Of a stretch of 64,000 nucleotides of DNA, positions 1 to 64,000 are shown one piece after another. Position numbers and translations under genes: made by a program. The stretch lies in contig OX352774.1 in NCBI GenBank assembly GCA_947095535.1, forward strand, positions 169,382,200 through 169,446,199, written 5' to 3'. Every line of letters starts with the position of its first letter. The first letter of the stretch is position 1. The notes below the pieces were generated by a model, which was given only the letters and a program-made list of their open reading frames with translations, made no database searches and had not been told where the DNA came from. The stretch comes from Poecilobothrus nobilitatus (taxonomy: Eukaryota > Arthropoda > Insecta > Diptera > Dolichopodidae).

Positions 1-3000
1 ATATTTCGTAATTTTTGTCAATTACTGTATATAAATATTGCATAAAATAGTTTGTTTTTAAGTATTTTGTTTTTTTTTTTTTCAACTTTATAAAATTTTA
101 TCGAAGTCAACTATTGTTGGAATTTATTTGTTAAGTAATTTAAGGGTAAATAATTTTAATGGGCCTTAAAATATTAAAAAGAAAACACTTTAACTTTATT
201 AGTTGTATATTAAGTTTTCGCTATATAAAAAATATCATAAACACAATTTATTTCGTATTAAATATAGGGTTTAAAATGTTTATTAGAAATCCATTAGAAA
301 TATTTAAAATAAACTTAACCATATTCTAGACTAGTTTATCTAATTTTTTTTAAATTGTTTAAAGTAATTTCAGATTAAACATTTTTTTTTGTTGAATTTT
401 CATTTTGGGATAAATCAAAAATTCGGAAATCTGTAAATTTTTTTTTTTTTATTGTTCGTGTAATTACCAATTGTCGTTCTTATTGAATTTTCTCTTCTCA
501 ATTATGGGTTCTTTTAAGGTATTTTGTGTTTTGACAAATGTAAGAAAAAAAAATAATACGATATTCCCTAAATTTCCTTTTTACCTGAACAAAAGAATTG
601 AAAATTAATTGAACTGAAAGGCAAACCGAAATATATTTGAAATATAAATTGAATTTACCTAACTGAAAACAACAAAAGGGTTTTTTCAAAAAGATTTTAA
701 TAGAAACGACCATTTTAGAAAATTTTATTTTGTGTGTGGTAAAAATATTTCACAGGTTGAGGATAATAAAATCATTTCACATGTTTTGATGTAAACATTA
801 TTTAAAAAGGTCTAAGATATATTCAAAAGATTAATCTCATCAATAGGTGAAAAGGAATTTTCAAATGCGGTATCTTTAGATAACTCATTTACATAAACAT
901 CTAGATACATAAGTATATGAAAATAAGTTTATAAAAACGAAAAATTAATTACTTATCGCTATTTATAAATTACTATAAAGGATGTACATAATATATATAT
1001 ATGCTATTTATTCAAACAAGAAATAAGTGAGTGATTGAGGTTATAATGTTTAACAGCTAATATGAAATTCTCTTTCGTTTTTAAATGTCAGGGATGAATT
1101 CTCAATGTGTAACGGAATTTGACACTTTAGTTTTATTTAAAAGTAAATATGCAAACTTTTTATATACGTACCATTGCTATTTAATAGTGAAATAATTAAA
1201 GAAAAAGTGACGAATTAATAGTACACCTCTGATTTACAGTTTTCTTAACGTAAAATACTTTCTAATTATTAAAATTTTATTAAATGAAAAAGGTAAAGCA
1301 TGAACTTTGTTGACTCTGCATTATAAATATTCAAATATCTAATATTTTTATTTTAAATACTATTTATTAGGTTTAGGTACAACAACTATCCTTTTTTGCG
1401 TTGAAAAAAAAAAAAATTTAAGAAAATAATAATAAAAATTATATATTATATATTATTCATAGATTGATTGATAAATTATTCATAGTTTTTACCTTTGGTT
1501 CTCTTATTTTTGAATTAATTTTCTTCACGTATTTAATTCTTCAAAATTTAACTGGTTTTCAAGAAGCATATATTATTCCTTTTTTTTTTTCCTTTAAATT
1601 CTAATAAATTACTATCAAGGTAATTTTCATTAGCAATAAGTAGACTATAATATATAAAAGTATGATTAAATCTTTAAATTTGAGTTCTTTTTGTTTTGTT
1701 TTTTGATATGTGTTCATTAGCTGAGATATAAAATTTCATAAACAACAAAATTATCCTGTTCTCTTAATTGGATAATTGTGTTTTGCAGTTTATCCTGAAA
1801 TAAAACTGAAAAAAAAATTTCTTTTCAAATTCTCTAAAAGCTAATTTCGAAAAATTAGAAAAAAAGAAAAAACCAAAAACAACACAAAAAATAAAAAAAC
1901 AAATTGTCTGCATTGCTTTAAGCAGAATAATTTCCAGGATTCACAAATTTTATGATCCTCTCTTTTCATTTTATTCCTTAAAGGAATTCGGATAAGAATT
2001 TTGTAGTAAATAGACATAAAATTCTAGAAACAACAAAATTATATCCTCGATGAACCAGCAATCATTTCTATATTGTACACTAAACTAATATACACTATAA
2101 AATAAATACACATGTTTTTACATAAATACATAAATTTAGTTATTATAAGCAAAACTTGAGTAACTAAATTTTAGTCAATATGAAGAAAATATAAATTTTA
2201 AATGTGGCAGAAAGTAAAAACTAAACTTTTTTTGTAAATCACATGGACTCCTCCGTTCTATATGTAATCGTTATGATGCTTAAAGTTCATTCTCTAATGC
2301 TGGGGTTGGCGGCTGGCGTGTAACTTTTTTTAAGTTGAAATTGAACAATGTTCAAAGCTGAACGCCGACTGCTGAACTATTTAACAGTTTGATTAAATTG
2401 AGATTTCTTTTCTGTTTTTTTTTTTTTTTTGTAAACAATAAAAAAAAATTTAAAGTAATTGTGAAAAACAACTCTGCACTATCCATTTTTAAATTTAATT
2501 AATATTGATATGATAATGACACTTGGCAGTTAACTTACAATTGAAGTTACGCCAGTATTGGAGATTGAAATAAAAAAGCCGATGGCGTGTAACTTTAACA
2601 ACAAACAAAAATTTAAGAAAAATTTACATTTTAAAAAACCGAAAGAAAAAAAATTTTTTTTATGTATACCTAGAAACTTTTTACTCTACACAATTCTACA
2701 TGAATTATATGAGGATATATGGAACTTAAAGTTATAATAATAAAAGACAAAAAAATAATTTGTTTTTTGAAAGACATTTTTTTCTGTTTAAAAAGTATAC
2801 TTTTAAAATTTATATATAGATACGTACTTTTTTTATAATAGTAAAAGTGTCAAAGATGTTTTGTCATTGGACCTCTTCAATTAAAATCTAATTTATGAAA
2901 CAACAAATCAAAATATACTTATTTTTATAAATTTTCAAAGAAAGTAAAATGTTATTGTATGTTAATTCAAAAAAAAATTAAAAATGTAGTTATTCACTTT

Positions 3001-4439
3001 TTGTTTGCGCATGCACCTACATATTATATGATAGAAATTATTTTTTTATCCTTTTTTCATACACTTATTTTTCATATTAAATATGGTGAAGGTTTCGCGT
3101 AAATGATGATTGCGTTTGCACTCTCAAAATCCTATAAACACTTTTATAATAATGTAAAAGTTGAGATTATTATACTGCTTTTTGAAAATATTACCACATC
3201 TGAAAATTAAATCGAATATATAAAAATTCTATATGCGATTATATATATACTTATATGTATATGTATTTGGAGAAGGAAATTATAATAGAACAAGTACTAT
3301 TATTATCGTATGTTTGTATTATGTATGTAATAATACGGGTTATTACCCCATATGCTCTTATCATTATTGCGAAATTTATTTTTATTGTTCCATTTGGTCA
3401 TGATATTATTATTTTTTTTTTGTTTGGTTGATTGTTATTATTGTTGTTGTTGGAATTTAGAATTTATTTTCCTTCTGTTTTTTCTATTGTATATCGTATT
3501 ATTTTTTTTGTTGTTATTGTTTTTGTATTGTTGTGTTCTATGACCAGTCGAAATATAGGACTAAAATAGGATAAAATAATAATTTTCTATATTTTTTTTT
3601 TTATTATTATTTTCTTATTTGATTATATGGCTAACCTTTATGTTATGGTGGTAAAAAGTTAAATCTTATAAATATAAAAAAAAAAATCATATGTACATGT
3701 ATGTAGGTATTTAATTTTTTTTGTTTCGGTTCTTTTGCCTCTATAAGATATATAATTTTATTTTCATTTAATGGACACTTAGATCGTATGATTATCGCTA
3801 AAAATTGTATAAAGATAAACCTTGATGTTTCTGGACAATTTCATTATTTTTATATATTTTGTTAGTTAGAAAAATTATGTGTACAATTTAGATATGTAAG
3901 TATACATATCTATATATTGTTATGTATGTATTCAGTATATGGGAAAAATAAAATAAATTTAACAATTTAATTGAGATTGATCTCCTAATAATGATAACGA
4001 TTGTAATAATAATATTACATTTTTCTTAGTAAATACAATCCTATAGAATCCTATTAAGGAATATAATATGAAATGTTTAAATAAGAATTTAGTATAGTGA
4101 GACAAAATAATAAAACAAAAAATAAAACAATGAAAGAAAAAAAAAATTAGAGATTTAAAAAAATATTTATAACTTTTTTAATGACATAATATAAAATTAA
4201 AAATAAGAATTTTCTCTTTTTTTATATAAAAACTCAATATAAAAAATTCAACAACCAAATCGATCAAGTTCTGATCTTTTTTCTGTCATAATATAAATAT
4301 TCCTCTTAAGACTGACCTATGTGTCACCAATTTACAACATTCAGAATTTCAATTTTGTTAAAAATGAAATTTTTCAAATTTTTTTTAATCAGTTTAAAAA
4401 AAAAACTCTATAGAGAAAGAAAACTTAAACAAGGCAAAA
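1..4439. other. AT-rich non-coding DNA
   Basis: No coding exon is recognised here. The stretch consists of A- and T-homopolymer runs, short TATATG/TACATA repeats and low-complexity TTATTATTG tracts (3360-3540). The only ORFs are short, phenylalanine/leucine-rich translations of T-runs with no domain-like pattern. It reads as intergenic or intronic DNA. Confidence 0.7.
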
Positions 4440-4455
4440 TGTAAACTGAGGTTTT

Positions 4456-5587
4456 TAGATGTCCATATTTTCCAAAAGACAATACAAACTTTCCAGAATT
4501 GTGACTTGTACCAAAATTTGAATTTTTTTTAGAATTTTATATAAAAAGAAAAGCGATCACTATATAATTAAGAAAAGCCTACACCTGTAAAAATATAAAG
4601 TTGAAACCTTAATTTTTGCCTTTTATTTTAAAAAAAATTGTATAGGTGCTTAAGTTATAGGTGTCTAAAAATAGCAAAATATCAATTTTTAAGGCCTAAT
4701 AGTTCTTAAACTCGGGGTGGTCCAAAAAATAATTTCTGAGATAACATAAAATAATTTTAAAAGATTTTTAGACTCTAACTAAGAGTCGGCACGCACGTTA
4801 ATAAGAAGAAAAATCTTGGAAAATCTTATCTTCACATAACAGTAAATTTAAATACTAAATTACAAAACATTGCATAATTTTGATACCGTTTTATAAAGGT
4901 AAGAAAAGTTCCGGTCTTCTAGCGTTTCAGATTGTAAAACTACAACGCAGAATCTGAGATACATACATTTGAAGATGAAAATAGGACTTTTTATAGATAT
5001 TTTGAACGGCTGTAACTCCGTAGCCCTATACAACTAAGAAAAACCATTAACACTACGCAAACGGATGCTACTAGGGCTTTAAGTTTACGCCTTTTAAGGC
5101 TTTATATCTCACAGAAGAAAATTTTATACAGACACCTGTACTAAAAATAGCAAATGTTCAATTCCCTTAAACAGTGGCAAAAAAACTTTTATGAGGAGAC
5201 TTATACTAATTCTAAAAGTTCTTTCTTTTCTCTAAATTTCAAGTTCCTATCTAAAAGGGCGCGAATGAAATACTAAATTTAAAAAAACATGTTCAATTTC
5301 GGTTTTGATTTATAAAAGTAGAAAAAAGTCCCGTCGAATGATGTTTTTAAATTAAAAAAATGTTAAGCAGAACTTGAGATATATACATTTAAAATAGGGC
5401 TTTTTCAAAGTTTGAGAGGCTATAGCTCTGTAGTGGATGGGGTTACAACAAAAAGTTGTTCTACAAAATTAATTTTTTTATAAGACCTACCAACTTTCAT
5501 TGCTCTCAGTTTTGTAAACAGATACGGACGGATGGACAGAGTGAAACTAATAGGCATACTTATTCAAAAAATTTTTGAAAATGTGCT
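4456..5587 (-). repeat. Dispersed repeat copy, AGCACATTTTC-ended family
   Basis: This is a degenerate reverse-oriented copy of the repeat also present at 30055-30838 (minus) and 43741-44534 (plus). The right edge carries the family terminus (GAAAATGTGCT near 5577-5587), preceded by the diagnostic GAGTGAAACTAATA box and a GGACGGATGGACAG tract. The interior shares the wording around AGCTCTGTAGTGGATGGGG and TTATACTAATTCTAAAAG with the other copies. The left terminus is eroded (CATATTTTCCAAAAG near 4466), so that edge is approximate. No ORF of note. It is longer than the other copies, so it probably contains extra sequence. Confidence 0.6.
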
Positions 5588-5602
5588 AAAAACCATTCAT
5601 AT

Positions 5603-6879
5603 AAACCAATTCAAATATAAAACATATTTACATATTAATGATTTTTATTTTAATTAAAAGTTTTCAGAAAATGACTCATTTAATCATCATTTATAGTCTT
5701 TGGATCATCATCTACACTTTCAATTAACAAAACATTAATTTACCTTCAAATCAAATAATACTTTAGCTTCCATTAAGATTTTATTCGTGTATTAAAGAAC
5801 ACAAAATTAATAATTTATGTCTGTATAAATTAATGATTGGCTGACTGATTTTGTATCTTGTATCAATATAAGAGATTTGTGTCACCATATTATTTATTTA
5901 ACTTCTGAATAAAAAATAAAAATAAAATATTTCCCCTTATATATATAAAAATTAAATTAAAATTTTTTGTTTTCTCTTTCTTCATTTTTAATTTTTTGTG
6001 TTTTTTTTTTTGTTTAATTCGATATGATTTAATGGTAAACTAACAAATCCCTACAAAGAAATAACATGATTTTAAGATTTAGTTTTAGTTTTAAGACGCT
6101 TAAATGCGCTTTTCAATTGATGATATAAAAAAATTAAAACAAAAATAAGAAGAATATCACTATAGAGCAATGCGCATCAGTATCTACGATAAAAAGTGAG
6201 CGGTTTGATTTAATTCAAAATGTTTTTTTTTCATGAAATAAAGAATAGAAGAATGTGGGAGTTCGATATTTATTGCATTTATCTTTCAGAAATAATCTCA
6301 CCTAATGAGAGGGTAATTTGTCTTATCTACACACGTCTATGTATGCATTGAAATATATTGAAATTATTATTAGAAAAGTAGTATTGGGTGAGTAATGATT
6401 ATGTATACCCTATAACTAATACGTATTTTAGACAGATTTGGTTTAGGAAAAGAGAAAGAAAAGCAAAAACAAAAAGACGAGAATTTTATTAGAGTAGATC
6501 GAATATTAATTATCTGCTTTCAGGGAAGATTAAATTTTTACAGCTTTTAATGATGCCCAAAAGAGTTTCAGGAAAACAAAATATGTATGAATCAGTGAAC
6601 TCGAAAAAAAAATGTTTATTAATGTTGCATGCATATGCAAAGAAAATTATAAACTAAAAATATAAAATTTCAAAATGATTGAAAATAACTGAATTATTTC
6701 TTTAAAAATTTTTTTTTTTTTAATTATCATTAATTTAAAAAATTTTGAAAATGATTAGTAAATAGAATTAGAGATTTAATTAAATAAGTTTTAAAGTTAT
6801 AAAATTTAAAATTTATAAAGTTTATTTAAAACTAATCTAAACATATTCCTTTTTGTAGCCGTATGAACATAATTCAAAT
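5603..6879. other. AT-rich non-coding DNA
   Basis: I see no gene or recognisable repeat family here. The DNA is AT-rich with scattered poly-T and poly-A tracts. Confidence 0.6.
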
Positions 6880-7500
6880 GTATAATAAATTTGCCATTAC
6901 GTTTGTGACGCTTTAAAGAAATCGAGCTAGATATGGAAAAGTTCATGATAACAAAAAACCCCCCGTCCCCACGATAACACAAAAAATAATGGAGCTAGAA
7001 TTCTGAAATTTTTATCCCTTCATTTTTATAAAATACCAGTTTCGCTATTGAAATTAAACAAGTTCGACCGACGGATTCGAGTAGTTGCCATACAAGGATT
7101 CAAAAAAATATTTTATGAGCATAGCTCAGTGTCTAATTATACTACATATTTGAAATTTTATCAAAACAAGTTAAGTTTTAAGCCAGCAAGTTCTACAAAA
7201 TTTTGTTAATCTAGACCTTAAGGAAACAGGTTCGGGTAGGTCTGCAACATTTGGTTAGTCTAACAGATAGTTTACATTTTTATGACAATACTTTCTGTGA
7301 CATCTAAAAATTTGTTTTATGGCAAGATTTTTTTAAGGCATAAAATTTAATTGGTTTTGCGGATCAGAATCAAGTAGTTGCCTTTTTTTTTTTTTAAAAA
7401 GAGTTTATGACATCTCCTCATTTATTTTTCAAATTTTACTACGCTTCAGTTTTTGGAATTAGTAGTTTTCACTAAACTATTGATTACTCGGTTGTAGCCA
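6880..7500 (+). repeat. Dispersed repeat fragment of the GTCC / 'GATAACTC' type
   Basis: An ATCGAGCTAGATATGG box is followed by CCCCGTCCCCACGATAACAC, AATAATGGAGCTAGAATTC and GATTCGAGTAGTTGCCATAC. The same order of boxes is seen in the copies at 9545-9830, 20341-20560 and 58594-58900. Both ends are eroded and the edges are approximate. It is non-coding. The wording matches the interspersed elements with TATACCC ends elsewhere in the window, but no intact terminus is visible. Confidence 0.5.
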
Positions 7501-7671
7501 TCGTATTTTATTTATTTATTTATATTTATTTACATATTTATTTTTAATGAGCTTATCAACTTCTTTAGATTTTTACAGTTAATTACATTTTAATAATTAG
7601 TATTTAACTATAAGTCTATTAAAAATTTATCAGCTCATTTTTGTATGTATTGTTTGGTTTCCCTACAAAAT

Positions 7672-8066
7672 CCGAAATCCACCAAACACCACAAATTCTA
7701 AATCCCGCAAAATCGAAATACCACAAAATCCAAATAACTACGGCTGTTTTTAATAGTTTTTTATGTTTTTTTACATTATTCAACATTTCATATTGAATTA
7801 GTTAAATAAATAAAATTTAATAATATCTATTTTATATATATAAATTATATATTTCCCCCTTACGACATTACAGCCACGCCTGTAAAGAAAAGGCTGTGTG
7901 TAATGTTGCGGAGAAATGCACTAAACAAAAAAAAAAAAACAGCAAGGTGCTTTAAATGGTGGGGGCTATAACCATTCTCACATTTTCACATTTTGAACGT
8001 AGTCTCACATTTTGAATCCAAGTTAAGATTTTGTCATGTTTGGATTATGTGGTGTTTGGATTACTA
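7672..8066. repeat. Short inverted-repeat element with a SINE fragment inside
   Basis: The left arm around 7675-7710 (ATCCACCAAACACCACAAAT) and the right arm around 8035-8066 (ATTATGTGGTGTTTGGATTA) are imperfect reverse complements. The left arm continues as a degenerate array of the word CCACAAAATCCAAAT (7660-7730). The right arm follows a smaller array of CTCACATTTTGAA (7975-8020). A 5'-truncated SINE lies between them. The target-site duplication is not clear, so calling it a MITE is inference. Confidence 0.45.
7853..7940 (+). repeat. tRNA-derived SINE, 5'-truncated copy
   Basis: The sequence begins at TTCCCCCTTACGACATTAC and runs through AGCCACGCCTGTAAAG to GGAGAAATGCA, then a poly-A tail (about 7925-7940). 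It aligns by eye with the 3' halves of the SINE copies at 34246-34432 and 51585-51781 (minus) and 38364-38507 (plus). The tRNA-like promoter half is missing, as expected for incomplete target-primed reverse transcription. Confidence 0.65.
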
Positions 8067-9544
8067 GTGTGTAATAGATTCTTTTACATTGGGTTCATCT
8101 AACTATTCCTGATTTCATTGAGAAAAACAACTTACCGAAACAACGGTTTAATATCTCTAAATAATATTTTAAAGTTTGATTCTATTTCTAATTCAACTGC
8201 TAGTTTTGCTAATTCATTCAGCAACTTCATTTAACTAAATTATACAATGGTTAGGGATTCGTAAAAATATAAATTGTTTTATTACGATTTTTGTAAATTA
8301 AATTTTTGATTTGAATTGTTAAAGAGTTTGTTACAATCAATTTATTTAGGATATTTATTTAGGAAGAGCACTTATAGTAAATCAGTACAAGTTAAAGTTG
8401 TTGCAAACTTAGTTGTTATATAAATTAATATTATAAATCACATAGCATAATGAAATATTACTAAACCATTGGTAACTATGTCTCTCCTATTTATACTATA
8501 TGTATATATTTTTTACAATATTTGGTTAAGGTGGATTTGTTTTCGATTAAAAAAACACTTACTGGATTTGAATCTGCACTGTTTAGGTTAAAAAGCTAAG
8601 TGGAAAAAAACTCGTCTCATCCACCAGCATGCTTATTATGTTCATACGAAAATCCTAGAGTTAACACAGTCAACTTTTCACTTCTTCTCATTATTATTAA
8701 AATTAAAATACATATAACATATGTTTTATGTAGTTATTGTACATACTTACATTATTGCATCGTATTCCTTTCAGTTTTAAATAATAAACAAATATAATTA
8801 CATGTATATTCAATATACAAAGTAATAAATACTTTTATTGTATATACATATATTTACCTATTCAATTTACTTCAGCTTATATCATGCTGCTGCTACTGTA
8901 AAATTCAGATGGCTTTTTATACAATAAAAGTCAATATAATTAAATTACATAATGAAAATTGACTAGACGCGAGATCTTATTGCCTTACTACAATGTGTCA
9001 TATTCTTAAAAAAAAAAAAATAAAAGAAAATATTTTTATTAATTCTGATTTGATATTCACTGTAATAACAATTTTACACTAAAATGATTTTCAACAATGA
9101 AAATCAAACATTTATGGTTTTCACTTTTGAATTTTCTAATCAATAATATACATTCAATACATAGGTAGTGGCTATATATAGCATGTAGGTAGTTAGGTAG
9201 ATACTTGATATTTTTTAATAAAATTTACATTTCGAAAAATATGCTGTGAGTTTTTCTAAAGAAACCCAAAGAAATCAAAATATTATTAGATAGATAGGAA
9301 TTCTTAGAAGGATTGTTAGGGTTAGAGTATTATTAGAGTGTACCTATTTTAACAATTATAAAAATAAAATATTAATAAAATTATTTTGTGGACAAAAAGT
9401 ATAAACAAAAAACAAATTTTTACTCAATAAATCTAATAAAGATGTTCCACAAACTTACGGTTGAAAAAATTCAAGGGTACCTATAGGTATTAGTAAAATA
9501 GGTACATTTATATATTAAAAATTCTGTGAAAATATTTGAATTTT
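8067..9544. other. AT-rich non-coding DNA
   Basis: No supported gene. The small ORF at 8600-8797 has no domain-like pattern and AT-driven composition, so I do not call it. Confidence 0.6.
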
Positions 9545-9784
9545 TATACCCTACACATTAAGTATAGGGTATATTAACTTTGGTATGGTGTTTGTAACCA
9601 CCAAAAGGAAGCGAGTTAGGTATAGACATGTATATATATTCTGAATCAGGATCACCGCCGGAGTCGATTTAGCTATGTCCGTCCGGCCGTCCGTCCGTAC
9701 GCACGATAACTCAAAAAATAATGATGCTATCTTGATTTAATTTATACTGTAGGTTAACAATGACTAAGGTAAGGCGGGGATTGT

Positions 9785-10620
9785 AAATGGGCGAAATCGG
9801 ACCATGCGTTCGAGTACCTCCCATACAACTTCCAAAACCTAATACGCATATTTTCGAAATTAATAAAGATAGAAACTTAAAATTTTGTACGAGGGTGTGT
9901 TTTTCTGAATCCCTGATATCCCCAAAATTTGACATGAAGTGGAGTGGTTGTTCGGGTATCTTCTATACAACTCCCAAAACCGAACATGTATATCTTCGAA
10001 ATTAATAAAGACAGAAACTTCAAATTTGGTACTAGGGTGTTGTTTCCTGAATCCCTGATTTGTCCAAAATTTGAGATGAATTGGTGGAGCTGTTCGGGTA
10101 CCTCCAATACAACTCCCAAAACCGAACATGCATATCTTCGAAATTAATAAAGATAGGAACTTCAAATTTGATAGGAGGGTGCTGTTTCCTAAATCCCTGA
10201 TTTGTCTAAAATTTGAGAGGAATTGGAGTGGTCGTTCGGGTACTTCCCATACAACTCCCAAAACCGAACAAGCATATCTTCGAAATTAATAAAGACAGAA
10301 ACTTCAAATTTGGTACTAGGGTGTTGTTTCCTGAATCCCTGATTTGTCCAAAATTTGAGATGAATTAGAATGGTTGTTCGGGTATCTGCCACACAACTCC
10401 TAAGACCAAACAAGCATATCTTCGAAATTAATAAATATATAAACTTGAAATTTGATATAATATATGTTCTACCCTGTTGATGTCTCTAAAATTTAAGATG
10501 AATTGGGGTGGTGGTCCGCGTGCCTTCACACACATCCCAAAACCTAACAATCATATTTTCGAATTTAATAAAGATAGAAACCTGAAATTTTGTACAAAGG
10601 TTGTAACAGCATTTATTTTG
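9785..10620 (+). repeat. 142-bp tandem repeat array, about six units
   Basis: The anchor word TTCGAAATTAATAAAG recurs with starts at 9853, 9995, 10137, 10279 and 10421: four successive exact 142-bp steps. A sixth, diverged copy starts at 10558 (137 bp on). Each unit contains a GTTCGGGTA box, CATACAACTCCCAAAACCG and an AACTTCAAATTTGGTA box. The outer units are the most diverged and the central ones the most alike, as expected from unequal exchange. Overlapping ORFs on both strands arise from the repeat. Because 142 is not a multiple of three the reading frame changes every unit, so protein coding is unlikely. Confidence 0.85.
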
Positions 10621-10700
10621 TTTAGCTTGTATTAAATACCTAACTAAAATAACTTATGGATTTTTAATTTAATTTGAATGTTTTAGGTGTAGGGTATAAA

Positions 10701-10721
10701 TAAGTCGGTTGCATCGACTTA
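10701..10721 (+). other. 3' terminal hairpin of the 9.5-10.7 kb element
   Basis: TAAGTCG (10701-10707) and CGACTTA (10715-10721) are perfect complements around a 7-nt loop GTTGCAT. The hairpin sits just outside the right GTGTAGGGTATA repeat. Its position matches 3'-end hairpins of Helitron/Helentron-type elements. Confidence 0.65.
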
Positions 10722-10745
10722 CTGTTATTTTTACTTGTTTCACTT

Positions 10746-13700
10746 AAAAAAGATAAATTAAACACGAAATATATAAAATATTAATTAATATATTATAACT
10801 TTTTAAGTAAAATGTTTATAAGATTGTAATACTTTTAAGAAATATTGCTTTATTAGTCTAAATATGTAAAGTTCAAAAAAGTAAAAAGTCTGTATCATTT
10901 TAAGAAAAATAAACAACGTACCTATAATTATTAAACAAATAATGATTTAAATATGTTTGCTCGGTATTTTTCACTTTTTCAAATCCAACAAAAAAAAATA
11001 TCTTTAATTTTCCCTTATCAAACAAAATCTCGAATTCTGTCATCAAGAATCACAATTATTCCATTATTTCATAGATAATTTAAAAAAAAAAATTACATTA
11101 AACTTAAAATAATTATCATACATACACACAAACATATTGAATATAAGATTTTGTACACAAAATTTATAAAGTTAATTAAATAAATTATTTCTTAAATTTA
11201 AAATTCCAAATATTAAAAAAAAACAAAAAGGCAAAAAGAAAAAACTGAACTTCTTGTAAAATATAATGTATTTTTTTTAAATTTTTTCTAACAATTTTAA
11301 CATTTTTAAAAATAATAACTGGCAATTTAAAATGCAATGAAGTACAATTGTAACTGACCCAAATATTTTGATTTTTTTATTCATTTTTTTTTATTATTAT
11401 TTTTATTTTTCTAAAAGGTGAGCAACCATTTCTTTTTTCTTCACAAATCATTCATTTACAACAACTAAAGAATCAACTAAAACAAACAATAATAACATAC
11501 AAAAAAATTTAGAACCTTTTCCAACCTCTTAAGAAACTTTCTCATATTATATTGTGAAATTATTAAATCCTTGAATTTCTTGACCTTTTTGATTCAGTTT
11601 ATTTAATATTTATACATATGTATATGTGATTGTTATACAGTAATTTTTATTATATGGATATATGGAATTTAGAAAAATTCCTTCATGTCTTATACAACAT
11701 ACATTTTCAACATATTAGTACATGAGACGAAGCAATAGTATAGGTACGTATGTTCTATTGTTTCCGGATGTTTTGAAATCCTTCTTTTCTGAAGTAGCAT
11801 ATAATATTTAAAAAGTTTTGAAAATTATAGAATAAGCTAATTGTATACGCAGTCATTTTATAACAATTATTGTTTTTTTTTTTTTTTTGATATTTTTATG
11901 GATTTGTTAACCGCCCCATTTGTATTATTTATGTATATGTGCGGATGTATGGATATTTAATATTGTTAGTAGTGCGAAGTCACATAATAGAACAAAAACA
12001 AAAAAAAAAAACTAGAAATCATTTATTATTTGACCCAAAAAAAAAAAGAATAAACTAAAGTTAGAGACGTGCTACAGAATGAAGTATTTTAGTTAATCAT
12101 AGTAAAAATGGGGATAAATTAGTGTGAAAGTTTGCCTCGTTTTACTATAAATTTTTTTACTCACCCTTGTGAAAGCTTGCTTTAACATAAATAAACTGAA
12201 ACATTTTTTTAAATAAACTGAAGCATAAAAAATGAATTAGATATTAAATTAAATATATATATATATATACATATATATATGTGAATTTATATATTATTTA
12301 TTATATACATATATGTATGTAACTATAGAACTTTAAGTAAACGGAATTGAAAAAAATAAAAATAAAATAATAATAAAAAGTTTTAAGACAAACATTTGAA
12401 AAGGATTGCGTGATCAAACTATTCAACTTATTTGTTTTTTTTTTTTTGTTTTTCTAAAATGAAAATTTGAAATTAAAATAATAATAAAAAACAAATTTTT
12501 ACTGAGAATTTTATAGTTTTTAATTTTCAAGTGCCATGAACTTCAATGCATTGAATTGGTTTTTTGGTTTATTATTTATTGAATTAATAAAACTACATAA
12601 AATTAAAGTCAAGTTTTATCCACCCTTCCATAAATAAAAATTGAATTTTTAATATTCTCCCCTTTTTTTATTCATATTTTATGTTTTTGTTTTTGATTTT
12701 TCATTCATTAGAAATTGGAAAAAATTCTAAGAAATATAAATTATAAACTATATATAATAGGTAACTACATAATTTTGGTGTTATGAACTCAATTAATGAA
12801 ATAGAATGTTTTATTTTTTTATATTTTTTTTTTATTTCTATTTATTTCTATTTTACAATTTGAAGTTGGGAGAAAAGCAAGAAATATTATATATGTGTAT
12901 CATAATAGTACATTATATAAAATAAACAACTTTCTTAAGGACTGTCATTTTTTTTTAAACATATTGAAAAGAGTTATGATTAATACCTATAGAAAATATT
13001 TAAAATAAAATTTTATTATATTTGGATTGATTAAAAATAAAATGTTATAAGTTTAGATAATTTACATGATATATACATACATATTTAACAAAATAATTTT
13101 TTTTTTACTTAAATAAAAAAAAAATGAACGTCTTTTTGACGCTCACAATTCCTTCCAAGGATCATTTATTTTGAAGTTACAAACATTTAAACACAACAAA
13201 TAAAGTTATATTTTATCATTCTTAAACATTTTTCTTTAATTATTTTCAATAATTCATTTTGTAAATTTGCTTTTAAATACACACTTACATATATGTAATG
13301 GAAAAAATCGTTTTGAACTTGACTAATTGAAAGCAATAGCAGTTACAATATTTTGTTCTTGCCGAAAAAAAAATATGTAACACAACTCTTGGATAAGCAT
13401 GAATGACACTATTAAAAACTAATATTATATGAATATTTACAATAAAGAAAAATTTTTTTATAGCCTGAATTTCTTAAACATCTGATTTTTACTTTGAAAA
13501 AAAAAATGTATTGCTTTGCTATTAAAAGAAAATTTTATGAAAAAAACTTTATCTATTTTATCTGTAAATATTTTTTTACAATATTTTTATACTTGAAATT
13601 TTTTTTTTTCACATGTCCTGTTTTAAAGCTAAGAGTGAAATCTTGCAAATAAAAAAAGGAAACAATAAAATATAAATGTAAACTAGCTATAAAAAGTTTA

Positions 13701-14721
13701 CACAGGATAAAGTGAAAAATAATTCTTTAAGTACATATTCATATTATATGCATGTTATATAAGAATCTCAAGCATACAAGTAAACATACAAATAAATGTG
13801 TGTAAAAGTATTAAAAAAAAAAGAAAATAAAAAGAAATAGAAAAGAAAAAAAAAACACAATTTTTATTCATCCCTTTTGTTTCTTTGTAGTTATTTTTAT
13901 TTGTTATTATTATTATTGTTTTATGCTATTATTTTCTTTTTTTTTGTTTTATTAAAATAAGCACTTCACATTTTTAGATCGTATTTTCGACAACATAATA
14001 AAAATTTAGTTCAATGATACTTTTGTTACTCGAACTCAACTAAACTTACATATATATGTCAAAAAGTTTCATTTTTATTCTTTGTTTTATATTTTGATGT
14101 TTTGTTTTAATACTATTATGTTTTTTTTTTCTTGTTTTGTTTAATGCAAGGACGTTACGATACAGCAAAAACGTTTTAATCTTTCTATTATATAAATATA
14201 CATATAAACATCCGTATTAAGCAATAGCATAAAATTTGGAATATAATATGTATATAGAACACTGTATACTTTTTAATCGAAACGTAAATAGTCTAAAAAT
14301 ATCACTGAAAAAACAAAATCTAAAATTCATTCTTCATTAGATGGTTTTTGAATTTTATCTACTTGAATTCAATATTTTAAAATTTTGGAGAAATTGAACT
14401 TTTTATATTATATTATAACAATATTAATACCAAATAAAAAACTTTAGATCTGTAAAGTTCCAATAAATTGGTATAAATTATATTTTGAAGGAAATCAAAA
14501 AAAAAAAAATTAAACGGCCATTCAGTGTAACAATTTGCAAATTCTAAAATAAATAAATTATGAAATTTTTAAGCTTGAAAAAAACCACCAAAAAATTTCC
14601 ATTATAAAAATTCCTACCCTATTTAATTTTAATAATTATTAATTATTAGCTATTGATTTTTTATAACATGATTTTGCTATATTATGGTGATTTTGCTTTT
14701 AAAAGGTATAAATAACACTGC
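10746..14721. other. AT-rich non-coding DNA
   Basis: I see no gene. There are many poly-A/T tracts and short TATATG microsatellite runs (for example 12250-12310). Confidence 0.65.
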
Positions 14722-15290
14722 GACCTTTTGATGCAAATCTATTGTACTCTCCCTGTTACTATACGTGTTGTGGGTTTTGCCTCCACTATAATTTTCTGAC
14801 GAAGGGCTGTCTTTAAGATAGTAAAGGTTTGTAGAGGGTTTATTGCTGGAAGTTAAACGTTAGCAAAGTTAAACGTTAAAAGTTAGCAAAGCGAGTAAAT
14901 CTCCACAGTTTTTAAGTATGTGAGCTGGGGTTTCTTCTTCTTATTGACAGAATCTTCATGTACCGTCATTTTCTATTCCAACTTTCTTAAGTTTTCCTTT
15001 AGCTGGCATTCTAACCACAGGAATCCTGGTTAAAATTATCAGCTTATTTTTATTTAATCAGATGATTTTAGCATTATTTTCCGGTTATAATTTCCTAAAA
15101 GCTACTTAGATTATTTGAGTCCAAAATTTTGAATCCATAGTTTGCTCCTACAGTTTTCCTCTTCGCTTTTTAGTGCTTTTCTTATTTTGTGTTAACTTAT
15201 GCCACAAAAGTGTTCGGAATATGTAAAGGAAGTTACAGGTCCTTCTTTTGCTAGTCTATCAGCTTCCTCATTTCCCTCTATACTTAGTAC
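14722..15290 (-). pseudogene. Non-LTR retrotransposon 3' end: RNase H and zinc-knuckle-like remnant
   Basis: Read on the minus strand from about 15275, the translation shows GNEEADRLAKEGP, the conserved C-terminal RNase H signature of LINE polyproteins. After in-frame stops and frame changes it gives RFCQ, EEETPAHILKNC and GDL. These match the cysteine/histidine segment that ends many insect LINE ORF2 proteins. The 3' edge is placed near CCTTTTGATG at 14724, because the related copy at 58260-58490 diverges at the same point. The reverse transcriptase and endonuclease parts are absent. At least one stop codon (after the EHFCGIS segment) and several frameshifts make it non-functional. Confidence 0.75.
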
Positions 15291-15663
15291 CTATTACTTA
15301 AACTAATTAATTATACCAATAAGTAATAAAACTTAGTTGAAATCAAAATCGCAATAATTGATAGAATTTAATCCATTTTCTGTAAAATTTCAGAACATTC
15401 AAAAAATATTACATAAAAATATTGGAGGACTTTTTAAGAATTTTCAGATTCTTGTTGCATTTTTTTTCTGTTTGATGTTTTTAGTTGTTTTTTTTTTTTT
15501 TTTTTTGTGCTTTATTGTTCATGAACTGAATATTTTCAATAGACAACAATATGTCGAAAAAAAAAACTGAAATTAAATAGAAAAGAAAAGTTGAAAAACT
15601 AAAAAAGAGATTGAAATAGATTTAATACTTTTGAGCTATTGAATAATCTTAAAAAAATATAAT

Positions 15664-15696
<33 letters not shown>

Positions 15697-16625
15697 GGAT
15701 AATTTTTCTATAAATTTATATTGAAAAATGAAAAAAAAAAATAATAAGATAAGATCTAGAACAATATATTATCCAAAAAATTATCTTATCTTTGTTTTTA
15801 TTTCAAATAAAATTCATACACATATATAAAAAAAATATATATAAAAATAGCGATGAGAATATCATAGAAATAAAATTGAATTAAATTTATAGATTCTACT
15901 AATATTATAACTAATAATAATACAATAGTTTCTAAAGTATGCTTTTTAAAATTTTAAATATAACATTTTTCAAGTTAACATTATATTGTAAATTGTTACT
16001 ATTATATAATTTAAAATTTAATATACATTATTTTAAAATGAATTGAAATGAAAAATTACATTTGTTTCAATTTAATTTCAACAAATTGTAATTTTTAATA
16101 AAATTCTATGTTGCTAATCTGTTGTAGTTTACAAAAAGGATTTTCATAATTATTTAATTTTATATATGGTATGGTATGGTATGTATGTGTAATTATATGT
16201 ATGACGATTTTAGGTATGTATGTAAGATGACTATTATATAAATATAAAGTATAACAAGACAAATAGCTCAATTATTTTTATTTTCTTGACAATACTTTGA
16301 ACAAAAAGCACAGGTATAGTTCTGAAAAGGACTGAAAAGCAACAAACCCGTTATAAAAAAATCTTTAGATACCTATAATATGAGGTGACCTGATTATATC
16401 ATACTTCAATTAATAAAATACTAATAAAAAAAAAACTACTTCAGTTTAAATTTATCAATTTTAAGTATCAAATGTGTACAATCCTAATATCTGAGTTCAA
16501 CATTTACATACAAAAGAATTTTTTTTATATAGTTAAAAAATTGTCTCTGTTTAATTTTAAATGATGTTTATTCAGTAGGTACTGAAAAAGTACTGAATCA
16601 ATTCTGAAACAAAAGCGAACTAGCT
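15291..16625. other. AT-rich non-coding DNA with a TA microsatellite
   Basis: No gene seen. A (TA)n run occupies about 15664-15690. The ORF at 15358-15570 is mostly a poly-T translation and is not called. Confidence 0.6.
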
Positions 16626-16988
16626 ATGTCTAATTTTATTAAATTTAACTATGATATTATCATATATAATTGCCAAATTATTACACCTAAATTTGTATTA
16701 AAAAAAAAAATTAAATACAACTGTTATAAATTTTCTGTGAAAGCTGATGACTATGACATTTTATTCAATGGTTCTTCCTGGAATAAAAATGGCATAAATA
16801 CTAATGTAACGATAGTTGCATGTAGGGAGAAAACTAAGCCAGTTGTACCAGTGAATAAAGGTAAAAATGTATTAGGAAATAAATTTAAAAATCAGATTAA
16901 TAATAAAAATAAAAACATAAATAAACCAACTAAAAATAAATTTAGCGTCACCACAAACACACAAATGAAATTGGGTGACATGTCATAA
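16626..16988 (+). CDS. Unrecognised 120-codon ORF, possibly LINE-derived
   Basis: An uninterrupted reading frame begins MSNFIKFN and ends LGDMS. Its middle (about residues 36-60) has a mixed composition, KFSVKADDYDILFNGSSW, unlike the poly-Asn/Lys translations of surrounding DNA. The C-terminal third is Lys/Asn-rich (residues about 80-110), resembling the basic tail of a nucleic-acid-binding protein. I recognise no family. It lies about 1.7 kb upstream of a broken LINE on the same strand, so it could be remnant ORF1 (gag-like) material from that or another element. It could also be a chance ORF. The stop falls inside a TGTCATAAC inverted-repeat cluster. Confidence 0.3.
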   Translation: MSNFIKFNYDIIIYNCQIITPKFVLKKKIKYNCYKFSVKADDYDILFNGSSWNKNGINTNVTIVACREKTKPVVPVNKGKNVLGNKFKNQINNKNKNINKPTKNKFSVTTNTQMKLGDMS

Positions 16989-17125
16989 CTCCTTTTGTCA
17001 TAAGTCCCTTACGGAGTTATGACACAAAGTAAATTGTCAAAACTCCATAAGGGATTTATGACATTTTTTTTAAGGAACTTATGTCACACTTTAAAATTTT
17101 AATAAGTGTCATAAGTCCCACTATA
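16975..17125. repeat. Cluster of short TGTCATAA(C/G)TCC inverted repeats
   Basis: TGTCATAACTCC (16981-16992) is perfectly inverted at 17013-17024 (GGAGTTATGACA). Variants of the same word, in both orientations, continue through the cluster: TGTCATAAGTCCC, GGGATTTATGACA, ACTTATGTCACA and a final TGTCATAAGTCCC near 17107-17119. The cluster could be the end of a small foldback element. No partner end was identified. Confidence 0.55.
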
Positions 17126-17276
17126 TAAAATATGATGTTATTGAAATATGTATGTAAAAATATAATTGGTAAGGACTTCAGAATTGGTTACAAAATCTGA
17201 ATTATACGCTTTTTCCAGAATATTTACTTACAATATATTGTATATATGCGAGATTCGAATTAGGAGGGATTTTAGG

Positions 17277-17335
17277 GTTGGATCAGGGTATCAGGGTATT
17301 ATTGGAAAAATGGAATACCCTGATCTTCAATCCAA
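17277..17335. repeat. Strong hairpin
   Basis: The left arm 17277-17300 contains GTTGGATCAGGGTATC and AGGGTATT. The right arm 17313-17335 reads AATACCCTGATC and ends ATCCAAC. They pair with few mismatches around a loop of about 12 nt. The stem has no coding content. It lies between the 16.6-kb ORF and the LINE remnant and may be part of a foldback element. Confidence 0.5.
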
Positions 17336-17640
17336 CGTTAAAATCTGACGCCCAAAAAACCCTCCCTAAAAGCTGTCGCCCACAAATCTCCGCTAAACAT
17401 ATATTGAAACGCTTATTTCCAAACTAACTCTAAAATGTCTCCTAACTCAGAATCTCACATATACAAATAAATATTCTCGAAAAGGCATAATAACTCTGAA
17501 AAAATAAGATTTTGATCAAATAAGATTTTAATTCACATTTTTATATTAAAAATTGACTTTAATTTGAAAACTGAAGGAAAATTCAACGAGAAAGTTTTGT
17601 TAATTTTTAATACAGTATCCACATAACTACTACACTTTCT

Positions 17641-18371
17641 TTGACTATTAAACCAGCCATTTCACTTTCACAGTTTCTTCAACTCAACCACCATCCAGAT
17701 TTGCAGTCCTTTATCCAATCAACAGGCTTTGTTCAACCGAAATCGCAGCTTTTGTCAATTATAACTTGCTCTATGAAACACCTACCAAACTCTACCACTA
17801 AACTCACCGTCTTCATCATTTTCAACTTTATCTACTACTCATTCACATACCACTCCTGTGGCTCATATTCAGAGTCAAGATTGCTTATATTCAGATTGAC
17901 ACATCCAGAGTCAATGTCAAATGATATATCTTCTGGTTCGGTTGAGCGATCGTAATATTTTTGATAATGTTAGACTTTTCTTGGCATATCTTCATGACAA
18001 ACCTAATTCAATTAGAAATATTAAGATATTAGATATTATGAGATATTAAGATGGGGTTGTATAAATGGAAAAACCAATGAATATCTTAATATCTCAAAAA
18101 CTTCAGCAAGAAGGCTTACCTACTAACATTACAGAATTTCGAACTTTATTTAACCGCTTTAATGAAACTTTCGACCTCACTTCTGGGCAGACAAACTCTG
18201 CTCGTAAATCTTATGCTTCTCAAGTCTCCTATCAGGGAATTAATTACTTGCAACGAACATCACGATATCACGATAATCACGATAAATTTTTTCGTCCCTT
18301 TCAAAGCCACAAAAAATAATAATCTTATTCCAATAAACTTACTTAATAAAAATATTATTACTGATAATTTT
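17641..18371 (+). pseudogene. Candidate ORF1 remnant upstream of the LINE endonuclease
   Basis: Two frames are partly open (17641-17955 and 18065-18319), with composition less biased than the flanks (Ser, Thr, Gln and Pro present). The last part of the second frame gives TSGQTNSARKSYASQVSYQG. These lead directly into the endonuclease start on the same strand, so ORF1 debris is the likely reading. I do not recognise a zinc-knuckle or other gag domain, so the call rests on position. A 13-bp perfect inverted repeat (GAGATATTAAGAT, 18040-18052 and 18083-18095) sits between the two frames. Confidence 0.35.
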
Positions 18372-20330
18372 ATTAATTTTTCTATGTATTATCGGGGTTT
18401 TAGAACAAAAACTAAAACCCTTTTTTAAAACTCAACTATTTTTAACTTTGACTGCGTCATTCTTACTGAAACATGGTTAAGTCCTTCTATTAACAATTTA
18501 GAATTATTTGAAAATTCTTACAGTGTCTACAGAAAAGATAGATACTCTTCAATATCACCTATTGATGGCAATCAAATAACTCCAAAAGGTGGAGGTGTTG
18601 TTATTGCGGTTAAAAGTAATTTGAATTCAAATTCAGTTTCTATTTTAGACTGTGATCAGCTTGAAATTTTATGTGTTAAAGTTGAATTCAGCAAAAAAAA
18701 GTTTATATACTGTTAGTTGTTTTATTCCTCCTAATTGCAACATTGAAATTTACAACCAATATAATAATACTAGGTATTAACTTTATAAATGAAAAATTAA
18801 GTGATTAAGGTGAAATTATAATTTTTGGTGATTTTAATCTCTCAAAGTTAAGATGGTATAAACATGACCGGGAGTTATTTATGATTCCTAAAAGTATTTC
18901 TAGTGGATTAGGAAGCTCATTTATTGATAATATCAATATGTATAATTTACAACAAATTTCTACTATACCTAATTTTCAAGGTAAACAGCTTGACCTAATC
19001 TTCACTTCAACTTGGAACAACTTATTAAATTTTCGCTATCCTTTTTCTCTTGTAAATATAGATGTTTTCCTTCCTCTCTTAAGCTATTCTTATTGTGTTA
19101 ACTTACCACATTATGCTTTAGGGGAAAATGTGTACTAATTTAATTTTAAAAAAGCCAATAATGATGCTATAAATGAGTTTCTTAATCAACTCAGTTTTAT
19201 GAAATCATTTTTAGTAGTTATAGACAATTTATTCCTAGGATCAGACAGAGATCTTTGAATTCTTGTCATCCTTGGAAGCAAGGAATTAAACTTGTCGTCC
19301 TTGGGAGGAAGTCGGTGTTAATACAATATAAATCTAAAAATGGTATTGATTACAACAATTTCTTAGCATTATTTAATGAATTTAAAAATTTATCTGATGA
19401 GTTTTATCAAATATATATACGTAATATATCTCTAAAGCTTACGCCAAAACCAAAAGAATTTTGGAAGTTTGTGAATATGAAACATAAATATGATGAATAC
19501 CCAACCTTCATGAATTACAATAGAAGTACAAGTAACGATACTGCAGTGATCAATGAATATTTTCGTCATTTTTTTTCATTAGCCTACTCTAATTCCAGTT
19601 TTTGTGCGGATATAAAAAATTTTAATCATATAAATAACCATTCCGAAATTTTTTTGAACTTGCAGACAACAAGTAATCAAATTATTTAATATTTAGAGAA
19701 ACTTAATATGAACTATTCTCCTGGACCCGATGGTATTCCAGAGAGTATTTTAAAAAAATGTTCAAATTCTTTTGCACTACTATTATCTATTCTTTTTAAT
19801 ACTTCCTTAGTGTAGTGTATTTTTCCAGATATTTGGAAGAAAAAATTGATTAGACCTATTTTTAAGAAAGATAAAAAAAATTTTGTAAATAAGTATCATC
19901 CGATTGCTAAATTCCTAAAATTCTTGAATCACTGAATTTTGATGTTAGAACAATTATTTCTGAAACTCAGCATGGCTTTGTAAAACACAAATATACTACA
20001 ACCAACCTAGTAGCATTAACATCTGTCTTTGTAAATAATATGTGTTTTCAAACTGATCGTGTTTTCAAACTGATGTTATCTATACTGTCTTTAACAAAGC
20101 CTTTGATATTTTACCCCATAGTGTCATTCTTCTAAAATTTAAGAAATATGGTTTTCCTGACAACTTAATTACTAAATGGATTGGTTCTTATCTCAAAGAT
20201 AGAAACTACAGCGTAGTGTTTAGGTCTTCCGTTTCCAAGGCGAAGTAAATTGTAAATTGTAACTTCATTTTAATATTAAGAAATTTATTGTAAAATTGTT
20301 TGAGTTAAACAAATAAACAAATATAAACTC
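18372..20330 (+). pseudogene. Broken non-LTR retrotransposon: APE endonuclease plus truncated reverse transcriptase
   Basis: The endonuclease starts near 18372 (FSMYYRGFRTKT) and, after a frameshift, gives ILTETWL, SYSVYRKDR and GGGVVIAVK (18441-18713). After further breaks GEIIIFGDFNLS follows from 18809, then the LDLIFTS segment near 18990, the order of motifs in the APE-type LINE endonuclease. A linker (19255-19689) has KEFWKF and AVINEYFRHFF, typical of the region before the RT. RT block one reads NYSPGPDGIPESILKKC near 19700, then W-KKKLIRPIFKK and QHGFVKHKYTTTNL. The translation ends around FRSSVSKA (about 20240) and jumps to a TAAATTGTAAATTGTAAC tail with an AAATAAAC-rich end. The catalytic (F/Y)ADD box, the rest of the RT and any RNase H are therefore missing by internal deletion. 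Several stops confirm that it is dead. The clade is probably in the Jockey/CR1 assemblage. Confidence 0.8.
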
Positions 20331-20340
20331 AAATGTATAC

Positions 20341-20891
20341 ATATAGATCGGATTAGAATGGGAAAATTCGTTGATTAAGTTTTGTCCGTCCATCAGCACG
20401 ATAACTCCAAAACTAAGAAAGTTAGAGTCTTGAATTTAACACACAATTTGTTTGGATCAATTTCAAGATTTCGTATTTGATTCGGTTGAGATCCGACCAA
20501 AAGTTCGAGTAGCTCTCAAGTAACTAACTTTTTCAAGTCCAAGCTTTTAATACAAATTTAATTTTTCATACAAAAGTTCTATATATACCTTTTTTACTTT
20601 AACTAAAGACATTTTTACTTAAAGTGAAAATTTTTTAACTTTATTCCGCTGCTCCATAATTTATTTCTTTTAATTTATAAGATTAAATAAGATAAATCTT
20701 GAAATTATTGGATCAAGGCTTGAGATGACTATATCAACTATGCACAAATTTTTTATTTGTTTTAAAATAATATAAAATTAAAAAAAAAAAATTTAGAAGC
20801 AAACTTTTACTATATATTTAATTTTGAATACAAAAAAGGGTTCGTACGGGTATTTAAGAGTTAACAAGGGCAACTGTATTCTTCCTCGTTT
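20341..20891 (+). repeat. Dispersed repeat copy with CGTACGGGTAT...CTTCCTCGTTT 3' end
   Basis: It starts with ATATAGATCGGATTAGAATG, then GTCCGTCCATCAGCACGATAACTC, AACTAAGAAAGTTAGAGTCTTG and GAGATCCGACCAAAAGTTCG, all found in order in the copies at 58594 (plus) and 63970 (minus). The 3' end reads CGTACGGGTATTTAAGAG, an imperfect hairpin AGTTAACAAGGGCAACT (about 20858-20874) and GTATTCTTCCTCGTTT. The same terminus with a perfect hairpin occurs at 60128-60178. It inserted immediately downstream of the LINE remnant. The central part of the repeat is missing. Confidence 0.65.
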
Positions 20892-22428
20892 CTATTTATT
20901 TTTTCATTTAAATCAAATCAAAAGCAATTATTTAATTTATTTTTTATGTTTCATTTTTTTTGTATTAAATACATACTATGGCAAAAAATTTAATTTAATT
21001 TAAATTGAATAATAATTATAAATCTCTTTATTTATTAATTATCTTTAAATATAATAAGGCAATTATTGTTTATTTTATTTAATTTTGAATAGAATTTTAT
21101 TAACTCTATATCTTTTAATATGATTAATTTTTGTTTTTAATCAGATTAAAAAAATAAAAATAAAAAAAAAAATATTTGAAGCAATTAACTTTAATTAATG
21201 TTATAACAATAAATTTCCTGGATGTTGAAATAATCAACAATTTAAAATAAATTGATAAAAAAAAATTTTTTTTTTTTTTTTTATTTGAATTCAGAAGAAA
21301 AAGGATTGCATTGTTCGTTAATCAAAACAATTTCATAAAATAAAAAAATAAAAAAAAGGAAGTTTAATTTAGTTTTATTATTAAGAAGAAAATTTTTTCC
21401 AATATAATTATAAAATCTTTCAAATAAATATTTTCTTATTTTCTTATTTTAAAAATGATAAATTAACTCTTTGTATAATGTATTTAAAAAGATTTAAAAA
21501 TATATTGAAATAACTTATGGCCACACAGAATTTCAAAAGACGAGGATTTTTTCTTATTTAAAATTATTTATTATAGATTAGGTATAGTTGTATATTTAAA
21601 AAAAAAAAACAAATTTAATTTTCAATTGTTCAAAATGATTGATAGGCTTTAAATTTAAACTTCAATTTAAAAGAAAAAAATGTTTTTTTCTATTTTTTAT
21701 TACCTAAGTAAAATTTTTTTATTTTAATTATTTCATTAATTTCTTTTAAAATATTTAATTTTTTAAAACGACATTGATATTCTGACACATTCAGATTTCC
21801 TTAATCAAAAAGTTTTTTATTTTTCAAAATTTTAAGGACATCTCATTAAAGCTGTAATAAGTCTGTCAAAAACAGTATTTCTAAAAAATTTTTATAACGA
21901 CAACAAAAAAGAAAAAAAAAAAAAACAGAAATTAGATTTAAAACTGACCTAGTTCAAGATGAGTTCATTGTGAATTAATATAAATATCTAATAAAACATT
22001 TCTTTATGAGTTTCATTTTAAAATTTCTTAATTAGATTTATTTATAATAAAAAAAAAATTTTTTCAGTTATATAGTAACAAATTTGATGTACTTAAAATT
22101 TTTATTATTGCTAATTTTCATGGTAATTTGTTTTTTTTTTTTTTTTATTTAGATTTTCTTATCTTGATCCTGTAAGTTATTATTATGTTGTTGTTGTTTT
22201 TTTTTGTGTTTATTAAATTTATTATGTGATATAAAAACAAAATGTACATGCGTTCAATTTAATAAAAATGACAATCATAATTACACTTTTAAATTTTTTT
22301 TTTTTTTATCCACTCTTTATTTTATAACCGCGAATAATTAAAGAAAATGAATAACAAGACTATTAAAATTTTAAAACCTAAATTATTACATATATATTTA
22401 TTTATACCTATTTTATACCCAAATATAT
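20892..22428. other. AT-rich non-coding DNA
   Basis: No gene or recognisable repeat seen. It consists of long poly-A/T tracts and has very low complexity. Confidence 0.65.
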
Positions 22429-22437
22429 ACCTATTAT
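22429..22437 (+). repeat. Left 9-bp target-site duplication
   Basis: ACCTATTAT directly abuts the left terminus of the RING-carrying element and is repeated exactly at 24212-24220, directly after its right terminus. Confidence 0.85.
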
Positions 22438-22660
22438 GGTGAGGTGTAATAATAACATAAGAAATAAAGCCATAAGGCCGTATTTCCCATTTAAAATTAA
22501 ATAAAACTTTAAAACCTTATTTCCATTTTGAAATGAAAATAAAGCCATTAATCAAAAGGAAATAAAACATTATGGCTTATGGCTTTATTTCTACTTCAAA
22601 ATGGAAATAAAACCTTATGGCTTTATTTTTAAAAGGAAAATAAAACCATAATGTATGACA
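22438..22660 (+). repeat. Left terminal inverted repeat and subterminal iterons
   Basis: The first roughly 100 bp match the right TIR. The following bases contain repeated, partly palindromic words such as AAATAAAGCCATAAGG and TTATGGCTTTATTTC. Such clustered subterminal motifs are where transposases usually bind; that role is inference here. Confidence 0.7.
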
Positions 22661-22784
22661 TACATAACAACATGTGGTTAGGTATTAAATAAACTGTAAT
22701 TTTTCTTCAAAAGTGAATTAATCACTTTAAAATACTTTTAGTTATTCAATAAACCAGATTTTTTTTATAACTAGACTAAAATTA

Positions 22785-23452
22785 TTAGCTCAGAGTATAT
22801 TCGTACGTTGCATATAATTTTTCAACGATATGAATTAAATTAAAATGTATTAAGTCAGAACAAAAATGAACCACTTTGTAGAATTTCTGAAAACGAAAAT
22901 ATATTCCCCTTTTCCAGTAGGTTTAACAACACATTTTATGCGCATAGTGGCTGTTGGAAACAAAAAGATAGATATCTCCTTTGTTCAGAATTTTTAATTT
23001 TTATTTGCCGAGATTGAAGGAAGGACGCTTCGCGACACCAAAAACGCATGGAAGGATGCTCTGGCCGAAAATTATTGTCAATTTTATTAAAGTAGAACCG
23101 AACGGTGTTCTAAATTTTCTGGAAAAGAGGAATATGTTTCCTTTTTCCAGAAAGTTTACCAAAAATTTTGTACAGTTTAGCAAAACCTCTGAAAAAAAAA
23201 TGTATGCCTTTTTTCCAGAAACTTTAACAAAATCTTGATTATGTAAAGATTTGTCAGAAAAATTAAATATATAAAATAAGTACAAAATGTACTTATATAA
23301 ACTAAGTAGAAAAATAATAAAATAAGTACGAAAAAAAATGTCTGAAATTTTTCAGTTCATTTTATTTTTCTGACTTAATTCATTGTAACATAATTCATGG
23401 CGCCGAAAAATTATATGTAAGAGTAAAATCGTACGATAAATTCTCAGCTAAA
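22785..23452. repeat. Nested inverted-repeat element inside the RING-carrying transposon
   Basis: The left arm (about 22785-22876: TTAGCTCAGAG, CATATAATTTTTC, ATTAAGTCAGAA, AAAAATGAAC) and the right arm (about 23355-23452) are imperfect reverse complements over some 80-95 bp. The right arm has a 10-bp insertion relative to the left. Between them are three related segments of the form CTG(G)AAAA...TTTTCCAG (near 22888, 23117 and 23192), themselves hairpin-like. The ORFs at 22981-23238 (plus) and 23001-23285 (minus) are overlapping readings of this palindromic DNA and are not called as genes. It may be a MITE that landed in the larger element, or an integral foldback of it. Confidence 0.6.
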
Positions 23453-23543
23453 AATTAAATAAAACTACGATGCTCTCTCAATCTTTTTATGCATCAAATA
23501 ATTTTAATTATGTTTTATCATTTATCGAATAAAATAAACATTA

Positions 23544-23915
23544 ATGGACTTTTTAAATCAGTTAACAAATTGGCAAAATAAAATAATTAATTTTGATACT
23601 ACTGTTAAAAAAGTAGAAAATGAACAAGATGAACAAGAAACTAACGACGGATTCGATTCAAATGATGATAGCAACATTAATGATACTAATTCGCAACAAT
23701 CTCAAACTCAATTACTTTGTATCATTTGTTATAAGAAACCTAGAAAACTGCTATTATTACCATGTAATAATTTTAAGTTCTGTACTGGCTGTTTTACTGT
23801 GCATTCTGAAAATTCATTGGGAAATAATAATTTAAATATATTATACCCACTTTGTAGGCAAATTGTAAAAAATTATACAAAAATTATGTATAAATGTTCA
23901 CAAAAAAACATTTAA
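23544..23915 (+). CDS. RING-finger-like small protein (degenerate C3HC4), transposon cargo
   Basis: The 123-residue ORF has an acidic, Asn/Asp/Gln-rich N-terminal half (residues 24-57) and a C-terminal RING-like domain (59-104). The ligand series is C59-x2-C62, C74, position 76, C80-x2-C83, then position 101 and C104 in a YPLCRQI context. Canonical RINGs have His at the position of N76 and Cys at Y101 (the CPxCR box), so two of eight zinc ligands are replaced. The Tyr is one base change from Cys. The pattern LCIICYKKPRKLLLLPC and the terminal CR box resemble IAP/MUL1-type E3 ligase RINGs. The loop before the last pair is long (about 17 residues after C83). There is no BIR domain. If functional it might bind an E2 or a RING partner in ubiquitin transfer, but loss of ligands argues for decay or a non-catalytic role. 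It starts at the first ATG. No intron is apparent, and it is the sole cargo gene of the flanking TIR element. Confidence 0.65.
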   Translation: MDFLNQLTNWQNKIINFDTTVKKVENEQDEQETNDGFDSNDDSNINDTNSQQSQTQLLCIICYKKPRKLLLLPCNNFKFCTGCFTVHSENSLGNNNLNILYPLCRQIVKNYTKIMYKCSQKNI

Positions 23916-24059
23916 GAAGAATTATTTTAGTTTTGTATAATTTTATTATTGAATAATAATTAATTTATATGTTTAAATTTCAATTAAAAGGATAATTTTT
24001 TTATGATATGTGTTTTAATTTTCTTTTCAAAGTTGAATGGTTTTTGGCATAATTTTCCA

Positions 24060-24211
24060 TTTAAAAGGAAATAAAATCATAAGGCCTTATTTCCATTTTG
24101 TATGGTAATAAAACATTTCAAAATGGTAATAAAACCTTATGGCTTTATTTCCTTTTAAATAGGAAATAAGGTATTATGGCTTTATTTTCTATGGTGTTAT
24201 TGCACCCCACC
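24060..24211 (-). repeat. Right terminal inverted repeat and subterminal iterons
   Basis: The reverse complement begins GGTGGGGTGCAATAACACCA and continues ATAGAAAATAAAGCCATAA, pairing with the left end. Iterated words ATAAAACCTTATGGCTTTAT and ATAAGGTATTATGGCTTTAT follow inward. Confidence 0.75.
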
Positions 24212-24220
24212 ACCTATTAT
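24212..24220 (+). repeat. Right 9-bp target-site duplication
   Basis: ACCTATTAT is an exact copy of 22429-22437 and lies immediately outside the right CACCCCACC terminus. Confidence 0.85.
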
Positions 24221-26194
24221 ATATTTTTTTAATTTATTCGTTTAAGAAATCACCATTTTATCTTTAAATTAACATAATTCACTTGAATTTTAAACTAAAT
24301 GTTTTCATTAGAATAACGACATTTTGTGTTTTTTTTTTTATTGCAAAATTTTTATTTTACATTTTAAAAAGTCATGAAAATTCCACAACTAGAAAAAAAC
24401 TTACTCCTCTTTTAATATTTAATTATAGACCCATTAATTATAAGTTTTTAAATGTACATAGGATACATATATGTGTTTAATTTATTTATATATGGATTTT
24501 ATAAAAGTATGCCTTTTGCATTAATGAAAAGGTTATCCATTAGTCAACTATTTGTACCTATGATCATAATATGTCTCGCTTATATTAATAAAGAGAAAAG
24601 GCGCTAGCAAGGTTTTCATTTTTTCAAAAAAATAAAATTTTTTTATTAAAAGAAAAAAAAAGGTAGAACATGCAATGGTGCAAAAATAAAAAAACATGAA
24701 ACTTACCGGAAAAGATTTAATAGACTGTCAGATAATTTGATTAATATTTACTGCCACGCATCCATATATAAACAAAAAAAAAAATTTCCTCCTTATTTAA
24801 TTCTCAATATTTATATAGATTTATTTAACGTTATTTAATATTTATTAGCGTTATATATTTATAATAAAATTGTAAATTTTAGATAAATAACAGTACAAAA
24901 CTGGTAACAAAAATTATGAATGATTTCACAGAACAGGTAAATGACTTCAAGATTGACTTTTTTTTCTTCTTTTTGTTTAAATAATTATAATCTATATATT
25001 AGATTTTAAAACTTTCAACTACACATTTTTTTTTTTTATATAAAAAATAATATATTTTCGTTCCATTTTTATTAATTTAATAAATTCAATCATATATTCA
25101 ATTCCATATATTTATTTAATTAATATTATTTATATAAATTGAATTTAATGATTTTTTTAACAAATCAAGCCTTTTTTATATGCCAAAACATCCTTAAATA
25201 GATCTTTTACTATATAAATCAGAAAATTTTTCTGTTTGTTTGTATGTTTATTCGCTTATAACATAAGAACCACTCACACAAGAGAAACAAAATTTTACGG
25301 AACGGCTTTCTGCTGCTGCAAAATATTTTAGGTTATGTTGCATTCTGTTCTGTTAATCCGATGTGGTATGCGATTGACTGCTTTATTTCATTTATCCAGG
25401 ACGATTTTATGTACTTTGAGAAAATTCGTGAAAATTTCGTTTTTAATGTTCTGATTTATCGGTTGTACCTAGTAGGTTTAAAATTAGTTTTTTGGCGAAG
25501 AGATTCACTGAATTAATTTGAATGGAAATACAAATTTGTTTTATTGATTTAATTTTTTATTGTGGTTTTATAGTTTTAAACAAGCCCGTTACAAATTTTT
25601 ATTAAGTTATGTTAATTCGTTGCGCGGCAAGAGCCATATTTTTAAATTTCTCGTTCTTTTGCTTAAACCATTCGACTAATTAAGCTAAAACTATAATGTA
25701 AGAGCAAGTTACATCTTGATACCTTGAAAATGAAATCTAATACAATACTTTAATTATGATTTCTAAACTAATGACGGCATGAGATTGTTAAAAAGGTTTC
25801 GTTATTGAACTTAAATTTTTTAACCGATTAACTTCAATTATTGCTACAGCGTAACTTCTCAGTAGTAGCAAAGATGATATTTTTATTTTATTTATGATCT
25901 GTTCACCCGTTTTAACACAAAATTAGAAATAGTAAAGATATTTTAACACACTAGATACATTTCTATTTTAAGTAATTTTATAATTTAATATGTTTAATCA
26001 GTTAAAGGTCACTCAAGACCATTTTGTATTAACTATCAATGTATTAACGTAATTTATTATTGTAATATAGATATACGCAATGTACAAATGTATATATGAG
26101 AAATTATAAAAATAAATTTTTAAATTGAATTGAATTGAAATATGGAACGAAAGGAAAACGAAATACGAAATTTATTTTATTTTTAGGTTATACC
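24221..26194. other. Non-coding DNA, one patch of higher complexity
   Basis: No gene recognised. 25230-25880 is less biased than its flanks (for example CTCACACAAGAGAAACAAAA and TGCTACAGCGTAACTTCTC) and may be an old repeat copy. I could not assign it to a family in this window. Confidence 0.5.
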
Positions 26195-26360
26195 CCTGCC
26201 ACAAAAATGTGACAAGGAAATCGGGATGCTTTTCTTTCCAGGTGTTGCTATAATTATCATAAGGGGGAATAATTCTTACGATGTTGTGGGATTTGAACAA
26301 ACACTTCCTCGGTGCTTATTGCCTATTTTTTATAAGCTCTTACCCACCAAGGCCCGCACT
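26195..26360 (-). repeat. tRNA-derived SINE, near full-length diverged copy
   Basis: On the minus strand the order is GGCCTTGGTGGGTAAGAGC (A-box-like), ACCGAGGAAGTG, TTCAAATCCCAC (B-box-like), CGTAAGAATTATTCCCCC, and a tail ending TTGTCACATTTTTGTGGC. The layout matches the copies at 34246-34432 and 51585-51781. Internal pol III boxes and a class-II-tRNA-like spacing between them support the tRNA origin. Confidence 0.7.
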
Positions 26361-28278
26361 GTTTTTTCTGATCTATAATTCATTACGAACATTTTGAAGC
26401 TTATTTATTACTGGTACTGGCTACTAAATTTTATAAGGAAAACTAATAGAACTTGCATTACTTTGACAAAAGTTTTCCACAATATTTTATTAATAATATA
26501 TACCTCATTTTTAATATCACTATTTCACTATAATTTCTTTTGACGAGTTTTGATTTTAATTCTATTGCTTAAATGCTTACATAACCTTCATAACATGTTA
26601 AATTTTCATACTCTTATTATTCTAAGAACTCATTTTGTATTATAGAAGAATATTTCAACTTTGTATTTTTGGCTGATGTGTGCCTATCCCTAGTATATTA
26701 ATAATAAATAATAAATTTGTAGTCAATTAAAAACCAATTTTAATTTTTGTCACGATTAGTGACAAATTTTAAAAGTCTTATACACTTATAATGTTACTTA
26801 ATATTTTATAAAAAAAATTTATAATTTCATCTGAATCATTTTAATTTTTTTCTAGTTCTCATTATGATTAAATTATAGTCGCACACCTTTTTTTTTGTTT
26901 TATATTTTATTATATTTTATATTGAAGTTCTAAAAAGAGAATTCATGTAATCTTACATTTAGTTGCAGAAATACAAGAAATTACTAAAATGTTGACAATT
27001 CTTTTTATTTTTAGTTATTTCGTTTTTTTTCTTTTTGGGTTTTATTAAACATTATTTATCTTAAAACTCTTAACAGCCTCAATTTATTTAGAAAAGACAT
27101 GATGTTCTTAATTTTTTGTTTGATTCTTTTTTTATCAATTTTTTTATTGTTTATTGTATTGGAAATACCTCAAACGAAAGGGAAATAACCCTAAATAATC
27201 ATGATGATGATGACAATGACATTAATGATGATGATGATTTCATTTAAAATTTTATCACGTTTTAGCACCTGGATTATTTGTTGTATAAAACATTTTCATT
27301 TCGTGCTTTGCAAATTATCCTAAAAGTAACAAATAAAAAAACAAAAAGATATGATAAAGTTAGAAAAACAAACAAAGAATATTGTTAAAAAAGTGCTTAT
27401 AGTATCAAAAAAAATTTAACTTTTATTGGACCTTTTTAAAAAAAAAAATTTTCAAAGGTGTAAATGCTTAAATTCGAAATCAAAAGAAAAAATATTTCTG
27501 CATTTCAAACTAGACTAACATCCATAATGTAAAACATCACTATACAAACGAATTCGCACATCAGTTAAATAAAATTTTCATAATATATAGTCAACTGTTT
27601 GGTTGTTATCTGTTAATTATTACCTTAATAAAATTTAAATAATTAATAATTTTAAGTTAATTGTTATTAAAATAGCTTAATTTTATTAAAATAAGCAGAC
27701 CTCTTGTTTTTTTTTTTTGTTTAAAAACAAGTCCAAGTTTAAAATTTAAATTATTCAAAACCAACAACATAAAAAATAATCATAAACCAAAATACCGGAA
27801 GTTATCTTAAAAGAAAAATAGTTTTTAATAAAAGTTAACAACCCAGCATCATAGAAAAACAGGATGTGGTAATTAAACTATAAAGGATGAAATTTTTAAT
27901 TTTGTTTTTGTTTTCGGAGAAATTAAATATTGAAAAAAGAAAAATTAATATTTTAGAAAGAGCTACTAGCTAAATAACCAGCAAAAAAACAAAAAATAAA
28001 ACATAATATACTTTAATTTTAAAAGCTGTAGAATAACTTTTTAGTTAGTCAATCATTATGAAATTTATCAAAACAAGAAATTTTGTTCACGAAACCGAAA
28101 ACCCACAGCAATCACCCACAGAATGTATACAATAAAAGCTTAAAAATATGTTACGTTAATCCAATAGCCGTAATAAAACTTCGATAACAAAACAAAAACT
28201 TTCTGAAGCAAAATGAATACGTATCACCAAAAAAATGCCACCATTTATCTAGCTGTTAAAAGTTTATTTATAAAAATG
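26361..28278. other. AT-rich non-coding DNA with a short GAT repeat
   Basis: No gene seen. A short ATG/GAT microsatellite lies at about 27200-27240. The rest is low complexity. Confidence 0.6.
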
Positions 28279-28572
28279 ATGACATATTGTTTACTTTGTC
28301 TCACGCGTTGCGTCGCTTTTTAAATAAAATGATGACCAATTAAATTGTCAATGACAACCAACAACCAATATAAAATAAGAAAAACAAAAGCAAAATGAAT
28401 TGTCAACGAAACTAAAAGTAGAAACTTGCTCTACTCTAGCTTTGTTTCGTTCCGACTCTTTTCGACGCGTGACGTCTTTGGTAAAAACGTATTATAAACG
28501 TATTACAAACAGTAACCCGTTTTCCATTTAAAACACGCGACGCATCACGAGGTGGTGCAAGCAATATGTCAT
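28279..28572. mobile_element. MITE-like element with about 48-bp terminal inverted repeats
   Basis: The left end ATGACATATTGTTTAC, followed by CTCACGCGTTGCGTCGC and TTTTTAAAT (28279-28325), is matched by the reverse complement of the right end (about 28524-28572: ATTTAAAACACGCGACGCATC then GCAATATGTCATT). It is far more GC-rich than its surroundings (ACGCGT, CGACGCGTGACG). At just under 300 bp with no ORF it has the size and form of a MITE. I could not identify a convincing target-site duplication, so the superfamily is not assigned. Confidence 0.7.
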
Positions 28573-29529
28573 TACTTTATGTTATATTAATCTTTATTAA
28601 GTTAAGCTGAAAAATACAGAATTATATTTTATGGCATTTCATCTTCCGAATTCTTTTGACTAAATTTAAAAAAAAAAAAAGAAAAAGAGGTTTGCATTGT
28701 TTGGCCCAAGTTAAATTAATTCTATGTTCCTAATTACTTTAATTTTTATTTTCATATTAAACAGAAATATAACTGAGTTGATAGACATAATATAGAAATA
28801 TTAAATATCAAAATAATATAATATCTCATTTAAATGTTAGGAAAAACTGTGGACACAAATACATATACATACAATATAAAATTTACATTAAATTTAATGG
28901 CATCCATGTGGTTTTTCTGGAATCTAAATAAAAAATAATAATAGAAAATTTAGCAAATGTTTATACCGAAAAATGAGAATTTTGTTTTTTATATTAAGTG
29001 TTTTAATATAATGTAATTATACAACTATAATAATAATATAAAAGTATAGGTATGCATGTATATATATGAGTTTAAGAACATTTTTGGTTAATAGTTTCAG
29101 TTAATTTAAAATTTTTCAGTTATTTTAAGTTTTTGTTATATTTTTGTTTTGCATTTCATTAATTTTATATTAATAGAAAATAAAAAAAAAAAACATTTTA
29201 TTGGTTAAGATTTTATTTTACAAATTCATACTTTATAATCATTTGTTTGTCTTGTATCCAAAATCAACACAATTAATCCAAAGTAACTTAAAATTCTGTT
29301 TTGAAATATAAATACATTCACAATGAAATATTAAAGAGGCACATTTCAATTTTATACAATAAAATAAAATAGAATTGTAAAGTTTTAGTTTTAATTTTTT
29401 TGTTCTGTAATTCCAAACATAAACTTATCATTTTTAAAATATTTATTTCAAAATTTTTAAAATTATTTTGTTGAACAAATAAATAGGTACAAACATAGAT
29501 ATATTACATATTTTCAACATCATGTTATA
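28573..29529. other. AT-rich non-coding DNA
   Basis: No gene or repeat family recognised. Confidence 0.6.
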
Positions 29530-30985
29530 TTAAAACGAGGAAGAGTGTGTCAACTCAACTCAACTGTGTCAACTCTAGGATACTTTTATGAACATAATAT
29601 ATATGTACATAAAACTTGATCATCTCAAATTTCAGATGTTTTAGTTAATTAAGTTCCGAGATATATTTGTGTCTATTTTGAAGTTGTATGACTACTACTA
29701 AAATCTGCTGTCACGAACCAACCACATTTTATAGAAAATATTGCCATAAAACTTGATCGTCTTTTACAAAATTTCAGATGTTATGTCTAGCTTAAATTCC
29801 AATATAAACAAGGTACATGAGCCTGCTGCTCTGGCATAACCACATGTTACAGAAAATATTGCCATAAACTTGATCATCTGCCATAAACTTGCCATAAACA
29901 AGATTTCAAATGCTCAGCTTACAATTAAGCTCTAGACCAACCAAATTTTACAGAAGTTGTTGGCATGCAATTTGACATATTTCCACAAAATTTCAATAGC
30001 CACTGAGTTATTTTCATTATAAACAAGGTATAATGTAAACCAACGGTTTTTAAAAGCGCACATTTCCAAAACTCAATACAAAGTGTTTAGAATTGTGACT
30101 TGCACAAAAATTTGAAAATTTCATGTAATAAGACAAAATGTGAGAATAGGATATTTTTGAAATTTTAAGGGGCCGTAAGTCCGGAATCCTATATAACTAA
30201 GAAAAGCCGTTAACACACGTAAAAATATATTATTGAACCTTTAATTTTCATGTCTTGCCGAAGAAAAAGTTTTACAGGTGCCTAAGTTACAGGTGTCTAA
30301 AAATAGCAAATTTTCAATTTTTGAGCCCTAATAGCTCATAAACAGGAAGTGGTCCAAAAAAATTTTCTGAACAAACTTATATTAATTCTAAAAGTTCTTT
30401 CTTGCCTCAAAATTTCAAGCCTCTATCTAAAAGCGTGCCGGAGTTATGAAAGTAGAAAAATCATGCAAAATTTGGTTTTCACATAACGGTAAATTTAAAT
30501 ACTAAATTTAAAAAAATTGTATAACTTTGATATTAATTTACAAAGCTAAAAAAAATACCTGTCGAATGACGTTTTCATATTGAAAAATTCTTAAGCAGAA
30601 CATATGATATATGCATTTAAAAATAGGGCTTTTTCAAAGTTTGAGGGGCTGTAGCTCTGTAATGGATGGGGCTACATGAAAAAGTTGTTCAACAAAATTA
30701 TTTTTTTTATGAGACCTACCCATGGTTAAAACTTTTTTTCTCTATCTTTAACGGTGTAGAAGTTTTGTAAACAGACGGACGGACGGGCAGAGTGAAACTA
30801 ATAAGCACATTTTTTCAAAATTTTTTTGGAAATGTGCTAAAAAGAAATTATATGTAAGGCAGCGGATCGAACACTCCTTAATTTTTAGAGTTACCGTGCG
30901 AATGGATGGACTAACAGACATAGGTGATTTAGTCGACTAATTTTTCGATTCTGATCCGATCCATACACATGAGTTTATTTCTAGT
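29530..30985 (-). repeat. Composite dispersed repeat, reverse orientation, with a second element inserted
   Basis: The left edge AAAACGAGGAAGAGTGTGTC is the reverse complement of the CTCTTCCTCGTTTT terminus seen at 20880-20891 and 60165-60178. The right edge contains ATTCTGATCCGATCCATAC and AGTCGACT, the reverse of the family's 5' GGATCGGATCAGAA box. Near the left edge are degenerate reiterations of CATAAAACTTGATCATCT (29608-29900). The AGCACATTTTC-ended element at 30055-30838 interrupts it. Confidence 0.6.
30055..30838 (-). mobile_element. AGCACATTTTC-ended element, nested copy
   Basis: This is a reverse-oriented relative of the 43741-44534 element. The left terminus is GCGCACATTTCCAAAAC and the right terminus TGGAAATGTGCT. 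The interior has ACGGACGGACGGGCAGAGTG, GAAACTAATAAGCACATTTT and GCTGTAGCTCTGTAATGG. It is non-coding and similar in length (about 780 bp) to the 794-bp plus-strand copy. It interrupts the surrounding composite repeat. Confidence 0.6.
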
Positions 30986-33900
30986 CGACTCATTTAAGGT
31001 GCTGGCACAAACGTAGTGGCAAATTTATTATATCATTGAACATATGTTCATACTAGTATAAATATTTACTTAAAGTTGTAAGTTATGTGACAAAAACTAA
31101 AATTTTTTGTAGAACAACATATTACTTGACCTACTCTTATGATAAATGTACATGAATCTTTTCATGTAGCTAATATTTAATCAATGTATATACATATATT
31201 ATTTATATTTATAGAAATATTGATACGCGTATACTTTATTACAAGTGTACTAATACAACAATAATATGTACTACAATTCTCAAGAGAAGGTTTCTATTTC
31301 TGGTATGTTTTTCATTAAATGAATATCATTTCAAAACTTAAAAGACATATTATGTAACACAAAGTAGAAAAAAAAAACACATATAATACATATATGACAA
31401 CATACCTAAATATAATCGGAAAGAACATTTATACACACATATATTTACACATGTTATACGTGTATATACGCAATACAATTTTACTACAAATTTAAATATG
31501 AATGCATAGAAAAATAAAAATTAAAAGAAGCACAAAACATAAAATCTACAGTTCAATATGTTCTCATTTATCAAACTTTTGTCTATTTTTAAGCTTGACA
31601 GCTAAATTGATTGTATTAGTTGTTCTACATATACATATATGTATATATATTTGTATATTTATACATAAATATACAAAAAAAGTATAAAATCTATCATTTT
31701 TATTCCTTTAATAATTTCAGATTTAACTTATTCAAACCAAAGATTCACTTCACTCCTCTTCTTAATCCTTAACTCTGTTTTCATCTTTCTTTAGAAAAGT
31801 AGCTGTACATAAATACCCTCTATACTTCACTCTTTCCATTAAAACGAAATATTCGACATTATTATTAGAACTTAGTTAGAGAATAAACAACAACAATAAA
31901 AAATTTTTTTCTTCTTCTCTTCCTTTCATTCTTTACACTTTACAGTATGTATACAAAATAAAATAAAAAAATTTCATAGATACATGATTGCGCGGTGGTG
32001 TATTTCGTTAAAATACCAAAAATAAATATAACGGTAGAAAGTATTCCAGGAAAAAATAATATTTATGTTAAGAAATGGTAAATACATACATATACATATA
32101 ATGAAAGAAAAAAGTAAACAACAACAACAAAAATATAACAATAATAAATAGCTAACAGAATATTTTGAAAACTTGCAAATAAACATGACTTAGCAGTTGT
32201 GGTTAAAATAAGAAAATTGAATGATTCAATTTTATGATGGTTTTTATTCTTAATTTTTTAGATGATCAATTTTCCTTGATTTTCCTTGATTTTTTTTTTT
32301 TTTTTTTTTTAATTTTCTTTTGTTAAATATTGGTTTGGAACAAAAATAATTTATATGGTAAGTCTCAATCAATAAAATTCTTATAAAAAAAAGGTGAGTG
32401 AATGAGGTTTTTTTTAAGTATGAAATACTCAAAAGTATTACAAAGTATAATAATTTGATTATAATGTTAAATTTAATAAAATAGAATAGAATATTAGTTA
32501 GAATTACATTCTGTTTTTATTTATTTCTTTTATTTTTTATTTTTTTTATTTTGTAACGCAAAGAAAATTATTTTATTAATACATTATTGATACGTTAAAT
32601 AAATGTATTATACATTTGTATACATATAGATTTTAAATTATTAGATAAATTATTAAATTGTTATTTTAGATATTATGAAAATCAAAATAAAATTATATTA
32701 TATTTCGTTTTTTGAATAAAATTACATTGCAATTCATAGAATTTAAGTGTAATTTTCATGGTATGTATTTATTTCATAGCAAATACGATATTAGTATGCA
32801 CATATTTAAAAAAAAAAAAAACTGAAATAATAATTGATATACACATATTTATTTAATATTAGTATTTAATTTAAATAAAAATCTCGCTTTGCATAATGTT
32901 ATATTTAAAGTTTTGTAACAATATTGTATTACTTTGCTTGCAGGGCTTTTCTTGAAGGCTAAATTAAACAAAAATGACAATGATATGGTCTATAAAATTT
33001 CAAAAACTGTATTAATTAAATTTTTATATCTAAACCATATCAGAACCTAAAAATATATTTTAAATAAATAAAAAACTATAATATCAGTAAATAACAAAAA
33101 CTGACCCAAACAAAATTCAACAGTAAAGTTTAAAAATCTTCTAGATTTTTGTATATAATTTGTCTGTTTAGTGTTTATGTATAACCACATGTATTTATCT
33201 GATCCCAATCAATTTATAGACTAAAATGACAAACAAATAAATTGTTTTCCTAAAATAGTTCTTTGATCTTTACTAATTTAGTTGTCAATAAATTTAAAAA
33301 AACTAAACTTAAAATACGTAATTACTGCCATAAGAACAATACTACAAGTAAATAAAAATTCTTTGATCTTATTTCTTTCTTCTTGGGAAATAAAATCAAT
33401 AAATTTGACTGCTTAATTGAAAGTTTAGAAAATAAATGACGAAAAATTGACATAAGTATATAAACAATATAAAATATTATAATGGAAGAAATGAAATGAA
33501 ATAAAATTGAATTGAAATTAAATTCAATAAAAAAATAAAATTCAGATATGTTTTCCTTTTGATTTTTTCTATTATTTAAATAATAAAAAAATATTTGTAC
33601 GTCATATTTTAATATTGTATATTTTTATTTCAATAACAAATTCGGTGAAATAAAATTGAAATAAAAATTGTTAAATTCATATCAAAAATTAGATTTTAAT
33701 TTTATTTTCAGGTATGGTTCATTTTAAACTATATTAAATATTCTTTACTATCATATCTTTGTATATGGTATCATATAGTCAATGCATATAGCATATAGTC
33801 AAGTGACTATGCTTCAAATACATAGTGATAAAATTCTAAAATATATTACATATTTTCTAGCTAAATCTAAAACTTTAAAGTTTTTTATAATCTAAAGGTG

Positions 33901-34245
33901 AAAACTCAATGAATATGCGTGCTTCACTTTGACAGTTTTATTTTTACAGTTCTATACTTTTTGCGCATTTTCCATTTTTGATACCTTGAAAACGTAATGA
34001 ACGATTTTGACAGCAATTTAAAATTTTAAACAAGAAGAAATTGTTTTTATTAAAACAGATCTTTTTAAAAAAACAGTGGTCACAATAATCTTATAGCAAA
34101 AAAATTAAATTAAATGAAACAATCACAAACCATTTGTTTTGTTTTTTTTTTTAATATTTCTCCAATTTTTGTTTTCTTTTTCAAATGTTTTTGATGCAAA
34201 AAAGTTGAAAAAATTGCAAAAATCACAAAAAAATTGAAAGTTAAA
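30986..34245. other. AT-rich non-coding DNA
   Basis: No gene seen. Small ORFs at 31502-31687, 31974-32186 and 32250-32432 are translations of TATATG, CAACAA and poly-T tracts and are not called. Confidence 0.65.
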
Positions 34246-34432
34246 TTTTTTTTTTTTTAATGCATTTCTCTGCCACATAAATGTGTACAGGAAATTACAC
34301 AGTCTATTCTCTTCAGGCGTGACTGTAAATGTCGTAAGGGGGAATAACTCTTACGACGTGTATTGGATGCGAACCCACACTCCCTCGGTGTTTACAGCGT
34401 ATTTTATACGTTCTTAGCCACTAGAGCACCGA
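34246..34432 (-). repeat. tRNA-derived SINE, best-preserved copy
   Basis: On the minus strand it reads GGTGCTCTAGTGGCTAAGAA (A-box region), CACCGAGGGAGTGTGG, then GGGTTCGCATCC (B-box; the consensus is GGTTCGANNCC). The SINE-specific part CGTCGTAAGAGTTATTCCCC and CTTACGACATTTACAG follows, ending GTGGCAGAGAAATGCA and a poly-A tail (plus-strand T-run, 34247-34258). Spacing between the boxes suggests a class II (long variable arm) tRNA ancestor. An ORF across it (34363-34566) is incidental. Confidence 0.8.
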
Positions 34433-37400
34433 AGTCCCTGAAAGTAAACTTTGTGCATTTCATACTTTTTACGCTTTTCTATTTAATGAACTTCAATATA
34501 AAACTTAACATTCAACTCAAATGTCAAAAGTGTATAACTTGTCAAAGCGTAGAAAACGTACATTGAGTATTCACATTAAAGGTTGATAGTTTTTCACGAT
34601 AATAATTCTATTCTTGTAAAGTATTTTTGATACAAATTTTCTTTTCAGACTAATCGAAACCAAGTAAAAAAAAAATAATAGAATTAACCAAAAGTCAACG
34701 TAATTTAACAAAACAATTGACAAGGTAAGTTCTAAAATAAAGTTTTATTTTTTGTTGCTGTTTTTATTATTATTATTTTGTTTTAAATAATCGCGTGATA
34801 AACTATCATTAGACAACAGTCATATTTAACCCAATACTTAAACTTTAAATTTTATATGAATTGAATATAAGTCAAATACTAACCATAATACGAAAAAAAA
34901 AAGTAATCATTTTCCATCATATTACTTGTTCTTTTTTTTTTCACTTAAAAAATTGTAAATTTGTAATGAAGTTTTCAAAAATCTGAAAAAAAAAACTATT
35001 TAAATTTTAATAATTGAAAAAGAATTTTTTTTTTTGGAAAAACAAATACCGAAAATTTTTATTATAGGTACAAAATTTTTAAAGGAAAAAAATAAATATT
35101 TGAAAATTCGTACGTGTACACATACTTATACAAACAATAATGTATACATACATAACAAATAAAATATTAGTTATTGACTAGGAATTGATAGGTTTGGGAT
35201 TCATGTTTATACACCACCACATTTTAAAACAATATCAGATAAGAATCAATATATTACTATATACTGTATAAATAATACAGAAAAAAAAAAAAATCAATTT
35301 AATGTAAAAATAAAACTACTTAAGGTATAAAAAAAAAATGCCTATCTTTAATAAAAAAAAAATATTTAGATAATAACATAGACTTTTGAAGTAAAGTACG
35401 TGCCTGCCTATATATAGTTCATTCCATTTCTAAATTTTCCCTACAACAATCAACCATTATTTCACTTATTTATACCAGTGTTATAGTATTTATACTTGTA
35501 TATTATATAGTTTTTCCATTTCAAAATATACGCGCATATAGCTGCAGACATATTTAATATTAAATGAAATTTTTAAATCCTGCAAAATTATTGTTTTGCA
35601 AATATGAAAAGACAAGGGGACAAAAAGAACTCTTTAAAAAAAATATAAAGTAAGAATAAAATTCATATTCCTATATTATAATATGCAATTTCAAAACTTA
35701 TTTTCAGATCATTTAAAAAACATTTTTGTTAAAAGGAAAAAAAACAAATAATCGTCATAAAATTTTACATTGTAGGACTATACATAGCGATATATATATA
35801 TATATATATATGTGTATGCATATATATATAATATAGTGAATTAAAAAATATTTAAATTTTTAAGGAATAATAAAAAAAAATTTCAATTGGATTTCAATTT
35901 AGAAGTTCAAAAATGAATATTTTTGGTAATCGCCTTTTAAGTTTCCGTCTAACCGTTGAATTTTATGCGTATATATATATATATGTACATAAATATACTG
36001 TGAATTAAATCAATAAACTTCATGTATATATGAGTATATGTATGAAAGTATGTAAGTTAAAAAAAATACGAAGTAATACGTTTCAATATCTCTATTGTCT
36101 AGAAATAATTTGCTTTTTTTTTTTTTTTTCATTGGAAAAATGATTGTGGTGGTAATGGAAATGATAATCTTTTATTCATTTTTTTTTGTTTTTTTTTTTC
36201 TATTGCCTAAGTTCTATAAGCAATTTAATTTTTAGACTTTTGCTTAACTTTTAATTTTTTTATTTGTTTTATATTTTTATTCACCATATTATGAATAATA
36301 TATTTAAAAAAAAAAAAAGAAAATAAAACGAAAAATTAGAAATTCTTTTTAAAAAGAATAAAATTAAAGTTTAATTTGAATTTGAAGTGGTTTATAAAAA
36401 CCGAATTATGATTATTAACTTTTAATAAGGATTTTTTCTTTTTTTTGTTTTTTTTTTTGTAATGAACAAATTGATTTTAAATATTTCTTTTATTTGTTGT
36501 ATAAAAAATTTGAAGAATAAATATTATAGAAATAAGATAAATATTAAAAAAATCTTAGTTATATGTGGGTTTTTCTTTTTTTTTTTTGAATTTTTGAATA
36601 AATAATAAGAAATCAATATTGCTTACAAATTCTTTTTTTTTTTTGTTTAAGTTTTTAAATCGATATCTCTTATAGAGTTCCATCATGACGACAAATTGCA
36701 ATTGACAATATTAAGAAGTTTTTGATTGGTAAAATTTTAAACGATAAAACGATTATATTAATATTTTAATGACATGTTTGAATTGAATATATAGTTTTTT
36801 TTTCTTATAGTCGTACTTTTAAAAAATAATGAACAACTTTTTAAAAATTATTTTCAAATACTTTAATAATAAAACTCAAAATTAAATTTTAAAAAGGTTT
36901 TGAAATATTAAAAATGAAGCAAACATTTTTTTTTTTTTTTGATTTTTCTTTTACGTAAAAGTTCTAAAGAAATAAAAAAAAAAAAAAAAATGAGATAACA
37001 TTACAGATAAAAAACTTTAAAAGGTTAATCTATAAGTACCTATCACTTAGATAATATTTATAAATCCTAAGGATATTTTTTTAAGCAAAAAATAAAAAAA
37101 TTATTTTATTTTTCTACTTTTTGGTATTGGACCATCACTAGAGTATAATTTATATTATCCTATACTTATTATAGTATGTATTTTAAAAACAAAACAAAGG
37201 AAGAAATCTTTAATAGTTCAACAGTTCAAATTAATAAAAAAAAAAAAAAAAATTAACAAAAAATATTCTTTTCTTTACTGATCTAAAATAATAGAACTAG
37301 ATAGAAATTATTATTCTAAGTTTCATCTTTCATTGCTATCAATTTAAAAAAAACAAAAAAAAAAAACAAAGTATTTTTAAAAGATAAAATCAGAAAAAAA

Positions 37401-38363
37401 TATAATAAAAAATGATTTTATATAAGTAAAAAATATTAGAGCACATTTCATAGAAAATGAAAACTTAAATACTACGAAGAAAAGTATTAGATTGGCTATT
37501 AAATTATTAAATTTTATAGAGAATATATCGTTAGAGATATAATTTTTAATACTTCTATTTAGAATTCTGATATTTTAATTTTTAATTGTTTTAATTTTTT
37601 TTTTTATAATTTAGTTTTAAATTAAAATTTTAATATTTTAACAAAGTTTTGATATTTAATGGAGTTAATGTTTGTATTGAAATAATACAAAATATTGTTT
37701 AAGCTTTTCACAACATATTTTATCGTTATATAACACACATAATATATTATAATATATTTAAAATTATTGAAATTATGGGAGAATAATTACAAAAAAGTTA
37801 AAATAACTTTAAAATCAAAAATTAATTTTATAAATTTAAAATATACATTTTTCAGATTCAATCTGAACAATTACAGATTTAAAACTAGATTAAAAAAAAA
37901 AAAAAAATCTTAATTTAAGTTGAATTTTAATTTGAATTTTTAAAACTAGAAAAATAAAATAAATATGTACCTATACTTTTAAATTGTTAACTCAAAATTC
38001 ACCGCATTGCAATTCAAATTTCGGAACAAGCTCTTTTCGTTAAATTCATTAAAAAAAAAACAAATGTAGTAATTTTATATTTAATTAGAAATTCATATAA
38101 TTTTGTTTTTAATTCGTAATGCACTTGTTAAAAAGAGACAGCATTAATTTTTATAATATTTCTTGTAAAGCCATCGTACGAAATCCAAAATCTGTTCTTT
38201 TTTTTATTACGGGATTGGAGATGATATGACGCTGAAAGGTTATTTTTAATAATTATTAAATAATATTTTGAAATGTAAAAAATTTAAATATAAATACATA
38301 TATATATTTTAGATAATATTTCTAGAGATTTTTACATAAATTTTGAAAAAAAAAAAACAATAA
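34433..38363. other. AT-rich non-coding DNA
   Basis: No gene. A (TA)n microsatellite is at about 35789-35811. There are numerous poly-A/T runs of 12-20 nt, for example near 36110, 36980 and 37240. Confidence 0.65.
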
Positions 38364-38507
38364 AATGGCTGAGTGGAAGTGTGGGTACGAATCCCACACA
38401 CGTTGTGAGAATAATTCCCCCTTACGACATTTGCGGCCACGCTTGAAAAAGGAAGACTGCGTAATGTTCTTGTTACATTTATGCGACAAGGGAATAAACC
38501 AAAAAAT
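38364..38507 (+). repeat. tRNA-derived SINE with internal deletion
   Basis: ATGGCTGAGTGG (A-box) is followed after only a few bases by GTGTGGGTACGAATCCCAC (B-box), then TTCCCCCTTACGACATTTGC and GGCCACGCTTG, ending TTTATGCGACAAGGGAAT. Compared with 34246-34432, the segment between the two promoter boxes is deleted. It confirms SINE insertions in both orientations. Confidence 0.75.
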
Positions 38508-41500
38508 AGAGTAAATTAGGGTAAAATCCAGGAAAAAAACAATCCAAATGCGTCAAAAGCTAAACTACAAAAATATCAAAAGCCCGTACTTTTTTGTTCA
38601 GATATACATTATTTAGGACAATTACATTTTTGGAGGCTTGTTGTTATAATATTGGCTACAAAATCAGTATTTTAATATAATATCAGTGTTCCAATGTTTG
38701 TTTACCGGGAATTTTGAAGCGGCAACCTCCCCAATTTTGATCACTCTGTTATGGAAATATGTATGTAACAAAAAGAATTAGGAGCGATTTTATAGTTGAT
38801 TACAAAATCAGGGTTTCATAATTTGTTTAGCTGTAGATTTCACTGTAATAAATGCCTACATCAAAATTAAATTCCATATTTAATTTAATTTATATTTATT
38901 TAAATTTTTTTTTAAAAAAACACGAAAACTAAAGAATTTTTGCCAAACTTAAGCGTATTTCAGAAAAGAAAGATAGAACTGATAAACAGAAGTTCTTAAA
39001 ATCAATTACAATTCATAATTTCCTTGCATAAAAAATTTTAAGTTTATACATTTTTTTCTTTATTATTATAAGATTTTTTAATTATGTTAAATTATGAAAA
39101 TTATTTTATTTGATTTATAATAAATTAAGTTTACCTAAACCTAGGGGTGCTATTAGAATATTGTCTATTATTTTGATTTTAATTGCTGTATTATTTTGAA
39201 TAAGTTTGGATTTTGACCTATTTGAATTTCAAAAGTTTGGATTTTTATGCTTTTGGATTTTGAAAGTTTGAATTTTAATGTTTGGATTTTAAAAGTTAGA
39301 TTTTAAAATTGGACTCTCTTCAGTTATTTACAAATTTAATGGAGAAAAATACAAAAATATAATATATGTATGCTACGCAATTTAATTTAAAATCTTATTT
39401 TTTATAATTTAAAATCTTTAATTTAAAATCTGTTGTTCTCTAAAGATATAACATTATAAATTATAATCTATATTATATAATCTATACTATTTTCCATTTT
39501 AATACACCTAAATATACGCAATAAATGTATTTTTACATACAAATCAATTATATAACTCCAACTAAATTATATAATATTTAATAATATATAATTTTTATTA
39601 TTTTTAAAATTATTTTACAAATTTTTAATATAATATCCTAATAAAAATATTTTTAAATGTAATAAAAAGAAAATCATCTTTTTATCGTCCTGTACTCAAT
39701 CATATTGTAAAATACTTTTCTAAAGGACATACTTATAAAACAATTAAAATAAAATTGTTTTTCAAATACTACTTGTTGTCTGTTCTACAAATATTATTCT
39801 AAATTTGTTTTATAACATTTTCTGTAAAGTTTTCAAAACAAAAGAGATCAAAACCAAAACTTTCTTCGTTTTTCAAAAACGATATACCATTCAAATTTGT
39901 CCTGTCTTTTTTTTTTTTTTTTTAGTATTCAGGGTGTTATAAAAACAAAAAACAGAAAAATAAAAAGTTGTAAAACAATTTTAAGTTAACTTATTCTATC
40001 GTATCAAAATGAATCTTGTCAGTGTCATCATCAATGATTTTATGAAAAATTCAATTCATCTACTACCCAATTCACCACCCACATTATAATATATCAATCT
40101 ATTCTAATCTACAATGTATTTTAAATACCAAAAATGTTCAGGTGAAATTTTACATCATACCTTGGTTTTTTGAAATGTAAACATTGCATGATAGATAAAA
40201 TATCTGTAGATAAAAAGAAAAAAAAAATATTTTCAATTTATTGGTAATTCAATCACGTTTTTTTACCTAGATTTATCACTAGATTTTTGTAACTTTTTTT
40301 TTTAAATTGGCTTAAGGGACTTTGAAAACTACAAAAACAAAAACTTTTCGTGTTTTATTTGTTTCTATTCAAACAAAAAAAAAATAAACTTTACTAAACT
40401 GAATGTTTATTATTTGCCGAGAGTGTTATCTGAAAAAGAAGTGGTGTGTGTATAAAAAAACCACAAAATAAAAATGTATTCAAATTAAAAAAAAAAACAA
40501 ACACAATAATGATACCTTACGAATAAAATGTACAAAAATCTACAGGTACAACAAAGTAAAATGAAAAAAAAAAAATTCTATCTTACTTTCTTTATAAGAC
40601 CTCCTTCTGCAGTAGATTAAAAGTTTTGGAAAGAGATTTAAGATCGTAAAGAAAAGTTATGAACGAGATATTTGTTTTTTTTTTATATTTTTATTTTTTT
40701 TTTTTTTAACATTTTTTGCATTAATTATAAGATCAAAATTCTCGATGAACTGTAAGAGCTTTGTTAAAGATTTTTATTTTTTTTTCTCTCACTGTTTTAT
40801 TGTGTTTGTTGTTTTGTTTTAAATCCAGCAGTAAAATCTTAACAACTTTCAACTTAAAGGATTAAATCATTTGAAAAAAAAAAAAAAATTATGATGAAAA
40901 TAAGAAATATCTGTTTGAGTTGCTATGACAGTTTATTGTATGTTAGTATAATATTATATATATTTGTGTGGTTGTTTTTTTATTTAAAAAAATCCTTGTA
41001 AATGTTTATACAATGCCATTTTTACATGCATAACTAACATAACATGGATAAGTTGATTTAAAATAGAACATAATTTAACTTAAAAGAATTTTTAATTTTA
41101 TTTTACAAACTAAAATGTTATTTACGTGTCGACATAAATGAAGTGATCTTAATCCTTGCCTTATTATCATTAAAATTTTGTTTTTTAAGTTTTACTCAAA
41201 CTTTGATAAGATACATAACAAAGTAAATATTTATATATATATATATTTATTTTTAATCAAGCTATAAAATTAAATTTACTGCAAGATGAAAAACAATTTT
41301 TGTTTTTTTTTTAATAAAGTAATCATCACATATAGAAGAAGTGATCAAGTAGAATAATTTATTAGTACTGCATCTTAAAGCACACATTTATTACTGTTTC
41401 TGGAATAGTATATAGTATTATATGTAAAACATGTTGATTTATTCTAATTTTACTTTAAGTTGCATATTATAGGTACATACCTACTATCTACTGATTTTCT

Positions 41501-43055
41501 TAATATTCATTATTTTTTTGTAATTAACCTTTAAACAATAGATACTTAAGCTTTGCATATAAAATCAAATTTTACATTTCTCAGTATATTACTGAATTTC
41601 GATATAGTATCAACCATAGTAAAACACCGCGAAAAATTTAATAATAATTTAGTTTTAATAAAGATATTAGTTTTTATTAAGTACTGAATATCATCTAATA
41701 ACTTTAATATGTTAAATCTTTCGAATTATGCTCTAAATTATTTTCTACTTTTATAATCTAATTACTGAATTAATCCAATTAAAGATAATAAGCAAATTAT
41801 GTACGTTAAAAAAAAAAAAAAAAAATCAGGTTATAAATTTTATTCCTAGAGGGTTGGTTTTATTATATATTACTTGTATGAACACAGTACAGATAAATTA
41901 AATCTAATAAACATGAATTCTTTTTTTTTTTTTTTTGTTTTTCTTTTCATTTGCTATAATTTGACCTAATATTAATATATAGTACCAATATTTCGGGTCT
42001 ATGAAAATTTATATATAAAATATAATAGTCATATGATATATTATATTAAATATTTTTAAATATGCATATATAAATATAACTCGAATTTAAAATTGATTTA
42101 TTGTATCATATTTATAAAATACATATATAAAATGTACCTTTTTTTTTATGTGATATAAACATTCAGAAGTATATTTAGGGGCCATATATTATATAATTCT
42201 TAATTTTTGTTCTATTTTATGTGTTTATTAATAACATTTATATATAATTTAAACTGTATAAATTTTTCAGTATAAAAACGACCAATACATTTATCGAAAT
42301 ATTATTTTATATATATTGATATATATTTGTTTTTTTTTTTTTACTAATGCAGCAGAATGCAGAAAAGTCATACTATGTTTTAATATCATTCCTAGAAGGC
42401 ATACAAATAAAACAAAAAATGCAGGAATCCTATATCATAATCAATTTAATATGAAAGATAATAAGGGCAAAAATATGATTTTGAAAATTATATCTTTCAT
42501 ATAATAATTTTTATAAAATTATTTAAATTGCAATGCTATTTCTAAAATTTATTATTAGAAAAAAAACAAAAAAAAAAACGTAGAAGAGAATTTTACTAAA
42601 GGAAGTTAAATATACATAATACATTGTATATATATTTAAGGATTATGGTTAAAATTTTAAATTGATCAGTTAAAAGAAAAAAAAAATCCTTTTAAAATTG
42701 AATATCATATTTATATTTTTAATAATTTAATTAAAATTTTATAAATATATATAAAATATTGACTTAAATTCATATAGTGTCAAATTATAATATTGATTGT
42801 TTATTCAAGTAAAACGTATACAATTTGTCTTTCAAATTTCATATAAATTATAAATTTAAATATGTATAGATAAATATTATTTTCCTAAATCTTAGTTTGT
42901 TAATATTCATTTTTTTTTAGTAAGATAATGGCAGTTATTAAATCACTAGTGTGCTAATTAATAACTACAATTAACTTAGTAAAAAAAAAAATGAATATGG
43001 TTTTAAAGTAGAAAAAATTAGCAAATTTAAAAGTAAAATTACAAATTATTCATGT
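38508..43055. other. AT-rich non-coding DNA
   Basis: No gene recognised. 39210-39305 contains a degenerate reiteration of AAGTTTGGATTTTGA. The rest is low complexity. The ORF at 42316-42504 has no domain pattern. Confidence 0.6.
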
Positions 43056-43059
43056 TTGA

Positions 43060-43660
43060 CAGTTATAAAAACTTGGTAATAAATTGGCACCCAAAGAAAT
43101 TTTGCAATTCTGTTCTAGGTTGGTATAATCTCCTCAATAACACATCTTTTTGTAAAAAAATATTAGTAAAAGCGACCTCATCCGTACTAGCCACTCGTAT
43201 TGAATTATTTCCATCGCCATTAAATTAGATCCATAATTTTCACCTAATATTTTTTAACGATTTTAAACTTAAACGAATTAAACCAACCGAACTTACAATG
43301 CATCTTCCACCACGATAACCGACAAAATATCAACCATGAGTTGTTCTGTCGCCACGTAAAGTCTAATACTTTCGTACAATTGTCAATAAATTCGACATAC
43401 CTAAACATGCTTCTGTGATGACAAAGTGTCTCAAAACTTTTGTTGTGTTGTTAATCTTAATAAATTCTCGCATGTCAATGACATCTTTTATTAAAAGCTT
43501 TAATAATTCTTCTCGCCGGCATACTCCTGCTACTCTAAATATCATTAAAACCTAAAAAAATTGACAGCTAATCTTTGCCATCGTATTTCATCAATTGCTG
43601 GAATAGGAAATAGGAAAAATCTGGTGTGCAACATGTTGGTAAATGATGATTAACGCATAC
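43060..43660 (-). pseudogene. Decayed Crypton-like tyrosine recombinase
   Basis: On the minus strand the segment 43545-43363 gives MIFRVAGVCRREELLKL, LIKDVIDMREF and a VLRHFVITEA strand. The F-G-V-A-G-x-C-R-R-x-E-L-x-x-L pattern is the first catalytic-arginine box of tyrosine recombinases, in the form found in animal Crypton-derived proteins. Just before it, in another frame, IFSYFLFQQLMKYDGK fits the preceding helix. Just after it, in a shifted frame, YFVGYRGGRCIVSSVGLIRL fits the next segment of that family. Frameshifts and stops separate the pieces. I could not find the H-x-x-R box or the nucleophile tyrosine with confidence. The enzyme would have catalysed strand exchange at element ends; this copy is inactive. 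Edges are approximate. Confidence 0.6.
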
Positions 43661-43740
43661 AATTTGCCAAATTCACATTATTTTACCTATTTATATACCT
43701 ATATATATACCTATTTATATATTCGCTACAGGTTTTTTTT

Positions 43741-44534
43741 AGCACATTTTCAAAACATTTTGAAAAAATGTGCTTATTAGTTTCACTCTGTCCGTCTGCC
43801 TGTTCGTCCGTCCGTTTGTCTAAGTGTTTACAAAACTTCTACACCGTTTCAAATAGAACAATGAAATATTAACTACGGATAGGCATTGCCAAAAAACTAA
43901 TTTTGTGGAACAATTTTTTTCTCTAGCCCCAACCGTTACGGAGCTACAGCCCTACAAAGTTCAAAAAAGCCCTATTTTTAAATTGTTATAACATAGGTCC
44001 TATAAGGCATATTTTCAATCTCGAAACGCCCCCAATAGCTGGTTTTATAAACTTTATAAATGTATATAAAATAAATATGTGGCTTTTCTGTGTGGTATTT
44101 TAATATACCGTTATGTGAAACACAATTTTTACAAAAATTTGGACCCCTTCTATCTTTCAAATGGTGTAACTTAGAAGTTTGTAATTTTGGGAGCAGTTAG
44201 ATCTTTGTAAATTAGTATGAGTCATTTCAGGAAATATTTATGTGTCGTTCCCCGTTTAACAGCTGTAAGGGGTCAAAAGCTGAAAATTCTCAATTTTTAA
44301 ACACTTGTAACATTGGCACCTGTCCAAATGTTTTTGAAGTATTATACAAAAATTAAAGCTCCTTCATTCTATTTTTGTTTGTGTTAATAATTTTTCTTAA
44401 TAATATAGGGTTACCTTATAGTTGATGAAAGTGCGATTTGATTTTTCTCTTTTCTTACCAAAAAAAAACTTTCAATATATCTACTATTTAATCTAGGCTT
44501 ATTATGGAACATTTTTTGATTTTGAAAATGTGCT
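43741..44534 (+). mobile_element. 794-bp element with 15-bp terminal inverted repeats
   Basis: AGCACATTTTCAAAA (43741-43755) is matched perfectly by TTTTGAAAATGTGCT (44520-44534). The 5' end also folds back on itself (AGCACATTTT with AAAATGTGCT at 43765-43774). It contains the GTCCGTCTGCCTGTTCGTCC tract, GAGCTACAGCCCTACAAAG, CCGTTATGTGAAACACAA and GTAAGGGGTCAAAAGCTG. Both flanks are T-runs, so a target-site duplication cannot be told from poly-T. It has no ORF beyond a 60-codon antisense frame that I regard as incidental. Copies in reverse orientation lie at 4456-5587 and 30055-30838. The interior is shared with 58594-59545 and 63075-63966, whose ends differ. Confidence 0.7.
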
Positions 44535-44545
44535 TTTTTGAAAAC

Positions 44546-47500
44546 CCTTGGTGTTTTCCACTACTTGCTTTTTTATTGTCTCAATTTGCTTAGATTAAGC
44601 AACACACTAACTTTATATATTTTATTTAGAAATAATTATTTAATTTATTGATATTGAATTTATTTTGAAATTTTTAATTATTTGGTCCTTTATTGCATTG
44701 CTTTCCGATAGTTTGTATCATCTGTTATTAAAAGTTAATTTTTGGAAGAATATGTAGTCCAATACAAATTACGTATTTATTTATTATTTTTTTTTTAATG
44801 GGAAAGAATTAATCTCATAACTACAATACAAATCCAAATAATTAAAATTCAGAATTTTCATAATTTTATTTAAAATTAAACTTTTATTCAATTTCTATCT
44901 GAATACAACTCTTAAAATAACACTTTTTTTTTTAATTTTTTCTATAAATAACTGCTTTTTTTATTTTACTTTTTATTTTGTAATTTTGTAATTTAAACTT
45001 TAATTATTTTGAAAATAAAATGCCTTTTTTTTATTTAATTACTTTTATTTTTATCTAATAAAATTTCATTATAACACTTACGGTGTGAAAAATGCCTATA
45101 ACAAAAATAAAAAAATAAAAAAAAAGAAATTTTTTATTGTTTTTAAAAACCGATATATATGACCGCAAATGAGAGGTTTAGCTGTAGGGCTATTTAAAAA
45201 ATTATTTTTTAATTATAATAATATTATAATATTACAAATAATAATGCAAATCTATATTAAATATTACAATAAAAAAAAATGAATAATTCCGTTTTTCATT
45301 CATTTATTATTTAAAAATCGTTATTATAAAATAAAAAGTTTTGTAAATTTATATGTTTATGACAAAATTTAGGATTACAAGTTTAGAAAAATTGTGCAAA
45401 TATTCTAAATAATTTACAGAGCAATAAGATTTTAAAGAATTGTATGGCTAACTAAGGAGTACGCTCCTGGAAAGTACTTTTTTGAACAGTCCCCAACCTT
45501 GTTGGACAACCTTGGAAATCAGTGTTACTATAAGTATTTTTACAACAATACAGAAATAGGAATATTTCTGAAATGAAAAGTAGTATAAACTATGGTTAAT
45601 GTCTTGAATAACGCCGAATTTAATTGTCTACTATAGTCTATACTAGGAACAACATTTGTTCAATTAGCGCACCCATAAGTGTCAAATTTGAAGTTAAATA
45701 TCTTTTGTTATTGTGTTTTTGACTGTTATTTTGTGACAGATAACGGCCCTAACTAAAATAAAAGGTTTCTAGAATATGTTGACAATTTATGTTTTTGATT
45801 TCACTATAATATTAATCAAAATTTTTGTGATTTCGAAGATTTTTACAGATGAAACGTTAATTTTAATTTGTAATTTACTATACGTTATACGAATTCAAAA
45901 TACATTAATATTTAAAGTCTATAACTTTTAATTTATGAAACATATTAGTAAAATATACAAAACTACAGGAAACTCCTAGGTGAATTGCACTAACTTGCTG
46001 TTTATTTAAAACTGAAGTAAAACCGCTCTAATTTGGAATCTGTTGAACACTGAAACAAAAAAATGTTCAAAGTTATATATAATTATGTATCTATATATAT
46101 TTTACATATATGCTCTTGAAAGTGATGTGTAGAACAAGCCATAGGTCCTTATTATTTTAAATCTAGACTCAGAAAGATAAAAGCGGTATTTAAATATCTG
46201 GACATGTTATTTCAATTATTGATTGCATATGGCAGTCGTCTTAAAAATTGATTCCTGATTAAATTGAGGGGCAACCCTGGAACGTTCGACATATCTACAG
46301 GTATTCTTGGAACGAAATGTTTTATACTCTTTACTGTTCCAATTGAAATTTTAGTTTTTTTTTTGCGTTTCTTTGAAAATCTGTAATAGCTAATATATTT
46401 CGTTTCAGATTTTTACTCTATCAAATTACATTTTATAAGAAACTAATAAATTTAGTTAGCTAGGGCTGATTTTTTTTATCTACTTTAAAAAACCGTTTTA
46501 ATTAAAGCAGAATGTTAAAGCAAAACCTTTTAAAAGCGTCCGTTTTTCAAAACCTGTTAAACACGCGACAGGTTTTAAGAGTTAATAACAAAGTTTTACA
46601 ATATGTATTTAATTATCGTATGAATCAAATGCAAAATGTTCTTTAGCGAGGTTCTGTAATTTTCTGTAATGTAATTTTTTATTCCCAATATTTTCTTTTT
46701 GCAAATAATTATAAAGTTAATTTGAATATATTCTAATATAGATTAAAAATAATTGTTAATAAATGGTTAGACTCTCGAAACATCATTTACCTGTAACACT
46801 TGTCATATAAAATTTTATTATAATCACTGACACCTAAATTATTTATCCATTTTTAATATTATACAACTTCAAAATATACAGAATTTATAAAATTTTAAAG
46901 AATTGTTATTTGGAAGAATTTTTAAATTCAAAACTCCCATCAACAAAAATTTATTTTATATTAATTTACAATATCTAATATAAAAATTTCTGAATTTTCC
47001 ATATCTATTAACAAACCATTCCAAACATCAAAAGATTCACAATTATTATAATTATATAATATTTCTAAAATACATATAAAAAATAAAATGTTTTTCAAAA
47101 ATTAGATTACAGGACTTTTTAAGATCATAAATTTTCTTTCAACATTCAAAAGCCATAACCAGTGAAACTTCATTCTAACCACAGTTATTTTGGTGTTATA
47201 TTTTTATTATAGGTTGTCTTGTTTTCTTTAATCAAAATATCATTTCTGACTCTAATAACATCCCAATTTCATATATGTATATAAAAGTCAATTTTTAAAA
47301 AATATAAACAAAAAAGCTTCTACATATAACCCCATATTCTTACCAACCATCATCCATTAAAATATTATCCTTATTGATATTATCCTTGATTATTATATAA
47401 ATAAAAGTATATTTTATTTTAGCTGTCAAGTTAAAAATATATAGACAAAAAAGAAAAATGGAGAAAAGAAAAAAACAACAATTATTAACGCGTGATTCTG

Positions 47501-50500
47501 TTCTATATATTTCTATATACGTATATTATATAGATACATATACCCATTTATTTTTATCATGTTCATGTTTGGATCTGGATCTCTATACATATAAATGTTT
47601 ATATATACGAATTAAAGTATATAGCTATTATCCTAGTAAAGTGCTAGTATAGGCCTTTTGCAATGAATATTGGAACGTAAATTTTATTTTAATGGTAACG
47701 AAAATCTTCTAAAATGTTTTTTTAAGCTGCGGTAAAGACTTTTTTGTTGGTTGTTTTTTTTTCTCTCGTTTTACACAAAACACAGAGTGATTTATCGGCA
47801 TTAATAACTTTTTAAATCGCCAAGGAATCGACTTTACACTTGGCAGCGAGTGTACAGTTACAAGGACATAGCATTAAATTTAATTCTTATGTATTTGTTA
47901 AGTTAAAAGTGGCTACAGTATAGATTTTTATATTACTTTTTTATTGTGGAAATTCTGGTATATGTCTTTCTGTTTTAATGTGCTTTTTTGTTTTTTGTTT
48001 TGTTTTAATAACTAACGAATCTTCCATTCTTTTCCAAGTGAGTATTGGTTTCATCAAGGGTATTTTAAAGTACAAAAAAAACTTTTCTTTGTTTTTTTAA
48101 ATCCACTTAATTTAGAGGGATTATTTGTTATATTGGTCATTTATTTAAAACAAATTTGTTTTGGTTTTTTTATTTTTGTAAGAATTTCGAAAACAATCTA
48201 AAATTGTTCTAATAGTGAATCTTATTAAATTTGGTCCTTATTTTTTTAAATGACTTTTTATTTTTCGAAAATTATAAAAAAAAAATTATGATGAATGTGT
48301 GACTATAAAAGAAAGAGTTAACTCAATAATATGATTTTAAAATTATAAATATGTTAAACTTAATTTAAAATTATTATTATATTTATTACAACAAAAAAAT
48401 CTTTAAATTATTTCTAATATTTTTTTTAATGATGAATAATCATTAATCTCTAATTTTGTAGTTGATTTTCAAACACATACAAAATATTCGCGACCTGTTT
48501 GTGATTTAAACTCATACTCTCCTTGTTAATAAGCCACTATCACCAAAGTATTGAAACACTTGCCAACTTGGTAACGTAAATATACATTGCAAATAAGAAA
48601 ACAATTATTCTTCTTATCTTGGGAAACTTCGACCGCAAAGCTTCACTAAAAATTACGCTTTTATTTTGTTACAGTTATAAATAGAAAATAATATTACTGT
48701 GTTCACTTCAATCTAGGTCTACTCTCTAAATCTTATTAGAGCCTTTTTCATAATATTTGTCCAAGTTTATATACATTTATGTATATTATATTTTAAAGTT
48801 AAGAAGGGGACGATACATCCAAATACATAGTTTATCCATTTCAAATTGATAAAATTAACCTCTTTAAAGAAATTATCAGATAAAAATTTAATTCTGAAGA
48901 GAATCACATGTCTACATAAAACTGTAACTAAATTTTCAGCAAAATTAAATTTTATTTAAATTTTCTAAAATTAAAAATAAAAAAACTGTTTACAAATGTT
49001 ACCTAATTAAAAAAAAAATCTCCTTTCCTTAAGATACAAGAACCTTTATCAAATTAGGTTAAAAAAAATGTCAAAACTTATACATTTTTTGCATTAATAA
49101 TTAAGAAAAAAAATTAAAAATAATAGAATAAACAAAATATTTTTTTGAGTAAAAACCAAAACAAAAAATTCCATCAAAATGAATTTATATCCTTTTCGAT
49201 TAAAAATTATATAGAAAACACATTAACATTTTATAAATTTGTTAATTTAAATAATGATGATCAAATATTTTGTGTTTTATTCTTTTTAATTTAACTTTAT
49301 CAACAATACAATGCAATAACAACACCAATGAAAAGAAAAGCACAACAAAGAAAAGCACAACACTAAAATTAAAATTTCATTAATTATTTTATATAAAATT
49401 TTAAATCAGTTTTCCATCTCTTTTTCTCTTATATTATTTCACGTCAACACAAACAAAACGCATATTTAAAAATTAAATCAATTAAGTTAAACAAAACAAC
49501 AAAAAATAAAAACTAAAATTGAAAACAAAAATTATTAAAGGACATAATTTTTAAGGATGAAATTTGGTTTTTTATTAATTTATTTTTTGCAAACTCTTTA
49601 AAAAATTTTATCTCCAATATTCTGAGTATATTATTATCCTTGCAATATCCTAAGAAACATTCTGACTAAATATTTTTTTTTTAAATATATATGTACAAAT
49701 ATATGTAACGGATCGTCTTCTTAATTTAAATACAATAAGATAAGAAGAAAAATAAGGGTGTTGGTCCTGTCTTTTCTTATATTTCTTTTTTGGAGCCACA
49801 AAAATTTTCTTTTTTTTTTTACACGAATATACATTACTAGTCAATAATAGTGTCTGTACAGATTACATTCAGCAGGATAATAACAATTCACCAAAGACAA
49901 AGCAAACAAACAAACAAATTAAGCAACAACAACACACTAATAGCAGTAAAAAAAATAAAAAAAAAATGTAAGAAAAGAACCCTAAAACAACACAATCATG
50001 TTATAAACCATGTCTAATTTGTAAATAAACTTAAATTCGTTGTTCATTATTGTTCCAGTTTTTAAACAGAAATTCAATTAATTTTTTTTTTTTTTGTCTT
50101 TTTCCTTTTTTGTTTTCTGTTTTTTCTTTTCTCTTTTTTTGTATTTATTATTGTTATTATATTTTCTTTTGGTTAAGGATTTACAAGGATTCACAAAAGA
50201 ATTTTATATCTTATCTTTTCTTTTTGGTGGTATTTCATTGAATCTTATAGAAAATGGATAGAGAATGTGGTATATTATATATTATATAATATAATATAGA
50301 AATGAGTAGTTGAGTAGTAAATGTGCTGTACTATTGCTCATTTAATGTTGTTTAAATTTTTCCAACAAAAAAAAGAAGTGAAATATATTTAGAAAGATTG
50401 TGTGACAGGGCTGTTTAACTACAAAATTTTGTTAGCTTTATTTTAGATTATTTTAGTATTATATTTGTAAAAAATTTATTTACAGAAAAAGATTTTTGGC

Positions 50501-50704
50501 TTTAATCGAACTAAAATTAAACTGTTGGTTCAATCCCAAATCATTTATTTATTTATTTATATTAATATTACATACATAAATGGTATGCAATATTATTGAA
50601 CCATCGGCTACCAAGGCCATTATACGTTTTTATACTATTATTAAATTATTAAAAATACTAATATTATTTATTTTGTTTATATTATATACTATATATTTAC
50701 ATTA
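44546..50704. other. Non-coding DNA, mostly AT-rich
   Basis: No gene found. 45440-46560 has a more balanced composition (for example GTTGGACAACCTTGG and GAGGGGCAACCCTGG) and may be an old repeat, but I cannot assign it. A weak resemblance to the SINE promoter half occurs near 48500-48560 (GATTTAAACTCATACTCTCC, AAGCCACTATCACC). ORFs at 47458-47652, 49650-49844 and 50050-50241 are low-complexity. Confidence 0.55.
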
Positions 50705-50709
50705 TATTT

Positions 50710-50795
50710 AGTCGTAAGGGGGGTATGTAAAGAAAAAAACACTTACTACCTGTGCAGGGATCGTACCCACACTCCTTCGGTTAATACGCCACACG
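50710..50795 (-). repeat. tRNA-derived SINE, partial copy
   Basis: Reading the minus strand, GGAGTGTGGGTACGATCCC (B-box region) leads into a shortened CCCCCCTTACGAC segment. Neither the A-box half nor the 3' tail is recognisable. It lies about 0.8 kb from the larger copy at 51585. Confidence 0.55.
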
Positions 50796-51584
50796 CCAAA
50801 AAATCCCAAATCAAAAAAAAAAAGAAACAACATCTAAAACAATAAAATTGTATACTTTACGGAAATTATAATATTTCCTCTAATAATACCAAAATCTTAA
50901 AATGAGTAATTATAATATGTTAACTACCTCTGACCGTAAAGGTTTCACAATAAGGAGTTTTTTAAAAACAAAACAATAAAGTGTATAACAATAAAAACCG
51001 CTTTATTTAGCTCGCGATTTTTTGTTGTTGTTCTGATTTGTTTTTATTTTTTTATTATTAAACAATGATACAACCTATTGTGCAAACAGATTTTTTAATA
51101 AGAAATACTTGAGGAAAATAATTTAACTGGATAGATAGATAGAACTTTTAAAAGATTTTCATTTCCGCGTTTTGTACATTTAATTAAGAGGAAATTCTTC
51201 AATATTGTTTCGTTTATTTGTTTATTTTAAGGTTTTTGATACCAAGGACATGAAGAAGGATGTTTGTTATTATCTCTAATAAATATTTAAAATTATTTCG
51301 TTGTGAAAGAATTTCTTTACCGAAAAGTCAGTGAAATTATATTTTTGTCGACAAGTTAAATCTTAAATTGCATTTGTAAAATGACGCAAATTTGGTTCAA
51401 AGAAAAAAAAAAATCGTTCAAAGTAGGAAATCATAGCAATATTTCTTAATAGTAATCGTTATAAAATGTATTTGATAGCAATGCAATATTTAAAATATTC
51501 TGTTAATCTCATAACAACGGATAATTTAATTGGAAAATGAAAGGAAAACAAAGTAAAAAAAAACATTCTTTCTTAAATTTTGAT

Positions 51585-51781
51585 TTTTTTTTTTTTGTGC
51601 ATTTCTTTGCCACATAAATGAGAACAGGACATTACACAGCATATCCTTTTCATGCGTGGCTGTAAATGTCGTAAGGAGAAATAACTCTTACGACGTGTGT
51701 GAGACTTGAACCAACACTCCCTTGGTATTTGCAGCGTATTTCATACGCTCTATATATACTCATTAGGCCACCAAGGCCCCA
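51585..51781 (-). repeat. tRNA-derived SINE, near full-length copy
   Basis: On the minus strand it runs GGGGCCTTGGTGGCCTAATG (A-box region), ACCAAGGGAGTG, GGTTCAAGTCTCAC (B-box), CGTCGTAAGAGTTATTTC, CTTACGACATTTACAGCC and CATTTATGTGGCAAAGAAAT, with a poly-A tail (plus-strand T-run 51585-51596). With 34246-34432 it defines the family consensus. Confidence 0.8.
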
Positions 51782-52327
51782 CCCTTATAATTTAATATTT
51801 CACTAAAAGTCAAATACTTTAATTATATATCTTTAATTTTATATCTGAAAATAAGTAAATACAAAATGTGTTACAACATATAAGTAAATACAAAATATGT
51901 TTCTAATACTGTTTCTAGATATATACTAAACAATTTTTTTGCATTTTCCACTTCGAATTAAACCTAAAGTTAATTAAAAAAAAACCTTAAGAATTTTTAT
52001 TTAAATATAAAAACTTTGATCGAACAACAATAAAGGAGCAATGATTTTTGAAAAGATCCTGAATTCAATTTTGGAAATACTCAGAAATCGAAAAAAACCA
52101 TGAGAAGTTTAAAATATGAAAAATCATTTATTTTTAAATTAAGTTTTGAAAAATTTTATAAAAATTTAAAATTTAAATTTAATCAATTTTGCATGGCTTT
52201 ATCATATCAAATAATCATGTTTAGAATAAAATACCATTTATATACATTTTGAAATTCTACTATTAGCATGAAATAAAAAAGATTGCAACTTAGTGGTATA
52301 AAACCTCCCATCTTGTTTTTTTTTGTG
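51782..52327. other. AT-rich non-coding DNA
   Basis: No gene or repeat recognised. Confidence 0.55.
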
Positions 52328-52329
52328 TC

Positions 52330-52548
52330 CACTCCTATATAAAGAGCATAAAGTACACAACTAAGTCACTAAGTTTCTGTGATAAAATAAAAAAAAAATA
52401 TTTACGTGTTTATATAGTATCTCGTACAATAGATACCGCAGAGTAATAAACGGTTTAGAGAAATTGATGATTCCAGAAAATGAAATTTAGAAAAATATGA
52501 ATAATTAATAAGTTATTGATAAGATGCCCTATGCTCTTTATAGGAGTG
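52330..52548. repeat. MITE-like inverted-repeat element, about 220 bp
   Basis: CACTCCTATATAAAGAGCATA (52330-52350) is inverted as TATGCTCTTTATAGGAGTG (52530-52548), perfect apart from a 2-bp indel. The interior is AT-rich without an ORF. Poly-T and poly-A runs lie just outside each arm. No clear target-site duplication was found. Confidence 0.6.
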
Positions 52549-53089
52549 GGAAGGAAAAAAACCTTTGATTAGTCGGCTGTAGTTATTGTACAAGACTATA
52601 AAATTAAAATATTTTTATTTGTGTGCCAAATATTATCTTATACAACAATTTTTTTTTTATTTTATTATATAATATTACAACATGATATTAATTATAGGAT
52701 ATATATATATACTTTAATTTAAGTATATTATACTAATTATATAATATAATTAGAAATATCTTTATTAATTTTTATTTATTTATATGACCCAGTCGGCTTT
52801 GAAACCCGACATCTTTAATGAAAAAAAAAAAAAAAACAAACGAAAAAAAAAATTAAAAAACTTTAAAACTTTGCATTAAAAATCGCTTTTCCCCAAAATT
52901 TCTTTTTTTTTAATAAAAAATCGGTATTTTATTCCCTACACCCATCGCAGCTATCGCAAAATAATCAAAGTTCTTCAACTGCAGTTTGTAATAAATATAT
53001 ATATACATATATATCTAAATATAATAAAAGACAAGTTGCTGCTGCTGAGTAGCGTGCCCTACTGTTATGTTAAATGTTAATTTAACAAA
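52549..53089. other. AT-rich non-coding DNA
   Basis: No gene. It holds poly-A/T and TATATA runs only. Confidence 0.55.
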
Positions 53090-54010
53090 TGTTATACTAT
53101 GAAAAGAAAGAAACGTACATCTGATATTTACCCATATTACAGATAGAAAACAATATATATTATAATGTTATGCTATGAAAAGAAAGAAAAAACAAGGCAG
53201 TGTATAAATCAAAATTTTTAGAGGGTCGTATTTTTAAGTAGAACATTATAAAATTGCAATAATATTTTTATTTAAATTTTGCTAAGTAACATTTTCTTAA
53301 TTTTTTAAAAATTTTGCCATAATATAGTACAATTTTAGAATCAGAAGTTTAGACCATAATATAGATATATGAATAAAAATATGGGTATACATATATTAGA
53401 TTTATTATTTTTTATATAGGCAACAGTTATTAATATGAATGAATGGACGGTAAACATAAACGAACAAAAAAAAATTCAAAATGTTCTATAGGTTATAATT
53501 TATATTTTTTAAATAGACTGATGTATAAATTTAATATTTAAAAAAATAACAGAAAACAAAAAAAAAAAAGTAAAATGTAATACTGCGAAGAAAAATAAAA
53601 ACGAATAGAAAAAAAAGAGAACAAAAATGTTACTTTGATTGTTTTTAAATATTTTTAAAGAAAAAAAGAACTATTAAAATGTTATGATTTTAAAAGAAAA
53701 AAACATACCTCTGATATTTACGTACATAACAGATAGAAAAAAGAAATATTAAATGTTATGCTATGAAAAGAAAGAAACGTACATCTGATATTTAGGTACA
53801 TAACAGATAGAAAAAAAGAATTAAAATGTTATGCTATAAAAAGAATGAAAAAACAAGGCAGTGCATAAATCAAAGTTCTTAAAGAGTTGCATTTTTAAGT
53901 AGAATTTATAAAAAAATAAAGCGGTGCGTAAAACCAAAGCTTTTAAAGGAGCACAATTTAAATTATAAAATCACAATTTTCAATTAAATTTTGAATGTGT
54001 AACATTTTCT
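53090..54010 (+). repeat. Duplicated block with internal tandem units
   Basis: A unit reading GCTATGAAAAGAAAGAAACG, TACATCTGATATTTA and ATAACAGATAGAAAA occurs near 53097 and again, tandemly, near 53690 and 53760. Each set is followed by a second module, AAAACAAGGCAGTG(T/C)ATAAATC (53190 and 53850), and by TTTTTAAGTAGAA and AACATTTTCTTAATTTT (53290 and 54003). The whole block is therefore present twice, about 660 bp apart, with extra units in the second copy. It is non-coding. Confidence 0.7.
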
Positions 54011-57000
54011 TAATTTTATGCTTCTTTTATGATTTTTATTTTCTAAAACTTCAACATTATATGCACAGCCAATTTTTATTGTTTTACATAAAAGGTGCGT
54101 AAAACTTACGGTGTGAAGATTTTGTAGAGAAAGCGATAGATAAAGAGACAGAATATTATTACGGATAGAGTAAAAATTTGTTTGAAAAATATAACAAAGA
54201 AAGTTTTGAAGCATTTGCTATGGCAACCATAGAAAAATATAACAAGTGTACTATATATTATAATTAGGTAAATGCATCAGATCAGTGTAGTTTAGTTTCA
54301 AAATTATAAAGTTTGATACTGTATTTTTTTCGAAGCGAAAATTTTTGTTACTATTGGCAAAAATTTATTTACCATTGGTTTTTAATCCAACCTTTGGTTT
54401 TTTAATCCAAAGCTTGACAAAGAAATTTACAAGAGATGAGATTTATTAAATAATCATTTTTATTACATTTTTGAAAGAAACTACTTCACAGCATCATTGA
54501 GGTTTTTCATTATTTAAAACACTTTAGCAATAAATTTTACATTTATCAATATCTAAATATAATATATATAAGTATTTGAATAAATTTACTAAAATTAAAT
54601 TGTTCATAAAACTGAGGAAACTTTCACAAAAGCTATATTTTTCTACTTATACCCGTCGTATGACGGGCTATTTTACTAGTATGTAATATACATATAAGTA
54701 CATAAGTATCTATACAAATATAAAAAATTGTTGTATATAAATATGTCTACAAATGTGTAAAATAAACTAGATATGTATGATATTATTGATCATTCTAATA
54801 AAATTCAACTACAAACGAGATGATTTTTTTTTAAAATTAAAAAAGAAAACTGTTTTGACAAAAAAACTAAATTTTGTTTTCCATTTTTTAAGGTAAGAAA
54901 GTTTTGAACCCTTCAAATGCGTTTATACGTCGATATAATTAATATACGTCAAAAAAAAAAGCTCCTCCATCAAAAATGAATTGACGACCATTCGAAAAAT
55001 CACTTCTCGACAATTTATTATCAAATTGAATTTTTTTTTTAATCTTTAATTAATTAAAAAAAAAAAATTATAAGAAAATCTCCTGAATTGTAAATTGAAT
55101 TAAAATAGAAATTTACCTTAGAAATCCAAAAAAAAAAATTTTTTTTTTGCATAATTGAAAAAATAAACAAATTTTTTTTTTTACCCTATTATTACCACCA
55201 CCTCTAAACAAATTATTTATTTATTTTTCCTTCTTTTTTTCCAGATGCCAATATTTTACATTTAAAGTTATTGTATCTTTTTAAATAATGTTTAGAATAA
55301 AAAATATAAGAATTTTTCAAAATACAAAATATGTATAAACAAATAAAATAATAAAAATAATTTTCAATTTATCAATTCCTATTTTTGTTTCTATTTCTGT
55401 TTGACAACAAAATTGATTGTTGTTTTATTCCTAACAACAAAGTTGAAATGAATCTGAGGATTTTTTATATATTTTTTTGTTATTTATTTCTTAGTAAATT
55501 CTTTATTATACAACTAACTCATACCAACCCATTAACATTTTATTTTCTGCTTATATAACATTAAAATTAGTACAATTTATTTTAATTTCCCAATATCTTC
55601 TCAAAAGCACCACCCGTTTTTATTTTATAAATAGCCTGCTTTGATTGCGAATCGAAAAAGAAATTTTGAAAGAATTTCTTTGTATTTTTAAGTGAAATTT
55701 TTGAGGAAAAGCGATTTCTAAAGCAAAGTTTTAAAGAGATAAATTTAAAAAACTTTTGAATATTTTTTTTCTTTTTTTTTTTTTTATTCAAACAATGAGT
55801 TATTCAATTCAAATCAATATTTTGGTAATCTTTTACGATATTTCTTCTTATGTTATTTTATTCTTTGATTTTGTTTATTTTTAATACAATTAAATATTCG
55901 TATTTCTATGAAGTAAAAGATAATTTAAATATATTTTTGAATATTTAAAAATTTTGTAAAATGACTACGAGAAAAAATATATGTAGGATTCTTTAATTTT
56001 TGTAACTCAATTGAGGGTTAATAATAATATTTATATGTCTAAAAAATGTATAGAACGCTACAGTATCAAATAATTATTTTCCAGTAAGGTTTATATTATC
56101 AAGAATTGATCTAATAATTAAATTAGAGCTGTGCAATTATACAAACTGAACCCTATACATTTTGAATACACTTTTAAAACAATTTATAAATGTATCTTTA
56201 TGAACCTTTAATAAACGATTTTACCAATCTTATAATTGGTTAACTTATACTTAGAAAAATTATCCTTCACACATATATAATTCAATGATGATAAGAATAG
56301 CTTTCTTGTTGGAAAACGGTATAGGCAAAAAACAATTTAGTATAATATTTGTTTTTTTATTTTTTAACTACATTTTGAATGAAGCTTTACGTCTTATATA
56401 CATATTTAAAATTTAGTATTTTTTAACTTAATTTCAAAGCTATAACTATAAAGTTTTTTTTTTAACAATTAAAAAATAAAAATTTTTTATAATCGCCACA
56501 TCCTACATCCTGTAAAGTCGATTTGGCAATTTTTTTTATTTTGTGTGGTGGTGCTAAAAATTTTTAGATTAATCCCATCATTATTCATTCCTGAACCTTT
56601 CTATTTTTTATTAGGTTTTAATTTCTTTGCAACTTACCGTTAGTAAATTTATTCATGTATCATAAAAAAGTAAATATATACCTAGACCTACGTAAATTTA
56701 TGTACACACAATAAAATAAAATTATAAAAGGATTTGATTAGTAGCATATTGACCACATCCTGATATTTAGTAACTTATTTTTATTAAAACCAAACCTTTG
56801 TGGTAAATAATAAAAGTTCTTAATCAGAATATAACTTTTTTTTGTTTATTTTGGAAACATAAAAGTTAAAGTTTTAATTTTAAATATAAATATACGTTAA
56901 TATTATAGTTAATCCTAATTTGTTACACCTGTGATAGTTATTTAAAAAAAAAAAATACAAGTTTTAACTAATTATATTATAATATCATTTTTAGAAACAG

Positions 57001-57239
57001 AATTCTTTTTTGTTACGAAGGGCGGTGGAAAACATTGAAAGTCATTCAAAGGAACTGAACAGGTTACTCTGGGCTTAGTGTTGGATTTTAACCAACCTAA
57101 ACCAACTCCTTTAAAACCAAACTTTAGGATGGATCCTTTACTTAGTAATGTACAGTTTAGTTTTTGGGGAAACGATTACTTGGGAAATTTTTATTAGAAT
57201 TAGGAAAAATGAAGGAAAAAATAGGAAGAGTTATTTTGA
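54011..57239. other. AT-rich non-coding DNA
   Basis: No gene recognised. A TATACCCGTCGTATGACGGG motif near 54651-54670 resembles the terminal hairpin of the repeat at 58594, but only that end fragment is present. ORFs at 53984-54214 and 55582-55791 are low-complexity and not called. Confidence 0.55.
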
Positions 57240-57725
57240 AGAAGGATGTTAATGTTCTTCTTAAATTTCGTTATATCGTACACATATGAATTACCAACTT
57301 TTGGGAACACATATGCAGGCATAAGGTTCCATAAACGCGACATGGGTATGGCAAACGAATTTTTGAAAACTGTGTTACGCCATCTTGACAGTGTAGGGGT
57401 GAGTATCTGTCAAACCCCTTGTTTCACGTTGGAAAACTTCGAGTGGAGGCATTAATTGCTTTATTTATTTAGAACAAGTGTTTACCCCTACAAGGTATCT
57501 ATAAAACAGGCGATGGCAGAAGAGTGAATTGTAGATATAACACATGGTCGCCCAAAAGATTGATAGCTCTGTTTTGCACTTTGTCGAGATAACCCAGCGC
57601 TGTTTGAGGAGGCAACCGAAATATGTGCATTATGTATGTGCCATTTTCGGTACAAGGTACGTTTTATAAATGTATTAAGAAGGTCGGTTGAAGAAAAGTG
57701 AGCTTTACAGAGGTACAAGAAACTT
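57240..57725 (-). pseudogene. Jockey-type LINE, 3' end of the ORF2 fragment
   Basis: Reading the minus strand from about 57725, frames yield LDKVQNRAINLLGD followed by LPSPVL, the segment after the reverse transcriptase in Jockey-like ORF2 proteins. Lower on the same strand STRSFPT and then NSFVCHTHVAFME...CICVPKSW fit the NSF-x-x-R-T-x-x-LWN-x-LP-x-x-x-FP motif near the ORF2 C-terminus. Stops and frameshifts interrupt it. The plus-strand ORF at 57246-57455 is antisense to this remnant and not a gene. No polymerase core is present. Confidence 0.65.
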
Positions 57726-58259
57726 AAACAGTTAGCAACATATTTAGCTATACCAAAAGCATGATTATATTACAAAATCTTGAAAAGAATACTTTGCAAT
57801 ATTAGTTACAGAATGTTAAAAAAGAAAAAAAATTTTTTGTTTTTAAATTTGTAAATTAAAAAAATGTGCATTTGTCATGACTCCCTTTCTTTAAATATGT
57901 TCCCTTCTAATAAATATGTTTCCTATGAAGCAATAGTTTTAAAAACTTGTTATAATTTTATTCTTCTCACAAATTTTTAAACATAAATTAAGAAACTTGT
58001 GAACTTTTATCAAATTTTGTGAAACGAAGTTTTTTACTATTTTTGTTGTTACAATAAAAATTTGGTAACTGTAAGTTATAAATTTGATGAAATAGGCGCT
58101 AGAGTTTTAATAATATGCTTATAAACGCTTTGTTATTTGTTTGTTGGTAAAAATATATTTATAAAAAATTCATTTAAGCATGTTGTTATTGAAATATACA
58201 TATATATTATATACATAATTAAATATTCATATATAACATAATTAAGAGAGATTATATAC
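57726..58259. other. AT-rich non-coding DNA
   Basis: No gene seen. Confidence 0.55.
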
Positions 58260-58492
58260 CTTTTGATGTATATCTATTATTCTCCTTCTGTTACTACGTG
58301 TTGTAGATTTTGGCTCCACTTGTAATACTTTTGCCAGTACTACTGCCTTTAAGAAAATAAAGATTTGGATATGGTTTATTGCTGACAGTTCATCTGTGGC
58401 AAAGCATACTACTAGGTTTACATATCTTGGTCGGAGTAAAACTCCTCAGTTTTTGAGTATGTCACCTGGAGTTTCTTCTTCTTCTTGACAGA
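58260..58492 (-). pseudogene. LINE 3' terminal fragment, same family as 14722-15290
   Basis: On the minus strand EEETPGDILKN is followed by GVLLRPRYVNLVVCF and ELSAINHIQIFIFLKA, the end of an insect LINE ORF2 after RNase H. The plus-strand wording CCTTTTGATGTATATCTATT, GTTACTACGTGTTGTAGATT and CCTGGAGTTTCTTCTTCTTC parallels that at 14724-14945. The fragment is 5'-truncated and carries stops. Confidence 0.7.
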
Positions 58493-58593
58493 ATGCATTT
58501 ATTTAGCTCAACAAAAACCGCAATTTTCGATATTTTATATAACTAATTTCCGAGTAAGTTTCTCTACTGTTTAAAATTTGTCTATTATTTAAT

Positions 58594-59545
58594 TATACCC
58601 GTACGATAGGATCGGGTATAATAAAATTACTCCTCCGTTTGTAACACCTCGAAATAAGCGAGCTAGATATACCTTCAAAGGTATGGATCGGATCAGAAAA
58701 AAATTCTAAGACTTTTGAGCCATGTCCGTCCGTCCGTCCGTCCGTCCGTCAGCACGCTAACTCAAAAACTAAGAAAGCTAGAATCTTGAAATTTACACAA
58801 AATATTTTGGGAGTAATTTGTAGGCTCCCTATTTTTTTTGGTTGAGTTTGGACCAAGCCTTAGGGTAGGTCTCGAACACCTAACTTTTAGATCCTCACAT
58901 TTTTTTTGCAATAGAGCTATGAAATTTTAACTACTGATAGATCTCACAAAAATATTAATTTTATTTTGAATAACTTTTTTTTGTAGCCCCACCCGTTACC
59001 GAGCTACAGCTCCCCAAAGGTTCAAAAAAGCTCTATATTTAAATTGTTATAGCACAAGTTGTATAAAATATATCTTCATTTTGAAAACGCCAAACGATTA
59101 CTACTTTCATTAGCTTTAAAAGTATATATACAATAAATATATAATTTTGGCATACGGTGTCTTAATTTACCGTTATGCGAAACCCAAATTTTGCAAAATT
59201 CTTTAACCCTTCCATCTTCTAAACGGTTAAAGTTGGAAACTTGAAATTTTGACAGAAGTTAGATCTTTGAAAATTAGTATGAGTCATTTCAGAAATTTTT
59301 TTTGTATAACCCCCCATTTAGGAGCTGTAAGGGGTCAAAAACTGAAAATTTCCTATTTTGAAACACCTGTAACTTGAACACTTGTTAAAATTTTTTTGAA
59401 GTAATACACAAAAATTAAAGCTCCAACATTATGCTTTTATTTCTGTTAACAACTTTTTTTAATAATATAGGGTTACTTTATAATTGACGAAAGTGTTACT
59501 TGATTTTTTCAAATTTTCTAACAAATTTCTTTAACGAATTTTTTC
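58594..59545 (+). repeat. TATACCCG-ended dispersed repeat, plus-strand copy
   Basis: TATACCCG (58594-58601) and CGGGTATA (58613-58620) form a terminal hairpin. GCGAGCTAGATATACC, GGATCGGATCAG, several GTCC repeats (58726-58749), CAGCACGCTAACTCAAAAAC and CGTTACCGAGCTACAGCTCC follow. A matching reverse copy lies at 63075-63966. From about 58940 the interior matches the AGCACATTTTC-ended element at 43741, although the first 350 bp differ. Non-coding. Confidence 0.7.
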
Positions 59546-59589
59546 CATTTTGTTTTACTCGATAATTTGAAATTGTTGAGGATATAATG

Positions 59590-59680
59590 CGTAGTACATA
59601 AAAATGTAAATAAATAAACAACATAACGGTTGCTTGAAGAATTTTTATTTATATGATATTGATATATATACATACTTATA
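59590..59680 (+). repeat. Short duplicated segment, copy 1
   Basis: ACATAACGGTTGCTTGAAG followed by TTATATGATATTGATATAT closely resembles 61780-61860 (AACAGTTGCGTGAAG, TTATATGATATTTGTATAC). The two copies flank the LINE debris in direct orientation. Confidence 0.5.
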
Positions 59681-60119
59681 TAATATCATGTTTATTTACA
59701 TATCGTATATGTCACTAGTGAATGAATGATAAGAGTATAGATGTATATTATATAGCGCTGTATTTACATACATATATGTATTTTATTGTACTTATAAGAA
59801 ATTATTCTATCAATGGAATATTTAAATATAATATAATATAATATTTAAAATTATATTTACTGTTTTGTACTTAGTAAATTTAATATACATTTACCGCTTA
59901 GTATTAAATGGTACTATAGAATATTTGAAAAAGTTTTGGATTGATAATCGTTATGTGGAAGGTTAGAATCTGCTTTTGAAGAATGTACATATAAACATAT
60001 AATTTGAATATATGTACAACCCATAGTTCTAGAAATTATAAAATTCACCCAAATTATTTTAAAATACGAAAATATTAAAAAAATAATATTGTAAGCAGAG
60101 TGACAGGCTGTGAACATAC
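59681..60119. other. AT-rich non-coding DNA
   Basis: No gene recognised. The antisense ORF at 59914-60117 has no domain pattern. Confidence 0.5.
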
Positions 60120-60123
60120 TAAC

Positions 60124-60178
60124 GGTTCGTACGGGTATCTAAGAGTTGACAAAGTCAACTGTATTCTTCCTCGTTTTA
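60124..60178 (+). repeat. 3' end fragment of the dispersed repeat family with a perfect hairpin
   Basis: CGTACGGGTATCTAAG is followed by AGTTGAC (60144-60150), AAA, GTCAACT (60154-60160) and GTATTCTTCCTCGTTTTA. The same terminus is seen at 20844-20891, in reverse at 29530-29590, and diverged at 62890-62942. Confidence 0.65.
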
Positions 60179-60234
60179 TTTCAATTTTCATGATTCAATT
60201 TTTATGATCTTTGATTTCCCTACTAACTGTTACC

Positions 60235-61100
60235 TCTACGTCAGTTACATGATATGTGATAACATAACCTATAATTGTTTAGCTATTATTTGTTACTCTC
60301 GTGAATCTATCTATTAATTGTTTCATACCAATATCATTTATGACCTGTTCAAATGCTCTTTTTTTAAAACTATTTATATTACTGTAATCTATGTTAAAAT
60401 CTCCTACACTTATAATGTTTTCTCCTATTATATAATGATTTTCTAAGTATTCTTTATATTTTATGATAAATTCATTTGTTCTTAACTCTCTAGCTAAATC
60501 TATGTAGCGCTATTATACTCTAGGACTTATTTTTCCACTTTATCTTAATATTGAAAATACAAAGTTTTTTATTAATACTAAATGTATTAATTAAAGATTA
60601 TCTAATTTCTTTTTTTGTATAACAACTTACACCTCCTGTAATCCTTGATTCAGAAAAACAAATATATTTATTATACCCATCTATATTGTACTTTTTTATA
60701 ACGCCGCAAAATGACTATTTAAACCCTGAATATTTACATAAATATCTATTAGAGCTAATTCATTCCTACTTTCTTCATTTATAAAAAAAAAGATTTTTCT
60801 TTTCAATTCAATTCTCCCATCCAACTCAGAGTTTACCTAAACCCATAAAAATTTTCATTAAACTCAATAATTGCATTAAATTCCTTGACCTTTCTGTTCC
60901 TTTTATAAGATCTTATAAATTTAACTTCGTCTTAAAAATTAAGTAGGTACGTTTTGTTTTTAATCTTTTTAATTAGTTCTACCCTAATATAATTTTCTGA
61001 CACACCTGTTATTAAAATTTTCGGTTTTCTATCTTTTAAAATTTCTACGACATACTTAGTCTTTCTTTAATTTATCTGGCGCTTCTGATCTTTATCCTAA
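60235..61100 (-). pseudogene. LINE remnant: ORF1 fragment followed by APE endonuclease
   Basis: On the minus strand, from about 61070, EILKDRKPKILITGVSENY and, after a stop, VKFIRSYKRNRKVKEFNAI resemble the C-terminal half of LINE ORF1 (gag-like) proteins. Further on (about 60720-60590) YNKYICFSESRITGGVSCYT fits the endonuclease. From about 60440 VGDFNIDYSNINSFKKRAF and then IGMKQLIDRFTRVTNNS give its end. GDFNID holds conserved active-site residues of APE endonucleases. The ORF1-to-ORF2 order is natural. No reverse transcriptase follows before the repeat terminus at 60124-60178. Stops and shifts make it inactive. Confidence 0.65.
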
Positions 61101-61218
61101 GTCCTAAATTCTCTTTCTTTGTTTTCTTTTTCTTACGGATTTTAGGTACAAAAACATTTATAATTTCAAAAAGTTTTAAATCAAAGATTAAGGTTTGTGA
61201 GTTGATATCTTGTTCGTC

Positions 61219-61590
61219 CTAATTAGTAGATGATAAAGCATTGTTAATGCTTTGATACTCAGCATTCCGGAAATCATATACAATTTCGTTATTGTAAGTT
61301 TTGTCTGAGAGTGGGATAATAGTAGAGAACTCGAAAATATTTGCGTTATGATGATTAGTGTTAGTAAAAAGATTATTTGCAACATCAGCGAGGTTTACCA
61401 CCACTATATCATATGCATTTGAAAATGCAAGATCTAACAATTTCTTGTTGTTGTTGGGATTACTAATAATTTGCTGTAAATCATTACTATAAAACTCACT
61501 GAAAAGACCGAAATCAATCTCGTCCTGAAAGTTAATTGTTAATAAGAAATCATCAAACTGATCAAAATATGCATGAGGATAACTCATCAA
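61219..61590 (-). pseudogene. LINE endonuclease C-terminal fragment of a second element
   Basis: The 123-codon open frame shows LLTINFQDEIDF, QQIISNPNNNKKLLDLAF and NTNHHNANIFEFSTI. These match the last third of APE-type LINE endonucleases: the GDFN-derived strand (degenerate), the QI-x-x-P-T/N box, LDL, and the HH near the catalytic end. The catalytic DHH motif is NHH here. It differs in sequence from the endonuclease at 60235-60740, so it comes from another element. The frame starts exactly in the left arm of a perfect palindrome, where the LINE match ends. Confidence 0.6.
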
Positions 61591-61614
61591 ATTGAGTTAT
61601 CCTCATGCATATTT
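61565..61614. repeat. Perfect 22-bp palindrome with 6-nt spacer
   Basis: The 22-bp arm at 61565-61586 (ATGCATGAGGATAACTCA core) is perfectly reverse-complementary to 61593-61614, separated by TCAAAT. It lies at the 5' breakpoint of the LINE fragment, so it may be a foldback or inversion junction of the insertion. It is far too long and exact to be chance AT pairing. Confidence 0.85.
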
Positions 61615-61779
61615 GAAAATATATTATAGTCTACAGTATAAAATATTAGGTATTGTCAGAGTTCGGAGAGAAATAAGCAATACCTAGGTATAAATTATTC
61701 AAACCTAAGTTAACTTTATATGCTTATATGTACTTACACATTTCTATCCTTAATTAATATTGTTAATGATGAAATGATA

Positions 61780-61860
61780 AATAAAATAAAAATGTAACAG
61801 TTGCGTGAAGAACTTATATGATATTTGTATACATAATATATACAAATTGTATTATACACA
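61780..61860 (+). repeat. Short duplicated segment, copy 2
   Basis: This is the partner of 59590-59680. The sequence runs AAAATGTAACAGTTGCGTG, AAGAACTTATATGATATTTG. The copies are in direct orientation. Confidence 0.5.
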
Positions 61861-62285
61861 TACAATATGACATGTGGGATATGTACGGTACTTAATAGTA
61901 CCATCATTATATAAATAGACGAACATTAATTTTTGCCCTCCTTTTTAGACAAACTACTAAAGAGATTTCTATGGAAAGAAGCCCTTTGGAAAGAAATTTT
62001 TTAGGCGAAGTGCACAAACTTTGTTTCAAATCGTGCTAGTAGTTTATCAAAATAATGCTTTGAAATTGTAAAATACAAAATTGCATGCTCATAAAAAAAA
62101 ACACTTAAAACACTTAAAACACTTAAAATAAAAAAGTCCCCAGTTAATGTAAAAAGTGTATATGTAAGAGCTATGATCTTAAAATTATTTCTACTCAACT
62201 GATAAACTAAAAAATTATGAAATACAATTTTGAGACTATTAATCAAATGCATAAAACTAAGCTGAAACTCTATTCTCATTTTTTC
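61861..62285. other. Non-coding DNA
   Basis: No gene recognised. A short ACACTTAAA reiteration lies at about 62100-62130 and produces part of the incidental antisense ORF at 62001-62291. Confidence 0.5.
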
Positions 62286-62289
62286 AAAC

Positions 62290-62945
62290 AAAAGCTACGT
62301 TTGAACTGGTTCAAACAAAAACTACGCTTAAACATGGTAATATATGCTGCTTCCATAAAACTTGATCATCTTTTACAAAATTTCAGAAGTTTTAGTACCG
62401 ACGTTAAGTACCGATATATATTTATGTAAATTTTCGAATTGTATGACAGCTATCCGAATCTTTTGCAGATTTTACAGAAGTTATTGCCCTAAACCTTCAT
62501 CATCTTTTGTAACATTTCAGTATACCAAAAAGTAAAGGTGCTGGGAGTCTCGCCATTACGTTTACCCCATTATTGTAAAATTCTTAGTTTTGCTATTTAA
62601 TTCCACCTAGTTTTGCTATTTAAATCCAGGAAGTTCCGCCAGCCGGTTCGAGTAGCTGGCATATAACTTCTTTCTTTATATGTAAATAACTCAGTATCTA
62701 TTAAAGCTAGGTATCTCTTTGTAAAAAGATGCAAATTTACATGACAATAACTTCTGTGAAATATGGTTGTGCTGCTGCGACAGGTTCAGGTAGCTGCCAT
62801 TCAACTGAAATTTTGTGAGAAGATTCAGAAATTTGTGTGAAAATTGTTTCTGCTTGAATAGTAAGTACGAAACAGCATATAATATGCTCTTACGGGTATT
62901 CCAAAGTTGACACATTCTACTTTACTGTACTCTTATTCGTTTTAT
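62290..62945 (+). repeat. Dispersed repeat copy related to the 29.5-30.0 kb sequence
   Basis: ATAAAACTTGATCATCTTTT and ACAAAATTTCAGAAG match words at 29608-29780 in the same direction. GGTTCGAGTAGCTGGCATA and GGTTCAGGTAGCTGCCAT are the family's recurrent boxes. The 3' end reads CTTACGGGTATTCCAAAGTTG, CTGTACTCTTATTCGTTTTA, a diverged version of the terminus at 60124-60178. Confidence 0.5.
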
Positions 62946-63074
62946 TTTAAAAATAATGAAAAATTAAAAAATAATACTACAAGCAAAGTGATACTATATT
63001 GTATATTGAATTCAATAAGCCGTTCGTCCAGGTATTTAAGAATTAGTTAAAAACTTGCAAAATATTCGTTGAAG

Positions 63075-63966
63075 AAATTTTAAAAAAATTAAGGCACACT
63101 TTCGTCAATTTTAAGGTAACCCTGTATTATTAAGAAAAGTTGTTAAAAGAAATAAAAATATAATATTGGAGCTTTCATTTTTGTATATTACTTCAAAAAA
63201 ATTTGGACAGGTGTTTAAAAATAAGGAATTTTTAGTTTTTGACCCCATACAGCTCCGAAACGGGGGGCGATACAAAAATATTTTCTGTAATGACTCATAC
63301 TTATTTTATTTAACTTCTATCAAAATTTCAAGTTTCTAACTTAAACTATTTGCAAGATAGAAGGAGTCAAGAATTTTGCAAATTTTGAGTTTTGCATAAC
63401 GGTAAATTAGGACACCGTATGGCTCAAGTATATATTTATTGTTTATATATTTTTAAAGCTAATAAAATCAGTAAACGTTTAGCGTTTTCAAATTGAAGAT
63501 ACACCTTATATAACTTGTGTTATAACAATTTAAATATAGAGCTTTTTCGAACTTTGGGGGTGTAGCTCCCTAACGGGTGGGGCAATAGAAAAAAGTTGTT
63601 CTATAAAATTAATATTTTTATGATATATATCAGCAGTTAAAATTTCATGGCTCTATTTCAAAAAAAATGTGGGGATCTAAAACTTAGTTGTTCGAGAGCT
63701 ACCCGAAGTTTTGGTCGGATCTCAACCAAAAAAAATGGGGAGCCTACAAATTGATATAAGAATATTTTGTGTTAATTTCAAGACTCTAGCTTTCTTAGTT
63801 TTTCAATTAGCGTGCTGACGGACGGATGGACGGACAAAGCTTAATCGACTCAGAATTTGATTCTGATCCGATTCATATCTTTGAAGGTTTATCTAGCTAG
63901 CTTATTTCGAGATGTTACAAACGAAGGAGCAATGCTAATGTACCCGATCCTTATCGTACGGGTATA
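63075..63966 (-). repeat. TATACCCG-ended dispersed repeat, minus-strand copy
   Basis: The right end TACCCGATCC...CGTACGGGTATA (63941-63966) is the reverse complement of 58594-58620. Inward come CAGCACGCTAATTG (reverse), the GGACGGATGGACGGAC tract (63821-63836), GGTGTAGCTCCCTAACGGG and TTTTGACCCCATACAGCTC, each the mirror of the plus-strand copy. The left edge near ACACTTTCGTCAATTTTAAG mirrors 59490-59510. With 58594-59545 it forms a large inverted pair around the LINE debris. Confidence 0.75.
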
Positions 63967-64000
63967 AAAACCATAAGGATACTAAAATAAAAAATGAATT

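What the first reader, a model, noticed from the sequence alone, without database searches (positions are those of the whole stretch)
22429..24220. TIR transposon carrying a RING-finger-like gene with an exact 9-bp target-site duplication
The element has inverted ends (GGTGAGGTGTAAT / GGTGGGGTGCAAT), subterminal iterons, and an exact ACCTATTAT duplication on both sides. It has no transposase, and its one credible gene encodes a RING-like protein. Long TIRs with a 9-bp TSD point to Mutator-like elements, and gene-carrying versions (Pack-MULEs) are best known from plants. An animal example with a RING cargo would be of real interest. The seen facts are the ends, the TSD and the ORF; the superfamily is inference.
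Basis: partly seen in the sequence, partly recalled or inferred. Interest (0 to 1): 0.85.

Follow-up and report, generated by a model that had tools for sequence, protein, structure and literature searches.

The report
Decayed Mutator-like transposon with RING remnant
This is a non-autonomous "jumping gene" whose supposed captured host gene is really the leftover tail end of its own family's transposase, an enzyme that in this family carries a RING finger (a domain typical of ubiquitin ligases) at its end.

Summary
In detail: 22438-24211 (1774 bp) has ~99-bp terminal inverted repeats (TIRs), subterminal repeats and an exact 9-bp target-site duplication (TSD).

The "captured RING gene" reading does not. 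The genome gives at least 132 matches to the RING protein; at least 77 have Mutator-like (MULE) transposase just upstream on the same strand, against 0.06 by random placement. Two relatives of about 2.7 kb with similar ends and exact 9-bp TSDs (L012, L014) encode MULE transposase pieces followed by the RING. Predicted public protein P0017 has MULE domain (5.6e-12) and C-terminal RING (2.1e-10) in one 482-aa ORF. The window ORF aligns to the end of such a transposase (40% over 124 aa, 9e-23), starts inside it and has lost two of eight zinc ligands.

So this is an internally deleted MULE, not a Pack-MULE. Of 10 loci with paired ends, 8 show TSDs of exactly 9 bp. The closest published thing is the Ghost MULE clade, with a RING ORF but no TIR or TSD identified. 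The interest lies in the RING-ended transposase, a parallel to RAG1; its RING profile best matches IAP ubiquitin ligases.

The parts
22429..22437 (.). left target-site duplication ACCTATTAT
22438..22535 (+). left terminal inverted repeat (starts GGTGAGGTGTAAT)
   Evidence: arm 22437-22535, 80% complementary to the right arm
22462..22650 (+). left subterminal repeats (AAATAAAGCCATAAGG-type iterons in both orientations)
22962..23300 (+). internal stretch without recognised coding relics, shared at 69% with locus L009, which has one family-type end and gave no RING or transposase match; includes a short repeat at 23100-23168 listed at 8 other places
23508..23543 (+). stop-interrupted continuation of the alignment to transposases just upstream of the ORF's ATG
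   Evidence: (place C8:169405707-169406090, one TAA inside)
23544..23915 (+). ORF of 123 aa with stop codon: C-terminal remnant of a RING-bearing MULE transposase, two zinc ligands lost (His to Asn, Cys to Tyr)
24058..24169 (+). right subterminal repeats
24114..24211 (-). right terminal inverted repeat (starts GGTGGGGTGCAAT read inward)
24212..24220 (.). right target-site duplication ACCTATTAT

Best explanation
The element is a non-autonomous, internally deleted Mutator-like (MULE) DNA transposon. Its ancestor was an element of roughly 2.7 kb encoding one transposase: a MULE DDE catalytic core and a C-terminal RING finger, perhaps with an N-terminal FLYWCH-like zinc finger (weak evidence). The window copy lost the N-terminus and catalytic core and kept the ends plus the last ~125 codons. 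Shown: the ends, the 9-bp duplications, relatives with similar ends that carry transposase sequence and RING together (L012 and L014 themselves have broken frames), and single ORFs elsewhere with both domains. Inferred: the element was moved in trans by a RING-bearing MULE transposase that binds the subterminal repeats, cuts at the GGTG ends and inserts with a 9-bp stagger. Inferred (about 0.5): in intact relatives the RING dimerises through its C-terminal tail as IAP-type RINGs do, and helps assemble the transposase on DNA or ubiquitinates it or host proteins. The window's own ORF most likely makes no working RING.
For: TIR and TSD anatomy. L012 (2749 bp, TSD TATTTTTGT) and L014 (2639 bp, TSD TGTTAATTT) have similar ends and carry transposase pieces followed by the RING; Pfam gives MULE 7.6e-10 and RING 1.6e-10 for L012. 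Of the 19 best non-self RING loci (L030-L048), 18 have the region at or just after the presumed catalytic Glu upstream on the same strand and 16 also the second-Asp region; L030 (the same place as L010) has neither. At least 77 of 132 RING matches have transposase upstream within 2.5 kb on the same strand, 2 on the opposite strand, random mean 0.055. L047 has the Glu region and RING in one 237-aa frame. P0017, 482 aa, has MULE 5.6e-12 and RING 2.1e-10 in one ORF; P0012 (358 aa) has RING 1.2e-11 and the end of the MULE domain (8.4e-4, below cut-off) plus the following transposase region. Window ORF against the L049 transposase C-terminus: 40% over 124 aa, 9e-23; the window's start Met aligns with an internal Asn; the alignment continues past a stop upstream of it. 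Terminus scan: TSD of exactly 9 bp in 8 of 10 loci with paired ends.
Against: No full-length second copy of this derivative was found (40 of 123 candidates scored), and the nearest relative (L010, 85% over the RING and right part) shows no transposase. The middle of the element (about 22650-23500) has no recognised origin. 55 of 132 RING matches showed no transposase upstream; the transposase searches were capped and at least one of the 55 (C1:28829255, L042) does have it, but how many of the others are true solo RINGs is not known. No convincing empty site was found. The ends of the window element and of L012 share a pattern, not close identity. The FLYWCH match is below cut-off (0.0071, L053); the N-terminal pieces of L012 and L014 and the whole of P0017 gave none.
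Confidence: 0.93

Rival explanations
1. Pack-MULE: a non-autonomous MULE that captured a host RING gene.
For: RING ORF inside TIRs with a 9-bp TSD and no transposase domain left.
Against: The same RING follows MULE transposase sequence in 18 of the 19 best non-self loci and lies in one ORF with it, and the window ORF keeps transposase-tail sequence ahead of the RING.
Confidence: 0.03
2. The short RING ORF is kept on purpose: a truncated transposase acting as a trans-dominant repressor or regulator, as the KP product does for the P element (recalled). L035 and L045 (1.74 kb) likewise lack the second-Asp region but keep the stretch just after the presumed Glu and the RING.
For: Three small derivatives in two subfamilies keep an open RING reading frame (window, L035, L045).
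Against: The window copy lost two zinc ligands and L045 one. Other small derivatives (L016, L018, L021, L025) gave no transposase or RING match. Pairwise dN/dS in the RING within subfamilies scatters from 0.25 to 3.1 on few changes, and no pair with the window was measurable, so constraint is not shown.
Confidence: 0.1
3. A different superfamily (such as Merlin) with the RING near by chance, or the Foldback/NOF branch.
For: Subterminal repeats in the TIRs resemble Foldback-type ends.
Against: PF10551 MULE domain in relatives with similar ends, and TSDs of 9, not 8. Foldback/NOF belongs to the wider Mutator group (recalled), so that branch is a matter of naming within it and was not tested.
Confidence: 0.03

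Closest known systems
Ghost MULE clade (Dupeyron et al. 2019, PMC6446971; abstract, passages and Table 1 in parts seen)
   Same: Arthropod MULE; the most complete Ghost element (Myzus cerasi) has a RING zinc-finger ORF of 420 bp beside a truncated transposase ORF.
   Different: The paper found no complete arthropod Ghost element and no TIR or TSD for it, and reports the RING as a separate ORF (its Table 1 lists SWIM; a cnidarian subgroup has 177-bp TIRs). Here TIRs and exact 9-bp TSDs are seen and the RING is in one ORF with transposase sequence. No Ghost sequence was at hand to test kinship.
Tm1 of root-knot nematodes (PMC3169594, passages seen)
   Same: Mutator/Foldback-type element, composite TIRs, mostly 9-bp TSDs, transposase-coding copy of 2593 bp, MITE-like derivatives; transposase closest to aphid and mosquito proteins.
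   Different: No word beginning with 'ring' occurs in the held text; the transposase is Phantom-like.
Spectre MULE clade (PMC6446971, passages seen)
   Same: Aphid MULE with TIRs of about 75 bp.
   Different: 8-bp TSD and C2H2 finger; here 9 bp and RING.
RAG1 / Chapaev transposases (PMC4411706, passages seen)
   Same: DDE recombinase joined to a RING; the RAG1 RING is a ubiquitin ligase.
   Different: Different superfamily; the RING is on the N-terminal side (recalled for RAG1; the paper puts it after the Chapa domain in two Chapaev subgroups), here at the extreme C-terminus. [quoted passage not shown]
Pack-MULEs of plants
   Same: Non-autonomous MULE with an ORF between TIRs.
   Different: The ORF here is the transposase's own domain, not a captured host gene.

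Membership tests
Mutator-like element (MULE) | TSD of 8-11 bp | tested here: met
   9 bp exact in the window; exactly 9 in 8 of 10 loci with paired ends; the other two: L035 poly-A (6-11, ambiguous), L045 7 of 9
Mutator-like element (MULE) | MULE-type DDE transposase in the element or in relatives with the same kind of ends | tested here: met
   PF10551 in L012, 7.6e-10, with similar ends and a 9-bp TSD; not found in the window element itself
Mutator-like element (MULE) | long terminal inverted repeats | tested here: met
   99 nt at 80%; L012 140 nt at 84%
Pack-MULE | ORF derives from a host gene | tested here: not met
   ORF derives from the transposase C-terminus
Ghost clade | transposase falls in the Ghost clade of the DDE phylogeny | not testable with these tools
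Ghost clade | RING zinc finger beside the transposase (the most complete published element) | tested here: met
Spectre clade | 8-bp TSD | tested here: not met
   9-bp TSDs
Phantom MULE | FLYWCH zinc finger (present in part of the group) | tested here: inconclusive
   L053 N-terminal piece FLYWCH E 0.0071, below cut-off; none in the L012 and L014 pieces or in P0017
Foldback/NOF | NOF-type transposase | not tested
   no NOF sequence was compared
Active RING E3 ligase (the window ORF) | eight zinc ligands (C3HC4) | tested here: not met
   window has Asn and Tyr at two of eight positions. Of 24 relatives looked at, 16 keep all eight (one of them, L042, with stop codons inside), 3 have Asp for His, 3 lost one Cys, L038 two, L010 more

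The most novel reading that the evidence does not exclude
A lineage of animal MULEs has a transposase that ends in a working IAP-type RING ubiquitin ligase: an independent marriage of a DDE recombinase with a ubiquitin ligase besides RAG1/Chapaev, with dimerisation through the RING tail built into transpososome assembly or turnover.
Probability: 0.4. Interest if true: 0.65.

Novelty: new variant of a known kind. Interest (0 to 1): 0.4.

Why it matters
The window element itself is ordinary: one decayed, non-autonomous MULE. What it leads to is more useful. It supplies TIRs and 9-bp TSDs for RING-bearing MULEs, which the 2019 survey could not find for Ghost, and shows the RING as a C-terminal domain of the transposase. 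That makes a testable parallel to RAG1. It also warns that RING genes predicted in such genomes may be transposase tails.

Tried and rejected
Pack-MULE reading: rejected (see the rival explanations).

Empty-site search with joined flanks: the two self halves and three weak matches in AT-rich DNA (64, 59 and 56 bits). Two were fetched and aligned. The better one has gaps within the duplicated word. Control stretches of the window reached at most 48 bits, but they were 300 bases against 600 for the joined flanks, so the control is not matched. Judged inconclusive.

dN/dS of the RING: too few changes within subfamilies, near-saturated synonymous sites between them; not used.

IAP-likeness rests on the ten-sequence profile. 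Single sequences are less specific: L049 alone ranks MEX3C (1.7e-4), MGRN1 and TRIM30 first and cIAP1 at 0.035; the window ORF alone ranks TRIM2 first at 0.048.

AlphaFold model of P0017: mean pLDDT 44, not used, no fold search made. Protein search with the L047 ORF: no hit at 0.001 among 293 candidates. The genome search with PF10551 did not complete, so no count of all MULEs was made.

Literature: eight searches. I opened three papers (PMC6446971, PMC3169594, PMC4411706), passages only apart from one abstract and table parts; of these only PMC6446971 describes a RING with an arthropod MULE. Other listed papers were not opened, and the library holds open-licence papers only, so absence from print is not shown.

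Full report
Observation. The sequence at 22438-24211 begins GGTGAGGTGTAAT and ends with the complement of GGTGGGGTGCAAT. The two arms are 99 nt and 80% complementary; short repeats of the type AAATAAAGCCATAAGG stand near both ends in both orientations. ACCTATTAT flanks the element on both sides and occurs nowhere else on the + strand of the window. Identical 9-mers at the same spacing occur at 4 of 62,208 position pairs, the element's own included, and in 202 of 2,000,000 random pairs. So the duplication is unlikely to be a chance effect of AT-rich DNA.

The family in its own genome. The window lies in an unnamed 944-Mb assembly of 84 contigs. A DNA search found no second full-length copy; the best other match is an 85% stretch of 377 query bases (RING and right flank) on C2 (58 matches listed, 40 of 123 candidates scored). 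A protein search with the 123-aa ORF gave 132 matches (150 of 290 candidates scored). Several lie in loci already found by their iterons. L012 (2749 bp) and L014 (2639 bp) are bounded by ends like the window's (GGYG...CCATA) and by exact 9-bp duplications TATTTTTGT and TGTTAATTT.

Terminus scan. A matrix of 24-bp ends, trained on window, L009, L012, L013, L014, L035 and L045, was run over 44 sources (window and L009-L053 without L029 and L030). Ten had a pair of ends. Eight (window, L012, L014, L016, L018, L021, L025, L027) have a pair flanked by an identical word of exactly 9; five of these were not in the training set. L035 sits in poly-A (6-11 bp, ambiguous), L045 has 7 of 9. An outer pair and other pairings in L018 and internal pairs in L012, L014, L035 and L045 have no matching flanks.

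What the RING is. In L012 and L014 the frames before the RING read as pieces of a MULE transposase: LIDGTF, CDFETGLRNG (followed in L012 by CWFHY) and RTTNAIEGFN carry the presumed catalytic positions (motifs recalled); these copies have broken frames. Pfam confirms MULE (7.6e-10) and RING (1.6e-10) in L012, and MULE 9.6e-9 with RING 1.7e-7 in L047. The 19 best-scoring non-self RING loci are L030-L048. In 18 of 19 the region at or just after the presumed Glu lies upstream on the same strand, in 16 of 19 also the second-Asp region; L030, tested as the larger L010, has neither. L038-L040 are repeats of one unit and L032 and L033 neighbouring copies. Ten of the 19 align through that region and the RING in one frame, L047 being the query itself and some having stops. 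These are the best-scoring loci and so favour well-kept copies.

Across all 132 RING matches at least 77 have transposase upstream on the same strand within 2.5 kb and 2 on the opposite strand; random placement gives a mean of 0.055 and at most 2 in 200 trials. I used all 150 rows and 106 of 150 rows, those that start in the Glu region. 55 of 132 had none; this is an upper bound, because those searches scored 150 of 516 and 150 of 449 candidates. Seen from the other side, 66 of 143 second-Asp places have a listed RING match downstream.

Independent proof of fusion. A public protein search with a transposase exon of L050 gave 13 hits among 123 candidates. One of them, P0012 (358 aa), reads from the second Asp through the Glu region to a C-terminal RING. 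A search with P0012 gave 8 hits, itself included, among them P0017, 482 aa, with MULE (residues 99-191, 5.6e-12) and RING (427-475, 2.1e-10) in one ORF. The RING is therefore a domain of the transposase.

The window ORF as a remnant. Against the L049 transposase C-terminus it aligns at 40% over 124 aa (9e-23): TLMDFLNQLTNWQNKI against TLNDWLNQLTNRNNEI; the start Met sits at an internal Asn of the transposase. A genome search with L047 also matched window 23508-23891 across a stop codon. No Asp or Glu region was recognised elsewhere in the element. The window's ligands read CCCNCCYC. Of 24 relatives looked at, 20 were collected by a pattern that fixed some positions: 14 read CCCHCCCC, 3 have Asp for His, 3 lost one Cys. 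The four that the pattern missed were read afterwards: L042 (with stops inside) and L046 keep all eight, L038 lost two, L010 lost more. L010, the nearest relative, also has Asn at the His position but keeps the Cys that the window has lost. L031, L033, L036, L039 and L040, copies of loci already counted or so taken, were left out.

What the RING may do. A profile of ten RINGs, the window's included, finds among solved structures cIAP1 (2.5e-9), cIAP2 (1.1e-8), CGRRF1 (3.4e-7) and XIAP (6.4e-7) first, the IAP matches running to the end of the C-terminal tail. Single sequences are less specific: L049 alone ranks MEX3C first (1.7e-4) and cIAP1 at 0.035. In IAP-type RINGs this tail makes the dimer, and the Arg after the last Cys (20 of 20, 3 of 4) is the linchpin residue of active ligases (both recalled). 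A dimeric ligase at the end of the transposase is thus plausible but untested.

Against known families. The 2019 survey (PMC6446971) describes Ghost MULEs with a RING ORF beside a truncated transposase and neither TIR nor TSD in arthropods; Spectre with 8-bp TSD; Phantom with none, FLYWCH or SWIM; and one Phytophthora element (37_Pi) with a C3HC4 finger. The family here fits the RING feature of Ghost and adds ends and TSD, but kinship could not be tested. The 2015 RAG paper (PMC4411706) held that RING and Chapa occur in no transposable elements outside the group it treats; the present family, Ghost and 37_Pi are exceptions.

Verdict. The element is ordinary in itself; the RING-ended transposase behind it deserves a look.

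Noticed in passing
window 58732-59519 and 63073-63835: Long inverted repeat arms (86-88%), by their look two copies of one retrotransposon-like repeat head to head, with GTCC-repeat ends; related pieces at 5388, 20385, 30597 and 43747-44489.
   Followed up: partly
window 9808-10595: Tandem array of a 142-bp unit, 5.6 copies, partly open in one frame on the - strand (9860-10285, 141 aa).
   Followed up: no
window 19186-19689: ORF that by eye resembles a retrotransposon-like ORF in L052:719-1120.
   Followed up: no
window 23100-23168: A 68-bp stretch inside the element is listed at 8 other places in the genome at 81-86% identity, perhaps a nested small repeat.
   Followed up: no
L016:2333-3059, L018:2969-3592, L021:2285-3072, L025:2157-3097: MITE-like derivatives of 624-941 bp with the family's kind of ends and exact 9-bp TSDs; no transposase or RING match.
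   Followed up: partly
L027:2941-5956: A 3016-bp element with family-type ends and an exact 9-bp TSD that holds only a relic of the transposase N-terminus and no ORF of 70 aa or more.
   Followed up: partly
P0003: A Bactrocera latifrons predicted protein is 48% identical to the L050 transposase exon, so relatives of this MULE reach flies, unless the record is contaminated.
   Followed up: no
L047 and L053: Two transposase loci 94-97% identical in the catalytic exons, suggesting fairly recent activity of that subfamily.
   Followed up: no
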